DNA of 64,000 nucleotides from Basidiobolus meristosporus CBS 931.73. Its lineage: Eukaryota > Basidiobolomycota > Basidiobolomycetes > Basidiobolales > Basidiobolaceae. A program made the position numbers and the translations under genes. The notes beneath the pieces are model-generated. The model did not search any database. It saw only the letters and a program-made list of their open reading frames with translations, and was not told the origin of the DNA. Location of the stretch: positions 90,423 to 154,422 of the forward strand of contig MCFE01000148.1 of NCBI GenBank assembly GCA_002104905.1, in the 5' to 3' direction. This document shows, piece by piece, positions 1-64,000 of the stretch (position 1 is its first letter; each line of letters opens with the position of its first letter).

Positions 1-585
1 ACATCTTGAAATTGAAGGTACCTATAGCCTTGTGAAAACCAGATTGCAGCAAGTTATTGAGAAGCTGGTGAAAATGCACCCAAGTAGCCAAAACAACCCA
101 GGCATACCACACAGAAGTGCCAAACTCTTTCCCTTGGAGCCTGTAAGACCATATGAGAGATGGGAAATGACTTTGATAACAGACTGCCAACCTTCATGAA
201 ATGCAACAGTTGGGTCCTAGTAGCGATTGACTATACAACTATATGACAAGTTGCTAAAGACATACCTGTGGCCAGTGAGCAAGAAGTTGGACAATTCATC
301 TTCCATTAGTTCCTGATGAAGTGCGGATGCCCTGCAGAGAAGCTAGCTGATAAAGGTGCAAACTTGATGGTAGAGATATTGAAAGCTTACTGGGATACGC
401 AGCTGGTAAAACTCTTGAAAACCTTGCATATCACCCCAGGACTAATGGAGTCACCATGCAGATTAAAGGAGTATTTAGAAAAATGCTGACCAAGTAGTCA
501 AATGGAGCTGTCAGTGGATGGGATGTGTATATTGACCAGGCACTATGTGCCTGCAGAGTTATAGTGCACAGCAACACCTAACAAC
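1..585 (+). pseudogene. Decayed Ty3/Gypsy integrase (Gypsy-C), 3' part cut off
   Basis: The plus strand resembles the integrase encoded on the minus strand at 12746-13357, but is full of stops and frameshifts. Recognisable pieces are a zinc-finger-like segment, LFPLEPVRP near 130-150, WVLVAIDYTT near 205-240, a decayed SDRGSNFM equivalent near 345-370, and YIDQALCACRV near 530-560. The frame stops at 585, where Copia-1 is inserted, and resumes at 8676 with QLPFYLVYGC. This is an old Ty3/Gypsy copy of the same family as Gypsy-B that begins before the window. It cannot encode a working enzyme. Confidence 0.8.
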
Positions 586-954
586 TGTAGCAATTTAAGA
601 AGTAATTTGGATATAGGGAACTTATCAAGAAATAGTGATAATAGTTGAACTTTTGTTTATTTGTAAAGAAGCTCAGTATTTATACCTTTGTAGAAGTAAC
701 ACAGCTGCAACACTAAGTAGGGAGGGTTTCTCAATATTCAGGAGCATTCTGTAACAGTTTCAGGGTTAGTACATCATGTTTAGCAAAAGTGCTAATTTGA
801 TCCTGAATATAGCGGAATAATCATAAGATTATATATCTGGAGAAAGTGGCAAAGTCAAGGCAGTAAATAAGTCCTACAGTGACTAAGACTAGTCTAGAAT
901 TGTTAAGTAAATCTTTAGCTGCTGAATGATACCAAATAGTCCAATATTTTAACA
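586..954 (-). repeat. Copia-1 3' LTR
   Basis: Near-identical to 8308-8675. It begins TGTAGCAATTT (mutated from TGTTG) and ends TTTTAACA. It lies downstream of the coding region on the minus strand. Confidence 0.9.
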
Positions 955-966
955 CTCCCCCTCAAC
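955..966 (-). promoter_or_regulatory. Copia-1 polypurine tract
   Basis: Read on the minus strand this is GAGGGGGAGTG, directly abutting the 3' LTR. That is the expected position and composition for the plus-strand primer of a Copia element. Confidence 0.8.
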
Positions 967-978
967 TAAATAATTTCT

Positions 979-1306
979 TTATCCCAATTTCTCTCTAAGG
1001 ATCTCAAACTGTGGCCTAGCTAGTGGTTTTGTCAATATGTCTGCCACCATTTTGTCAGTTGGGCAGTAAACTAACTCCTCTAAGTTATTTTCTACTGCTT
1101 CACTCACAAAGTGATTCTGTATATCAATGTGCTTAGTTCTGGCATGATTAGTAGGATTTCTAGCTAATGAAATACAACTTTGATTATCCTTGTATATACA
1201 TGTTGGTTCACCTGAGCTAAAACCTAAGTCTTTGAATAAGTTTTGTAGCCGTATAGCCTCCGTGGTTGCTTGACATGCAGCCATATATTTGGCTTCAGTT
1301 GTAGAT
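979..1306 (-). pseudogene. Copia-1 RNase H C-terminal part
   Basis: The minus strand reads STTEAKYMAACQATTEAIRL, then DNQSCISLARNPTNHARTKH and a tail ending FEILREKLG before a stop at 979. This is the Ty1/Copia RNase H end, with the catalytic E in TEAKYMA and D in DNQ. The upstream half lies at 4716-4879, and joining the two across the 1307-4715 insertion restores VVALSTTEAKYMA. The open frame beyond 1306 (to 1437) is Harbinger sequence. Confidence 0.88.
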
Positions 1307-1309
1307 AGT

Positions 1310-1320
1310 AGACTTGTTCC
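1310..1320 (+). repeat. Harbinger-1 left terminal inverted repeat
   Basis: AGACTTGTTCC, the perfect inverse of 4702-4712. Similarity continues loosely inward (ATTG here against GTTG at the other end). Confidence 0.9.
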
Positions 1321-2052
1321 ATTGTACCGTGCCAGGGCATGCGGCGTGATCTGCGGTTGTAAAGAACAATCAGGCGCGATATTATAGCTACCAGAAGGAA
1401 GGATTGTTCTTGGACAATTTTGCACTATGTGGGACAATCTCGCACACTATGGCACAGTCCGACACGATGAGGTTGGAACGGATGATCACGCCAACTTGTA
1501 ATGTTTGCATCACATGCGCAATCAGATACCGCCATTATGGTGGGTAAAATCCGGTATTTGGATATGTTTCTTTAATGTAAATGGAAATAGATTTGTATCA
1601 CACTATAAACTAGACTAGTACTTACCATTTTGGTTACCCTCACTCCAATTGGACACTATCTCAGTGGTTAATTGGTCCAAAGGTATCCTGAAGCTGGCAG
1701 CCCCCAATTGGCTCATTGACTACTGAAAAACCTACCTGATTTGCCATCAAATATCCCATTTTGTTCATTGAGCAAGTAAATCCCTGATCCTAGTGATTGG
1801 ACAAGGTGTCATAGCCAGCACTCAAGCAATTGTGTAGGTGCAAAACAGATCCAATAGCTGCACTGGTATTACAGATGACATATATATATGCAGGGTGTTT
1901 ATTTATAGGGGTTCTGTCTCAAATGTGAGATGACCTTGATATTACTTATATCAAAAATTTGATGATCACTGATTTGCAATGGCTTGATTTGGATCGCAAA
2001 AAAAAAGGGTTGTCGGGATCATTACAAATGTGAGCAATTCAAAGCAATTGCA

Positions 2053-3285
2053 TCATCTTCTCCTGGGTTTTTTTCTCACAGGGATTACTACTGAAGCATT
2101 TGGTAGTGACTCACTTTGCACACCTATACTACTTCCTGGCTGACTATCATCTTGGCTACTTCTGTATTTGTAGTCAGTATTTTGCCTCCTAGTTGATGAG
2201 TGCAATGCTACAGCTTGGCCGCGCTGAATTGCTCCAACTGAACCAACTGAACCGGCCTGTAGTGCCATGCGCTGATGTGTTCTTTTACTTGCCAAGGGCT
2301 CCGGTGGTTGAGGCACTTCATGTTGGTCATCATCAGTCAGTTCACCAGAAGTAACTTGCTGATGGTCAGGCAAAACGGCACACGCAGGCGTGCCTTGATG
2401 CGTTGAGATGGCCCTTGGCTGAGTTCAATGTGATGCTGCAAGTTGACACGACTCGGTCTGCTCCAATGGACTTGTGTCTAAATGAGCAGTTTGGCAAGTT
2501 CTCGTAGTTTTGCTCTGAAGCGCACGCGTTGACTTGATGCGGGGCGTTCTGGTAAAGGGTGTTGGCGTGCTCTGGACTGACGTGCGCCGGCGCGCTGTGG
2601 TTGCAAGAGATGGTAGGGAATCCAGCAAGGTGTGCTGGCACAATCTGGATGATGTTGCTTGCGGTCTGTATTCTTCCTCCTGAAGCTCACCATCTGATTC
2701 CTCAAGGTATTCACTTACCCTCTGTCTGATACTTTGGAGCTGTTGCCTGGATGAGTCCTGTGTTTATTGCTCTCAGAAGCCACTTAGCTCTACTAATATA
2801 TCATGTAGTACAGTAGTCATTTGAGGCAAAAACTCATTCAAAATCTCTTTGGTTCCCAAAGTTGAGGCATGAACAGACGTGTTCCGCCCATACTGTGCAA
2901 ATTGCGTGCGAAATTGCACCTGTGCGGCTTCTTTGTCAAATCCCCTCACTCTCAGCTCATTCTTGATTTCAATACTTGTCTTGTTATATATCTTTTTACA
3001 TACATCGGCTGGCATCTTGATGTAGAACTCATGCCACAGCTTTCTACTCAAATTCTTCCATCTTTGTTGACTCTCTGAGGTATCTAGTTCTGCTAGATTA
3101 ATCAGTAGTGCCCAAATATCTGTATGAAGGCTCATCATAGACACTTGGGCCATACTAAAATCATTTGGCAAGAACTCAAACAGATCCAACATTGACTTTT
3201 CCAGTCCGGACTGCGTTTGTGAGCTGGGGGATGGGTTTTGTCTGGGTTGTACTAAAGATGAGTTGAGGCTTGGTATGGGGACCAT
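2053..3285 (-). pseudogene. Harbinger-1 accessory protein, function unknown
   Basis: One minus-strand frame runs ~411 codons from MVPIPSLNSSLVQP at 3285 to VIPVRKKPRRR at 2053, broken by stops near 2770 and 2424. The N-terminal ~170 residues look folded (FEFLPNDFSMAQVSMMSLH, WKNLSRKLWHEFYIKMPAD). The C-terminal half is rich in T, S, Q and P and ends in a basic KKPRRR that could be a nuclear signal. It lies divergent to the transposase. PIF/Harbinger elements usually carry a second, DNA-binding (Myb/SANT-like) gene in this position. I see no clear Myb repeat, so only position supports that role. A homologue lies at 17071-18254, with Q and Y codons where this copy has the two stops near 2770. 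Confidence 0.7.
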
Positions 3286-3644
3286 AGCAATGGATTTGGA
3301 TACTTATACAGCAGTATATTGGCATCAACCTGGTCTTATATGAAATATATATGAAAACTAATGTGATTGTTGAATTTTCCATATATTATGCATGATGCAT
3401 CTTGGATTGAGTTGACACAGATCAGATCACATCAATTGCAGATTTCCTATTTGATTATAGACCTATGATTAAAGCATCAATAAAAGTACCAAGGCATTGT
3501 TTGCTGATGATTTTTGCATCATAATGATGGGATACATGGCAATTGATGGAGATTTAACCATAATGTATTAAAAATCAAATAAATAAGGCAGATTGCGCCA
3601 AATCAATTCAAACCACCTTAATACAATCATCCACCATTTTTAAT

Positions 3645-4529
3645 ATGACTTACTCATCTGAATGGTCTTTTCTCATCAATCCCATCACTACCACTGGATT
3701 TCCTTTTGACACACTAGAGGAGATCTATTCCAAGTACTGTGGACCATCAACCCCAATCTACTCAAGGAGATCCCTTGTCAAGCTTCTCTGATATTACAAG
3801 AAACATTGCCCTACAAGGTTTCATCCCACCATCCATGGCAACAAAAGTCCTAGAAGCTTTCATTCCCAGCTGACAGCAATGGAGAACCACCTTGCAGAGG
3901 GTATGAATGACTTAGAGCAAGCTTGGTATACTAGGTTCAGAAGCTCCAATAGACTTCCGTATCCCAGAATGTTCAGCAACAGGTTCCATATCAGGAGTAT
4001 TTTGGATACCTTCCCAGTGAGGATTAACAGACCTTCTAGAGGGCAGAGGCACTTTTATTCTGGCAAGTACAAGGCACACTGTGTGAAGTTTCAAGCACTG
4101 TCTGACATTGAGGGTAACATCATCTGGTTTAGTGGGCCATTTGCTGGAAGTAGGCATGACAAAGCACTCTGGGTAGAGAATCATCCTGAATTCAGTAGAG
4201 GGGAGAAATGTATGGCAGACTTGGCTTATATAGGAGAGGATTGTCAGAGATTAGGATGTATTAAAGCTTATAGGAAGCCAAGGAATGGTGTACTTAGCAG
4301 GAAGCAGAAGCTCTACAATGAGATATTTAATCATTTCAGAGTAAGGGTAGAGCACACATTTGGATATCTGAAGAGATTCAGCATATTGGCAGGTAAATAC
4401 AGAGGAAAGTCATATAAAGGAGAAAACAGCAGAATAGGTAAAATAGTTAAGATACTTATTGATGCACAGTATGTTCATACAAGAAGACATCCACTGAGAG
4501 AAATGTGTCTGGAGCATTATGAGAAGTAA
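3645..4529 (+). pseudogene. Harbinger-1 DDE transposase (DDE_Tnp_4/HARBI1 type), one stop
   Basis: The frame runs from MTYSSEWSFLINP (ATG 3645) to the stop at 4529, 294 codons, with one in-frame TGA at 3789 (codon 49). The catalytic core is intact downstream: SILDTFPVRI for the first Asp (~residue 120), GSRHDKALW for the second Asp and VRVEHTFGYLKRF for the Glu. FYSGKYKAHCVKFQALSD and LAYIG are further DDE_4 landmarks. The enzyme would cut at the terminal inverted repeats and insert at 3-bp targets. Internal starts after the TGA (for example 3879) leave the three acidic residues, but the N-terminus would be lost. Confidence 0.87.
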
Positions 4530-4624
4530 ATAAAGCAAGGAAAGCACTATTCTGAGCAACATAAGTAAGATTGAGTAAAATTACCAGTAACTGTACCATA
4601 CCACAGGCATCATGGTAGAAGTTA

Positions 4625-4712
4625 TAGTGCCAGATAGTGCCGTAGAGTGCCAGATCAATCCGGCACCATAAACAGGCTGGCACTATTTGGCACTATCCAA
4701 CGGAACAAGTCT
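4625..4712 (+). repeat. Harbinger-1 right terminal inverted repeat and subterminal repeats
   Basis: The inverted repeat is GGAACAAGTCT at 4702-4712. Just inside it AGTGCC occurs several times and its complement GGCACT twice. Clustered short motifs like this are commonly transposase-binding sites; that role is inferred here. Confidence 0.7.
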
Positions 4713-4715
4713 AGT

Positions 4716-4879
4716 GCCACAACTGGTTGTTTCTTGCAATTCCAAGTAATAGTTGCACCAGCATAAAGAAATACATAGCCTGTGGTAGAGTGTCTATCAA
4801 TCAGATCCCTACCCCAATCTGAATCACTACAACCATCATACTTTTGCCTATTAGCTGCTCCAGAGTATTCCAGTACCAT
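4716..4879 (-). pseudogene. Copia-1 RNase H N-terminal part
   Basis: The minus strand shows CSDSDWGRDLIDRHSTTGY and TITWNCKKQPVVAL, the Ty1/Copia RNase H start with its first catalytic Asp in SDSDWG. The reading is cut at 4715 by Harbinger-1 and continues at 1306. A stop near 4913 separates it from the RT frame. Confidence 0.88.
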
Positions 4880-4912
4880 ATTTATGGTACCTTGTAGATA
4901 TCTGATAATCCG

Positions 4913-6976
4913 CTAAACTGCTGCAACTTGATCTGAAACATAATTCTGCATGAATTGACTGACTATTCCAACTGCCACTGCAATATCTGAACTTGTAGAC
5001 ACCATCAAGTACATTAGGCTACCAACCATTGATTGATAGGGAAAGTTTTGGTCCATATTTGAGCCGTTTTCATCTATAACTGGCTGAGATTTGCTTAATT
5101 TCAGGTTATTGTCCATAGGGGTTGCTGCAGGTTTGCAATTTTCCATTTTGAAGCGTCTAAAAATGTCCCTGATGTACTTAGACTGATTCAGCACAATTTT
5201 CTGCGTAGGTATGTCAAATTTGACATCTATTCCAAGAAAATAGCTCAGTTTTCCAAGATCTTTCATCTCAAACTTGCTGAAGAGATCTGATTTTGTCTGC
5301 TTAAGTGCCTCTTGGTTACTTGTAGCTATAATTAGGTTGGCCACATAAAGTATCAGGATGATCACACCCTTTTTGAGCTGTTTCATATATATACAGTGAT
5401 CTGCAGTGCTACAAGAGAACCCAATTTCCTCTAGATATGTATCAATCTTGTTATACCATGCTCTGGGTGCCTGCTTAAGCCCATACAACAATTTTCTAAG
5501 TTTGCACACCTTATGGGGGCCTTTTGAATTGGTAAAATCTTCTGGTTGCTCCATATATATAGTTTCTTGCAAATCCCCATTTAGAGAGGCTGTTTTGACG
5601 TCCATTTGGTGTAGATCTAGACTGTGTACAGCTGCCAGGGCTAGAACTGTCCTAATAGAGTTAAACTTGGCAACTGGAGCAGATATTTTCTTAAAGTCTA
5701 GTCCCTGGATCCGGGAATAGCCTTTAGCTACCAATCTAGCCTTGTACTTATCAACGGCACCATTTGAGGTTATCTTGATCTTGTAGACCCATCTACATCC
5801 TATTGGCTTTCTCCCATTTGGTAAATCTACCAGTTCCCATGTTTTTGCCTTGATTAGTGATTGGTACTCCTCCTGCATGGCATGTTGCCACTTAGTAGCA
5901 TCTGGACTTTGCATTGCCTGTTCCAAATTCTGAGGTTTGGCACATAAGGCAAGATAAGCTACTTCATGATCATTGGATGTCTGCCACCAGGATCCAGGGG
6001 CATTTCTTACTCTAGTAGATCTCCTAACTGAGATAATCTGTTCTGATCTGGAGCTTGTAGAAGTATCTTCCATATCTGGCTGGATTTGGTACGTATCTTC
6101 TTCATTAGTGTTGATTGCATCATCAGGCAGCTGACCAATGATTTCTGTGGCTTTCTGATCTGAATTCTCCTCAAATACAACATCCCTGCACTTGATCAGC
6201 TTCTGAATTTTGCCATCATACACTCTATACCCTTTGGTATCTTCACAATACCCAAGAAAGATCCCTATCCTACTCTTTGGTTCCAACTTTGAGCATTTTT
6301 TGTCAGGGATGTGATAAAAAACATCACTGCCAAAGATCTTGAGGTGCTGGAGATCTGGCTTTTTGCTTGTATATACTTCAAAGGGTGTAGAATCACATAG
6401 TGCTGTGGTTGGGCATCTGTTCTTGATGTATACAGCAGTAGCAACAGATTCAACCCAAAGCTTGTGGTCCATTTCCTTATCATGTAGCATAGATCTTCCC
6501 ATCTCTACTATTGTTCTATTTGCACGTTCTGCTACTCCATTTTGCTGTGGAGTATGAGGAACTGTGGTTTGTTGAAGTATACCAGTAGACAAGCAGTATT
6601 TTGCAAACTCCTTTGAGCAGTATTCTCCTCCATTGTCACTTTGTAGTACCTTCAATTTGCACCCAGTTTGTGTTTCTGCCATGTTCTTGAAGTGCTTAAA
6701 CATCTCTAAAGCTTCATCCTTTGTTTTGAGGAAGTACACCCATGTATATCTTGTCTTGTCATCAATAAACGTCATAAAGTATCTCTTGGCTCCAAAGGAC
6801 AGTGTTGTGATGGGGCCACATATGTCTGAGTGTACAATAGCCAATATTACGGTGGTATTGATGCCTTCTGAGCTCTTGAAACGTTGCCTAGCTTGGTTGC
6901 CATATGAACATCCCTTACAAACATTCAATTTGATTGGAATTGAGTATTTTAGGCCCAAAACAAGCCAATTTTTCAC
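4913..6976 (-). pseudogene. Copia-1 integrase and reverse transcriptase
   Basis: A 687-codon frame covers the integrase core (HSDICGPITTLSFG, QSDNGGEYCSKEF, NGVAERANRTIVEM: the D, D, E triad) and then the RT (GCRWVYKIK, ARLVAKGYSRIQGLDF, QMDVKTASLNGDL, KLLYGLKQAPRAW, FEMKDLGKLSYFLG). The RT box that should read YVDD reads LYVANLIIAT (near 5330-5350), so both catalytic aspartates are gone. The upstream integrase HHCC finger lies outside this open frame. Retroelement replication enzymes; inactive here. Confidence 0.9.
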
Positions 6977-7063
6977 TAATTAGCTCATTTTCTGTTCCCC
7001 AATGTGTCCTAGCCTCCTATGCCACATTTCCCAGTTGGTTTCATCAGTTTCAGCAATGTTGAC

Positions 7064-7430
7064 TTACTCAGGTACAATGATCTTGCATTGTAACTTGTAT
7101 ATATTGTGATCTCTGATTCCCAAAGCTAATTTTTGTCCATTTTCACTCAATGTTGAGCAGCTCAGCTTAGTAAAAACAAATTTCAGTCCCTGAGTAGTTG
7201 CTTTACTGACTGAGAGTAGAATCTTAGCTATTCCAGGTACATAGAGTACGTCAGTCAGTATTGCTGTTGTTGCCCCTGAGTTATCACTCATATTTAGTTG
7301 TATAGACCCACTGGTGGAAGCTTCCAATGCAGAGATATCTCCCAGATAAACCTTTCTTATGGGAATAGTGTTTAAGTTGCTGAACCAATCCTTTATACCA
7401 CAAATATGCTGTGATGCTCCAGAGTCAATA
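7064..7430 (-). pseudogene. Copia-1 protease and start of integrase
   Basis: Minus-strand translation gives WYIDSGASQH near 7430-7400, the aspartic protease active site. ILTDVLYVPGIAKILLSVSKA follows across 7250-7190, the usual protease-integrase linker of Copia polyproteins. A stop at 7064 and frame breaks separate it from gag and integrase. Confidence 0.8.
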
Positions 7431-7557
7431 TACCATTCATTACTTTGGTACTTGCACTCTCTTGTACAGTTACAAATAACTGTTCATCAGTAGTAATATG
7501 GTTTGCCTGCTCTAGTTTCTGTTTTTTGTCTGCTTGTTTCTTCTTGCATTCTCTTGC

Positions 7558-8270
7558 CTAGTGTCCTGGCTTTTTACAGTAGTTACAGCAGCCATGTTTT
7601 CTTTGGTTTTGTTGCTTTCCCTTCTTTTCTGTGTGCCTTTCAGAACTGAATAAAGCATTATCTTCAATTTTCTCTGCTTGATCATTACGTCTGAGTTCTT
7701 GATGGAGAAGTCTTCCTTTGACATAGTCTAAAGTCAAGTTGTCTTCTCTGCTTTCAAAAGAAAGTATGAGTGGCTCATACTTGTCTGGTAGGCTGCAAGG
7801 CAGACAGAGTATCTTTTCTTCATCATCTACACCAGCATTAATACTGTAAAGTTCTTCTGCAAGTGTCTCCATTCTGGTACTGAGTTGTAGCATGTCATCA
7901 TCTGGTTTCTTCCTCATGTTGAGGAACTTCTGTTTCAAATAAAGCTTGCTTGATACTGACTTTGCTCTAAAGATCTTCTCTAAGGATTCCCATGCTGCTT
8001 TGGCAATATTTGAGGCATGGATTTGTCCAATGAAGGAGTCTTGCACATTGATGCATATGGCATTGAAGGCCTTTCTATCCTTCTCTTGAAACTTCCCCAC
8101 ATCTTCTGCTGTTCCTTTGGGCTCAACTTCCTTTCCTGTTACTATGTTCCAAAGCTTTCTTTCCTAAAGGTGGATCTGCATCTTGATTCTCCAAAGTCTG
8201 TAGTTTGTCCCATCAGACCTCTCCTTTACATGGAAGATGTTGGTATTTCTTTGTTTGCTGGTAGAAGTCA
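7558..8270 (-). pseudogene. Copia-1 gag
   Basis: The clearest frame (8100-7558) carries AFNAICINVQDSFIGQIHAS, AWESLEKIFRAKSVSSKLYL and MRKKPDDDMLQLSTRMETLA. This is the UBN2/gag fold of Copia elements, equivalent to 61800-61400 in Copia-2. It ends with the start of a zinc knuckle, CCNYCKKPGH. Sequence up to ~8270 is gag-like in other frames, so the N-terminus is frameshifted. Confidence 0.82.
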
Positions 8271-8294
8271 CTTTTAGAATAGATTAAGGCAATT

Positions 8295-8307
8295 GGGGCT
8301 CATAACC
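8295..8307 (-). promoter_or_regulatory. Copia-1 primer-binding site (initiator tRNA-Met anticodon arm)
   Basis: Read on the minus strand, GGTTATGAGCCCC directly follows the 5' LTR. It is complementary to GGGCTCATAACC, the anticodon stem-loop of eukaryotic initiator tRNA-Met, as in Drosophila copia and yeast Ty5, which prime from a half-tRNA. Confidence 0.75.
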
Positions 8308-8675
8308 TGTTGCAATTCAAGAAAAAATTTGGATATAGAGAACTTATCAAGAAATAGTGATAATAGTTGAACTGTTGTTTATTCATAAAGAAGCTCAGTA
8401 TCCATACCTTTGTAGAAGTAATACAGCTGTAACACTAAGTAGGGAGGGTTTATCAATATTCAGGAGCATTCTGTAACAGTTTCAGGGTTAGTACATAATG
8501 TTTGGTAATAGTGCTAATTTGATCCTGACTATAGGGAATAATCATAAGATCATATATCTGGAGAAAGTGGCAAAGTTAAGGCAGTAGATGAGTCCTACAG
8601 TGACTAAGACTAGTCTAGAATTGTTAAGTAAATCTTTAGCTGCTGAATGATACCAAATAGTCCAATATTTCAACA
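8308..8675 (-). repeat. Copia-1 5' LTR
   Basis: Begins TGTTGCAATTC and ends ATTTCAACA. Pairs with 586-954. The adjacent duplication ACAAC occupies 8676-8680. Confidence 0.9.
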
Positions 8676-8887
8676 ACAACTGCCATTTTACTTAGTGTAT
8701 GGATGTACACCAAGTATCCCAGGAGATCTAACACTACCAATGCTTCCCTATGTTTTGGATGATGAATTTGGTCATCCTAGTATATACAGGCAACTATAAT
8801 AAAGATGTCAAGAGGGATGGGTCAAGGTACCCAAAATTGCAGAAAAGTTGAAGAAGTGATCAGAACCCTCTCAGCTATAGTAGTGAA
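8676..8887 (+). pseudogene. Gypsy-C integrase C-terminal remainder
   Basis: QLPFYLVYGCTPSIPGDLTL is readable from 8679, the continuation of the integrase broken at 585. The similarity fades before the LTR that starts near 8888. Confidence 0.78.
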
Positions 8888-9260
8888 AAACATGATGATT
8901 GACTGCTTGGATATTTAAGTTAGATAAGTTTTAGTCATATCAATTGGCTTTATGATTGGCCTATCCACATATCAGTATTATCTAACAAATAAGTGAAATT
9001 AGTCAGCAGATGAATCCGCAGATCCTTAGCTGACAGATATATAGCTTTAAAATAGGATCTTATAGAGTAAAGACAATGCAATCATATGAGTTGTCAGTCA
9101 CAACGCATATTAGGGAATACATTTACTCAGCCATTGATCTGACAAAAAGTATATAATGCTGGAATAACTAGGAGTCCACCAGATTATCAATATATTATGA
9201 ACTAGCACTTGTTTGAATGATGTAATTCAGTATATTAACTTATATATTAGTTTGTAGATA
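8888..9260 (+). repeat. Decayed LTR of the Gypsy-B family
   Basis: Matches the reverse complement of 11941-12308 over most of its length (TTTAAGTTAGAT, CATATCAGTATTATCTA, ATTAGTCAGCA, GATCCTTA). The right boundary is vague. It separates the Gypsy-C integrase end from gag-like sequence further right, so two head-to-tail copies may share or flank it. Confidence 0.7.
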
Positions 9261-9479
9261 TTTGCTAATTGTTAAGATATGGTGAAGTACAGAATCTCAG
9301 GAAAATCTGATAGTTGCCCAAATATGCTGAAACTTGGCATATGTAGTCCTGAGGTCCCCTAACAATGAACATTTGGTTACATATATGTAGTTTTTCATTA
9401 AGTACCAATACTGGGTTGCAACTTAATAAATCATCAAGTGAGCATCATGTAAGTCTTCTGATTGTCTATTTTACTCTAA

Positions 9480-10470
9480 TATGCTCTACTATCTCTGCCT
9501 GGGCTGAGTTTGTGCTAAAAATTCAGAATGCTTTTGAGCCTCTATATTGGCAGTTGCTACCAAGAAAGAGGCTGAAAACACATGGATAGAAAGGACTGGT
9601 ACAAGAATATACATATAGGTATAGATTACTACCTAGACAGATTAAAATAATATGATCCCCTGACCCAAATATATACTTTATTGATGGGCTGAAGGAAATA
9701 ATGTGTAAGCAGTGAGTTATTGACAACCAAAGACTATTGACAGTGCCAACAAGATTGCCATGAACTAGGAACTTATTATGTGTATAGCTGCAAAGCCTAC
9801 AGTGGCTAACCAGAGTAGCTATAATTACTATGAAAGAAGACAATCAGAAGTAGAGCCAATGGCAATAGGTGCTATGCAGATGAATGTAGGAAGAAAGTAT
9901 CCTAGTTGAATGCCACCAACATGCATATGTCTCAAAGAACTACCCTGGAAGAAGAAATGGATGTCAGTGTACATGAACCTCTGACCATGTAGAAGCTCAG
10001 AAACATAATGAGGTAGAGGATCAACTTGAAGAAGGCTCATAGATAACCTTGCATATAATTGAAGAACTCTCAACCTGAATATCATCAAGCTAAGAAAATC
10101 TGCTATATCTGAATGAAGTTGTTAATAGAGAAACCTGTATCACTTAGGCACATATCAGAGTAATTTGTCTGGAAAGCTGAAGTTAACTTAGAACCTACCA
10201 AATCAACTTCAGTCTTAGCAGTTGCAGGGAACTCTCATATAGTTAGTCATATACTCAGCCAGTACAAATCAAAATTGCTGACAATGCAGATGACCTACAG
10301 GTGTACATATTTGGAACCTGACTATTTGACCTGGAATTTGGAAAATTGCGGCTATTAGAGCCCAATATATCAGTCAACTGGAGTACATATGCTACTCAGC
10401 TCCAAAAAGGTAAGCAGACATATGGTGTACTACCTGCAAGACTGGATTTACATTTGGTCCTAGTATGATT
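9480..10470 (+). pseudogene. Decayed Gypsy gag-protease, plus strand
   Basis: AWAEFVLKIQNAFEPLYWQ (9498-9560) matches the Gypsy-B gag segment WDEFVLEIQDTFEPP at 15440-15510. LQVYIFGT through QTYGVLPARLDLHLV (10290-10465) matches the Gypsy-B protease region at 15090-15260. Many stops lie between. The reading is cut at 10475 by a solo LTR and resumes at 10988. Confidence 0.72.
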
Positions 10471-10474
10471 GACA

Positions 10475-10987
10475 TATTGCAATTTAACAAGTAATCTGGA
10501 TGCAAGGAACTTATCAAGATATAGTGATAATATTTATAATAGTAAAGAGCATAAGAAAGGCAAAAGAGGATTTGTTGCTAAAGTATGATATACAAAGGTG
10601 CAGAAAGGCAACCTGATATGCAAGGCAACTATTAAGTTGGGAAAAAGAAGGAGAAACATGTTCTTGTGTAGTCAAGTATGAAAATGTTGTTTATTCATAA
10701 AGCTGGTAATTACATAACCTTTGTAGAAGTAATACAGCTGTGACACTAAGTAAGGAGGGATTCTTAACATTCAGGAGCATTCTGCAACAGTTTCAGGGCT
10801 TTTACATAAAATTAGGTCAAAAGTATTGTTTTGATCTTCACTACAGGGGTCAAATTGTCAGATCATAGATGTGAAGAAACTGGCAAAGTTGGGGCTGCAA
10901 ATAAGTCCTACAGTGACCAAGACTAGTCTAGAATTGTTAAGTGATTTTTAGCTGCTGAATGATAGCAAATAGTCCAATATTTCCACA
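10475..10987 (+). repeat. Solo LTR of the Copia-1 family with internal insertion
   Basis: Starts TATTGCAATTTAAC and ends AATATTTCCACA, matching the Copia-1 LTR. It is flanked by a perfect 5-bp duplication, TGACA, at 10470-10474 and 10988-10992. It is 513 bp instead of ~368, because ~145 bp of foreign sequence lies after 10535. No internal element sequence remains, so it is a recombinational solo LTR. Confidence 0.85.
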
Positions 10988-10992
10988 TGACA

Positions 10993-11156
10993 CAAGTGAG
11001 CCTTGCAAGATACAGCTCTGCCAAGCACTTGGGAAAGGTATCAGATGCTTCTCCTGGCAGTATTACAGGATGACTCCACTACTCCAGTTCCCAGAAAGTC
11101 CCAGCACTTCTGAGGGAATATTCAGATGCTTTTTGAAAAAAGTTGTAAGTTCATGA
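10993..11156 (+). pseudogene. Gypsy protease-RT linker continuing past the solo LTR
   Basis: DTSEPCKIQLCQALGKG and related frames up to ~11140 match ETSELSKTQFCRAPRKGTQM and the following linker of Gypsy-B at 14960-15080. It is the interrupted continuation of 9480-10470. Confidence 0.65.
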
Positions 11157-11159
11157 CAT

Positions 11160-11300
11160 TGACATAAGAAATAGTCCCTAGTGTGCAATAGTGTAGTAGT
11201 GCTTTCTTAGCATACCAATATTAGCCCAAAGCTTGCTTGCCTGCTTGAAATCAGGATAAAGCTCATGGAACAAATTACGCACATTCTGCTTGGCTGTAAG
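11160..11300 (-). other. Unidentified coding fragment
   Basis: The minus strand is open with a protein-like composition: TAKQNVRNLFHELYPDFKQA, then SKLWANIGMLRKHYYTIAH, before stops near 11165. I do not recognise it. It abuts the Gypsy-A LTR, so it is probably part of the host sequence or an older transposon into which Gypsy-A inserted. Confidence 0.35.
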
Positions 11301-11614
11301 TGTTATAAATAGTCACAAGGCAGGAGAGTAGAGCTAGGCAAGTCAGGACCAGGAAAGGACTTGGGTGTGGATCAACAAGGCAAGGCTGTTTACTTAAGAC
11401 CTGTGTTTACCAGAATAAGGAATACAAAAGGGGGATAGAGCTATATATACACTTTGGCAATATGGATGCCAAGAGATATATGAGTAGGATTTATGGGGTT
11501 CTGGGGTGAGGCACAGTAAGTGCACCATGATAGAAATATACTAAAGAACAGACTGGAATATCACATGGGGATATGCCAAGGGTTAGCTGATCAGGTAACC
11601 AGGTCATCTGACAT
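11301..11614 (-). repeat. Gypsy-A 3' LTR
   Basis: Direct repeat of 20874-21200, sharing for example CACAAGGCAG, GGTTCTGGGGTGAGGCACAG and ATACTAAAGAACA. It is 13 bp shorter, and the two copies are clearly diverged. Confidence 0.85.
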
Positions 11615-11927
11615 GGAGTTCTTTCAACTCAGGTTGCAAGAGGTTGTAAATAGGACCAAAAGGTAGGTTTTTTCCTTCTTCAGGGTTGATGGGACAATCA
11701 TAGGGTCTATGGGCTGGGAGTAGTTCAGCTTTCTTCTTGTCAAAGACATGGGCAAACTCTGGATACTTGGCAGGTATTTCATTGGAGGGGGTTCCTTCAG
11801 TGATGATAGGCTACTGGGTCTGGGGTAGCTTAGTAAAGGATACTTCCTTACCTGAAAAGTCAGGTAGTTTCATGGAGTTGACATGATGGATTCTGGGGAA
11901 TATCAGGATTTTGGTCTTCCAGTTAAC
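11615..11927 (-). pseudogene. Gypsy-A protease end and pre-RT segment
   Basis: The minus strand from 11927 reads VNWKTKILIFPRIHHVN and, further on, FDKKKAELLPAHRPYDCPI and LPFGPIYNL, which is the segment between protease and RT in chromoviral Gypsy elements. It continues the protease interrupted after NNPAI at 19159. RT should follow LQPELKEL, but the LTR starts there instead. Confidence 0.82.
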
Positions 11928-11940
11928 AGACTTGTTCCAT

Positions 11941-12308
11941 TGTTACAAGTCTTGGTATAAGAATTGTAGAGGAATAGGGAGTTTAGCTAGTATTGTATTC
12001 ACTATAACTGAGCTGATTTTATTGAGGTTCCAGCAGCTCCTTATATACATTTTTGCCAGATCAATTGCTGACTAATTTTATTTCCTAATGTAGGTTGTGG
12101 CTGATGACTCATTCAATTGCATCAGCATCACCCAAGAAGATCCTACCTAATATATCTATTTCTGTCTGATAAGGATCTGCTGATTCATTTGCTGACTAAT
12201 GCTGCTGATTTGATAGATAATACTGATATACTGATAACCTAAACATATACTAATTGATTGGACTAAAAAACTGATCTAACTTAAACATTCAAGCAACAGA
12301 TCACAACA
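11941..12308 (-). repeat. Gypsy-B 3' LTR
   Basis: Pairs with 15907-16273 with scattered substitutions and a few small indels. The polypurine tract lies at 12309-12320. Confidence 0.9.
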
Positions 12309-12745
12309 TTCTCCCCTGCTAAAGTTGAGAGGGCTCTCCTGAATCTCTTTTCTTGTGATACCAATATCTTGATGGTTCAGTATTATCAGCAAGTCTGCAA
12401 GCTTGATTCAGTCCCTATGCACTAAGTCTTCCCGTATATTGCCTTGTTTGTCTACTAGTAGGTAAGTTGTAAATGGACATTTCTGACATTCTTGAATGGT
12501 CCTGTCCATTGTGGCTCAAACTTCTTCCAAGTGTTGTTTCTTAGCAAAACAAAGTTCCCAACTGTCAATGCTTCTGGTGCTATAGTCTTATCAAATCTCT
12601 GATTCATCTTTTCTGCACTTTGAGATACTTTTGTCTGTGCTTCTTGATGTCTTTGTTCCAGTTGCTGGTGTCTACTTGGCTGCCTGAGTTCATCTTCTAA
12701 GGTGTCTGTAAGCTTTGGTTGTGTGAGATCTCCAGGAATCCTTGG

Positions 12746-13424
12746 TTAACATCCATACATAGAGTAAAATGGCAATTTTTGGGCAGTGTTGTGTACTCCA
12801 ACTCTGCATACAAAGAGTGCTTGGTCTATATACTCATCCCATCTACTGACAGCTCCATTTGCATACTTGGTCAGCACTTTTCCAAATAATCCATTAAACT
12901 GTTCAGTGACTCCATTAGTTCTGGGGTGATATGTCAAGGTTTTCAAGTATTTGATCTGCTGCATTTCCAGGTAAGCTTCCAATGTCTTTGCCATAAAGTT
13001 TGAGCCTCTATCAGATAGAATCTCTACAGGGCATCCAAACTTGAAAAGGATCTCATTGCACATGAAACTTGCAACTTCTTGTTCACTGGCTCTAGGTACA
13101 GCTTTAGCCACTGGCCATTTAGTGGCATGGTCAATTGCTACTAGGATCCAATGGTTGTATTTCCCAGTAGCTGGCAGTCTTCCAAAAAAGTCAATTCCCC
13201 ATCCTTCAAATGGTCTTACAGGCTCCAAGGGAAAGAGCTCAGCAATTCTATGTGGTTGGTCTTGGTTGAATTGGCAATTTGGGCATGTTTTCACTAGCTT
13301 CTCAATGTCATTTTTCATTCTGGGCCACCATGCTCTAGCTTTCACAAGGCTATACATTCCTTCAATTGAAAGATGTCCATATCCAGTGTGTAGCTTATGT
13401 ATTAAATCCAGGCAAGAAACATGA
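12746..13424 (-). pseudogene. Gypsy-B integrase
   Basis: The frame shows an HHCC finger end (CPNCQFNQ), GWGIDFFGRLPATGKYNHW (first Asp), ILSDRGSNFMAKTLEAYL (second Asp), HPRTNGVTEQFNG (Glu) and a tail VHNTAQKLPFYSMYGC. A stop at 12746 truncates it; similar sequence including FVLLRNNTWKKFEPQWTGPF continues out of frame to ~12480. All three catalytic acidic residues are present, so decay is mild here. Confidence 0.88.
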
Positions 13425-13522
13425 GGGCAATAGGCAATGGGGCTTCCATCAACAATTTCGTAGAGTGCTTCATCATATACTACAAATTTGCTGGCTTCAT
13501 CCTGAATAATCTTCTTGATATC

Positions 13523-13939
13523 TTAATGCACCTCATCAAGAATGGCTAGGTCCTCCAAGTACTTTGGTAATAGGCTAGGCCAATCTGATTCATGCACCAA
13601 GTTGAGTTGTGCAACTTGGCCTAATCTTGAAAAGGTATCAGCAACCATGTTGTTTTTTCCAGGGCAGTAGACAATCTCCAAGTCAAATTGCTGAATGTAT
13701 TCACACCATCTTTTCACTCTTCTAGAGAGTACCTTCTGAGTAAATATATAGTTGAGGGAGGCATGATCAGTTTTTACAGTGCATTTGACTCCTTCAATAT
13801 AGCATCTCCTTGTCTTCAAACAGTGTATTATAGCAAGCATCTCCTTCTCATGCACTAGATAGTTTTGTTTGGCTGAGTTCAGTTTCTTGGATTCAAAGGC
13901 AACAGGGTAGTTCTTTCCCTTGTGTTCTTGGCTCAACAC
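13523..13939 (-). pseudogene. Gypsy-B RNase H
   Basis: Contains PVAFESKKLNSAKQNYLVHE, KEMLAIIHCLKTRRCYIEG and KTDHASLNYIF, typical Ty3/Gypsy RNase H. The chromoviral linker FDLEIVYCPGKNNMVAD and an integrase lead follow. The frame starts after a stop; DASDYAIGGVLSQ-like sequence continues upstream with a TAA near 13960. Confidence 0.88.
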
Positions 13940-14748
13940 TCCACCAATTGCATAATCTTAAGCATCTGTGCCCAGAGTAAACTCTTTTCTGAAGTCAGGT
14001 ATTCTTAAGCTTGGCAGCTTAGCAAGTTCATTCTTGAGCATCTGGAAGGCAGTTTCACAAGTTATGTCCCAATTGTAGATGTTGTCTTGCTGGAGGATAT
14101 CAGTTAAAGGAGCTGCAATACTTCAAAGGACTTGACAAATCTCCAATAATTGGAAACCATTCCAAGGAATGATCTGAGCTCTGATATGTTATGGGGCTGC
14201 TTCACATTCTTGATAACTTCAACCTTTTTAGGGACTAAGGTTACTCCTGTGCTAGTCACTATGTGTCCCAGATATTCAACAAGTTCCTTGATGAATTCTT
14301 ACTTAGGTAGCTTGCCATAAAGCTTGTTCTCTCATAGCTTCTTCAAGATCTTTTCAATGTGCACCAAGTGATCCTCTTCTGTCTTGCTGTATATCAATAC
14401 ATCATCTAGGCAAATTATGACAAACTTGTCTATGTACTCCTGGAAGACAGTCTGCATCAGGGTCATGAATGCTGCAGGGGCTTTGGTGAGGCCAAAACTC
14501 ATGACTAAGTACTTTTAATGTCCATATCTGGTCCTGAATGTTGTCTTAGGGATGTCTTCTGGCTTCACCCTAATTTGGTTGTATCCTGACATGAGGTCAA
14601 TCTTACTGAAAATAGTGGCTTCATTGAGTTGGTCCAAGAGCTCATCAATCCAAGGTATAGGGTACTTATTTTTCACGGTAACTGAGTTGAGGGCTCTGTA
14701 GTCAATGCACATCCTAAGTGTTCCATCCTTCTTCTTCAGAAAAAGCAC
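13940..14748 (-). pseudogene. Gypsy-B reverse transcriptase
   Basis: [20 protein letters not shown] and [19 protein letters not shown] (14748-14560) are RT boxes 1-3. The YxDD box reads FVIICLDDVLIYS near 14390-14420, with both aspartates kept. Stops near 14515, 14310 and 13960 interrupt the frame. Confidence 0.87.
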
Positions 14749-14763
14749 TGGTGCTCCCCAAGG

Positions 14764-15291
14764 TTACTTGCTGGGTCTGATATATCCATGCTCCAGTAAC
14801 TGATCTATGTGTCTCTTCATCTCTTCCAGCTTCAATGGACTCATTCTGTAAGGTGTCTTACTCTCTGGAGGGCTATCTCCTGTTTCAATGGCATGATCCA
14901 CATTGATGACTAGTGGTAGGCTTACAAGCTCATCTGGAAATATGTTTGAGTATTCCTTCAAAAGAGTCTGGACCTTCTGGTGTACTGGAATTGAGGAATC
15001 CTGCTGTAATACTGCCATGAGGAACATCTGGGTACCTTTTCTTGGTGCTCTACAAAACTGTGTCTTGCTAAGTTCACTTGTTTCACACACATTGGAATTG
15101 ACCAAGTTAAAATCCAGTCTGGCAGGTAATAGCTCATAGGTCTTGTTGTCCTTCAAGAACTGAGTAGCATGGGCTCTCCAGCTGATTGATAGATTACAAC
15201 AAAATAGCCAGGTTTTCCTAAGTACAAGGTCAAACTTGCAGTTCCCAAATATATAGGCCTGTAGCTCTTCTTCATAGTATTTGATCTTCAT
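14764..15291 (-). pseudogene. Gypsy-B protease and linker to RT
   Basis: A 175-codon frame with LQAYIFGNCKFDLVLRKTWL, matching the ILGxxWL region of Gypsy proteases, then SNIFPDELVSLP and KTPYRMSPLKLEEMKRHIDQ, the standard lead into RT. The DSGA active-site stretch is not seen in this frame. Confidence 0.75.
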
Positions 15292-15404
15292 CCTTACTGG
15301 ATGAGTAATACAGTTGATTATGTGAGAGTTCCCATCACCTGTTGAGACATTCTATCAATTTGCCCAAGTAGATATCTATATTCATAGATGTACTCTTAGA
15401 CCTT

Positions 15405-15850
15405 TCATTTCTGTCTGAGCATTTTCACCTTTCTTCTTAGTAGTGTCTGTTGGCATGGGGGCTCAAAAGTATCCTGAATTTCCAACACAAACTCATCCCA
15501 GGTAGAGTTTGTAGAGCATCCCATTTTGGTGACTGACCTGATCTTGTTATGGTACCACTGTAAAGCTGCGTTTTCCAGGTAAGAGACTGCATAATGTACC
15601 TTGCTTTCTGGAGCAATTCCCTTAGCCTTGAAGGCTTCTTCAATCTGGAAGTGCCAAGTTCCCAGGTTTTCATTGACTCTACCATGGTACCGGTGGACCT
15701 TCACACTAAAGTTGCTCTTGACAGAGTTTTGCTAGCTTTGGGCCATGGTAGTCATTCCTTGTTGCTGCTGGCTAAGGATCTGGAGTAACTGTTGCTGTTG
15801 GGCCAGGATTTGTTGCATAGCATTCTTCCATTCTTGATTTTCCGACATCT
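15405..15850 (-). pseudogene. Gypsy-B gag
   Basis: VHRYHGRVNENLGTWHFQIE, AVSYLENAALQWYHN and TWDEFVLEIQDTFEPP mark the capsid of a retrotransposon gag gene. A glutamine-rich, coiled-coil-like N-terminus lies at 15850-15750. The zinc knuckle seen in Gypsy-A is absent, and gag appears joined closely to the protease. Confidence 0.8.
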
Positions 15851-15906
15851 TGAGGGAGGTTTCTTCTTTCTTCAGGAGGGAGGTTTCTGGTCATTGCTGC
15901 TACCAA

Positions 15907-16273
15907 TGTTACAAGTCTTGGTATAAGAGTTGTAGAGGAATAGGGAGTTTAGCTAGTATTGTATTCACTAGAACTTGAACTGATCATTATTGAGATTCCA
16001 GCAGCTCCTTATATACATTTTCCAGATCAATTGCTGACTATTTTATTTCCTAATGTAGACTGTGGCTGATGACTCATTGGATTGCATCATCATCACCCAA
16101 TAAGATCCATCCTAATATATCTATTTCTGTCTGATAAGGATCTGCTGATTCATCTGCTGACTAATGCTACTGATTTGATAGATAATTCTGATGTACTGAT
16201 AACCTAAACATATAACTAAGAGATTTGACTAAAAACTGATCTAACTGAAACATTCAAGCGGCAGATCATAACA
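15907..16273 (-). repeat. Gypsy-B 5' LTR
   Basis: Pairs with 11941-12308. Primer-binding sequence TGGTAGCAGCAATGACC (minus strand) follows at 15889-15905. Confidence 0.9.
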
Positions 16274-17070
16274 CCAGGGTACCATGCCAGGGCATGCGGT
16301 GCAATCTGCGGTCCCTAAGAGCAATTGGGTGTGATATTGTAGCTACCAGTAGGCCAGATTGCTCTTGGAAAATTTTGCATCATGTGAGACAATCTTGCAC
16401 ACTATGGCACAATCTGACACAATGAGGTTGGCACAAATGATCTTGCCCACTTGTAATGCCTGCATCACGTGAGCAATGGGATACTGCTATTATGGTAGGT
16501 AAAATCTGGTATTTGGATATGTTTCTTCAATGTAAATGAAAATAAATGCATATCATACTATCAACTAAACTGACACTTACCATTTTGGTTACCATCACTC
16601 CAATTGGATGGTATCTCAGTGGTTAATTAGTCCAAAAGTATCCTGAAGCTGTCAGCCCCCAATTGGCTCTTTTACCAATACACAAGCTACCTGATTCACC
16701 ATCAAGTATTGCATTTTGCCCATTAAGCAAGTAAATCTCTAATCCTAATGATTGGACAAGGTGTCATAGCTAGCATGCAACCAGTTTTATGGGTGCAAAT
16801 CAGATCAAATGGCTGCACTGGTGCCACAGATGATGTATAGATATGCAGGGTGTTTATTTATAGGGGTCCTGTGTCAAATGTGAGACAACCTTGATATTGC
16901 TTATATCAAAAATTTAGTGATCCCTGATTTGCAATCGCTTGATGCGGATTGCAAAAAAAATGCATTGTTTGGATCATTACAAATAATAGCAATTCAATGT
17001 AGTTGCATCATCTTCTCCTAGGCTTTTTTCTCACAGGGATTACTACTGAAGCATTTGATAGTGATTCACT

Positions 17071-18254
17071 TTACACACCTAAACTACTTTCTTGTTGACT
17101 ATCCTCTTGGCTACTTGTGTGTTTGTAGTCAGTATTTTGCCTCCTAGTTGATGAGTGCAATGCTGCAGCTTGGCCATGCTGAATTGCTCCAGATGATGCA
17201 ACTGAGCCAGCCTGCAGTGCTACGTGCTGATGCGTTCTTTTACTTGCCAAGGGCTCTGGTGGTGGAGGCACTTCATGCTGGTTATCATCAGTCAGTTCAC
17301 CAGAAGAAACTTGCTGATGGTCAGATGTAATGGCATGCGCAGACGCAACTTTATGCACTTGCATAGCCCTTAGCTGAGTTTGATGTGATGCTGCTTGTTG
17401 ATGCAACTTGGCCTGCTCCAATGGACTTGTGTCTTTTTGTGCAGTTTGGTGGGTTCTGGTGGTTTTGCTCTGAAGTGCGCATGTTGACCCAATATGTGTG
17501 GAGTCAATGCAAGGTGCTCTTGTGAAGGGTACTGGTGTAGTTTGGACTGACATGTGCTGATACGCTGAAGTTGCAAGGGATGGTAAGGAATCCAGCAAGG
17601 TGTGCTGGCACAATCTAGACAATGTTACTTGCAGTCTGTATTCTTCCTCTTGAAGCTCACCTTCTGATTCCTTAAGGTAGTCACTTACCCTCAGTCTAAT
17701 ACTTTGGAACTATTGCCTGGATGAGTCCTGTGTATATTGCTCTTGGAATCCACTTAGCTCTACTAATATATCACATATTACATTGGTCAGTTGAGGCAAG
17801 ACTCATTCAAAATCTCTTTGGTTCCCAAAGCTGAGGCACAAACAGACGCATCTGGCCTGTACTGAGCAAATTGTGCACAAAATTGCTCCTGCATGGCTTC
17901 CTCATCAAATCCCCTCACTCTCATATCATTCTTGATTTCAATACTTGTCTTGTTATATATCTTCTTACATACATCTGCTGGCATCTTGATGTAGAACTCA
18001 TGCCACAGCTCTCTACTCAGGTTCTTCCATCTTTGTTGACTCTCCAAGGTATCTAGTTCTGCTAGATTAATGAGTAGTGCCCAAATATCTGTATGAAGGC
18101 TCATCATAGACACTTGGTCCATACTGAAATCATTTGGCAAGAACTCAAACAGATTGGACATTGCCTTTTCTGGTCCAGACCATGCTTGTGAGCTGGAGGA
18201 TGGGTTTTGTCTGGGTTGAACTAAAGATGAGTTGAGACTTGGCATAGGGACCAT
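17071..18254 (-). pseudogene. Harbinger-2 accessory protein
   Basis: Homologue of 2053-3285. It begins MVPMPSLNSSLVQP at 18254, keeps FEFLPNDFSMDQVSMMSLH and WKNLSRELWHEFYIKMPAD, and breaks near 17790 with a frameshift. The C-terminal T/S/Q-rich part is readable at 17622-17071. Differences from copy 1 fall often at CpG sites. Confidence 0.7.
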
Positions 18255-18613
18255 AGTGACAGATTTGGATACTTACACAGCAGTGTATTGGCATCAACCT
18301 GGTCTTATATGAAATATATATGAAAAGTAATGTGATTGCTGAATTTTCCCTATATTATTCATGATGCATGTAGGATTGCATTGGCATGGATCAGATCACA
18401 TCAATTGCAGATTTCCTCTCTGATTATAAACTTGTGAGTAAAACATCAATACAAATACCCAGTCATTGCTTGAGGATGATTTTTGTGACATAACAATGGG
18501 ATACATGGCAATTGGTGCAGATATAATCATAATGCATGCAAAATCAGATAAATAAAGCTGATTGTGCGATATCAATTCATATCACCTCAGCCCAATCCTT
18601 CACCTATTTTAAT

Positions 18614-19058
18614 ATGACTTACTCATCTGAATGGTCTTTTCTCATCAATCCCACCACTACTACTGGATTTCCTTTTGACATACTAGAGGAGATATATACC
18701 AAGTACTTTGGTCCATCTACCCCCATCTACTCAATGAATCCCCTTGTTAAGCTTCTCTACTGTGTCAAAAGCTATTGCCTTACATGGTTTCATCTCACCA
18801 TCCATGGCAACAAAAGCTCTAGAAGCTTTCATTCCCAGCTGACAGCAATGGAGATTTAATCATTTCAGAGTGAGGGTAGAGCATACATTTGGATATCTGA
18901 AGAGATTCAGCACATTGGCAGGTAAATTCAGAGGAAAGTCATATATAGGAGAAAACAGCAAAATAGGTAAAATAGTTAAGATACTTATCAATGCACAGTA
19001 TATTCATACAAGAAGACATCCACTGAGAGAAATGTGTCTGGATCATTATGAAGAGTAA
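18614..19058 (+). pseudogene. Harbinger-2 transposase, catalytic core deleted
   Basis: MTYSSEWSFLINPTTTTGFP starts at 18614 and runs to TAME. The sequence then jumps straight to FNHFRVRVEHTFGYLKRF, skipping ~440 bp that in Harbinger-1 encode the first two catalytic aspartates. The joint has a short GAGAT microhomology. The C-terminal part continues in another frame to 19058. Confidence 0.85.
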
Positions 19059-19158
19059 ATAAAGCAAGGAAAGCACTACTCTGAGCAGCATAAGTAAGAT
19101 TGAGTAAAATCATCAGTAACTATATCATACCATTAGCACTATCCAACAGAACAAGTCT

Positions 19159-20470
19159 AATAGCTGGGTTATTATGACTAAGCCATGAGCTTCCAAGTAC
19201 TATGGAGTAGTGGGGAGAGTAGACAATGTTAAAGGCTAGTGTCTTGTGGTGACCAGTATTCAACAGCTGGAGTAGACATGTCTTATGGTTAACAGTACTG
19301 GAGGAGAGGGATCTACCATCAATAACTTCTGCTTGGACAGGACAGGATTTCAGGATAGTGGGGATTTTGTGCTTCTGGACAAAGGACTGGTCAATGAAAC
19401 TGGAGGAAGCACCAGAATCTATGGGGGCAAGGACATGGACAGGACTGGACTTAGGGATATGGATGCTGACAGGCATTCTTAAGGACTGGATGGACTTGGT
19501 AGCATATGATGTTTCTTGAATATGTTGAGTTTTCATTGGAGGGTTCAGTTGCAAGCCTGTCATTGTGAATGGACACTGGAGTTTCCCAACAATTGTGGAG
19601 AAGGCTGTTCACTTGGTGATTGCAGGAGTTTGAAGCCGGACTTCTTGTTGGGACAAGACTTGGTAAAATGGCCTGGTTGACCACAGTACAGGCAGAGGTT
19701 TGCCTGCTGACATCCACATCTTTCTTCTTTTGTAAGTTTCTTGTATTTGGCTCTGTCAATTTGCATAGGATCTTCAGGCTTAGTAATGGGTGACTGGATT
19801 ACTGGGAAGGAGGTTGGCTGATAAGTATGTCAGAACTTTTGTTTCTTCTGGAAAAGATGACTGCCACATTGGATTGCTTGATGTATAGCTTCACCCAAGG
19901 TAGTTGGGTCAGGGAGTGTGAGTAGTAGGTCACTGACTTAATCATTAAGTCCATCTTGAAGCTGACTAATTAGGGCAGCATCACCCCAAAGGCTGAAGTC
20001 ACTGGCTAGTAGGTGGAATTCAGAAGCATAGGCAGGTGCAGGTCTGTTTCCTTGCTTCAAATTCTTGATCTTGTTGGCAGCAGTTCTGGCTTGGTCAATG
20101 TTGCCAAATGTTAGCTCCATGTCTGTGAGGGGGGTATGGTAGTCACTGAGTAGAGGGAAGTTGGTTTCCACCATAGGGGAGACCATTTCTGGGCAGTTCC
20201 AGTGAGTAGGCTGGAGTTATATCCAGCTTTTGCTTGATTTGTTGGGAACCAATTGGGTTGTAGCAACAAGTGATGTTTGACTTTGTTGATGAAACCTTGG
20301 AACTCATTTTGAGAGCCACTGAACTTAGTAGTGGAAGTGATCTTGGGGTCATGGTAGGAGGGAGTATGGATAAGATGTTGAGTATTTTGGCTCTGAAGCT
20401 GAGCAACAGTGTTTCTGAGATCTGCATTACCTTTTTGCAGCTGGGCAAAGGCAGCCATGATGCTTGCATA
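19159..20470 (-). pseudogene. Gypsy-A gag and protease
   Basis: Minus strand: capsid (KFSGSQNEFQGFINKVKHHL, NIDQARTAANKIKNLKQGN, YASEFHLLASDFSLWGDAAL) at ~20350-19940. A CCHC zinc knuckle, CLYCGQPGHFTKSC, follows near 19700-19660. The aspartic protease has APIDSGASSSFID near 19430-19390 and SIVLGSSWLSHNNPAI ending at 19159, where Harbinger-2 is inserted. Stops and frame changes lie between the pieces. This is a Ty3/Gypsy gag-protease that is no longer translatable. Confidence 0.87.
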
Positions 20471-20873
20471 GTTATATTCTAGACTGGCCAGGTTGGGTTA
20501 GCAGGAGGTGGAGAGGTTTCTTGAGCTTGTTCAGGAGTACCAGATACTACTAGCTGATATGGAGGTTAGAAAGCCATTAGTTTGTCAGTAATACATTTAT
20601 TGAGCTACAATCCCCAACTTTAAGTAAGTTAGCATCACTTCAGAAGGTACTGACTTTATTGTTCTTTGATAGAGTATTGTACCAAAGCTTCCAATGCTGT
20701 AACAACTGTAAACTACACCAGCAGGGTAATAAGATGAATGCAGCTTGGGCCAATAACTTTACAATAAAGATTCAGGGAGATACTTGCTGTATGTATTCCT
20801 TTACAAGTTCTTCTCAAGAACTTTGGGTACAAGGCAGAGATCCACAGGTAAGTCAAGAGTAGTCTGATAAAAC
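20471..20873. other. Gypsy-A leader
   Basis: Between the gag start and the 5' LTR there is AT-rich sequence with no recognisable gene. No clear standard tRNA primer site is visible next to 20874. Confidence 0.5.
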
Positions 20874-21200
20874 TGTTATGAGTAGGCACAAGGCAGAAGA
20901 GCAGAGCTAGGCAAGGGAGGACCTGGAGAGGACTTAGGTGTGGATCACAAGGCAAGGCATGTTTCCAAGGCAAGGCTACTTACTCAAGACCTGTGTTTAT
21001 TGGACTGAGGAATACCTAAGTGGGGATAGTACAATAAATACTTTTTGGCAATATGGATGCCAATATTGGCTAATACTAATGGGGTTCTGGGGTGAGGCAC
21101 AGTAAGTGTGCCAAGATGGAAATATACTAAAGAACAAACTAGAATATCACATGGAGATATGTCAGGGGTTGGCTGATCATGTGACCAGGTCATATGACAT
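20874..21200 (-). repeat. Gypsy-A 5' LTR
   Basis: 327-bp direct repeat of 11301-11614, beginning TGTTATGAGTAGG and ending CATATGACAT. Confidence 0.85.
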
Positions 21201-21898
21201 GTAAATACCATATAGGATATGGGACTACATGAATCCCAATGGGAAGCTTCCATAGAATGTTCCATAGTGTAACATTGACTTGGAGCTTTCAAGAAGTTGC
21301 TAGAATGTAGTAGAACTTTCTAGAAGGAACTTGGATTTCTTTGCTGACTTGATTTGGCTTGATAATTGGAGGCCAGGGATGACATTTGCTCATGACAGTA
21401 GGTTTCTGATGGTCCCATGATATACTGGCCTAGTAGTAATACTCTACTAGATTTCTAACAGCCTCTTTTATATTGGTCTTATCTTCATCATAGCATTCCA
21501 CAGCTTTGCAGATCTTCAGTGTCGTTTGGTTTTTAAGCTCTGGTATACAAACCACTGTCTCTCTCTCTCTCATGCTGTAATAGGTTCTCTGTTAGCTTTA
21601 TCTCTACACACTGTGTTGTGTTTCAAAACTGTACAGTATTCCACTGCTGTGACATTGGGAAACCACCCAACTCTTGGCTGTGACCCTGAGCTATCTGATT
21701 TCCCTCTTTGCAGCCTAGATAGAGTATTGTTTACCTGGGATATGGATTGCTCTACACATATTATCTGTGCTTTGGTTTTTGGATTATTTCCTGATTTCTC
21801 TGGGCCATTACATCTAACCTATAAGCTACTGCCCCTAATTGCCTCCTCAATGCTTTAATATGAGCTGTCAATATGCTTGCTGATACTTGTGATGCATG
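21201..21898. other. Unassigned AT-rich sequence
   Basis: No convincing ORF. At the Gypsy-A insertion site, the flank read on the minus strand gives a TTTACAG that could be a 3' splice site leading into the open fragment at 11300-11160. So this may be the interrupted neighbour of that fragment. Confidence 0.3.
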
Positions 21899-22198
21899 TC
21901 ATAAGAGCTGTTTGCTAGTCTTATACAAGGATACTGTGTTTGCTACATTTTCATCTCCCTGAGTATTATGATCAGCTTGTGCCTCCGCAGAGTTAATCTG
22001 GTTCCTGAACAATTTGAAGCCTGCGGAGTCTGCATCTCTACCTGTAGTGGGCCTACTGTCAGCATGGCCTTTTTTGGATGCAGCCCCAATTACTGCAGTG
22101 AATGTAAGAGCAAGCTGTTGTTCAATTATTCTGCTGTTGCTGTCAGCAATGCAGTTTAGTTGGGAACCCCAGAGCTTTGCTTTGATATTTGGTGGCAT
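21899..22198 (-). other. Unidentified ORF with start-like N-terminus
   Basis: MPPNIKAKLWGSQLNCIADS starts at 22198 and continues as IIEQQLALTFTAVIGAASKK for 99 codons, with KALRRQLGAVAYRL readable past the stop to ~21790. The N-terminus looks like a fungal or transposon protein start, and the rest is helix-rich. I do not recognise a family. Confidence 0.35.
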
Positions 22199-22745
22199 AT
22201 GTAAGATGGAATGTTAAATCAAATGAGAAATAGTGTTACATACCAGTGTTTATGTGGTGCCACTGCTTTATTCATAGTGCTTACTATGGTGGTTATCATT
22301 GATTATTATATTCATGTAGGTGCAAAGTCTCAAATACAATACTGTTGTAAACATTTGTCAATTGACAAAAAACTGTTTCAAAGGTGTATGTTGTTGCATG
22401 TCAAGCTGTTTGCCCATTAACAAGACTTCTTTGATGCACTGCTTTAATAGAAGGGAAATACCACCATGTGACAATCTTAAGAAGCCTCTCAGACATGAAT
22501 CAAATAGAATGCATAAGAAGTATTGCAAGGTTCATGGCCAGCATTTTGCCACACAAGTCATGTTGGAGTATTCATCAGTTTCTACTGTACCAACAATATC
22601 CTGCCATCCATTTGATACTTCTAAAATGGCACCTAGTTGTACTTGTCACCTTGTGCAAGCCAACTTGGGGGAGTTTGCAATGCCTTTTGCCTCACCTTAT
22701 CATACTGAATATAGTTTACAGAGTGATAGCTCTGAAGAACTAGGC
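22199..22745. other. AT-rich stretch without recognisable gene
   Basis: Short overlapping ORFs only; none shows a known motif. Likely decayed transposon sequence. Confidence 0.4.
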
Positions 22746-22849
22746 TTACTGATATATTGCAAGCTTATCTCCCCTTGCATTAGGACCCTGCAAAAGCCTG
22801 GCAAAATCCTGATGTGCAATATGATATCATCAGTGAAAAAAACAGTAAG

Positions 22850-23120
22850 AATACTCTGTGTAGTATATATACCTTTACATTGTCTTGGCATAACAAACAC
22901 ATAGAATAGGTTAAGGAGGGTGCCAAGAGTATGTGTGCAAAGTTTTGGGCTGCTTGGACAACTTTGAGAATTCTCATGTTCTATGTACCTGGTATTTTGG
23001 TGAAAATATTCCAAGTAAATCCAACAAGGAATTTGGTCAGTTTTCTCTAGGATATGAAGGTAATGATCTAAGCAACTAAGTTAGGTGAATATTTAAGTGG
23101 AAATACAAATTTTTACAACA
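22850..23120 (-). repeat. Copia-2-family LTR fragment
   Basis: Matches the inner and 3' two thirds of the 62024-62373 LTR (GGTTAAGGAGGGTGCCAAGA, TTTTGGTGAAAATATTCCAA, ending TTTTTACAACA). The first ~80 bp are diverged or missing. Confidence 0.8.
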
Positions 23121-24200
23121 AGAAGCACTCAGTCAAAGTAGTAGTGAAGGACCTGGCAGTGATAAAAACAGCTGCTTTTACAGGAGCCCATCACAACTAT
23201 AGTTGAGAGCTTGAAACAAGCAGAAAAGAAATGTCAGGTTGCCAGAAGAGTGCCAGCAAGGGGCAAGCAGGCCAAAACAGATGTGTCAGAGCAGAATTTA
23301 TCAAGCAGAGAACTTAGTTCATTACAAGAAGCACTCAGACAAAGTAGCGGTGAAAGTCCTGGCAGTGATAAAGGAAAAGGTAAAGGGAGAAATGTCTACC
23401 CAAGCCTGAGACAGGGAGGTATGCAAAAAAAACTGCAGTTCTTGCCAATTAATGCCATAAGCCCAGTACAGACTGAGTCCTATCATAACCAAGAAGAATT
23501 ACCAACAAGAAAACAGCTGTTTTCACAAGAGTTGGAAGTGTAGCCAGTTGAGCTACACTCCAGCAAGGTAGATGAGTTTGCAGAAAAAGGCAATTTGTCT
23601 ACCACAGCCTCCACATCCTTCATTGTTGACTAAGTGGAAATCCCACAGACAGACAAGGCTACAATGTCAATAACTCAAGAGACTATCACAATCCCTTTAA
23701 TGGAATCTTGGAGCACTAATAAGCACACCCAGAGGTTGCAGCACTTCTTCAAGAGCAGTACTCAAGTAAATGCACTTGAATATTGCAAGGATTTACTGCA
23801 AAGACTGGCAGATGAGGTCCCAGACCTTGCAGTGCCAGCTGAAGACCAGGATGTGTGAGAACCAGTGAATGAACAGCGGCATAAATCCATTGGGTTCCTG
23901 CCAAAGTTGTGGAACCAGATTGTTACAGCAGAAATACCTATTGGGTGGTGAATTTCAATGGAGCTACTTGTTGAGTGTGGGGTGGGGCTTAATGTTAGTG
24001 TAGGGCATAAAAACTTCTATAGGTCAAAACAATTGGCATTTGAGGTACAACTGAAGTTTCAACAGAAATAAATCAATTTGTACGCATGAAAAGTAAGAGA
24101 AATGGTTGAGTCAGGAAGTAAGGAGTGTGAAAAAGAGGCAATAGCCAATCAATGCACACAAATGTAGGAGGTGATAGAGTGTCCAGGATCAGAAAGTGAG
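23121..24200 (+). pseudogene. Unidentified decayed coding sequence
   Basis: One plus-strand frame stays protein-like across several stops: KKCQVARRVPARGKQAK, SSLQEALRQSSGESPGSDKG, ISPVQTESYHNQEELPTRK, LQHFFKSSTQVNALEYCKD. It is rich in K, Q, E and S, like the first ORF of LINE elements or a gag, but no diagnostic motif is visible. A ~48-bp segment at 23121-23168 recurs at 23327-23374. Confidence 0.4.
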
Positions 24201-24789
24201 CAAATTGGCAGGGAACTAATCAAAAGCTGCTTATACATTGTTGTAATGAAAAATTTTGACTAAGTTTTTTGTGAGATCTGGAGTGCAATTATTTTTTAAG
24301 TCTCTGGACAGTGTCCTGATGGGATCAGTGCTTCTTAGTCACAATACTTTGGGATGGCCTTTTGACAGGATCATTATAATAATTTTTCATAGGGTATACC
24401 ATAAGGTTCAGTATGCTTTATTAAAACTTTTCTTATTAAATTGAGTTTGTTAGCACTAAGAGACTGGATTAATTGAAATCAATTTGTGTGCTGCTTGGTG
24501 GATAGGATAATTCAGAGTTACATCATAGATCAGCTGATGTCTTGGCAACTACTGTGTGGTTTGGTAGATCTGAGATGACTTATCACTTCAAAAGGCTTAG
24601 CAGATTGATTGAGGATGTAATGAGCATATGAAAATTGATCAGGTATGACAGCTACAAATAGATTCTGAGATGCAATAAAAGAAACATTAACTGGGATTAG
24701 TTATGCTTGGGTAAGGGAAATCAGTCAGGGGTCCAGATTTTCTAACAGAGTAAATTTGTTGAAATATAAATGATGATGCCCAATAAGAA
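24201..24789. other. AT-rich stretch without recognisable gene
   Basis: Several stops in every frame and no similarity to the other elements of the window that I can see. Confidence 0.45.
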
Positions 24790-27745
24790 GGAATTATCCA
24801 TGTAAGCCTTATAAGCAGTAAAGAAAGCCACACACTTACCTTCAAAGAAGTACTCTTTATATCAGAAATAGCCAAGAACCTATCATCTGTAATAAGGCCA
24901 CAGCAGAGTGGCTCAGTATCTGGTTTGACAATTCTGGATGCAGGATAACTGATCAAAATGGTGCCAATATTGCTTTAGGTATCAGAGATTGGAATCTATA
25001 CAACTGGATTTACATTCCATCATAGGTGGAAGCCAATATAGGTAAATCAAAGGAAGAAGCATCACTGCTCTGGTACTGGAGATTTGGACACACCCACTCT
25101 GGTTATTTGCACACAATGATAATGAATCAGCTGATTTCTGGAGTAAAATAGATCCCACAGGTAATTTGGAGCATTGTGAAGCCTCTTTATATGTAAAATA
25201 TGCCAGAGAGCTGTTCAAGACCTCTGGCTTAATCAGACTGTGAAAAAAGTAGATCTAATTCACCACAATCTGTAGGGACCTATGTAAAATTTATCCTTAG
25301 GCAGGATGAAGTATTTTGTCACTTTTATTGATGATTTTACAAAGTACACATGGGTCTATATCAGGGAAAGAAAGTAAGAATTTCTGTCTAGGCTGTAGGA
25401 GCTTTAGGGCATGGTGGAGAGAAAAACTGGTGAAAAAAACAAGAAAATACTCTTAGACAATGGTGGATAATATGCCACAAAACTCTTCATCTGCTTGTGC
25501 AAATTTATTGGATAAAGCAAGACACCACTGCACCATACTCCCCACAGCAAAATGAAGTGGCAGAATATGCAAACAGATCAATAATTAATATGGAAAGATC
25601 TTTGATCTATGACCAGAAATTATCAGGCAATTTTGAATGAAATCAGTGGCTACAGCTGTAAATCTCAAAAAGAGGAGCTATAGCAGAGTACATTGTGTTT
25701 CTCCCACACTTGAGGCATGGAATGGATACAACCCAAGTGCAGAACATCTAAAAATATTTGGGCTTACAGTATATGCTAAGCAACAACTTGGTGATCAGTC
25801 AAAATTTGAGCCAGAAAGTTACAGCAATAAGTGTAAGACATCAGGACTCTACAATACCAAAGCAAAGAAGCTGACCAAGCTCAGCAATGTGCTGTCTGAT
25901 GTAGATTCATGAGTTTTACAAAAAAGAAGCAAGATGATGACAAAAATCTGTTACAAGCCCACCAATGGTTGGGATTGAATTACAGCAGAACAATCAAAAT
26001 CTTGTCACTTCAGAAGACTCAGCAATCATGATATAGCCTAAATCAGTGGCCTGGAGTATCCCTGAAATGAGCATTCCAGTACTCCAATCCAGGACAACTA
26101 TTTGGATCATAAATGGTCCTAATTACTATATCAATGAGGGTACAAGCTTAGTCTATGCCTATTCAGTCCATACTGAGAAACCCCAGACTGTAAAAGAGGT
26201 TCTAAATAGTCCTCAGATAAAGTTTTGGAGATTTGCAATGACTGAGCAGTACTAAGCCCTGAAGGAAAATCAAACTTGGGACTTGGTCAAATTATCTATC
26301 AATCTAAAGATGTTGGATGAAGATGAGTATTGAAGAAAAAATATAAGGCTGATGATAGAGTTGAAAGATATAAAGTAAGACTTATTGCTAAAGGATACTC
26401 TCAAACAAAATGACTTGACTACAGTGAGACCTTAGCACTGGTGGCCAAATTGAATTTTATGAGATTGATATTAGCTATTGATGCCAAATATAAGTTCTCT
26501 ATTCATCAAATGGATGTAAACACAGCATTTTTGAATGGGGAACTTGGTGAGGACATATACATGGACCAACCTGATGCTTTTGTGGACCAAGATAAGCCCA
26601 TTTGGTCTGCAAGCTTAAAAGCTCTGTAAATGGTCTCAAACAATCACCAACAGCATGGAATTGCAAGATTGATTCATATTTGAATCTTTGAGTTTCCAAA
26701 GAAGTATGGCTGACTATAGTATCTAATATAAACCAGATGGAGCATGTTCAGCTCTATTGGCTCTACATGTGGATGATCTTATTATAGCTGCTAATAACTA
26801 AGAAACCATGAAAGAGACTAAATCCAGCCTTGCTAATGAGTTCAAGATGTCTAATCTAGGTGAACTTGGTTACTACTTAGGGATAAAGTTCTCCATACAC
26901 AAAAGTACTTAGACTATCACCATAGGCCAATCTAAGCATATTCAAGATATATCAAAGAAGTACCAAATGGAAGACTGGAAACCAGCAACTACCTCAATGG
27001 AGATAAACCTTAATTTGGTCAAACTCAGCCAAATCCAGAGAGCTTTGTGCTATCTGAAAGCCCAGAACTCCCATACCAGTCTATGTTTGGCAGTCTGATG
27101 TATAGTGTACTTGGAATACATCCAAATATCTCATATTTAGTGGGAGTTGTGAGCCTGCAGAATCAGAACTATAGACCTGATCAAATTGCAGCAGTTAAGT
27201 TGTTTTTTATATACCTATAAGAACTGCTGATTTGTGCTAAAGATACACCTATAAGGATTCAGAGCAGGGTCTTGTGTGATACTCTGATGCTGATAAGGGA
27301 CAAAACTCAGAAGACCAAAGATCCACTACAGGTTACACCATTCTTTACTGTAATGGAGCAAACTCATGGAAATCAAGAAAGCAGCCAACTATAGTACTTT
27401 CCACCACAGAAGCACAGTATATGGCTGCATGTGAAGCTACATAAGAAGCAATGCGGCTAAGAGAGCTTCTTAAAAACTTAGGCTTATGTCAAAAAGCACC
27501 TACTTCTTTACTTCAAGATAATTACGGAGGTATACATTTAGGTAGAAATCCAACTTTTCATGCTAGAGCTAGGCATACAGCTTTCAGACATCATTTCATA
27601 TCTGAAGCTATATAGAGTAGCTTGGTTAACTTAGCTGACTGTCCTACAGATGAGAAGGTTGCAGACATATTTTCCAAACAATTGGCTAGACACATACTTG
27701 AATATCTTAGGTCACAATCAGGACTAATCAGTGTGAGCATTCAAT
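24790..27745 (+). pseudogene. 5'-truncated, heavily decayed Copia-2-family pol
   Basis: Starting at SHTLTFKEVL near 24820, the plus strand follows the Copia-2 polyprotein (58049-61072) through protease end, integrase (decayed DNGG-Y near 25460; AVNLKKRSY; HLKIFGLTVYAKQ near 25745), RT (HQMDVNTAFLNGEL near 26510; LHVDDLIIAANN near 26765) and RNase H (STTEAQYMAACEAT near 27400; tail EYLRSQSGL near 27700). Tens of stops and indels. Gag and the 5' LTR are missing. Confidence 0.88.
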
Positions 27746-27755
27746 TGAGTGGAAG

Positions 27756-28028
27756 TGTTGTAGAGATTTGTAATTCTACCTAAATATTCACCTCACTTAT
27801 TCACACAGATCACTACCTACAAATCTTAGAGAATACTCACCATATTCCTAATTGGTATTTACTTGGAATATTTTTACCAAAATATCATATACCCAGAACA
27901 TGAGAGCTCACAAAGTTGTCCAAACAGCCCCAAACTTGAACACATATTCTTGGGGCCTTCTTAAGCATATTTTGCAGGTTTTTATGCCAGGACCATGTAA
28001 GAGTATAAATACCACTTTTACATTCAAC
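27756..28028 (+). repeat. 3' LTR of the truncated Copia, incomplete
   Basis: Begins TGTTGTAGAG and follows the reverse complement of the Copia-2 LTR to TTTTACATTCAA, then breaks. Confidence 0.82.
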
Positions 28029-28029
28029 A

Positions 28030-28217
28030 ATCTTGTAAAGCTTGTAATTCCACCTGAATATTCACCTAGCTTAGTCACTTTCATCATCACCTACAAGTAT
28101 TTAAGAACTTTGAGCAAGTTCCTTGTTGGGATCTACTTGAAATATCTTCACCATCACATCAGGTACTCAGAACATGAGATTTCTCAAGGTTGTCCAAAAA
28201 GCCCCTAACTTTGCACA
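28030..28217 (+). repeat. Second partial Copia-2-family LTR
   Basis: Starts again with TTGTAAAGCTTGTAATTCC and runs to TTTGCACACAT, giving two partial LTRs in direct tandem. Confidence 0.75.
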
Positions 28218-28269
28218 CATTTTTTTTTGGCAGGATCAACACAATTTCTTTTGACAGGGGCCTGAGTCC

Positions 28270-28760
28270 ACCCAAAAAGTATGGTAATTGATTTTGGTCA
28301 TGAATCATGGATCTTGTTACATCCGGTAACAGATATATTGTTTCAATGTTCTTACACCTCGTTTTGCCATGGAGAGTATGATAGTATGGTCCCATGAGCT
28401 TGCAGTAGTGGATAAGGCGCTTTGTTTTATATTCTCTGCCAGTATCAGAGCACATTTTCTTGACTTTCTGCCAGTTTCTCTCTCCACCGTGGCTTTAAGT
28501 TCCCCGTACTCAGGCGGTGCTTCTTTCTTACTTTCAATTAAGTAGAACTAGGTGCGTTTCACAAGATTACCAATAGATGCGACCAAACACTTCTTGTACT
28601 TGCGCTCAAATTTCGCACAAGTCCCCATAGACCTGAGTGAGTCGAATCCATTATTTTTGTGGTTTTGGTTGATCTGGAGCTCTTGCGCAGTTTTCTGGCC
28701 TGTTTCCCATATATGCAGACTTCACAGGGCTCCAAATAGCTGGGGATTAATTTAGGAGGC
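28270..28760 (-). pseudogene. Copia-2-family integrase fragment
   Basis: Matches 60180-60660 of Copia-2, including CGTGGCTTTAAGTTCC against the Copia-2 ATGGCTTTAAACTCC, and the CYIGKQA-like stretch CTGTTTCCCATATATGCAG. Small internal deletions are present. It is the last transposon piece before the gene island. Confidence 0.8.
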
Positions 28761-29306
28761 TTAATGTTAAATGATATTCTCCAATCATTTCAACCCGGTT
28801 TCTTTAACCTGAGGGCAATTCGACCATATGGGACAAGATATCAATGTAATCAAGTGTACCACCAATCATTCACTGAGCGATGCTACAATATGAAAGCGAG
28901 TCCTGCAAGAAAAATGGCTGGCATTTTGCTACGCCGATGAGAAATCCGCCGAACTGGACACCACAATAAATCCACTAGCGTTTATACCATCGGGTCTCCC
29001 AAATGGAAGCTACCTCCGTGGCTGAGGCGGGTATCTCATGAGCAGAAGGTGTAGTGCATAGGAAGCGTGGACACATTCGAATCTACAGGTGGGCCTCAGA
29101 CTCGAGCACTCTCAATACGGAATATGTTGTGAGAACAGAGCAAATGATCAGAATCCACATGTATTTCCCCAACCTATTCAATCCCACAACCGATGGCAAC
29201 CCATTAAATATCTGGGAATAAGGATCGGTGGAGATTTGCTGACGTATCATTCAGGTCAAATGCATGATATAACCTGGAAAGATGGCGGTTAGCCGTCACA
29301 TCCATC
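28761..29306. other. Intergenic boundary, transposon block to gene island
   Basis: Base composition changes here to a clearly more GC- and CpG-containing sequence. No gene or RNA is recognisable. This stretch holds the upstream region of the ALKBH6 gene. Confidence 0.5.
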
Positions 29307-30150
29307 ATGGAACTTCCAAATTACCGAATCAAAGGCACGCCAAGCAGCGTCTATTATATTCCCGACTTCATCAGTGAGGTGGAGGAGGCGTATCTCCGGA
29401 AACAGGTAGGCTTCCTTTGGCACACGGGCTACGAAGGGGGGCGGTTGAAGCTGCGGACGGCTTACCTTTGGGTTTTGATTTTCTCTAGGTGTACCTAGCC
29501 CCCAGGCAGCGTTGGGTTCAACTACGCAAGCGTAGACTTCAGAGTTGGGGTAGGGGTGGTATGGCTAATGCGCTTGATGGAGCGCTGCTAATTCGTTTGA
29601 CCTAGGCGGAACCCCAAGTGCAGAGGGCATGGCTCTGGAGGCACTTGAGCCTTGGCTGACTGCGCCTTTCAAGCGCTTTGAGCGGCTTGGGCTGTTTAAA
29701 GACATGGGGGACGCGCCAAACCACGTACTCATCAACGAGTACCTAGCTGGGCAGGGGATCATGGTAATTTGGCCAACCGCGCTGTACGGCAAGCAACTGA
29801 CTGGACCTAACCCACTTTGCCTGTAGCCTCACGAAGATGGGGCCTTCTACCACCCCACCGTCGCCACCGTCTCCCTGGGCTCTCACACAATACTGGACTT
29901 CTATCCCTCACAAGAGTCCCTCGGCGCCCCGGAATTCTCTTTGCTGCTAGAGCCGAGAAGTCTCGTGGTGCTGACGGAGGACGTGTACCTGAGATACAAG
30001 CACGGGATCGCCGAGACGACGGTGGATGATTTATCCAAAAAGAAGGTCCTCAACCTTCCATACGACATGATCCCATGTACACTGGAGAGAACAACTCGTC
30101 TATCACTCACCTATCGAAGCGTGAAAAATGCAAACGACCGCCAATCATAG
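29307..30150 (+). CDS. ALKBH6: ALKBH6-type 2-oxoglutarate/Fe(II) dioxygenase
   Basis: Four exons (29307-29405, 29489-29549, 29606-29763, 29827-30150) give 642 nt and a 213-residue protein with consistent splice phases. The N-terminus PSSVYYIPDFISEVEEAYL and RKRRLQSWGG are typical of ALKBH6. The iron and cosubstrate site is PHEDGAFYHPTVATVSLGSH (His and Asp), then YKHGIAE (second His) and RLSLTYR at the C-terminus (2-oxoglutarate arginine). AlkB-family enzymes oxidatively demethylate nucleic acids; the substrate of fungal ALKBH6 is not known from the sequence. Introns are 83, 56 and 63 nt. It appears intact and near full family length, slightly short. Its neighbour, the CBS gene, is on the same strand 513 bp downstream. 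Confidence 0.88.
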
Positions 30151-30663
30151 GAGACAATCTGTTCCAACGATTTCGGGTGTTTGAGCTGAGGAAGGATATG
30201 CCCACCCACACTTCATCCTGGTTTGACTCAATCTCAGCAATAAAGAGCTAAGAAATCGTACCTACCACTCACCACCCATCATCCATCATCCATCACCCGT
30301 CCCCGACAAGGCCGGCTTCCCTGCAAATCCCTTGGTTGCCACCTATGGAATCCAGAACTCATGGACGCGTGATGATGTCCGATGATATGAACAGAATATG
30401 GATCTGTGCGTGAGGTCACTAGTCCGCTCACATCCGGACCTATCGCTCAATTTCCAATTTACCATTTCCAGAGACTTTTGTGGAATCACCCTGGCTCAAT
30501 CTGAGGAGGTTGACTGGAATCTGCAACCAATCATTGTACCGGGAAGTAGCATAGAGGACCGTACGCTGTTCATTCACCTTCATTCAATAAATAAGCCTGG
30601 CCAGTTGAAAATTACGTATACGTCCCATAGACTCGCCACACCCAGTCCGTCGTCGCCACTCCC
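30151..30663. other. Intergenic region between ALKBH6 and the CBS gene
   Basis: Contains an open stretch at 30398-30662 without a family match. It probably holds the 5' untranslated region and promoter of the CBS gene. Confidence 0.45.
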
Positions 30664-32293
30664 ATGAGTCAAAACCACTACTCCGCTCATCGTGCCGGTC
30701 TCTCTGAAATCCAGAGCGACTGGGGCATGATCAAAGCCAAGGAGCTCATTCAAGTCCAAAACGTCATAATCATGTATGTTCGAGGGGTTTCCCTTGTTGT
30801 CCTATATCCACACTCACCTGTTACTATCACAGCGATGGAGAAGCGAGCCTGGAGTCTGCTGTACAGGTACTGGCCGTTTGTTCGTGTACGCTTTCGTTCC
30901 CCCAGTAACCAACCCCGTTGAGTAGACCTTGATCCGTGGTGGGGTTAGTTCAGCACCGATCTATAGCCAGGAAACCAACAACTTCATTGGAATGTTCGAT
31001 TATCGGGACATGCTTACCTACGTGTTGGCTGTCAAGGAGCGAAGCAGCATCCTACAAAAAGAATCCTCCCCCGAGATCGCTGACCTCATCAAAAGGGCCT
31101 CCAACGCCGAAAGCATCCCAGTAAAGCTCGCCTCAGGTACCTCCAGCATTGGTAGAGCGTAAGGTCGTTGTCGCCTATAGCTAACAGGTGTGCACTCTCC
31201 TATCTAGACTTGTCCCAGAGAAATCCGTTTTATTCTGTAACGGAGGACACCTCGCTCATTCAGATCCTGGACCTGCTCAGCTCACATGTGCAACGAGGTA
31301 TCTCCCCAATGATTTTGCATGGTTGGTAGAGGTGGACTGAGGTTTTCTTATTCCCCGTAGTGGTCGTCGCCGATAACGAAGGAAAACTTACGGTAAAGCT
31401 AGCAAACAAACGCACCCCAACAAAAGGCTACTAACACACCTGACCTTAGGGGATTCTGTCCCAATCTCTGATCGTAGAGTACATTTTCACCAGAGTATGT
31501 GGTTGTTGATTCTTCTCGATGTGGTTTGCTATTGACGCGTTGATGTTGGTAATCTAAGCTGGAGCACTATCCAGACCTCAAAGCGTTGTTTATGAAAACG
31601 GTACAGTCGCTCGCATCTGTGAGGCTCTCTATGTGTTGGTGTACTCACCTGCTCTCCCTCTCCGTCAGTTACCAGAATTGAATATGGGCAAGACCGAGGT
31701 CATCTCCATCAGTACAGACCGGCCGGTTATTGACGCAATGGCTCTGCTAAGTCCGGACCATTAATTCGCCTTAGCGCATCATTCTCTTTTAACATTGGAT
31801 TCTTTCTTAGTCCGCTCGGGGTTGTCATCCGTTGCGGTAGTTGATCCTTCAGACCGTGTGCTGGGAAACATCTCGTTATCCGATGTGAAGGTAGTCCGAT
31901 GTGATGTTTAATTGACCGGAATTCGATCTAAATGCAACATTTGTATAGCAATACATACAGAAGAACTATCGCCAGGCAATCCTCCATGGCACCTGTCTCC
32001 AGTTCATATCGCAGATACGCATGGATCAAGGGCTGGAGTGCGGAGCGGTAACTGTAAACTACAATCATGTCGACTTGAACGCATTAGACTAAAGCAAAAT
32101 CACCTCTCGGTAGGACCACGCACCTATTTACGATGTCCCCCCTAATGCCACCCTCCATCATACGGTGGCCAAGATGTTGGCTACAAAAGCGCATCGCATC
32201 TGGGTTTCTGATTCCAATGGGCGTCCAGTTGGGGTGGTCTCCCTCACAGACGTTGTGAGACTCCTCTCGGGACTGCAGAATCAAGCCGAATGA
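30664..32293 (+). CDS. Four-CBS-domain protein, AMPK-gamma (Snf4)-like
   Basis: Eleven exons (30664-30773, 30833-30866, 30926-31136, 31208-31297, 31361-31392, 31450-31494, 31559-31600, 31669-31750, 31811-31890, 31961-32047, 32114-32293) sum to 993 nt, 330 residues, with every junction in phase. CBS landmarks in order: GGVSSAPIYSQETNNFIGM (~50-70), VVVADNEGKLTGILSQSLIV (~150-170), SGLSSVAVVDPSDRVLGNIS (~215-235), TCLQFISQI, and HRIWVSDSNGRPVGVVSLTD (~295-315). The length matches AMPK gamma subunits (~320-330), which bind adenine nucleotides and regulate the Snf1 kinase. The sequence is divergent from canonical Snf4, so it may be another Bateman-type regulator. Ten short introns; no break seen. 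Confidence 0.85.
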
Positions 32294-32915
32294 TAGCAAG
32301 CGCCGCCTTTTTGTAGCAGTCCGTGGGTAGAATCGATATTCTTGGTGACTGACCCAAGCCTACCCTTGCTCCACCCTTCTTCACACGTCTATTCAACAAT
32401 AAATATCCACAATTTTTATTTGCTGGGGACCCGCTCTGATGGGTGCAAGGCACAGTGTAGAAGCCGAAATCACCTCGAGTCTGGCACCCACATTCACATG
32501 CTGAGTGCACCTGGCGACCATTACATTGATATTTGGGGAATGCTGGCGTGAGACCGATCCATATTTGGTATCGCACGCGTCACCCATTCCCGAATCCCCA
32601 TTTGCCCAGACACCTGATGTATGGCTATCTGCAGATGTAGTTGCCTAGTGGATGCTGGTCAATACACACCATCCAAATGCTATCCAGAAACGATAGCGGG
32701 CATGTTAGGATTGTTCGATTAGGCCAGGGGCACTACTCCATTTCCGAAGGGTCCAGCAATGGATATGCCATTTGCTACCGGGAGAGCTGTTATCTTGCAG
32801 GGCCGATAGTCTAGTAGTAGCAGTGGACTCCATCAGAGGGGGGCTTACCATGGCCATCTACCACTGGCGTTTTGTTCTCGGGAATTCCTGATCGACGGTG
32901 TGAGGATATAGGCCA
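32294..32915. other. Intergenic, no gene seen
   Basis: Only short overlapping ORFs in conflicting frames; no motif recognised. Contains the 3' end of the CBS transcript. Confidence 0.45.
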
Positions 32916-33225
32916 GTGCACCATCCCATCCACACTCCCTTGTTGAGTGCTTTGGACGAGCCAATATGGATCCTCTCACGGAGAGGTGCGCGTGCTTTGA
33001 AGTTTGGAGAATCCCGCCTGGAAGGGTTGCACACAAGGTTTTGTGCAACAGCTCCGGCATTCGGAAAAACGGACCCTTGGCGAATCGCTGGATCAAATTA
33101 CCGTGGGTCTGGACATTCTGGTACGCATACTAGTGCAGGAGCGCAACGAGCTGAGGGGTGACAGTTGGCAAACATATATACCGCCTAACTGGTGTGAGCC
33201 GATCAGTGTGGTTTGGATTGATTAA
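32916..33225 (+). pseudogene. Unidentified protein fragment with one frameshift
   Basis: DEPIWILSRRGARALKFGES and RLEGLHTRF in one frame continue as FVQQLRHSEKRTLGESLDQI and TVGLDILVRILVQERNELRG in the next. The change falls in a TTTT run near 33040, so one extra T explains the break. The second half is strongly helical, possibly coiled coil. I do not recognise the family. An unrecognised intron is possible, but no GT-AG pair of normal length fits. Confidence 0.45.
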
Positions 33226-33514
33226 TTTTAATTAGATTTGGAGTTCCAGTTGGGATGATTATTGTTCGGACATCATTAGAAATGTGGTGGTAGGTGAGGG
33301 CTTAGGTTCGCTAAGGTCGACGATGATATGGTAACGTGGATGCAAAATTGGCAAGGTCTTGGGAGCAGGTCGGGCCATGAAGCAAATCATCAACGCTCTG
33401 GAGAGTTGCACAAATGAGCCCAGCGGTGATGCGGAATAGAGGAAATCACCTTGCCGGACGTTGAAACAGTGGAGATCATACAGAGTCTATCTACATACAA
33501 TGCAACAGCAGGGC

Positions 33515-33847
33515 TCAGCGAACTAACTTTGGTGTCAGTGTGAATTTTAGCGTATCGAATCTAGGAGAGTTTGTGTCTCCAGGGAATCCCAGGGCGATGG
33601 CATCGTCAAACACCACCTCTTTCAACTTCATCCGTGCACCATTCAAATCGTCCGAGTATACGAAGTCCCCTGCTACTGTGTAGGGCTTCTTCGGAGCCTG
33701 GAATCCGGTCGAGACATCGCTGTTGAGTGACGCGTTGTCTGTTAGTTTTTGTTGTCGTAGTAGAGGCGTGGTCGACCCTTTGCTGGGGTTTTTTGACAAT
33801 CGCTTTAGCAGGTCAGGATGACAACCGGCATTAAGAAAGGAGAACAT
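33515..33847 (-). CDS. Hypothetical small protein
   Basis: A 110-codon minus-strand ORF starts MFSFLNAGCHPDLLKRLSKN and includes PYTVAGDFVYSDDLNGARMK. A TATATAAAC box lies ~75-80 bp upstream (33920-33928) in the right orientation. There is no recognisable domain. An in-frame GTG ten codons upstream is less likely the start. Composition is ordinary for a protein, but without homologues it could be spurious. Confidence 0.4.
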   Translation of the reverse strand: MFSFLNAGCHPDLLKRLSKNPSKGSTTPLLRQQKLTDNASLNSDVSTGFQAPKKPYTVAGDFVYSDDLNGARMKLKEVVFDDAIALGFPGDTNSPRFDTLKFTLTPKLVR

Positions 33848-34995
33848 CGGAAGTTTACAGGCGATGATGACGATCACTGGAGGTTATTGGTTTGTTTTCT
33901 TTGTTCAGACTGGCTTGTTTATATATGGCAGATCGAAACGTCACTTGGTTGACGATTTTGGTCAAGATTAGCGATACCCAAGCCATCACTTTAGGCGGCA
34001 GTCTCAGGAAGCTCTACTGATCATGCAGTACTGATTTCCATGAATTGGCCTTGCAGTTTAGAGTGTTAGGATCGACGTATTCATCCTCTCCTTCCACTAG
34101 TAATTAGTCTAGATTTAGTACGATCTGTACCTTAATGAGGCTGCAATATCACCCAGTCATCGCTATTCGTGCACATCATCACAAAATCCTCGCGGTTGAT
34201 ATGCACAACTGCCACAATGCCATTGTTGTCGAGGGGGGGGGGGTTGGATCTGGAATATCGGAAAGTGCCATCATGCTTTAGGGAAGAGGGAGGAGATCTC
34301 CACATTGCTGTATGCGCATAAGATGCGGATTCTCCAGGTATGCTGCATTGGCATTGAGCTCCTACCTCGGTACCACTTGTTGGTCCATCCGAGATCCGAG
34401 AAGCCTAAAGCTAGGCCTAGCCCATCGTCGTAGTCGAATTGATTTCTATGGAGTGGGGGGGGCCTCGTCTTGCTGAGTGCAGTAAGTAGGAACGCGATAA
34501 ATGTTTAGTCCCCGTTGACGAGCGTCTGAACACACAAAATCAGTGGGCAGTGCCAATACCAAGTACTACCTCTAATATTACAATTAGGCACTTTCAGGTA
34601 AGTGACCATTGGCTACCATGAACAGGCGATACCTATTGGCTCTTCAAAATAGGAATCCTGGAGGTTTGCATTGGACGAAAAGGGGGCAAGGGTTGCAGGG
34701 GATCTGGCATTTTCCCCAGAAACCCCAGCAGTTTCCTGTTGCACCCCCCGGCTTTTGGCATGGAGAGTCTGGGTCATGTGACAAGCGCTATTCGGCAAAC
34801 CGATGATTGAGGGCTTCATGAGGGGTTTCGACAGATGTTTACGCACTATCTACCGGTAGCATGCTACTTGCTAGATTGTTCAATAACCTATTATATCGGT
34901 CCGATAGCTATACCGGAATTTCATCACGGGTCTATAGGATCCACGGGCCGCATTGATATTTGCCTTGACAAAAAACGATGGGTTTATTAACTTGG
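33848..34995. other. Intergenic, no gene seen
   Basis: Holds the TATA box of the small minus-strand ORF and two G runs (near 34228 and 34450). No ORF shows a motif. Confidence 0.45.
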
Positions 34996-35920
34996 TCAAA
35001 TAGTAGTCGAATAATTATCGATATTCCTAAAGGTAGGCGGTGCATCGGGGTAGTGGATTATGGGAGGATACCCAGGATGAGTTTCATCATTATTTGATGA
35101 CTCTGGCAGCTGTGATGGTCTAGGGTGCAATACCAGAGGTGATTTCGAACCACCAGCTTTACTTCGACCGTTATAGGCCGGTGATTCGGGGTCTAGCTCG
35201 ACTCCACTAAACTCCCCGGTCCCCGGGGGAATTCCAACAGAAAACAGCACCGTCCCCTGGTGGGCACTGCCCATCAGTGAATCGTTATCGAAACACTCTC
35301 TGGTCGTGGAGATTTGGCATTTGTCAAACATGGTAGAGCATATTTGACCGGGGTCATTCAAAGACCTGCGATATAAGAGATGGCTCAGTGAGAACATCCG
35401 GATTAATTGACCAACACCCACCCTTGACTATGAAGACTTGGACTGGCTTTCTTCTAGAGGAGACTAAATGAGCTCTGGGGAAACAGAAACAACCTTAAGA
35501 ACCAGCTTACTCTGACATCAACGACTCGGACTTCCCTGTTGTAGTACCTTTTTATCAAGTCTTCATGGTCCACAGCAGAAGAATACTGGGATCGAATAAG
35601 TATTGAGCCATTCAGGTCAATCCAGAGTTGGAAATTACCAGATGGCACGCATCCTTAGAATCAAACATCAGCAACACCACCTTACGGTCACAGAGGACGG
35701 AAAGCTCATGAGCCTTCTTTATCAACCCGCTACATCGTCGACTAAAGGTAACCTGAAGGCTCGAGTAAATATCAGTATGGTGACATCTCAATCTCGTGGA
35801 TCAATTACGTGTTTTTGCTTTTCGTTCTCGATCGTCTTTATCTGGAAGCAAGTGTGTTAGAGCGGCAACAATGTTTTGTGGCCAAGGACGCCTCACTACC
35901 TTGAGTTTCTTGCGACCCAT
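34996..35920 (-). CDS. MADS-box (SRF/MEF2-type) transcription factor
   Basis: Six exons on the minus strand (35900-35920, 35809-35841, 35639-35752, 35511-35585, 35422-35453, 34996-35365) total 645 nt, 214 residues, all in phase. The first three exons assemble a MADS box: [38 protein letters not shown], then [18 protein letters not shown]. The MADS box binds CArG-like DNA as a dimer. Exon 4 adds an [20 protein letters not shown] extension; the rest is serine/proline-rich and likely disordered. The 7- and 11-codon first exons are very small. MADS proteins in fungi control cell wall integrity, mating or development. It is short for an RlmA/Mcm1 type, so its role is open. Confidence 0.82.
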
Positions 35921-36389
35921 ATCAGCAGGATTTTCCAATGATGTAGAGATACCAGTCTCATGAAGGTAGCACGTATTTAAGTTCTATTGAGAGGCGATAA
36001 TTCATGGCCCTAAGATGCCTATTGGCCGTTTAGATAGAACACATAAGCCTACAAAATAGCAAAGAACAGTTGGCAACTAGCCACTCGACCCTATTTTGAT
36101 GTTTATGAGTGGCTGTTGATAAAGCCAGGTAAAGGGTACCAGCTTATCTTGACTAATTACTGCCAATCAAGCACCTCTTACCTGCACCGCCAAGACGTTG
36201 TCAAGGTGAATCCTCCGCCCATCACCCTGGCAACCATACGTGAGTCTGGAACCTCCTACACTGCTGGCCAAACAATTCCGAATTATATTGAAACGATGAA
36301 ACATCTCGAGTGTAATAATACTCGTCGTGTGAGTTCCATCGACAACTGGTGTTTCCTCTGATCGTCTCATAGTGAAACTGCCCAGTCAG
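35921..36389. other. Upstream region of the MADS gene, no clear gene
   Basis: A protein-like minus-strand piece, VPDSRMVARVMGGGFTLTTS (near 36260-36190), ends at a possible splice donor GTAAGAGG. It has no start, and I recognise no family. Confidence 0.35.
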
Positions 36390-36740
36390 TTAAGCTTCGG
36401 TGATGACTTCGGCCTCCGCCTCAATTTTCAGGGGACGGCCACTCTTCGGATCAGAGTCAAACATACGTGGGCCCATGCTGTTGCGAGGCAATCTGATAGC
36501 AAACCACCGGTGTTATCCGATTAGTGGAGATTAGAGTGTATCTTGGGCATTTATGCGACCATCTCAATTCCGAATCACTAGTAAGCAAGGCCCCAACAAA
36601 GGCCTTGGGGTCCACCAACACATTTCGAGATCAAGCATAGCATCTGTTGCCATTGTAACCGAAATCTGCTTGGTAGGCTAACCCAGCCAGTCCCCATCGA
36701 GGGGGAAGCTTGACACTTGGATCAGGTTTCATCAGTTTCT
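36390..36740 (-). pseudogene. Fragment of an unidentified gene
   Basis: The minus strand has PDPSVKLPPRWGLAGLAYQA (36740-36680), VLVDPKAFVGALLTSDSELR (36615-36555) and a C-terminal exon FAIRLPRNSMGPRMFDSDPK, then RPLKIEAEAEVITEA and a stop at 36390. Possible introns separate them. Codon use looks genuine, but I cannot name the family or build a complete frame; probably a relic. Confidence 0.4.
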
Positions 36741-39700
36741 TGATAAGATTATGCTGGAACCTATGCAATTAGGACTCAGCTCAGCATAATCTCCGTCGCT
36801 GGAATATACCCACAACCCCCCCAGCATGTATGTTACCGAGAGATTACAACTACGACACACAGATAAGCTGGATCAATAGGCTGCTAGCGGCATTCGAGCA
36901 ATGCATTCCCTTTGGCTATTCTTAATTACACTCACGGCTATCTGTGAAGAGGTCATGCTGATGTGTGTTTTGCAACCTCGCCCAGTAACCTTCACGGCGG
37001 TTCGATTGCGTATGCCTGCCTCGCACTCTTTCACATGTTGTTCGAATAGATTTTGAGTTGCTGATATTGAATTACGACGGCATGAGGCAGACCCATGCAA
37101 AAGGTTGGGTGCTGGGAGGGGTGGGAATCTGAGAGGGCAGAATCGATAGTATGGATTTCCGAGGCTCCCTCATGGTGGCACCAAATACCTCGTGGTGGAC
37201 TCTTCGAAGTATCTGGTGATCGGGTTGGAAACAGGTAGCCAATTCATCGTTTTGCCTAAATGTTTAACCACGGCATTACATCTCATCCAACGAACCCAAT
37301 CAAGAATGCAATGGATTCGGTGCATTCGAACTCCTTCGCGCTCAGTCTGTGGCAGCAATACCCGTTGCCGCACGTTACCTTTTGACCATCCTCCAGCTCC
37401 AATGGCTCTGTGATTGATTATCAAGCGATCAATCATCGGGGAATGTAGCGGTACGAATGGAACGCAAACTGCCGCCGCGGACTGAAATCCATGTACCCAC
37501 TCACCATACCACCAGCACCATCACTTTGGATCTCTTATCTGAAAACAGATCAATCTGCGAAACCGAACAAATACTGTGGTTTCGTGTTCCAGAGAATGGG
37601 GATACCAATATAGGGCGAGCCTACCTGCGATCCCCCCAGTGATCAGGTTGGATACCAATCGGTTCTGGAAACCCGATAGCTCTGTGCTATGCTTCACGAA
37701 TGGATTCACCGTTGGTGTTCATCGGAAATTTATCTGCGCATGGCCAATTTGGAGCAGATTTAGGGGCCGTCTCCACCGCCATCTTCACTCAGGGCGAGAT
37801 AGAACCCAGTGGCCAATGATTGTGGAGGCCCTGATGAAATCAATAGGAAACTGTGTTTGCAGGCTCCTCATTTCCCGCAAATAAAAATGAAGCAAGGCAC
37901 TTCATGCGTAAACTATTGACTGTGAGAGCAAAGTGGATCGAAGCCCAGCCCAGCCAATCAGGGGGAAGATCCACGCATCGTGTTCTTGCCCATGCGGAAC
38001 TTGGCCACAGAGCATCCAAGATTCGTGGTAACTTTTCCAAACCCAAGTGCTGCTCTGGCCTCGGAAATATCTTTTGACGGAGACAACCACGCCCCTCTGC
38101 AATCTTCCCACATGCATCTGAGAGTCGGATCTTCGCAAGTACCTTCCAGAGGATCGCTTTTGGATTGACAATCGATGAAGTAACCAGCACAGTCTGCCAC
38201 CCGGCATTCCTCTGCACACATACACCGGGTGCATGGAGCCTGTCAACCATGGACATACTCTAAAGTCGAGGCGTGCCCCCACCCCTAGTTCTCTACACCC
38301 GCTGCGATTTCAGGGATGCGCTTGTTGGATACCCTTCCAGAGTGCCACCCCGGAGCGAGGTGTCCATGTCCCACCAAATATTACTGAATGCACTCAGATA
38401 TATTTCCTACCCTCTTTTGGCAATGGACCTTCCTGATTGAGGAGGCTGAATATCGAAGTTATGTCACCCTAATCACCTACCCTGCCTGCCTAATCCGGCA
38501 TGTCACCAATATATCACTGTGAGAGTATCGTCGAGAAAATATCAGCTACGCATCGAATAGGTAGGGCGAGGACTCTTTTTACTCATTTGGACCTGCAGGA
38601 ATAGCATCTGTCATATTTTCATAAACCAATAGCCAGATTTGTAGTACGCAGAGTAATCGTGTGATGAGTTTGATGCTTGCTGGATATATCTGGTAAATCG
38701 TCCTACTCGATGAAGAGGTACTGCTACCTAGGAACTCTGGTCTCATGATCATCTTCTCGGGAGAATGGTGCTTTCGGATACGCACGCCTGTCGTCCACGA
38801 TGGTACCAACAGTGGGTGCTTATCTTAGATCTATGAGGTACGTCTTTGGGATGTCCAGTGACCCCGCCTAAACTGGGGCAGACAACATGTATGTGGATGG
38901 GCATTGAGTGTTCTTTGGTCTGGGAAAGCTGTCGCCATAGGCCGTTGCCCGGCCAATGACGCGGCGGATTCCTAAGCTGGCTTTCCCAGGACTGTTCGCA
39001 GAAATCTGCAATCCTCGCAAATTGGTTAGCCTGATCAATTACCTATCAACCAGATAAGCGATCCGTTTGACTGGCTCCCACAACCGGTTTGAGATCCAGT
39101 GATGTTGGGACGGTTGAGACATCCCACCCCTGGCATTCAATTGACTGGCTACTCTAGTGCAATATTCAGATCACCATTCCAAATCCAGTAGTCGCAATGG
39201 GTGAACGGTATCGAAACAAGGTTGGGATTACGCGTAACTGGCATCCGATCACATACCTGGCAAATGGTGGAGAGGTTGCTCAGTGGAAGGATGGACCAAT
39301 TCTTGTGTTCGAACTTATTGCCATCCAGGTGACACACACAGGTATATCCGGTTTTGTCAATTTCTATCATTCCTATCTTCTCTGATGGGACATGCGCCCT
39401 GCTAGTTTTTTATGGGAATGGATTGGTGTGCGGATTTGGAATGTAAACTTACCATGGACTAATAGGTCAATCCTCGTGGGACAATGACCGATGCGGCCGG
39501 TTTGCAAGCGAAGGCGAATGGTTTTCTGGAATGGGCGTGATGTGTGTGATTGCTGATAGAAAACGCAACCGCCAGCCAGCTCAAGGATTCTTCTCCTTCG
39601 GCCCAAATCAGTGTTTCCCTTCCTCTGTATGCGTGGAATGCCAGACAAACCGTCTCTCGTAAGCGACTACGCAGGCTGGAACGTGAGAGACCATCCCGCT

Positions 39701-40463
39701 TAAACGGACGAGGCGATGCTCAATAGGCATAATGGCATCACTGTCTTGGTCAGGTGGGCATTCTGATAGGAAGTGGTAGCAGGTAGCATGAGAAAGCAAT
39801 ATATCAATATTGCTATATCCAGCTCTGGATGTAGGCAGAGCATGTCGAGTAGACATGTGGGACTGACATTTTTCCATGGTGTTCCGTTTCTGGAACTCGG
39901 CACGTTATACTGTGCTACTTATTGTTGCTCCTAATATATCTCCAGAAGTGGGCAATATCACTTGATATGATGGCAGCTTTCTTGAGGAATCGACATTTTC
40001 GACCAATGGTTGGTGGAGTAGCCTTAGTCCTAATAAACTATCGGGATGATGTTTATCGATACGGTTCGATTGTGCAGTGGCAGTAGATTTGCTATCACGG
40101 TACCTTGACAGTCATTGATGATGAAATCGCATGGTTTAGAATATTCTTACATTGATTTATTTCTTAAAGCTTAAAGCCTACTTCACACCATAATCTGGTG
40201 CACAAATCAAAGGCCATTCGCGCAAATGCCCTTCACATGAATGGGTCAACCAGAATCTAGAAGAAATTCTCCCATAATGCTTGGTGCCCTTATTCGCTGT
40301 TTGTCTCACTTCCAGCAATCAACCTTTCAGTCTTAAGCTCGTATCAGCCGATCACATTAATTTGGGGTATATTTGATTGGATCACACTCGGATGCTGGCA
40401 ATACTAGCTAGGGGAAACATGATGGTAATTTGCCGAAGCGATCCGTTCCAGCGCAGCTTCCCT
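36741..40463. other. Long gene-poor stretch
   Basis: 3.7 kb of ordinary composition with many short overlapping ORFs (for example at 37840-38282 in all three minus frames) and no recognisable domain, RNA gene or repeat. Either degraded genes or upstream sequence of the kinase at 40627. Confidence 0.4.
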
Positions 40464-40471
40464 ATATAACC
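40464..40471 (+). promoter_or_regulatory. Possible TATA box of kinase 1
   Basis: CTATATAA lies ~160 bp upstream of the kinase start codon, in the right orientation. Confidence 0.45.
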
Positions 40472-40626
40472 GAGCCAATTCCCTACCGAGTCGATAGTGT
40501 TGAGTTGTGCTCTGCCTTATACATTTACTCTAATCAAGTAACTTTCTATCATCTTGTAGTAAGCAGTAGTTTATATTCCCGGGTATCTTACTCCATTCGA
40601 ACCGAGTCACTCATTACTAACTGAAA

Positions 40627-41889
40627 ATGCCTGCTACCAAACCACTCATGATCCCATACCTTGGGGCCGACAAGGCTCGTGTTGGTGCTAATTCACCCAA
40701 CAAGGGGATCAGCATCCCCTATCACTCTGAGGAGAGTCTAGTCTCTCATTATTCCACCAAATTTGATAGTTGCTCCATCAAGTCTGGCTTTACCAGCATC
40801 GCCTCGACTGCACCAAGCACACCCACCAATACTAGCAATGCCGCCCACGATTCATTCACCATCGGCATGTCCTCTCTCTACAAGGTCCCCAGTAGATTCA
40901 TCTTTCGTGATGCGAAGAAGGACAGAAAGTCCTTCACATCCAAGCACTTCAGCTTCCTCTCAAACATGCTGAAGAAGCCTAGCAAGCCTTGCGAACAAAC
41001 CTTGCCCAAGCGCCAGACACGCTACTACGCACCCCTGTTGGATGCTCTCAGAAAGCGCGCTGCTCCCTCATTGAACCAGCTTTACGGTGAATTTACCGAC
41101 TCGATTTCATGTGGACCTGGCGGCGGCGTGAGAGAAACCCTCTGCCCTCGGACCGGCCACAAATACGCCGTGAAGAGCTTCCGTAAAATGAAGGAAGGAG
41201 AGAGCGAGAAGCGGTACTACGAGTGGATTAGCAATGAGGTGTACATCGCCGCCTCGTTGGTGCACGAGAACGTCATTCAAACCGTCGATGTTATCATGGA
41301 GGACAATCAAATTCACGAGGTGATGGAGTACTGCCCTCAAGATTTGTTCAATGTCATCAATGATAATGACTTGACCCCACAACAAATCAACACCTATTTC
41401 AGCCAGCTGATGCATGGGCTAGCATATCTGCATCATCGGGGGGTCGCCCACCGGGATCTGAAGTTGGAGAATCTTTGTGTTGATCAGAAAGGAACCCTGA
41501 AAATTATCGATTTCGGATGTGCGTTCATCTTTCTGGACCCCCTCAGCGAAGAGAACCGGGCCAAGGCATGCGAGCTCACCGGCTCCGATCCATACATCGC
41601 GCCAGAGATCTTTAGCAGGAAGCCCTACGATGCAGCCAAAGCCGACATCTGGTCGGCCGCTATCATCTACCTTTGCATGGTCCTGAAGAAATTCCCTTGG
41701 GATGTCGCCAAGGACACCGAAAACAACTACAAGCTCTATCAACAATATCGGGACAATGAGGACTTCTTCATCCACCTCCCCAAGGAGTCATTTCCCCTAA
41801 TCCGCAAAATGTTGGATCCCAACCCAGACACCCGTATCACAGTGAATGAGGTGTTTGAGGATAGTTGGTTCCAATCCATAACTGTCTAA
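40627..41889 (+). CDS. Fungal Ser/Thr protein kinase, NPR1/HAL-type, paralog 1
   Basis: An intronless 420-residue ORF. The kinase domain starts near residue 160: GPGGGVRE loop, AVKSF (ATP lysine), IHEVMEYCPQDL hinge, HRDLKLENLC catalytic loop, IIDFGCAF, APEIF and DIWSAAIIYLC. All catalytic residues are present. The N-terminal ~150 residues are low-complexity, with two blocks shared with paralog 2: KGISIPYHSEESL and SSLYKVPSRFIFRD. The sequence resembles the fungal NPR1/HRK1/HAL4/HAL5 group, which regulates nutrient and ion transporters at the plasma membrane; that role is inferred. Its tandem paralog lies 3.2 kb downstream on the same strand. Confidence 0.9.
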   Translation: MPATKPLMIPYLGADKARVGANSPNKGISIPYHSEESLVSHYSTKFDSCSIKSGFTSIASTAPSTPTNTSNAAHDSFTIGMSSLYKVPSRFIFRDAKKDRKSFTSKHFSFLSNMLKKPSKPCEQTLPKRQTRYYAPLLDALRKRAAPSLNQLYGEFTDSISCGPGGGVRETLCPRTGHKYAVKSFRKMKEGESEKRYYEWISNEVYIAASLVHENVIQTVDVIMEDNQIHEVMEYCPQDLFNVINDNDLTPQQINTYFSQLMHGLAYLHHRGVAHRDLKLENLCVDQKGTLKIIDFGCAFIFLDPLSEENRAKACELTGSDPYIAPEIFSRKPYDAAKADIWSAAIIYLCMVLKKFPWDVAKDTENNYKLYQQYRDNEDFFIHLPKESFPLIRKMLDPNPDTRITVNEVFEDSWFQSITV

Positions 41890-44800
41890 GCTTCCGAGAG
41901 GCGACATCTATCCTTCCTGCAGCCTTACTAGCATTGTAATTTTAATTCACGCATTTCTCATCATTTGCACACTGTAATATTTGAACCATAACCACATAAT
42001 TGCTGACCATTAGAGAATCGAGCGCCAATCAGCGTAATAAATTCGTGATCGAGCCTATCCTGCAGTTACTTCGGTTGATGTGGCGAGCATTCCACGGCTA
42101 TAAGTTGAGCCATGGAGATCTTCCCACGGATGACCAATTATTACTAATCTATGGTAGGCAACCTTGTATTAATATCGCCAGATAATCTTCGTCCCCATAC
42201 GCATCACTTTGAGGGCCCTCCCTTGTTGGAAGTGGTAGTACTGGTGTTGTGATTGTAGTGGAAGAACATTGGCTACGAATCTCATCATCGCTGCTGTTAT
42301 GATTAGACAGCCCCCGTCGGCGGTATCACCCACAGATTGTTAGAATATGAATTCGGCACTAAACTATAGTCCGGACTCCTAACCCTATCTCCACACCAGT
42401 TTTACGAAGAGGTCATCCATGAATCATCCATACAATTGCTGATTGTATTTTCTGATCGATCGACACTGAGTGGTTGGCGTATTCTTGGCCCCTCGTCTTT
42501 GGAAAATCTCTCCGGTTATTTCCACTCGCTTTCTACCCGCCACTAAGCGTTCTGCCATGCCAAGGCCTGGGAAGCAAAACCCCTTTCCTCGACTTTGATT
42601 TATTGGTCCTTCCCGCAGGGGAATTTATCCAGACGAATTTACCAACGAGCTACTGAAGCTGTCGCTATGGTCGACAGAGGGTGTGTTGCTACATCTTGTA
42701 AAACTCTGTTCGCAGTTCTCTAGTTTAAGATCGGTGGGCAACTGTGGATGCCACTCAGCAATGGCATCGAAGCGCTCTTGAGGCTAGTCATCCTCTCGCT
42801 TCCTACCGATCTGCTTTCACTAGCTCCCAAATGCGTTCACGCGATGACCAGGTCCAGCGATAGAAATCTCGTTAGTCCAGCCATCAGGGAACCAATACTG
42901 AACTACCGTTCGAAGAAAAGCTCGCATAGACTGTCGGAATTACCGGGTTCTGAAGAAGATATTCAATTCGCAGCCACTCTGTACCATAACAGCACTCGCA
43001 TGAGGCAGTAACTCTGCCGGACTGGACCAAACCTTGAACCAAGGTGGAGATTTTTACTGGAATCGCCAGTGCGGGCATTCCATGGTCGTAACAGGTAGTG
43101 CTCGGAAAGCATCTCAAGCAAGGATGGGGGCCTTGTGTTGCCTCTTTGAATAGGATGAGGCGGAAATTTCTTAAATAAATGAACTGTCCATCTGGTACAT
43201 CAGCAACGGATAAGCAGATGATATCCTGGCATGAGTACCTTGTCAACTCACCAAGGGATCACGGAGCACCTTTATACAAGGATACAAGGAAACACCCTTA
43301 CTCTAAGAATGAGACTTTCAAATGCTCGGGGCAAGTTACACAAAACCATTTACAAAAGCGTGGCCTGCAGAAACGGTTCGCGCTGTTGTAGTATTGCCTC
43401 TGTATTGGTGACTCGAAATCTTAGTATTTGACGAACAATTGCCTGTCACAGCTTGCCTACCAAAGGACAAAACAACATGCATGAATCACATTTTAATCGA
43501 TGAGGTTTCCGAGAATACCCACTATGCCGTGACCGGACATTTGGGATAAATACTTAGGATTCGATTCTGAGCAGCAGGAAAATGCACTGGCCAGAGTCGA
43601 GAGCCCTGATACATGTAATAATACTATGCGCCACAGAATAGCGTCTCTTTAAGAAAATGCAGTCGTTCGTCTTAGCTTCATCATCGCTAGGGCCACTTCC
43701 GCGGCTCATTGTCACTAGATATGCTTAAAGCGTATATAACGTATCCGGGGTTTCATGTGCATGGCCCCGCCGAGATCCATGGGTATTCAGACAAAGCAAT
43801 GCGCACTAGCAGAGAACGGATTTAATGTAGACAATTCGAATATACCACGTACACCTCTCTTCGTGATGATGCGGAGGCTGCACCGTACTAAGAATACCAT
43901 GAATGGGTGGTGGATCTCATCAAAGGGTTGAGTTGAGTGGCAATCCAACTTACTAACCATCAATGGATATCAGCATGGTTGGCGTAGTTGGTTGGACACA
44001 TCATACCTCGTCACCACCCGGCAGAAGTACATGAGGTAGAGGTGATCAACTGACTTCCAGCTACCTCTCTATTGATAGCCAACAGCCGCCACCTTTACGG
44101 ACAGATGTTTGGATCTGCCACACACCCCTCATATTCTAAATAGTTGAATCATGCTCTCTTGTACCACTAGCGAAGGAATCCATCTATTCTTGCATACGTC
44201 AAACTCAAAGTCCCTGATTTGGTGGTCAAATGACCTATATTTTCCCCTTTTAGATCTCAATTATGGCAGTAGATCGATCCCGCAAATATCGTGATCCAGC
44301 TCCGGGTGATCAGCGGCCGGATGGATTTGGAAATCCAGGATCGGATCACATGGTAGGAAGGTACACTTGGCCTATCAACCAGCCAATGGCCATCAGTCAT
44401 CCGCCATCTATCTACAACCCATTGACACTTAAGCTATGAATATGACTAGTGAGCTACGAAAGCCCTATCGTTGGCGTGAAGGAGCTCGGGATAAGCGGGC
44501 TCCTGCAAACGTGCATATACTTTGCTGGTCTTGTCAATGCTCGACAACAATCAAAACTGCCGACCAACTCCGCTTAGCCTCAAATATCACGGCGAGGTGG
44601 CTGTGAATGGATGGGTCTCATGTATTGTCATCCATCTGACTCTGAGCCATTGACTAAGCCCAGCCCATTCGTCGAATATAGCGAATTGTAGAAGATGAGA
44701 AAGGCACTGGCTCAACTAATCCAAAACTCTTCTCCTTCCAGTTGGGGCTCGGTGAAACCATAAGCTACGGGCCTTATTTTGTTGCAAAAAAGGTTACTTC

Positions 44801-44971
44801 ATAGTTTAATAGTTTGTTATGTAATGTCATCCATCACAAGCAACAATCATTCGATTAAACCATATTACCGTGATCGGTGGCAATTTCCGCCTTCCATATA
44901 GACCAACAGAAACCGATTACTTGATTGGTACGTTTGCCAAGATAGAAAACCCAAGTGTGATGAACTAGAGT
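41890..44971. other. Intergenic between the two kinases, no gene seen
   Basis: 3.1 kb without a recognisable gene. A short open piece, MAVDRSRKYRDPAPGDQRPD at 44263, ends at a possible splice donor, but no continuation is found. ORFs at 42884-43246 (minus) and 42748-43011 show no motif. Confidence 0.45.
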
Positions 44972-44980
44972 GTTATAAAA
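44972..44980 (+). promoter_or_regulatory. Possible TATA box of kinase 2
   Basis: TTATAAAAAG lies ~115 bp upstream of the ATG at 45088. Confidence 0.5.
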
Positions 44981-45087
44981 AGAGTTCAGACATCAAGCAA
45001 ATCTTGGAATTTCTTAGCAACCATTAGAATCTCTTTCGTTGTTTGACATCAGACATTCAAGCACTTGCTGCGAGTATCTCTTTGTCA

Positions 45088-46311
45088 ATGCCTATGCCTG
45101 TAACCAAATCGCCATACCACTCTCATTTGCATCCTCTGGATGACACTCCTAACAAAGGAATTCATATTCCTTACCACTCGCAGGAGAGTCTATCTGCCCA
45201 ATCCGGCTGGTGCTCTGACGACACCACAGGAAAGCTTGACCATGAAGTCTCCGTACACAACGTCCCGGTGGATGATTGCTTTACCGGCTCTATGTCGTCA
45301 CTTCGCAAGGTGCCAAGTAGGTTCGTCTTTAGAGACAACAAGAAGGATCACAAAGCGGAGCACCACAGACGGTTTGGTTTCTTCAGCCTCCATAAGAGGC
45401 ATCACGCTCCACACGACGAGCCCAAATGCAAGATCCACTCCAAAGACTATCTACCACTGCTGGACGCCCTAAGAAAACGAGACGCCCCATCCCTTAACCA
45501 ACTCTACGGCGACTTCGTTAGTGACATATGTAATGGCGCTGGCGGTGGAGTCAGGGAAACGTTCTGCCCACGCAACGGCAAGAAGTACGCGGTTAAGAGC
45601 TTTCGAAGCAAGCGTCCAGATGAGGATGAGCACCAATATTACGAGTGGATTAGTAACGAGGTCTACATTGCCGCCTCTCTATCCCACGAGAACGTAGTTC
45701 AGACTGTGGATGTGATTTTGGAGAATGGACGTATCCATGAGGTGATGGAATATTGTCCGCAGGATTTATTCAGCGTGATCCAAGACAATGAACTAACCCG
45801 GCAAGAAATCGACATATACTTCGGGCAACTCATAAAAGGCCTCGCATACCTGCATCATCGCGGGGTGGCTCATCGGGACCTCAAGCTGGAGAACCTCTGC
45901 GTGGACCAGAAAGGAATCCTCAAGATCATTGATTTTGGATGCGCCTTCATCTTCCTGGATCCATTGAGTGAGAAGAACCATGCCAATGCCATCGGGCTTG
46001 TGGGGTCTGATCCATACATCGCACCGGAGGTTTTCAGTGGCGAAGCATACGATGCCGCCAAAGCTGATGTCTGGTCGGCGGGAATCATCTATATTTGCAT
46101 GATCCTCAAGAAGTTCCCGTGGGATGTGGCGAAGCTTTCGGATTCAAACTACGCTCTGTATGTTGAGTGCCGCAAAATTAACAAATCGTTCAAAAACATC
46201 CCGCAGGCCGCCCACTCGTTGATGCGCAAGATGCTGGATCCCAATCCTGATACGCGCATCACTGTAGATGAGATATTCGAGGATAGTTGGTTCCAGACTC
46301 TTATTTCCTGA
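45088..46311 (+). CDS. Fungal Ser/Thr protein kinase, NPR1/HAL-type, paralog 2
   Basis: An intronless ORF of 407 residues from the ATG at 45088 (MPMPVTKSPYHSHLHPLDDT); the open frame upstream has only a TTG. Kinase landmarks: GAGGGVRETFCP, KYAVKSF, HEVMEYCPQDLFSVI, HRDLKLENLCVDQKG, IIDFGCAFIFLDPLSE, APEVF, DVWSAGIIYICM. The catalytic set is complete. It is very similar to paralog 1 over the kinase domain and keeps KGIHIPYHSQESL and SSLRKVPSRFVFRD, so it arose by tandem duplication. The histidine-rich linker HRRFGFFSLHKRHHAPH differs from paralog 1. Confidence 0.9.
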   Translation: MPMPVTKSPYHSHLHPLDDTPNKGIHIPYHSQESLSAQSGWCSDDTTGKLDHEVSVHNVPVDDCFTGSMSSLRKVPSRFVFRDNKKDHKAEHHRRFGFFSLHKRHHAPHDEPKCKIHSKDYLPLLDALRKRDAPSLNQLYGDFVSDICNGAGGGVRETFCPRNGKKYAVKSFRSKRPDEDEHQYYEWISNEVYIAASLSHENVVQTVDVILENGRIHEVMEYCPQDLFSVIQDNELTRQEIDIYFGQLIKGLAYLHHRGVAHRDLKLENLCVDQKGILKIIDFGCAFIFLDPLSEKNHANAIGLVGSDPYIAPEVFSGEAYDAAKADVWSAGIIYICMILKKFPWDVAKLSDSNYALYVECRKINKSFKNIPQAAHSLMRKMLDPNPDTRITVDEIFEDSWFQTLIS

Positions 46312-47181
46312 ATCATTCGCGAGGATGCTCAATTGGAACTAAAACCAGCGCAACCAATAGCGCCACGACAGCACGTGACCTCGAACCGGGACACTTCGAG
46401 TTTGTAACATATTACCAACGCTGTCGAACCGACTGTAATTACATCCCTACACCTTAATGTGTTTATATCAACTTCTAATAAATGTCATTGGATGTACGCC
46501 TGTCAATCAAGGTGCTTGCGGTGGAGTTTTCGGCGATCAGAGCTAATCGGGCGTCGGATGAAATAATAAACGGGATAAGATAGGCTTTCCCAGTATATGC
46601 ATCAGCCATCCTGCAGCGCCGACGCCTTTGGGGCAGTCAATGAAGTCTAACTGTAAAATTGGCTCAATTGGATTGTCCCCCAGCCCTATCTTGAAATACC
46701 ATCTTGAGAGTCCCTCGGATAGCCAGATCTACCTGTATTGGCGAGCTCCCGGAAGAGGGCATCCTCTCCAAAATGGCTTGGCTTGTGGTTGTGGATAATA
46801 CAGGCCTGGATGCTATGCTGTAACCACTGTATTTCTTGAAGCGCCAGACGATGATTTTGGAATCTCTGGTAGAGCCCACCAGGGTTACTCACTAGTGTTG
46901 GTTGATTATGCCAAATCCGAACTCTGGCCATGACGCCTCGTATAGCAGATCAGGACGAATAAGGGAAGATGTATTGTTCATCAAATGTTGTCCATCAAGT
47001 GATTGATCTAGCCTCTAAAGACCTACAAGCACTCGTCCACCGCATTTCGCAGTTATCAGCGAAGCCATTGGAGATGGACTGTGCTGAAAGGAAATCAAGT
47101 GCGAAATGAAAATGAGTACTGATGTTCGACATAGCGCCTGGATCCCTCAGTATGCTGAACTCTCGCATCCGACATGCCAGT
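46312..47181. other. Intergenic downstream of kinase 2, no gene seen
   Basis: An AATAAA near 46479 could end the kinase transcript. No other feature recognised. Confidence 0.45.
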
Positions 47182-47520
47182 TTAGCTAGACAGCCATGGA
47201 TCGCTGGCAGGTTTCTTGGGCGACCTTGACTTCAGATATTCGATCATCATGCCGTAGTTGAGTCCCCAAACTTCCCGAGTGGTCCCAGATCTTTCAAACA
47301 GGATATGATGCCATTTTCCGACATATCCCCTTGGCCATCTAACCACCTCTGGGTCTAATACAGACTGATAACCTTGAATTCAGAGATCGAATGTTCTATG
47401 TAAACGCAATAGCGCACCCAGTGGAAGTAGCTGGTGCCAGATCAATCCAAAGTAAACACAAAATACCCCAGGGTTTCTCTTTTCCCATTTCGCAGCATTG
47501 TTGATCATGGCAGGCCAGCT
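47182..47520 (-). pseudogene. Unidentified protein fragment with one in-frame stop
   Basis: One minus-strand frame of 113 codons is open except for a TGA at 47380: SWPAMINNAAKWEKRNPGVF, GLIWHQLLPLGALLRLH, then QSVLDPEVVRWPRGYVGKWH, ERSGTTREVWGLNYGMMIEY and a stop at 47182. The composition is protein-like and rich in tryptophan. Coding-like pieces continue upstream, for example HHSYYAKDIIDTF at ~47615-47575 before a GTAAGG donor. Family not recognised. Confidence 0.42.
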
Positions 47521-48670
47521 AAAACGAGAAAAGATGGAACATGGTAATCTGGATGTTAGTAGGGTGACCTTACAAATGTGTCAATAATGTCCTTAGCATA
47601 ATAGCTGTGGTGTCCCTTTCATCGTGCTGTCCACCTTGAGATAGACGTCAACGTTATCAGGTAATGTGTGCTCTATGACGTCACGGGCATTTGGCTTGCT
47701 TCTCAAGATTCATTGGGCACGCCGAATATCAGGCCATGATTGGCCCGATAGGTATATTGCTTTTTTGGAAGTAATACGATGATAACATTGGTGCATCATT
47801 ATTGGTGCATCATTATTGTCTTCATCATGAGTGCTATGTTGATCAATCAAGCAAGTCTTCTGAAAAGGCTCTAGTGGTTATAGATGTACCGAAGAAATTC
47901 CAAAGTAAAATCAGGGATTCTTCATGTGTCTTGAACATGCCGGATCCTATATAACCGTAATAAAGCTAGATTGGGACAGGTTTGATAAGCTTGTTTGGTG
48001 GGCTTCACACTGATATCCACGTAATCCCAAGCTGGGTAAAACTTCGTCAATGTATGTTTGAGTATAAAGTGCAAACCCATACCAAATTAATATGCCGCAA
48101 ATGGAGCTGGGTCGCTTGTGCAAGAATCACTGTTTTAACTTTCTGCTGATATATCACTTTTACTTGGTGATAGCGCATGACAGCTTTGGAGTCAAAAAGG
48201 CACAATCCCCATTGCAGGCTACACATGGCATTGTATGATCAGCATTTAAATAACAACTACTAATTGCTGGAAATTCCAACAACAATGTTGTCAATATATT
48301 CTGGAAAGCCCAATAATCCATAAACCAACACATTTGTTTGCAATACCATCCAAAAACTCAAAGCAGCATATATTCATAGTGGGGGCAGAGATATCACATT
48401 GCCTAATAACGGATTGATAAGAATAACCTTACTCCTATACATCTTGATATTCTTCCTTTTCGCTACTGATATTGGCTTAGCAAATATGCTGAGCATTAAG
48501 TCACTCAAGTGGATATAAGGTTTTGATAGTTTCTGTGTCACATTTAGCTACCAGCGAGCAGTATACTTCATATATTGAGCATACTGATATAGCTGACTAG
48601 CCCAGCATTAGCATTATAAATGCATTACAACAAAGCCCCCTAGCAGCAGCTTCAGTATAGACAAAGGTTT
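47521..48670. other. Transition from gene island to repeats
   Basis: No complete gene. The sequence becomes AT-rich after ~48050. Minus-strand fragment VIEHTLPDNVDVYLKVDSTM (47690-47630) may belong with the relic at 47182-47520. Confidence 0.4.
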
Positions 48671-49020
48671 TGTTGCAAAAATTCGTATTTCCACCTAAAT
48701 ATTCACCTAACTTAGTCACTTAGATCATCACCTTCAAATCCTAGAGAATACTGACCAAAATTCCTTGTCTGAATTTACTTAGAATATTTTCACCAAAATA
48801 CCAGGTACCCAGAACATGAAAATTTGATAAGCTTTCCAAACAGCCCCAAACTTTGCACACATGTTCTTGGGACCTTCCTTAACATATTCTACGTGTTTGT
48901 AATGCCAAGACCAGGTAAAAGTATAAATACTACTTTTACATTCAATAAATCATTAAGTGAAAACCACATAATCTACTTGTTCTCCAAATCACTTCCAATA
49001 TCTCCAAGACTCTTACAACA
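48671..49020 (+). repeat. Solo LTR, Copia-2 family
   Basis: A full-length 350-bp LTR beginning TGTTGCAAAAATTCG and ending CTCTTACAACA. The flanks GGTTT (48666-48670) and GGTCT (49021-49025) resemble a 5-bp duplication with one mismatch. No internal element sequence follows. Confidence 0.85.
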
Positions 49021-49618
49021 GGTCTGAGTCTGAATAGAAACCACCAAGTTCTTGTAGCAATATTGTTGCTGTTGTAGCTCCAGCTTGCCTTCCACTTGAT
49101 GCAGCTCTTACACTTATACCTATATATTTGCACTGGCTAGATTATACCTGCTTGTGTTATATCCAAACCAATTCTCTTTTAGGACTTGGGATACTCCTGT
49201 TGTATTATCATACATACTGAATAACAAGCTTGTCAAAGCTGTCTAGATGAGCCTAGGCTTAAAGCTCATTATTGACACACTGAAGGGGTGCTAACTTTAC
49301 TGATTCAATAAAAGTATTAATACCACTGGTACATTCAAATATCTTCAAGTAAAAGCTGCTCAAGCTTGTACTGTGATCTGTTGGTAGTTACTCAGTGGTA
49401 CAACACTTTTGCAATGAGTACTTGCTAGGATTATTACATATGTTGTCTGGCTCTATGGAGGGTTGTAAGTAAACTTTTTGACCAGAGGATTTGAATTGTA
49501 TTCACATGTGGTGTTTGCTCTAATAGGTCTGGAGATATTTGAGGGCATGACAAGAATAGGTAGAGTATGCAGTCTTTAGCTGGCAATCAATACTTATTAA
49601 ATTTTGCTGCATATTTTT
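49021..49618. other. AT-rich, decayed repeat sequence
   Basis: Only faint LTR-like pieces (TACATTCAAATATCTTCAAG near 49340); no gene. Confidence 0.4.
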
Positions 49619-50040
49619 TTGATAGTACCTATGAATTCCCCTAACCTAGTCACTTAAATCAACATCTATAAACTGTAGGGAAATCTGATCAGATTCCTTA
49701 TTGGGATATACTTATAGTATATTCCCAGACATATTAGATACACAGAGCAGAAAGTTTTCATAGGTTGTCCAAACTGCTTTAACCTTGCATACATGCTCTA
49801 AGGACCTTTCTTTCTGAATTCCACATGTTTATTTTTCCATAACCATGTGAAAGTACAAATACTACCTTCACAGTCAAGAAAGCATTAGGTGAAAATTGTG
49901 GAATCTTCTCATTCTTCCAATCACTTCCAATATCTTCAAAACTCTTACAACAGAATATGAGCCCCAAACTGGCACTCTCTGGAATCTCTATTACTGTTAG
50001 TACTGAAACTTCTCCCTCTGCTGATATGTTGAGTATATCT
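49619..50040 (+). repeat. Decayed 5' LTR with primer site and gag start
   Basis: Follows the Copia-2 LTR to CTCTTACAACA at 49952. GAATATGAGCCCC (49953-49965), a one-to-two-base variant of the initiator-tRNA primer site, comes next, then a decayed gag start. Cut off near 50040. Confidence 0.72.
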
Positions 50041-50084
50041 AACTGCTGTAAGAATTTGCAATTGCAACCAAGTGTTTATTGCAA

Positions 50085-50325
50085 AAGTCTTGGAGATATT
50101 GGAAGTGATTGGGAAGACAAGTAGATTATGTGGTTTTCACTTTATGATTTATTGAATGTAAAAGTAGTATTTATACTTTTACAACTTATCTAATTTTCAT
50201 GTGCTGAGTAAATATTCTAAGTAAATCTGACAAGGAATTTGGTCAGTATTCTCTAGGATTTGAAGGTAATGATCTAAGTATCCAAGTTAGGTGAATATTT
50301 AGGTGGAATTACAAATCTTTTGCCA
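50085..50325 (-). repeat. Copia-2-family LTR with internal deletion
   Basis: Starts CTTGGAGATATTGGAAGTGA, jumps from TATACTTTTAC to AACTTATCTAATTTTCATG, and ends GGTGGAATTACAAATC. About 100 bp of the middle are missing. Confidence 0.75.
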
Positions 50326-50334
50326 AAGTGTTTT

Positions 50335-50950
50335 CCTAGCCTAGATATTTCAATCACTACCTACAAGTCTTGGAGCATTCTGACCAGATTACTTTCTGGG
50401 ACTTGGAGTGCTTTCACCAAGTTATTAGGCATTCTGAAGATGAAACATTGATAAGCTGACTTAACAGCCCAAAACTTGGCACACATGCTGTTGGTGTTGT
50501 AATAGTTTGTAGTTCCATCTAAATATTCACCTAACTTAGTCATATAGATCTTTACTGTCAAATACCAGAGTATACTGACCAAATTCCTAGCTGGGATTTA
50601 CTTCAAATATTTTCACCAAAATATCAGGTACCCAGAACATGAAGATTTGATAAGTTGTCTTAGCAGCACCACACTTTGCACACATGTTCTTGGGATCTTC
50701 CTAAACCTATTCAGCATGTTTTCTATGCCAAGACCATGTAAAAGTATAAATACTACTTTTACATTCAATATGTCATTAAGTGAAAATTGCATATTTTACT
50801 TGTTCTCACAGTCACTTCTAATATTTCCAAGACTCTTACAACAATTGGGACCTTAATAAGCATATTCCATGTGTTTATTTTGCCAAGACCCTGTAAAAGT
50901 ATAGGCACGATACTCACATTTAATAAATCATTAAGTGAGTACCACATAGG
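50335..50950 (+). repeat. Old LTR split by a younger LTR
   Basis: 50335-50494 follows the Copia-2-type LTR to CACACATGCTGTTGG. The expected next piece, GGGACCTTAATAAGC through TTTAATAAATCATTAAGTG, is found at 50847-50950, after a complete LTR (50495-50843). Confidence 0.75.
50495..50843 (+). repeat. Solo LTR nested in an older LTR
   Basis: 349 bp from TGTTGTAATAG to TCTTACAACA. Flanks GTTGG (50490-50494) and ATTGG (50844-50848) are a 5-bp duplication with one mismatch. Confidence 0.82.
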
Positions 50951-51330
50951 TAATGGCCAAGGCAACTGGGTTTGGTGAGTATTTTGGTGTATCTACAAAC
51001 TTACAACATGGAGGCTATTGGATAGGTTTTTAGGATTTTCAAATTTTGTCAAAAGCTCTTAAAGCTTGCAAGTAACTTCCCAAGTTCTTCCTTAGTGCTT
51101 TTATCATCAGTTGTGCAAAGGTCTACTCAGTATTTAAGTACCTTATTTCTACTCAATCAAGCAGTAAGTGACTAACATGCAACCTTTCTAGTTCTCCAAA
51201 TCACTTCCAGTACACTTTACAATTGTGAGGCACACCAAACAATGTGCAAAATGTTGCTATTATGCCTGTAGGCTGTATATCTGTATGAATGCCCAATAAA
51301 AGCACTCAAGTTAAAATATAGACTAGGCTA
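50951..51330. repeat. Very old LTR-like remnant
   Basis: Shows TTCTCCAAATCACTTCCAGTA near 51200 and similar spacing to the other LTRs, but most of it cannot be aligned by eye. Confidence 0.4.
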
Positions 51331-51672
51331 TTACCTGGCCAAACTTTTCCTTAGAGCAACTTGAGATATTATTCCAAGATGACAAGCTGTATATTTCTTA
51401 TGGCAAGAATACTGCCTTATCTGAGAGTATTTCATTCTCAAATACTTCAGTGTAGATGTGAAACTTAAATTATCTTCACTGGAGTATAGCGCATAGGTGT
51501 ATATGCAGGATCTTGGTTTGCTCTCTTCAGATGCACAATCAGAAACCTGGCTACTGACTCTATGGTATTCCACCCCACATCTGGCCAAGATTTCGAATTG
51601 CTTATAGATTGTAATCGGTATTATGACCAAAAAGAGAGCAAAAAATACAGGTTTGAAATCAATACTAGGGTA
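51331..51672 (-). other. Hypothetical ORF with one membrane segment
   Basis: A 113-codon frame without an ATG at its start. PVFFALFLVIIPITIYKQF is a convincing membrane helix, followed by FEILARCGVEYHRVSSQV. It could be an internal exon of an unrecognised gene or chance. Confidence 0.3.
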
Positions 51673-51675
51673 CAC

Positions 51676-52573
51676 ACACTTGCAAACATCATCATGTGCA
51701 AACCGTTCATATGACTCGGCAAAATTCGAAATCCAATCTATTGAAATATCATGGCATGTTGATTAATCAGTCGGCCCCATAGTTGGCATCAAATGATCGG
51801 TGGCCCTAGGGGCTGATTGTATTTGTCCAAGTCCTAGTGTTCAGCCACTCTTGGAAATGAAAAAAGCCTATCGCCGATGCGGTTTTTGATGGAATGGCCT
51901 AGCCGATTGATATTGCAGCGTTGAAATTTGATGAAAGAATCCTTGTAATTGTTCGATCAGATTTCATGACGTCCAGGATTCGGATTACCATCTAAATAAA
52001 CATTGCTGTCAGCACTATAGATGCCGCTTCATATAGGTATAGCATATGAGCGCAGCACATCAAGTGACTCCAAGTTACTAGGGTGGTATAGCTGGAATGG
52101 ATCCTATGTTGAAGTGAAAATCGGATAATGCGTTTTTGGCAATGCTTCATCGCTATCGGCCTTATCGATGCATACCATATATGTGTTTCATACTTATATA
52201 CTGGGAGTTTGAGGTTCCATCCTCAAAGCCGTCTCAAATCGCAAGCGCAGACTTCATGTGAACTTCACCCCTGGCAAACATTCATATTGAGCTTTGATAT
52301 ACTGAAAACGCAATTTCCAGGGTAAGCGAACCGCGTGTGTCCTCGTACAGCATTGCATATCCCTGGGTGAAGCTGCTACGCCCACTACCCATGTGGAATA
52401 AATTCACTTAGAACCCCACCCCATAACTCCATCGGATGAAATCTTGATGACCACCCTAGATGTACCACTCATGGTGCTGCATCGAGTGTAACCGCTGAAA
52501 TTAATGATATAATATCGGGAGTCGGCTTACTAAACAACACAGGGTTACAATTCGATGCGGTGACATATTGTGT
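51676..52573. other. Gene-poor stretch
   Basis: Ordinary composition; no gene or repeat recognised. Confidence 0.4.
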
Positions 52574-52807
52574 TCATGCAATTACGGTATATGTAACATC
52601 CCTCCTCCACTTACCTATTGAATCATGCGCGAAGGATTTGCATCTTTTGACCTGGTTAACTATCGCTTTTGGTCTGAGTGGCCAATCCTGAAATGCGGGG
52701 TTTCCAAAGCAGGCCGCACCTGTTGCCAAAGACCTGAATAGGACCTCATAGATATCTTGGCCATACAGCTCCAACCAAGGGTTGTCTGAACGCTTGCCAG
52801 CAGCCAT
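52574..52807 (-). other. Hypothetical ORF
   Basis: MAAGKRSDNPWLELYGQDIY then FGNPAFQDWPLRPKAIVNQ, open for ~65 codons to a possible splice donor GTAAGTGG at ~52620. Codon usage looks genuine but no partner exon or family is identified. Confidence 0.35.
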
Positions 52808-53533
52808 ATTTTCTCTTGGAAGCCATCACCCATACGTCCAGCTGCTGGCCACACCAATCATACTACACGACATGCGTTGAGCCCATCATTCCATGCATCG
52901 CTAGTGGTACACACTGGCGAGCTTGCAACCTGCGCACCGTCCATGAATATCACCAGGCAAATCATCCATTGCTCCAGCCTATTGGTGCAGGTACCGGGCA
53001 GCACAGCATCACCGGTAGTATATTACGTTGCAAAGCTAGTCCTAATGACTGACAATATGAAATACAATCCAACCCCATATTGCCCACATTGGATACTTCC
53101 ACCACTAGCACAAATTCGACGCCACAGCGACTACCTCGCTGAGCAATCACGATCCACCCTTGGCAAACTAGCCCATCCTCACCCCACCTGCAGCACAGAT
53201 GACGGTGCTCTACCACGTACCCAGCATTAACAGACTCCAACCTTCGAAGGGACAAGGTTCAATATTTATTATAGGGACAATATTACGGGCTATTGTTGAT
53301 TAAAGTACAATTGGTCGGCGAAGAATGGTGGGTGGATATTGATGGCCATGAGGTCAACCCGAGTCTAAACAAGTCGAGGTCGAGGATGAGGTTCTAGTGG
53401 TAGGGTTGAACGCGATAGAAGAGTAAGAATACAGTAATTATGTTGGCACTTCCGATAACAAAATCATGAGATATGTACAATGATTATCCAGCCTAGTGGT
53501 TATGGCTTTACGAGGGCTGTGCTGGCTTTTCAG
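52808..53533. other. Gene-poor stretch
   Basis: Overlapping ORFs on both strands (52877-53230 plus, 52962-53255 minus) without motifs. At most one could be real. Confidence 0.35.
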
Positions 53534-53834
53534 TCAAGGTTTGGAGGACTTTCGGCGTTGTAACCAAGTTGAAGGGCCGTCGTGATTACACCACACCAGG
53601 GGATGACCACGATTGAGTTCGGAACGATCTTGGTTGGCCTTCAATATCGTCAGATGATGGGACTGTGCCAGGGAAAATTGAACAAACAGAACGGAAAGCA
53701 TACCAACTGCAGGTATCAAACACAAGAACAAGATGCCAATCATTAGATATTTGGGAGGTAGGATACAGCTGCCGAACAAGGTAGGCGTGGTGAATTGATT
53801 GAATAGACGATAGATTGACAAGGACGATATTCAT
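53534..53834 (-). other. Possible small gene
   Basis: A TATATAAG box (near 53855) precedes an ATG at 53834 by ~20 bp on the minus strand. Two frames are open: 82 codons from that ATG, and another frame with a membrane helix, YLMIGILFLCLIPAVGMLSV. A short unseen intron might join them. Function unknown. Confidence 0.3.
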
Positions 53835-55190
53835 CAAGGGTAGATGATGGCTTATATAGGGCTCATGAAATGAAGATTATAGTCAGACAAATACTATACA
53901 ATCAAAATGCCGCGTGTACGCGGAATTCCTAATGGAAGAATCCAGATTTGGAATTAATGAGCGAAACATAGCAGGGAGGTGATTAGAGTTTCCGTTGTAC
54001 CATTGATTATTTCAGTAGTAGAGGAATACATACTAGACCTGCATTTCACCAAAGCGTATCCAGAGAATGGTTCGGACAAGTTACCGACCAGTTGCCTACT
54101 ACTCCTTTAGAGAACCACTTTGCAGGTTGGCCTGAACCGACTACCAGATAGTGCGCTGGTAGCCAGAGTTACAGAGCTATGTTGCTCCAGCCACTGCGCC
54201 TGTAGTCCTCCAATACATGCTATTTACTGGGGGCGTTTGTCCAGTACGGGGCAGTGCCAAAAGGCACCGCTATGACCTCATAGTTGCACTGGCTGGTCTA
54301 TGATGTCATGGATTGCCGACCAATCATTCTGAAGGATCGCCATCGACTCAATTGGAATGGCCAAACCTCATACTTAATTTGGTAACAAGAGTGCTGAAAA
54401 TAATTGAGTCGAGGCTGATTGGGCACTTCAGAGTCAATAACACCAGCCTATGACATGGATTGAAGCCAATCGGATAAGTGTGAGAAGACAAGACGACGCG
54501 GTCATCATTAGATGCAGTCAGCCAATGATTTGCAGTGAGGGTGGTTTTAGCGTAGGTGGGTTCAGAGTTTCCTGATATAGCCAGCGTGAGTAACTATCCC
54601 GGAATTAATGTCTCTTGGATAACTATATCACCTGGTTTCGCTAAGATGTCATAGAGTGAATCAGCCTTAAACACACAAATGGTTGCAAGCGCCAGCTAGG
54701 TGCGCGATGATTTTGGGATTCAGTTGTAGTGTCATGTTTCAGAAGTTCATGGGCTCTTCCACGAATAAAGTCCATCCCGATTATTTCCAGAGACAAAGCA
54801 TGGCATGTAGCACACGTGTCAGGCGATTGCAATCCGCCATGTTATTCAAAACAAAATTAACAAATGAATCAAGCAGGAGTTGGGTTAATATAAGTCACTC
54901 CACACCACATTCTATAAAGTTTCAATAACTAATCACACTTCATCTTGTAGTTCGCCTATGGAACATAATGGACATATATTTATATATATATAAATACAAC
55001 GCTGACTGCAGTGGCTCCTGCGTTGCTGATACAATAAACTAGAACAAAAGGAATCAAAGGCTACTAAAAATCATGCTTTTTAATACAAGGCTACTAAAAT
55101 TCAAGATTAACGAGATAGGATATACATATGATACATCCATTATTGAGAAACAAAGGGCTGTAGTGGGGGGTGTGCTTGATGTGCATTATT
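53835..55190. other. Gene-poor stretch next to Copia copies
   Basis: No gene recognised. An AT palindrome (ATATTTATATATATATAAATA, less one base) lies near 54972-54993, and the sequence becomes AT-rich toward the LTR at 55191. Confidence 0.4.
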
Positions 55191-55522
55191 TATTGTAAAA
55201 ATCGTAATTCCACCTAAATATTCACCTAACTTAGTCACTTAGATCATTACCTTCAAATCCTGGAGAATACTGACCAAATTCCTTGTTGGGATTTACTTTG
55301 AATATTTACCCAGAACATGAAAATTAGATAAGTTGTCCAAACAGCCCCAAACTTGGCACACATGTTCTTGGGACCTTCCTTAACCTATTTTACCTGTTTG
55401 CTATGCCAAGACCAAGTAAAAGTATAAATACTACTTTTACATTCAAGTAAATTATTAGGTGAAAATCACATAATCTACTTGTCCTCCCAATCACTTCCAA
55501 TATTCCCAAGACTCTTACAACA
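55191..55522 (+). repeat. 5' LTR of a truncated Copia-2-family copy
   Basis: Starts TATTGTAAAAATCG (from TGTTG) and ends CTCTTACAACA. The primer site GGTTATCAGCCCC (one base changed) follows at 55523-55535. Confidence 0.85.
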
Positions 55523-56483
55523 GGTTATCAGCCCCAATCTGCTACTCTCTGCAATGTCAGCTACTGCTATTACTGGAATTTTTCCTTCTACTGAAAAGTG
55601 GGATGGATTCAACTACCAAGTGTGGAAGGTGAAGATAAAGATGCTACTACAAGAAAGAGGCCTTTGGGATATTGTTGTGGGAGAAGAATCCCCTCCTAAA
55701 TACATGGGAGAGGAAGCCTTAAAGTACCAGAAGAAAGAACAAAGTGCCTTTAACTGCATGCCTTAATGTTAAGAACAAATTGCTAATTCAATGCTCAAGA
55801 GCAAAAACAGCAAAGAATGCCTGGAAGGCATTAAAAGACACCTATCAGTCATCTTCAGCTACTAAGAAAATGTATTTGAGACAAAAACTCTTTACTACAG
55901 AGATGCTGCCAGGAGAAGAAAAGAAAAATCTAATTAGCAGAATTACCCTGCTGGTAGATGAGATGGAATCTGTGGGTGTACCAACTACTGATGAGGATGT
56001 GATAGTTACCATCCTGAATAGCCTGACAGACAAATTTCAGGGCCTTATATCAGCTCTAGAGTCCAGAACTGAAGATTTGACCTTAAATTACATATATGGA
56101 AGGCTGTTGGATGAAGAATTAAGAAAATCAAGCGCCAATAAGAAGGAAGAAGAAAATGCTTTAATAGGCAATGACAACCAACAAAGGAGGTACCCAAAAC
56201 CCTACAAGGGCAACAGCAACCTGTTTTGCAACTACTGCAACAGGAAAGGACACACATCAGACCAGTGCTTCAAAAAGAAAGATATTCAGCAGAAAAAGCC
56301 TGAATATGGAAATGCTACAACAACTGAAGATAGACTATTCAGATTTGCACTAAATATGACCACAAACAAGGATTCTCAGACATGGTATATTGACTCTTGA
56401 GCATACCAACACTTTACACACCAAAAAGAACTTTACCCTATATCAAAAAATTCCAATTCAGAAGGTTTCATGGGTGACAGTAG
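55523..56483 (+). pseudogene. gag and protease start of a truncated Copia copy
   Basis: Gag starts MSATAITGIFPSTEKWDGFN at 55553; a frameshift near 55760 moves it to the frame that begins NVKNKLLIQCSRAKTAKNAW. It carries the CCHC knuckle CNYCNRKGHTSDQC and reaches the protease site WYIDS, where the following GGA/GGT glycine is a TGA (56398). The copy ends at 56483, where a minus-strand LTR is joined. Highly similar to Copia-2 gag. Confidence 0.88.
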
Positions 56484-56832
56484 TGTTGTAAGAGTCTTGG
56501 AGATATTGGAAGTGATTTGGAGATCAAGTAGATTATGTGGTTTTCACTTAATGATTTATTGATTGTAAGAGTAGTATTTATACTTTTACATGGTCTTGGT
56601 ATTACAAACATATAGAATAGGTTAAGGAAGGTCCCAAGAACATGTGTGCAAAGTTTGGAGCTGTTTGGACAACTTTGAGAATTTTCATGTTCTGGGTACC
56701 TGGTATTTTGGTGAAAATATTCTAAGTAAATCCTGACAAGGAATTTGGTCAGTATTCTCTAGGATTTGAGGGTAATGGTCTAAGTGACTAAGCTAGGTGA
56801 TTATTTAGGTGGAAATACAAATCTTTACAACA
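56484..56832 (-). repeat. 3' LTR of another truncated Copia-2-family copy
   Basis: 349 bp from TGTTGTAAGAG to TCTTTACAACA, followed by the polypurine tract complement CTCCCACTCAG. Confidence 0.88.
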
Positions 56833-56996
56833 CTCCCACTCAGCTAAATGTTCATACTGACTAGTCCTAATTTTGACCTAAGATATTCAAACTTGTCTCT
56901 AGCTAATGGTTTGGTAAATATGTCTGCAATCATTTCATCTGTAGGACAGTAAACTAAGCCAACTAAGTTATTCTCTATAGCTTCTGTGGTAATGGA
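56833..56996 (-). pseudogene. RNase H tail of the same truncated copy
   Basis: The minus strand matches the last ~55 codons of Copia-2 pol (LVYCPTDEMIADIFTKPLAR) and breaks at ~56996. Confidence 0.85.
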
Positions 56997-57313
56997 AAGT
57001 ATTCCATTACTACAATATCTCTAAAACCAATATTGCACTCACTTCTTTATTTTGCTTTTTGCTATTGTAATACACAAGTGAAAGATCAAGAATTTCCAAC
57101 TTTGAAGAACAAATGCTCCAGACCTTGACAAGCAATCAACCCAGGATTATTATGTCATACAGAACACGTAATAGCCAACACATGTTTCAAATTACAGCTC
57201 ATTTGAAGCAGTACTTAAGGAGTTATGACCAAAAGAGTCCAATTATTATTTATACTATGCCTTATTGCTAGGATTACTATGGTGACTTTGATCACGTGTA
57301 ACTTTTGAACTGG
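56997..57313. other. AT-rich spacer
   Basis: Begins with an inverted repeat (GTAATGGAA / TTCCATTAC, 56992-57012). No gene recognised. Ends at the 27-bp duplicated target of the telomere-type retroelement. Confidence 0.4.
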
Positions 57314-57340
57314 CTTAGGGTGTAGGTGTTATAGTAAGGG
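57314..57340 (+). repeat. 27-bp target duplication, left copy
   Basis: Identical to 62621-62647; begins CTTAGGG and ends GTAAGGG, so it contains telomere-like units. It brackets the retroelement unit D. Confidence 0.78.
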
Positions 57341-57687
57341 TTAGGGTTAGGGGAGGGAAAGTCACCAAGTTGGTGAAATCTTTATTTGAGTTAAGAACTA
57401 ATCTAAGTACAAATAAAGAAGCCAATTAAGAGGTCTAGAACCTCTCTAATAAGTAATCTAATTTATGTTTTGTTTCATCTCTAATGTTTGTTTCAGTAAG
57501 GTAAAGCTCATCAGGGGTAAATATGAAATTCAAGTGTTTTGGGGGAAGTACAAATTGTAGATGTTTCTGATCAATATAATCCAAGACTGGAACCCAGCCT
57601 GGGATTAGGTGTAGTAGGAAAGGTGTGTGGACTTGTAAGTAGCTCTGCCACATAGATCTTAGATGGTCCTGAGCCAGTAGTCTTGGT
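57341..57687 (-). mobile_element. Telomere-associated non-LTR-like retroelement, unit D, 3' part
   Basis: Read on the minus strand this is the 3' half of unit D. It carries the end of an ORF, an AATAAAG signal, the tail GATTTCACCAACTTGGTGAC, a short C run and two CCCTAA units. The ORF part reads LLAQDHLRSMWQSYLQVHT, IPGWVPVLDYIDQKHLQFVL and TPDELYLTE and ends ERF at 57435. It continues across Copia-2 into 62374-62620 without frame loss; together ~163 codons. It resembles the post-RT region of a LINE-like protein, but no RT motif remains, so the assignment rests on structure. Confidence 0.65.
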
Positions 57688-58037
57688 TGTTGTAAGAGTC
57701 TTGGAGATATTGGAAGTGATTTGGAGAACAAGTAGATTATGTGGTTTTCACTTAATGATTTATTGAATGTAAAAGTAGTATTTATACTTTTACATGGTCT
57801 TGGCATTACAAACACGTAGAATAGGTTAAGGAAGGTCCCAAGAACATGTGTGCAAAGTTTGGGGCTGTTTGGACAACTTTGAGAATTTTCATGTTCTGGG
57901 TACCCGGTATTTTGGTGAAAATATTCTAAGTAAATCCCGACAAGGAATTTGGTCAGTATTCTCTAGGATCTGAAGGTGATGATCTAAGTGACTAAGTTAG
58001 GTGAATATTTAGGTGGAAAATATGAATTTTTACAACA
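57688..58037 (-). repeat. Copia-2 3' LTR
   Basis: Begins TGTTGTAAGAG and ends TTTTTACAACA. The polypurine tract (GAGTGGGAG on the minus strand) lies at 58038-58046. Confidence 0.95.
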
Positions 58038-58048
58038 CTCCCACTCAG

Positions 58049-61000
58049 CTAAATGTTCATACTGACTAGTCCTAATTTTGACCTAAGATATTCAAACTTG
58101 TCTCTAGCTAATGGTTTGGTAAATATGTCTACAATCATTTCATCTGTAGGACAGTAAACTAAGCTAACTAAGTTATTCTCTATAGCTTCACGTATGAAAT
58201 GATGTCTAATATCTATGTGCTTGGTTCTAGCATGAAAAGTTGCATTTCTACCTAATTGTATACATCCTTGATTATCTTGAAATAAAGTAATAGGCATTTT
58301 TTGACATAGGCCTAAATCTGTAAAGAGCTTTCTTAACCACATTGCTTCTTTTGTAGCTTCACAGGCTGCCATATACTCTGCATCTGTAGTAGAAAGTGCT
58401 ATGGTTGGTTGCTTTCTTGAATTCCATGAAATGGCTCCTTTACAGTAAAGAAAGGTATATCCTGTGGTGGATCTTCTGTCTTCTAAATTTCGTCCCCAAT
58501 CAGCATCAGAGTATCCCACAAGATCCTGTTCTGAATCCTTATAAGTGTATCTTAAGCAGATATCAGCAGTTCCTTTTGGGTATCTAAAAATCCGCTTAAC
58601 TGCTGCAATATGATCAGATCCATAATTCTGATTATGTTGGCTGACAACTCCCACTGAATATGAGATATCTGGACGTGTTCCAAGCATGATATACATTGGA
58701 CTGCCGACCATAGATTGATAAGGAAAGTCAGGGCTTTCAGATGGCACCAAGCTCTCTTGATTTGGTTGAGTTTTGACCAAGTTAAGGTTTGTCTCCATTG
58801 GGGTAGCTGCCGGTTTGCAGTCTTCCATTTTGTACTTCTTTAGTATATCTTGAATATACTTGGATTGGCTTAGGGTAATAGTCTGGGTACTTCTGTCTAT
58901 GGAGAACTTAATCCCTAAGTAGTAACTAAGTTCTCCTAGATCGGACATCTTGAACTCCTTAGATAGGCTGGATTTAGTCTCTTCCAATGTTTCTAGGTTA
59001 TTGGCGGCTATAATAAGATCATCCACATATAGAGCTAATAGAACTGGATTTGCTCTATCTGGCTTATAGTGTATACTATAGTCAGCATTACTCCTTTTGA
59101 AACTCAAAGATTCCAAATAAGAATCTATCTTGCAATTCCAGGCTCTTGGTGATTGTTTGAGACCATATAGTGACTTTTTAAGCTTGCAGACCAAATGGGG
59201 GTTATCTTGGTCAACAAACCCATCAGGCTGGTCCATATACACATCCTCATCAAGTTCTCCATTCAAAAATGCAGTTTTTACATCCATTTGATGAATAAAA
59301 AACTTATATTTGGCTGCAATAGCCAATATTAATCTGATGGAATTAAACTTGGCTACCGGTGCAAAGGTCTCAGTATAGTCAAGTCCTTTTGTTTGAGAGT
59401 ATCCTTTGGCTACAAGTCTTGCTTTGTATCTTTCAATTGTACCATCAGCCTTGTATTTTGTCTTGAAGACCCATCTGCATCCAATTGATTTTCGGTTGAT
59501 TGGTAATTTGACTAAGTCCCAAGTTTGATTTTCCATCAGTGCCTGATATTCCTCAGTCATTGCAGATCTCCAAAACTTTGTCTGAGGGCTATTTAGGGCC
59601 TCTTTTACAGTCTGGGGTTCATCAACATGGACTGAATAGGCATAGGCTAAGTTTGTACCCTCATTGATATAGTAATTTGGGCTATTTCTTGTCCGATTGG
59701 ATCTCCGGGCATTTGATACTGGAATGATCACTTCTGGGATATTCCTGGGCACTGATTCTGGCTGAACCACGGTTGTAGAGTCCTCTGGAGTGAAAAAATT
59801 TTCATTGTTTTGCTCTGATTCAATCCTGACAATTGGTGGACTTGAGATCAAATTTTTGTCATCATCTGATGTCATTTTTTGTGAAAATTTTGAATTTTCA
59901 TCAAACAACACATCCCTGGACTTGATCAGCTTCTTTGCTTTGGTATTGTAGAGTCCGTATGCCTTACTCTCATTGCAGTAGCCCAAAAATATGCATTTTA
60001 CACTTTTTGGCTCAAATTTTGACTGATTTCCGGCCAGTTTTTTGGCATATGCTGTACACCCAAATATTCTTAGATGTTCTGCACTTGGTCTGTATCCATA
60101 CCATGCTTCAAATGGAGTAGAATCACAAAGTATTCTGTTATAACTCCTATTTTTAAGATATACAGCAGTGGCAACTGATTCCGCCCAAAAATCATAGGAT
60201 AATTTTTGATCATGGATCATAGATCTTGCCATATCAATTATTGATCTGTTAGCTTGTTCTGCTACTCCATTTTGCTGTGGGGAGTATGGTACAGTAGTCT
60301 CTTGCTTTATCCCATGAATTTTGCAGAAGTGGATGAAGAGTTTTGAGGTATATTCTCCACCATTGTCAGAGCGTATTTTCTTGATTTTTTCACCAGTTTC
60401 TCTCTCCACCATGGCTTTAAACTCCCTGAGCTTAGACAGAGCTTCTTCCTTTCTCTCCATGAAGTAGACCCATGTGTATCTAGTATAATCATCAATAAAA
60501 GTGATTAAATACTTCATCCCGCCTAAGGATAAATTTTGCATAGGTCCACACAGATCTGAGTGAATTAGATCTAATTTTTTCTTAGTTTTGATTAACCCAG
60601 AGCTCTTGAACGGTTGTCTGGCTTGTTTCCCATATATGCAGGTTTCACAGTGCTCCAAATTAGCTGGGGGATCAATTTTCACTCCAGAAATTAGCTGATC
60701 TTTGATCATTTTACGCAAATAATCAAAATTGATGTGTCCAAATTTCCTGTGCCAAAGCATTGGTGTTTCTTCATTTAAGTAACTGATATTGGCTTCCAGA
60801 TATGATGGAATATAAGTCAACTTGTATAGGTTCTGATCTCTGATGCCCGAAGCAATATGAGCACCATTTTGATCAGTGATCCTGCATCCAGAATTGTCAA
60901 AACTGAAACTGAGTCCTTCTGCTGTGGCCTTGCTTACAGAGAGTAGGTTCTTGGGTATTTCTGGTACATAGAGTACTTCTTTAAAGGTCAGTGTATGGCT

Positions 61001-61072
61001 TCCTTCACTGCTTCTAAGGTTTACTTGGATAGTTCCTTCTCCCACTGCATCAAGTGTTCTATCGTCACCCAT
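58049..61072 (-). CDS. Copia-2 pol: integrase, reverse transcriptase, RNase H
   Basis: A 1007-codon open frame; the M at 61072 (MGDDRTLDA) is internal to the natural polyprotein, whose protease site DSGA lies upstream. Order: protease end LYVPEIPKNLLSVS (~30), integrase finger HRKFGH and CETC (~85-140), D,D,E core HSDLCGPM, RSDNGGEYTSK, NGVAEQANRSI (~170-285), RT with QMDVKTAFLNGEL and LYVDDLIIAANN (~620-730), RNase H SDADWGRN, TDAEYMAACEAT and QDNQGC (~870-960). All catalytic residues are present. It copies RNA to cDNA and inserts it. The frame is cut from gag by the one-base deletion near 61180. Confidence 0.92.
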   Translation of the reverse strand: MGDDRTLDAVGEGTIQVNLRSSEGSHTLTFKEVLYVPEIPKNLLSVSKATAEGLSFSFDNSGCRITDQNGAHIASGIRDQNLYKLTYIPSYLEANISYLNEETPMLWHRKFGHINFDYLRKMIKDQLISGVKIDPPANLEHCETCIYGKQARQPFKSSGLIKTKKKLDLIHSDLCGPMQNLSLGGMKYLITFIDDYTRYTWVYFMERKEEALSKLREFKAMVERETGEKIKKIRSDNGGEYTSKLFIHFCKIHGIKQETTVPYSPQQNGVAEQANRSIIDMARSMIHDQKLSYDFWAESVATAVYLKNRSYNRILCDSTPFEAWYGYRPSAEHLRIFGCTAYAKKLAGNQSKFEPKSVKCIFLGYCNESKAYGLYNTKAKKLIKSRDVLFDENSKFSQKMTSDDDKNLISSPPIVRIESEQNNENFFTPEDSTTVVQPESVPRNIPEVIIPVSNARRSNRTRNSPNYYINEGTNLAYAYSVHVDEPQTVKEALNSPQTKFWRSAMTEEYQALMENQTWDLVKLPINRKSIGCRWVFKTKYKADGTIERYKARLVAKGYSQTKGLDYTETFAPVAKFNSIRLILAIAAKYKFFIHQMDVKTAFLNGELDEDVYMDQPDGFVDQDNPHLVCKLKKSLYGLKQSPRAWNCKIDSYLESLSFKRSNADYSIHYKPDRANPVLLALYVDDLIIAANNLETLEETKSSLSKEFKMSDLGELSYYLGIKFSIDRSTQTITLSQSKYIQDILKKYKMEDCKPAATPMETNLNLVKTQPNQESLVPSESPDFPYQSMVGSPMYIMLGTRPDISYSVGVVSQHNQNYGSDHIAAVKRIFRYPKGTADICLRYTYKDSEQDLVGYSDADWGRNLEDRRSTTGYTFLYCKGAISWNSRKQPTIALSTTDAEYMAACEATKEAMWLRKLFTDLGLCQKMPITLFQDNQGCIQLGRNATFHARTKHIDIRHHFIREAIENNLVSLVYCPTDEMIVDIFTKPLARDKFEYLRSKLGLVSMNI

Positions 61073-61180
61073 GAAAACCTTCTTAATTGGAATTTCTTGA
61101 TATTGGGTAAAAAGTTCTTTTTGGTGTGTAAAGTGTTGAGAAGCTCCAGAGTCAATATACCACGTCTGAGAATCCTTGTT

Positions 61181-62019
61181 GTGGTCATATTTAGTGCAGA
61201 TATGAATAGTCTATCTTCAGTTGTTGCAGCATTTCCATATTCAGGCTTCTTTTGCTGATAATCTCTCTTTTTGAAACACCAGTCTGATGTGTGTCCTTTC
61301 CTTTTGCAGTAGTTGCAAAATAGATTGCTGTTGCCTTTGTAGGGTCTTGGGTACCTCCTTTGTTGGTTATCATTGCTTATTAAAGCATTTTCTTCTTCCT
61401 TCTTATTGGCGCTTGATTTTCTTAATTCTTCATCCAGGAGCCTTCCATATACGTAATTTAAGGTCAAATCTTCAGTTCTGGACTCTAGGGCTGATACAAG
61501 GCCCTGAAACTCGTCTGTCAGGCTATTCAGGATGGTAACTATCACATCCTCATCAGTAGTTGGTATGCCCACAGATTCCATCTCATCTACCAGCAGGGTA
61601 ATTCTGTTAATTAGATTTTTCATTTCTTCTCCTGGCAGCATCTTTGTAGTAAAGAATTTTCTTCTCAGATACATTTTCTTGGCAGCTGAACATGACTGGT
61701 AGGTGTCTTCTAATGCCTTCCAGGCATTCTTTGCCGTTTCTGCTCTTGAGCATTGAATTAGCAATTTGTCCTTGACATTAAGGCAAATGCAGTTAAAGGC
61801 ACTTTGTTCTTTCTTCTGGTACTTTAAGGCTTCCTCTCCCACGTTTTTAGGAGGGCATTCTTCTCCCATGACAATATCCCAAAGGCCTCTTTCTTGCAGC
61901 AGCATCTTCATCTTCACCTTCCACACTTGGTAGTTAGATCCATCCAACTTTTCAGCAGAGGGAAAAATTCCAGTAATAGCAGTAGTAGACATTGCAGAGA
62001 GTGACAGCTTGGGGCTCAT
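61181..62019 (-). CDS. Copia-2 gag
   Basis: The frame opens at an ATG inside the primer-binding site (62019, MSPKLSLS) or nine codons later (61992, MSTTAITGIFPS). Body: NYQVWKVKMKMLLQERGLWD, AFNCICLNVKDKLLIQCSRA, LPGEEMKNLINRITLLVDEM (UBN2-type gag), then CCHC knuckle CNYCKRKGHTSDWC (~260). Gag assembles the virus-like particle and binds RNA. After 61180 the reading goes out of frame and stops at 61021 because of the missing A. The upstream open frame to 62265 is LTR and not coding. Confidence 0.9.
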
Positions 62020-62023
62020 AACC
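62011..62023 (-). promoter_or_regulatory. Copia-2 primer-binding site (initiator tRNA-Met anticodon arm)
   Basis: Minus strand GGTTATGAGCCCC, the same as in Copia-1, next to the 5' LTR. It pairs with the anticodon stem-loop of initiator tRNA-Met, not its 3' end. The ATG in it is the first ATG of gag. Confidence 0.8.
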
Positions 62024-62373
62024 TGTTGTAAGAGTCTTGGAGATATTGGAAGTGATTTGGAGAACAAGTAGATTATGTGGTTTTCACTTAATGATTTATT
62101 GAATGTAAAAGTAGTATTTATACTTTTACATGGTCTTGGCATTACAAACACGTAGAATAGGTTAAGAAAGGTCCCAAGAACATGTGTGCAAAGTTTGGGG
62201 CTGTTTGGACAACTTTGAGAATTTTCATGTTCTGGGTACCTGATATTTTGGTGAAAATATTCCAAGTAAATCCCGACAAGGAATTTGGTCAGTATTCTCT
62301 AGGATTTGAAGGTGATGATCTAAGTGACCAAGTTAGGTGAATATTTAGGTGGAAAATACAAATTTTTACAACA
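62024..62373 (-). repeat. Copia-2 5' LTR with promoter signals
   Basis: Pairs with 57688-58037. On the minus strand TATAAATA lies at 62123-62116 and AATAAA at 62100-62095, the likely promoter and polyadenylation signals. Confidence 0.93.
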
Positions 62374-62620
62374 TTGGTTTCTCAGCTTTTTGAAGTTTTG
62401 AAGCAAGCTCTGTTACTACAGCAGAGCCAACCAGGGTGTGCCAGCAAGAAGATTTCAGGGAGGAGTTAGATTGAAGCCATTGTTTGATGGAGGGGTTATG
62501 TGATTTCTGAAGTTTGACTAGGTAAGAAGCACGGAGATAGATCATTTGGATTTGGTATGGGTAGAACCCAAAGGCTCCATTAGCTGCATGGATATAGGGA
62601 GATACTGGAAGATAAGGTAC
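62374..62620 (-). mobile_element. Retroelement unit D, 5' part
   Basis: Minus-strand ORF open for ~80 codons: VPYLPVSPYIHAANGAFGFY, QIQMIYLRASYLVKLQKSHN, CWHTLVGSAVVTELASKLQK. It joins in frame, across the TTGGT duplication, to the ORF at 57687-57435. It is truncated at 62620, where the second copy of the 27-bp duplication starts, as expected for a 5'-truncated target-primed insertion. Confidence 0.65.
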
Positions 62621-62647
62621 CTTAGGGTGTAGGTGTTATAGTAAGGG
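62621..62647 (+). repeat. 27-bp target duplication, right copy
   Basis: Identical to 57314-57340. Confidence 0.78.
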
Positions 62648-62666
62648 CTAGAAAAAGGTTAGAAGA

Positions 62667-62735
62667 GCAGGGGGTCTGGGGGACGCAGTCCCCTAGAGAA
62701 TAAAAAAGCAGGGGGTTTGGGGGATGCAATCCCCC
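62667..62735 (+). repeat. Two G-rich fold-back repeats
   Basis: 62667-62693 and 62708-62735 are ~27-bp direct repeats (GCAGGGGGTCTGGGGGACGC type). Each can fold on itself (GGGGGAC...GTCCCC). Confidence 0.7.
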
Positions 62736-63192
62736 ATACTGCTCCCATACTCTTTAAATTCCCGTTGGATTACTTTTCTCTCATTCTTGGTTCTGGTCCC
62801 TTAGGGTTAGAATTCCTCCTCCTAACCCTTATCACCCTAACCATAAATATTTTTACCCTACAATTGGCACACTGTCTGCTCATATGGTGGGCATGTCTGG
62901 GCCAATATTTGTCTCCCTATACTGTCCATACGCTCTGTATAAGTCTTGATTACTATTTAATTAATAAATTGTTATTTTTAATGTATATCTAATACTTAAT
63001 GGGATTCATCCCAATCTGACCACAATCCCATATTTTGATAAGCTTTGGGCACCATAAATTGCGTGGCCCTAATATGATAAAAAAATTCATGGCCAATACA
63101 AATTTTCTGTAACCCAATTGCTTTTACCAAATATAAAGTGTATCCAAAAGTTCAATATATATTATGGCTATAATAGAAACTTTATTTGACAC
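62736..63192. other. Subtelomeric AT-rich spacer
   Basis: No clear gene. Contains scattered telomere-like words (CCCTTAGGGTTAG at 62798, CTAACCCTTATCACCCTAACC at 62820-62845, less one base). Probably a decayed relative of the neighbouring units. Confidence 0.45.
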
Positions 63193-63442
63193 CTTAGGGG
63201 GGAGACAGTCACCAACAGGTGAAATCTTTATTTCAGTTGAAACAAAGAAGCCAGCGCTACTGTTGTAGCTTTGATACAAGAGTGTGTAGCTGAGGGGAAT
63301 TTGTAGGTAAGTTAATAAGAAGTGATGATAGTTCTTCAGTGCTCAAGACACTGTTCAGTGGGAAGGGGGGTAGCAAGAGAGGTAAGAATGACTTGTGAAC
63401 AACATTAATGAGGGGAATGTGATAAGGATTGATATTCATCAT
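63193..63442 (-). mobile_element. Telomere-associated retroelement, unit C
   Basis: On the minus strand a short ORF end (NVVHKSFLPLLLPPFPLNSV, TEELSSLLINLPTNSPQLHT, stop at 63257) is followed by AAATAAAGATTTCACC, GTTGGTGACTGTC and CCCCCCTAAG. The coding end differs from unit D but the 3' tail is shared. Bounded by TTAGGG-like sequence on both sides. Confidence 0.62.
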
Positions 63443-63655
63443 AAGGGTTAGGGGGGGAGGAAAGTCACCAAGTGGTGAAATCTTTATTTACTTATGACAA
63501 GTATCTAAAGAAGCTAAGTTAATCTGAAGTTATTCCTAGAAAGCTAGGTTTGAGAGATATCTTCCTGGTAAGCCAGGTCTGAGAGTTGAGAAGCTGAGTG
63601 GTACTATAGTTCCTAGTTAGCTAGGTCTGAGAGTGGTTTCCTGGAAAGCCAGGCC
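63443..63655 (-). mobile_element. Telomere-associated retroelement, unit B
   Basis: Starts (plus strand) AAGGGTTAGGGGGGG, then AAAGTCACCAAGTGGTGAAA, TCTTTATTTACTTATGACAA and four short palindromes. No ORF. Its first ~95 bp are repeated in unit A. Confidence 0.65.
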
Positions 63656-63766
63656 TTAGGGTTAGGGGGGGGGGAGGAAAGTCACCAAGTGGTGAAATCT
63701 TTATTTACTTATGACAAGTATCTAAAGAAGCCAAGTTAATCTGAAGTAATTCCTAGAAAGCTAGGT
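63656..63766 (-). mobile_element. Telomere-associated retroelement, unit A
   Basis: 111-bp shorter version of unit B with only two or three differences over ~90 bp; ends directly at the terminal telomere array. Confidence 0.65.
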
Positions 63767-64000
63767 CTTAGGGTTAGGGTTAGGGTTAGGGTTAGGGTTA
63801 GGGTTAGGGTTAGGGTTAGGGTTAGGGTTAGGGTTAGGGTTAGGGTTAGGGTTAGGGTTAGGGTTAGGGTTAGGGTTAGGGTTAGGGTTAGGGTTAGGGT
63901 TAGGGTTAGGGTTAGGGTTAGGGTTAGGGTTAGGGTTAGGGTTAGGGTTAGGGTTAGGGTTAGGGTTAGGGTTAGGGTTAGGGTTAGGGTTAGGGTTAGG
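63767..64000 (+). repeat. Telomere, (TTAGGG)n
   Basis: About 38 perfect tandem TTAGGG units reaching the end of the window. The orientation shows this is the right chromosome end. Confidence 0.98.

Follow-up and report, generated by a model that had tools for sequence, protein, structure and literature searches.

The four units at the end of the window, that is, the whole 64,000-nucleotide stretch of Basidiobolus meristosporus DNA that was analysed, are 5'-truncated retroelement copies, which lie in one orientation beside the telomere. Very probably they belong to a telomere-targeted system made up of two non-LTR retrotransposons of the APE type, LINE A and LINE C, together with a SINE-like element that has their 3' hairpin tail. 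This tail (minus strand AATAAAGATTTCACC) occurs in the window only at 57372, 63218, 63474, and 63691, in a single orientation. A family of four units flanked by TTAGGG-like sequence had been proposed in the first-pass annotation. BLAST against longer genomic copies matched the units and placed them within about 20 nt of the coordinates given there, and every unit has at least one TTAGGG on its 3' (interior) side. Its reading of the units as non-LTR retroelements is also supported by the constant 3' end, the variable 5' truncation, and the RT open reading frame of the longer copies. Its "several related subfamilies" are indeed multiple families, but the actual set is two LINE families and a SINE-like element with only the tail in common.

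The anatomy, orientation, location, junctions, and target-site duplication (TSD) of the units can be read directly from the DNA. Unit 1 is a LINE C copy, enclosed by an exact 27-bp TSD in degenerate telomere-like TTAGGG sequence: the left copy (57314..57340, no strand) is identical to the right copy (62621..62647, no strand). Two TTAGGG repeats were gained on insertion. The TTAGGGTTAGGGGA linker at the 3' end (57341..57354, minus strand) is missing beside the right TSD copy. The 3' part of LINE C (57355..57687, minus strand; BLAST 57355-57688, 97% to the L071 copy) comprises the end of ORF2, the 3'UTR, and the hairpin tail with the loop AACTT. Its coded end is similar to the C-terminus of P0007, and the ORF2 stop is the TAG at 57435-57437. 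The 5' remainder (62374..62620, minus strand; BLAST 62374-62621, 96% to the L071 copy) is 69% identical to P0007 residues 724-807; its truncation point is inside ORF2. A Ty1/copia LTR element (57688..62373, minus strand), delimited by its ORFs and flanks and assigned to the LTR type by inspection of the proteins, separates the two parts; its own TSD is TTGGT, at 57683-57687 and 62374-62378. Neither this element, which splits unit 1, nor the perfect direct repeat bounding the unit had been noticed in the earlier annotation.

The other three units, all on the minus strand, are joined end to end through about one TTAGGG and a G-run. Unit 2 follows a TTAGGG plus G-run linker (63194..63202) and is the last ~245 nt of LINE A (63203..63447; BLAST 63202-63447, 99.6% to L073), containing the C-terminus of the RT ORF, the 3'UTR, and the hairpin tail with the loop TGTT. 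Unit 3 follows a linker of the same type (63448..63457) and is a 3' fragment of the SINE-like element with the hairpin loop ACTT (63457..63655; BLAST 63457-63659, 96% to a full-length copy in L069). Unit 4, the most distal, is another such fragment (63675..63767; BLAST 63674-63771, 98%), and its linker is TTAGGGTTAGGG plus a G-run (63656..63674). The terminal telomere array, (TTAGGG)38 on the plus strand, occupies 63768..64000 and reaches the contig end at 154,422. No match was obtained in an Rfam search of the window, and ARAGORN found no tRNA in the window or in L069.

In the 89-Mb genome, the tail pattern AATAAAGATTTCACC-N2..8-GGTGACT has 1,524 exact matches (123 forward, 1,401 reverse). 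Since the backward control gave 0, this abundance is not due to chance. The minority orientation accounts for 123 of 1,524 tails, compared with 6 of 351 telomere-array starts. The location of the copies at chromosome ends was confirmed: among contigs of known length, six longer than 170 kb carry 25 tails, none of which is more than 22.1 kb from the right end, and nine longer than 100 kb carry 12 LINE A boundaries, all within 6.5 kb of it. Among contigs C1-C95, the tail is present in 14 of the 16 with a telomere-array start and in 14 of the 79 without one (Fisher p 1.7e-7). TTAGGG lies within 20 nt of 84 of the 95 tails in contigs C1-C91. Truncated copies are chained end to end in the longer loci examined by BLAST; the telomeric location and the head-to-tail arrays are as in MoTeR/FoTeR. 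Upstream of the tail, the longer copies carry the reverse transcriptase that the first-pass annotation had anticipated (RVT_1 E 2e-24 to 3e-25; 49 ORF2 copies scored). Ty3/gypsy was rejected as the source of the tail: the motif is absent from all 30 RVT_1-hit loci (L039-L068), and the three of them that were read (L040, L054, and L066) are Ty3-type by inspection.

LINE A (~4.6 kb) is composed of an ORF1 of about 502 aa with zinc-ribbon-like and coiled-coil-like parts, an in-frame UGA CUA, and an ORF2 of 922 aa that comprises an AP-endonuclease-like domain and RT. Of 1,336 LINE A copies in a first survey, the best 49 were scored, and ORF2 is without a stop in 46 of these; the open frame is exactly 922 aa in 48, and 48 are on the minus strand. 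The pN/pS of ORF1 is 0.69, a value from three copies only. ORF1 also has a relative, P0198, in B. ranarum. For LINE C, 17 of 55 matches cover P0007 residues 5-889 with a single TAG. This TAG was considered as a defect or a recoding site and rejected as either: in each of the three copies that were read, ORF2 ends naturally at it. The 5' region of LINE C in L011 is too decayed for the ORF1/ORF2 boundary to be read. The RT matches RVT_1 of Pfam (E 2.6e-25), and its best PDB match is LINE-1 ORF2p (E 6e-13). The N-terminal domain seems to be an AP endonuclease-like domain of the APE type, with a match to PF14529 Exo_endo_phos_2 (E 2.9e-4) below Pfam's cut-off. The structure model of ORF2 is of low overall quality (pLDDT 47.9), and only its endonuclease part can be used (residues 1-130, block means 58-84); there, Foldseek found AP endonucleases from E 1.7e-6 and the TRAS1 endonuclease at E 1.9e-5. 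The motifs LNxNS, GDLN, and SDH are present, and the C-terminal motifs of REL endonucleases (CCHC, RHD/N) had no match in LINE A, P0001, P0003, P0004, or P0007. A tree of relatives, built without named R1 references, shows only a single clade that stands apart, with support 100 and a stem of 1.66. With this RT type, the constant 3' end, the 5' truncation series, and the TSD, LINE A and LINE C are LINEs.

The SINE-like element, of which units 3 and 4 represent fragments, is ~520 bp long and non-autonomous. It has sites like the A and B boxes of pol III promoters: 11 of 12 copies have a B-box, located at positions 56-60 (chance expectation 0.0014 per copy, one strand), and 10 of 12 have an A-box-like motif by a relaxed pattern. 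It is known that in LINE/SINE pairs the SINE carries the 3' tail of its partner LINE. Here, the last ~33 nt are those of LINE C except for a 1-nt difference in the loop and one C, and the 3' tail is shared with a partner LINE. By these features, the element appears to be a SINE-like partner of the LINEs. Of 213 SINE 5' ends, the first 100 were listed, and in 98 of these TTAGGG follows within 12 nt. When the tails were folded and compared with shuffles, the z-scores were -4.5 for LINE A (second stem included), -1.2 for the SINE, and -0.9 for LINE C: the signal is clear for LINE A only. Covariation in the hairpin is uninformative, because 59 tails have the exact stem on both sides, out of 66 that a more relaxed pattern retrieved (a set that differs from the 66 junctions below).

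One or two full TTAGGG units are present at 55 of the 66 junctions and none at 11, and the G-run varies from 3 to 10. T6 was found near 1 of the 66. A TSD was accepted only for unit 1; none was found at the other 65, many of which have too little flank. Repeats near several other junctions were rejected as TSDs, since by eye and BLAST they match LINE or SINE sequence recurring in the array or in the insert. For the priming chemistry, we infer the following route. The RT would recognise the 3' hairpin of an element RNA that ends in a C-run and CCCUAA-like sequence, not in poly(A), and this end might pair with the GGG/TTAGGG 3' end of the target DNA. Priming would start from one of two sites: a nick made by the endonuclease in telomere-like DNA at an interstitial position, as for unit 1 with its 27-bp TSD, or an exposed or eroded chromosome end, as for the distal units, where no TSD was found. 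Synthesis of the cDNA would run from the interior outward, which would leave the 3' end proximal and the truncated 5' ends distal. The last unit would be capped by telomerase repeats, and the SINE-like element would be mobilised in trans. A telomerase RNA-binding domain is encoded in the same genome. It is quite conceivable, though we advance it tentatively, that a complete LINE and SINE system works beside telomerase: its RNAs, ending in telomere C-strand sequence, would be copied onto ends like the telomerase template, with ORF1-ORF2 fusion via UGA CUA readthrough.

LINE A has the layout of a readthrough gene: the ORF1 stop is followed in frame by an ORF2 without an AUG of its own at the start, and the first in-frame AUG is codon 142, downstream of the GDLN motif at residue 125. 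UGA CUA is a well-known readthrough context. It is found at all 100 boundaries listed of 140 sites, a constancy that is weak evidence because the copies are near-identical. From this layout, ORF2 is probably made by readthrough of the UGA. The lack of an early AUG would also suit reinitiation at a near-cognate codon right after the stop, where CUG is codon 5 and UUG is codon 6, and the relative P0001 is listed with Met near the same place; however, the shared frame, the zero spacing, and the context itself are the pattern expected of a readthrough site, and we regard reinitiation as possible yet somewhat improbable. The "SINE", in turn, might be a deleted LINE derivative with a B-box by chance, as MoTeR2 is of MoTeR1. 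The absence of any tRNA match to the element (ARAGORN, Rfam) suits such an origin, which nevertheless seems rather doubtful: the BLAST matches of the element are separate from those of the references, which were pieces of LINE A and, for LINE C, the 3' piece alone; the visible stretch in common with the LINEs is only about the last 33 nt; and the two boxes recur across the copies.

The arrays may come partly from recombination. It is unlikely, in our judgement, that they grow mainly because a few old insertions are multiplied by unequal exchange or break-induced replication, and not by repeated retrotransposition: many neighbouring units in L069, L071, L002, L003, and L006 differ in element type or truncation point, and the G-runs vary in length. 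Growth of that kind would nevertheless account for the adjacent LINE A fragments in L069 with nearly equal truncation points (A3 2715 and 2712), the three full or nearly full SINEs in tandem there, and the full-length SINE 5' ends that several contigs show at regular distances of about 527 bp, and MoTeR arrays expand in this way according to the part of PMC7367193 consulted. The same part documents MoTeR truncation with telomere seeding, so that the 5' ends might have been shortened after insertion, through erosion of the terminus and healing by telomerase instead of RT drop-off, in a genome that does encode the telomerase domain. Since the truncated 5' end of unit 1 abuts the 27-bp TSD and not a telomere array, truncation occurred during that insertion, and we consider later erosion an improbable source of the series.

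Among known systems, EN-deficient Penelope-like elements (Athena/Coprina) have a 3' end complementary to the telomere, as here; the Basidiobolus RT matches LINE-1 ORF2p and an APE-like domain is present, and neither a PLE-type RT nor the lack of an APE domain, which would mark a Penelope-like element, was found. In HeT-A/TART of Drosophila, the 3' end is proximal. These elements form head-to-tail terminal arrays, as far as the sources consulted describe them. Both features recur in Basidiobolus, whose ends, unlike those of Drosophila, are capped by telomere repeats, with a telomerase RNA-binding domain encoded. The parallel with MoTeR drawn in the first-pass annotation holds for behaviour but not for membership. 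According to the available parts of PMC7367193 and PMC12857005, MoTeR1/MoTeR2 of Magnaporthe and FoTeR of Fusarium are telomere-embedded, with truncated copies, and MoTeR also has head-to-tail arrays joined by TTAGGG and autonomous and non-autonomous members. Both belong to the CRE/SLACS group and have a REL endonuclease, C-terminal in FoTeR. The Basidiobolus LINEs are likewise fungal, telomere-embedded, and truncated, with TTAGGG-joined arrays like those of MoTeR; membership was rejected, as their endonuclease is N-terminal and APE-like and the REL/CCHC motif had no match. In addition, MoTeR2 has both ends in common with MoTeR1, whereas the SINE-like element was seen to share the 3' tail only. 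SART1/TRAS1 of Bombyx, in the excerpt of PMC7265360, have an APE-type endonuclease, target telomere repeats, and retain them, and SART1 has two ORFs. SART1 ends in poly(A), and both elements integrate at a constant position within TTAGG. The Basidiobolus elements agree in endonuclease type, telomere-repeat targets, retained repeats, and, with SART1, two ORFs. They differ in the 3' end, which is a C-run and CCCTAA instead of poly(A), T6 being so rare at the junctions, and in the single frame of LINE A ORF1/ORF2 across UGA. In stringent-type LINEs, the LINE protein recognises the 3' tail RNA, as stated in the parts of PMC4176376 and PMC5135761 consulted; the Basidiobolus pair differs from such LINE/SINE pairs in being found at chromosome ends.

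Fungal telomere-targeted retrotransposons described so far in the literature consulted belong to the CRE/REL group (PMC7367193 and PMC12857005, each in part). The titles and abstract openings listed in the literature searches, with most subscription papers outside this scope, contain no mention of Basidiobolus telomeric retroelements or of a telomere-targeted SINE. If the present reading is true, fungi have a telomere LINE of the APE type that is independent of MoTeR/FoTeR, as well as a SINE targeted to telomeres. The presence of an APE-type lineage in a fungus that diverged early would imply more than one origin of telomere targeting in fungi, and a SINE riding the same route would show that this route is usable in trans. 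Basidiobolus, which has more than 1,500 tails, dozens of stop-free coding copies, and a telomerase domain, would allow retroelement addition and telomerase to be compared at the same ends.

The contig of the window (154,422 bp) ends, together with the window, in 38 TTAGGG repeats that begin at 63768. Proximal to this terminal array are four units with a shared tail in a single orientation, as the first-pass annotation had described and the tail matches in the window bear out. BLAST comparison with longer genomic copies assigned them to three element types. Unit 1 (57355-57688 and 62374-62621) is a copy of LINE C, split by a Ty1/copia element (57688-62373) with a 5-bp target-site duplication (TSD), TTGGT. 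Unit 2 (63202-63447) is LINE A, and units 3 and 4 (63457-63659 and 63674-63771) are SINE-like elements. The proposal of several related subfamilies was right in that there is more than one LINE; the other tail-bearing type is the SINE-like element. A partial Ty1/copia gag ORF is located at 55744-56400 (plus strand); in our reading, this ORF and an LTR-like stretch at about 56486-56840 resemble the copia element inside unit 1. We also read two protein-kinase-like ORFs that are paralogs of each other, at 40627-41889 (420 aa) and 45043-46311 (422 aa), plus strand.

The predicted longer copies with a reverse transcriptase upstream of the tail were found: LINE A ORF2 (922 aa) has an RVT_1 match in Pfam (2.6e-25). 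The LINE A 5' end, TCTTTAAATTAGTCAACG, is reached by three copies. It is directly preceded by CCCTAACCC in L080 and L081, and sits inside about 2.5 tandem repeats of ~100 bp in L084. ORF1 is open for 523 codons (about 502 aa when counted from its first Met) and carries CPNCGNKG...CKC and a coiled-coil-like stretch, where Pfam matches are weak. A first look gave 1,336 ORF2 candidates, and scoring of the best 49 showed 46 to be stop-free; the open frame was exactly 922 aa long in 48, and 48 were on the minus strand. The pN/pS value was 0.34 for ORF2 (last 700 aa, four copies) and 0.69 for ORF1 (three copies): purifying selection is moderate on ORF2 and weak on ORF1. The Exo_endo_phos_2 match of ORF2 (2.9e-4) is weaker than its curated cut-off. 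In the structure model of ORF2, which is poor overall (pLDDT of 47.9), residues 1-130, the endonuclease part, have block means of 58-84; Foldseek hits for this model included LINE-1 ORF2p and the TRAS1 endonuclease, besides many AP endonucleases. LNxNS, GDLN and SDH motifs are present in ORF2, and the CCHC/RHD motifs of REL endonucleases, searched for in LINE A, are absent. AP endonucleases have a catalytic Glu at about the site of ORF2 residues 32-34. These residues are IDV, with Asp, in the LINE A copy L073 and likewise in the relatives P0001 and P0003.

In LINE A, a TGA closes ORF1 and CTA CCT GAA opens ORF2 in the same frame. Direct reading of 12 distinct copies (13 loci, L077 being the L080 copy) bore this arrangement out, two of them breaking off just before the stop. 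With the stop position left as NNN, 140 genomic sites were found, and all of the 100 listed have TGA. The ORF1 end is shared by P0197, P0199 and P0202, relatives with 35-60% identity, and lies within a few residues in P0200 and P0201; P0198, an ORF1 relative from Basidiobolus ranarum, is without this region. Equally long contigs suggest that P0197 and P0002, and P0199 and P0001, are each one element. ORF2 has no in-frame AUG before codon 142, which is downstream of GDLN; this means that most of the endonuclease would be lost if ORF2 began at an AUG. Reinitiation at a CUG or UUG just 3' of the stop is possible, and UGA readthrough is the simplest reading of the junction.

LINE C is a second LINE family, distinct from LINE A. 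Its members include unit 1 and L071:322-2300, and its nearest protein relative is P0007, which is 48% identical to LINE A. P0007 has 55 genome matches (top one 65% identical), of which 17 span residues 5-889 with one TAG only. This TAG is the natural ORF2 end in the three LINE C copies that are readable (window, L038 and L071). These 17 long copies, having no other stop, suggest that LINE C may also be coding. Tandem repeats of 119 bp were observed at L071:2255-2776.

In the loci examined, twelve SINE-like copies spanning the 5' end to the tail are 91.7-98.5% identical and 519-524 nt long, except for one of 445 nt with an internal deletion. A B-box (GGTTCRANYCC) is at positions 56-60 in 11 of them and an A-box-like motif, with the pattern relaxed at one place, in 10; ARAGORN and Rfam detected no tRNA in the element. 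The sequence visibly common to the element and the LINEs covers about the final 33 nt, which resemble LINE C more than LINE A. The exact 5' end occurs 213 times in the genome, and TTAGGG lies within 12 nt beyond it in 98 of the first 100 listed.

In the genome (89,006,234 bases, 1,311 contigs), the exact tail AATAAAGATTTCACC-N2..8-GGTGACT has 1,524 copies, 1,401 reverse and 123 forward; the backward control gave 0 matches. Starts of telomere arrays, to which some arrays contribute several, number 345 forward versus 6 reverse (0 and 1 for the backward control). Both being strongly one-sided, tails and telomeres mostly have a common orientation. The contigs seem to have been turned so that their telomere is on the right, and the reversed share is larger for tails (123/1,524) than for array starts (6/351). 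The expected location in or next to telomeric repeats is supported by distances to contig ends and by co-occurrence with arrays. On six contigs of >170 kb, none of the 25 tails is more than 22.1 kb away from the right end, and on nine contigs of >100 kb all 12 LINE A ORF1/ORF2 boundaries are within 6.5 kb of that end. Among C1-C95, the tail is present in 14 of the 16 contigs that have an array start and in 14 of the 79 that have none (Fisher p 1.7e-7), an association probably understated, since some arrays escape the array pattern. On contig C424, SINE 5' ends are near both ends on opposite strands (141-687 minus; 311584-312351 plus); C424 may therefore represent a complete chromosome, about 313 kb long.

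In the DNA examined, 66 distinct 3' junctions contain one full TTAGGG unit in 47 cases, two in 8 and none in 11, with G-runs of 3-10; GGG ends the flank beyond the junction in 31. T6, which a copied poly(A) would leave behind, is near only one. On C1-C91, a perfect TTAGGG is within 20 nt of 84 of 95 tails. The clearest case is unit 1, which is flanked on both sides by an exact 27-bp TSD, CTTAGGGTGTAGGTGTTATAGTAAGGG. TTAGGGTTAGGGG is beside it on the tail side only, without a counterpart at the other TSD copy; this means that the telomere repeats arrived together with the insertion. The best explanation for the added repeats is that they were copied from the 3' end of the RNA. No TSD of at least 12 nt was found at the distal units of the window, and array units are chained, truncated end to tail, via about one TTAGGG. 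Both features fit addition of array units onto an open chromosome end. Contig C880 encodes a telomerase RNA-binding domain, matched in two exon-like pieces with E values of 1.6e-8 and 9.7e-7, of which one contains TAG; telomerase is therefore probably present.

Two proteins of Basidiobolus meristosporus CBS 931.73, P0005 and P0006, are 98% (over 27% of the query) and 63% (over 46%) identical to the LINE A ORF. Relatives after P0007 are about 30% identical; among those named are proteins from insects, a rotifer and an ascomycete, and one called a jockey element. In the RT tree (60 domains, the best 45 plus the named ones, out of 194 with a usable match), LINE A, LINE C, P0001-P0004 and P0007 form one branch (SH-aLRT 100). 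The stem of this branch is very long (1.66) and adjoins another long branch, so that the tree assigns it to no particular APE-type clade.

The parallel drawn with MoTeR holds for behavior, which is much alike in MoTeR/FoTeR and the Basidiobolus LINEs, but not for group and endonuclease: MoTeR and FoTeR fall in the CRE group and carry REL endonucleases, according to PMC12857005 and PMC7367193. The abstract on FoTeR mentions upstream tandem repeats, to which the repeats in L084 and L071 bear a likeness. SART/TRAS have the endonuclease type in common with the Basidiobolus LINEs, whereas SART1 differs in using poly(A), as stated in PMC7265360. We class the Basidiobolus elements as a variant form of telomere-targeted non-LTR retrotransposons.
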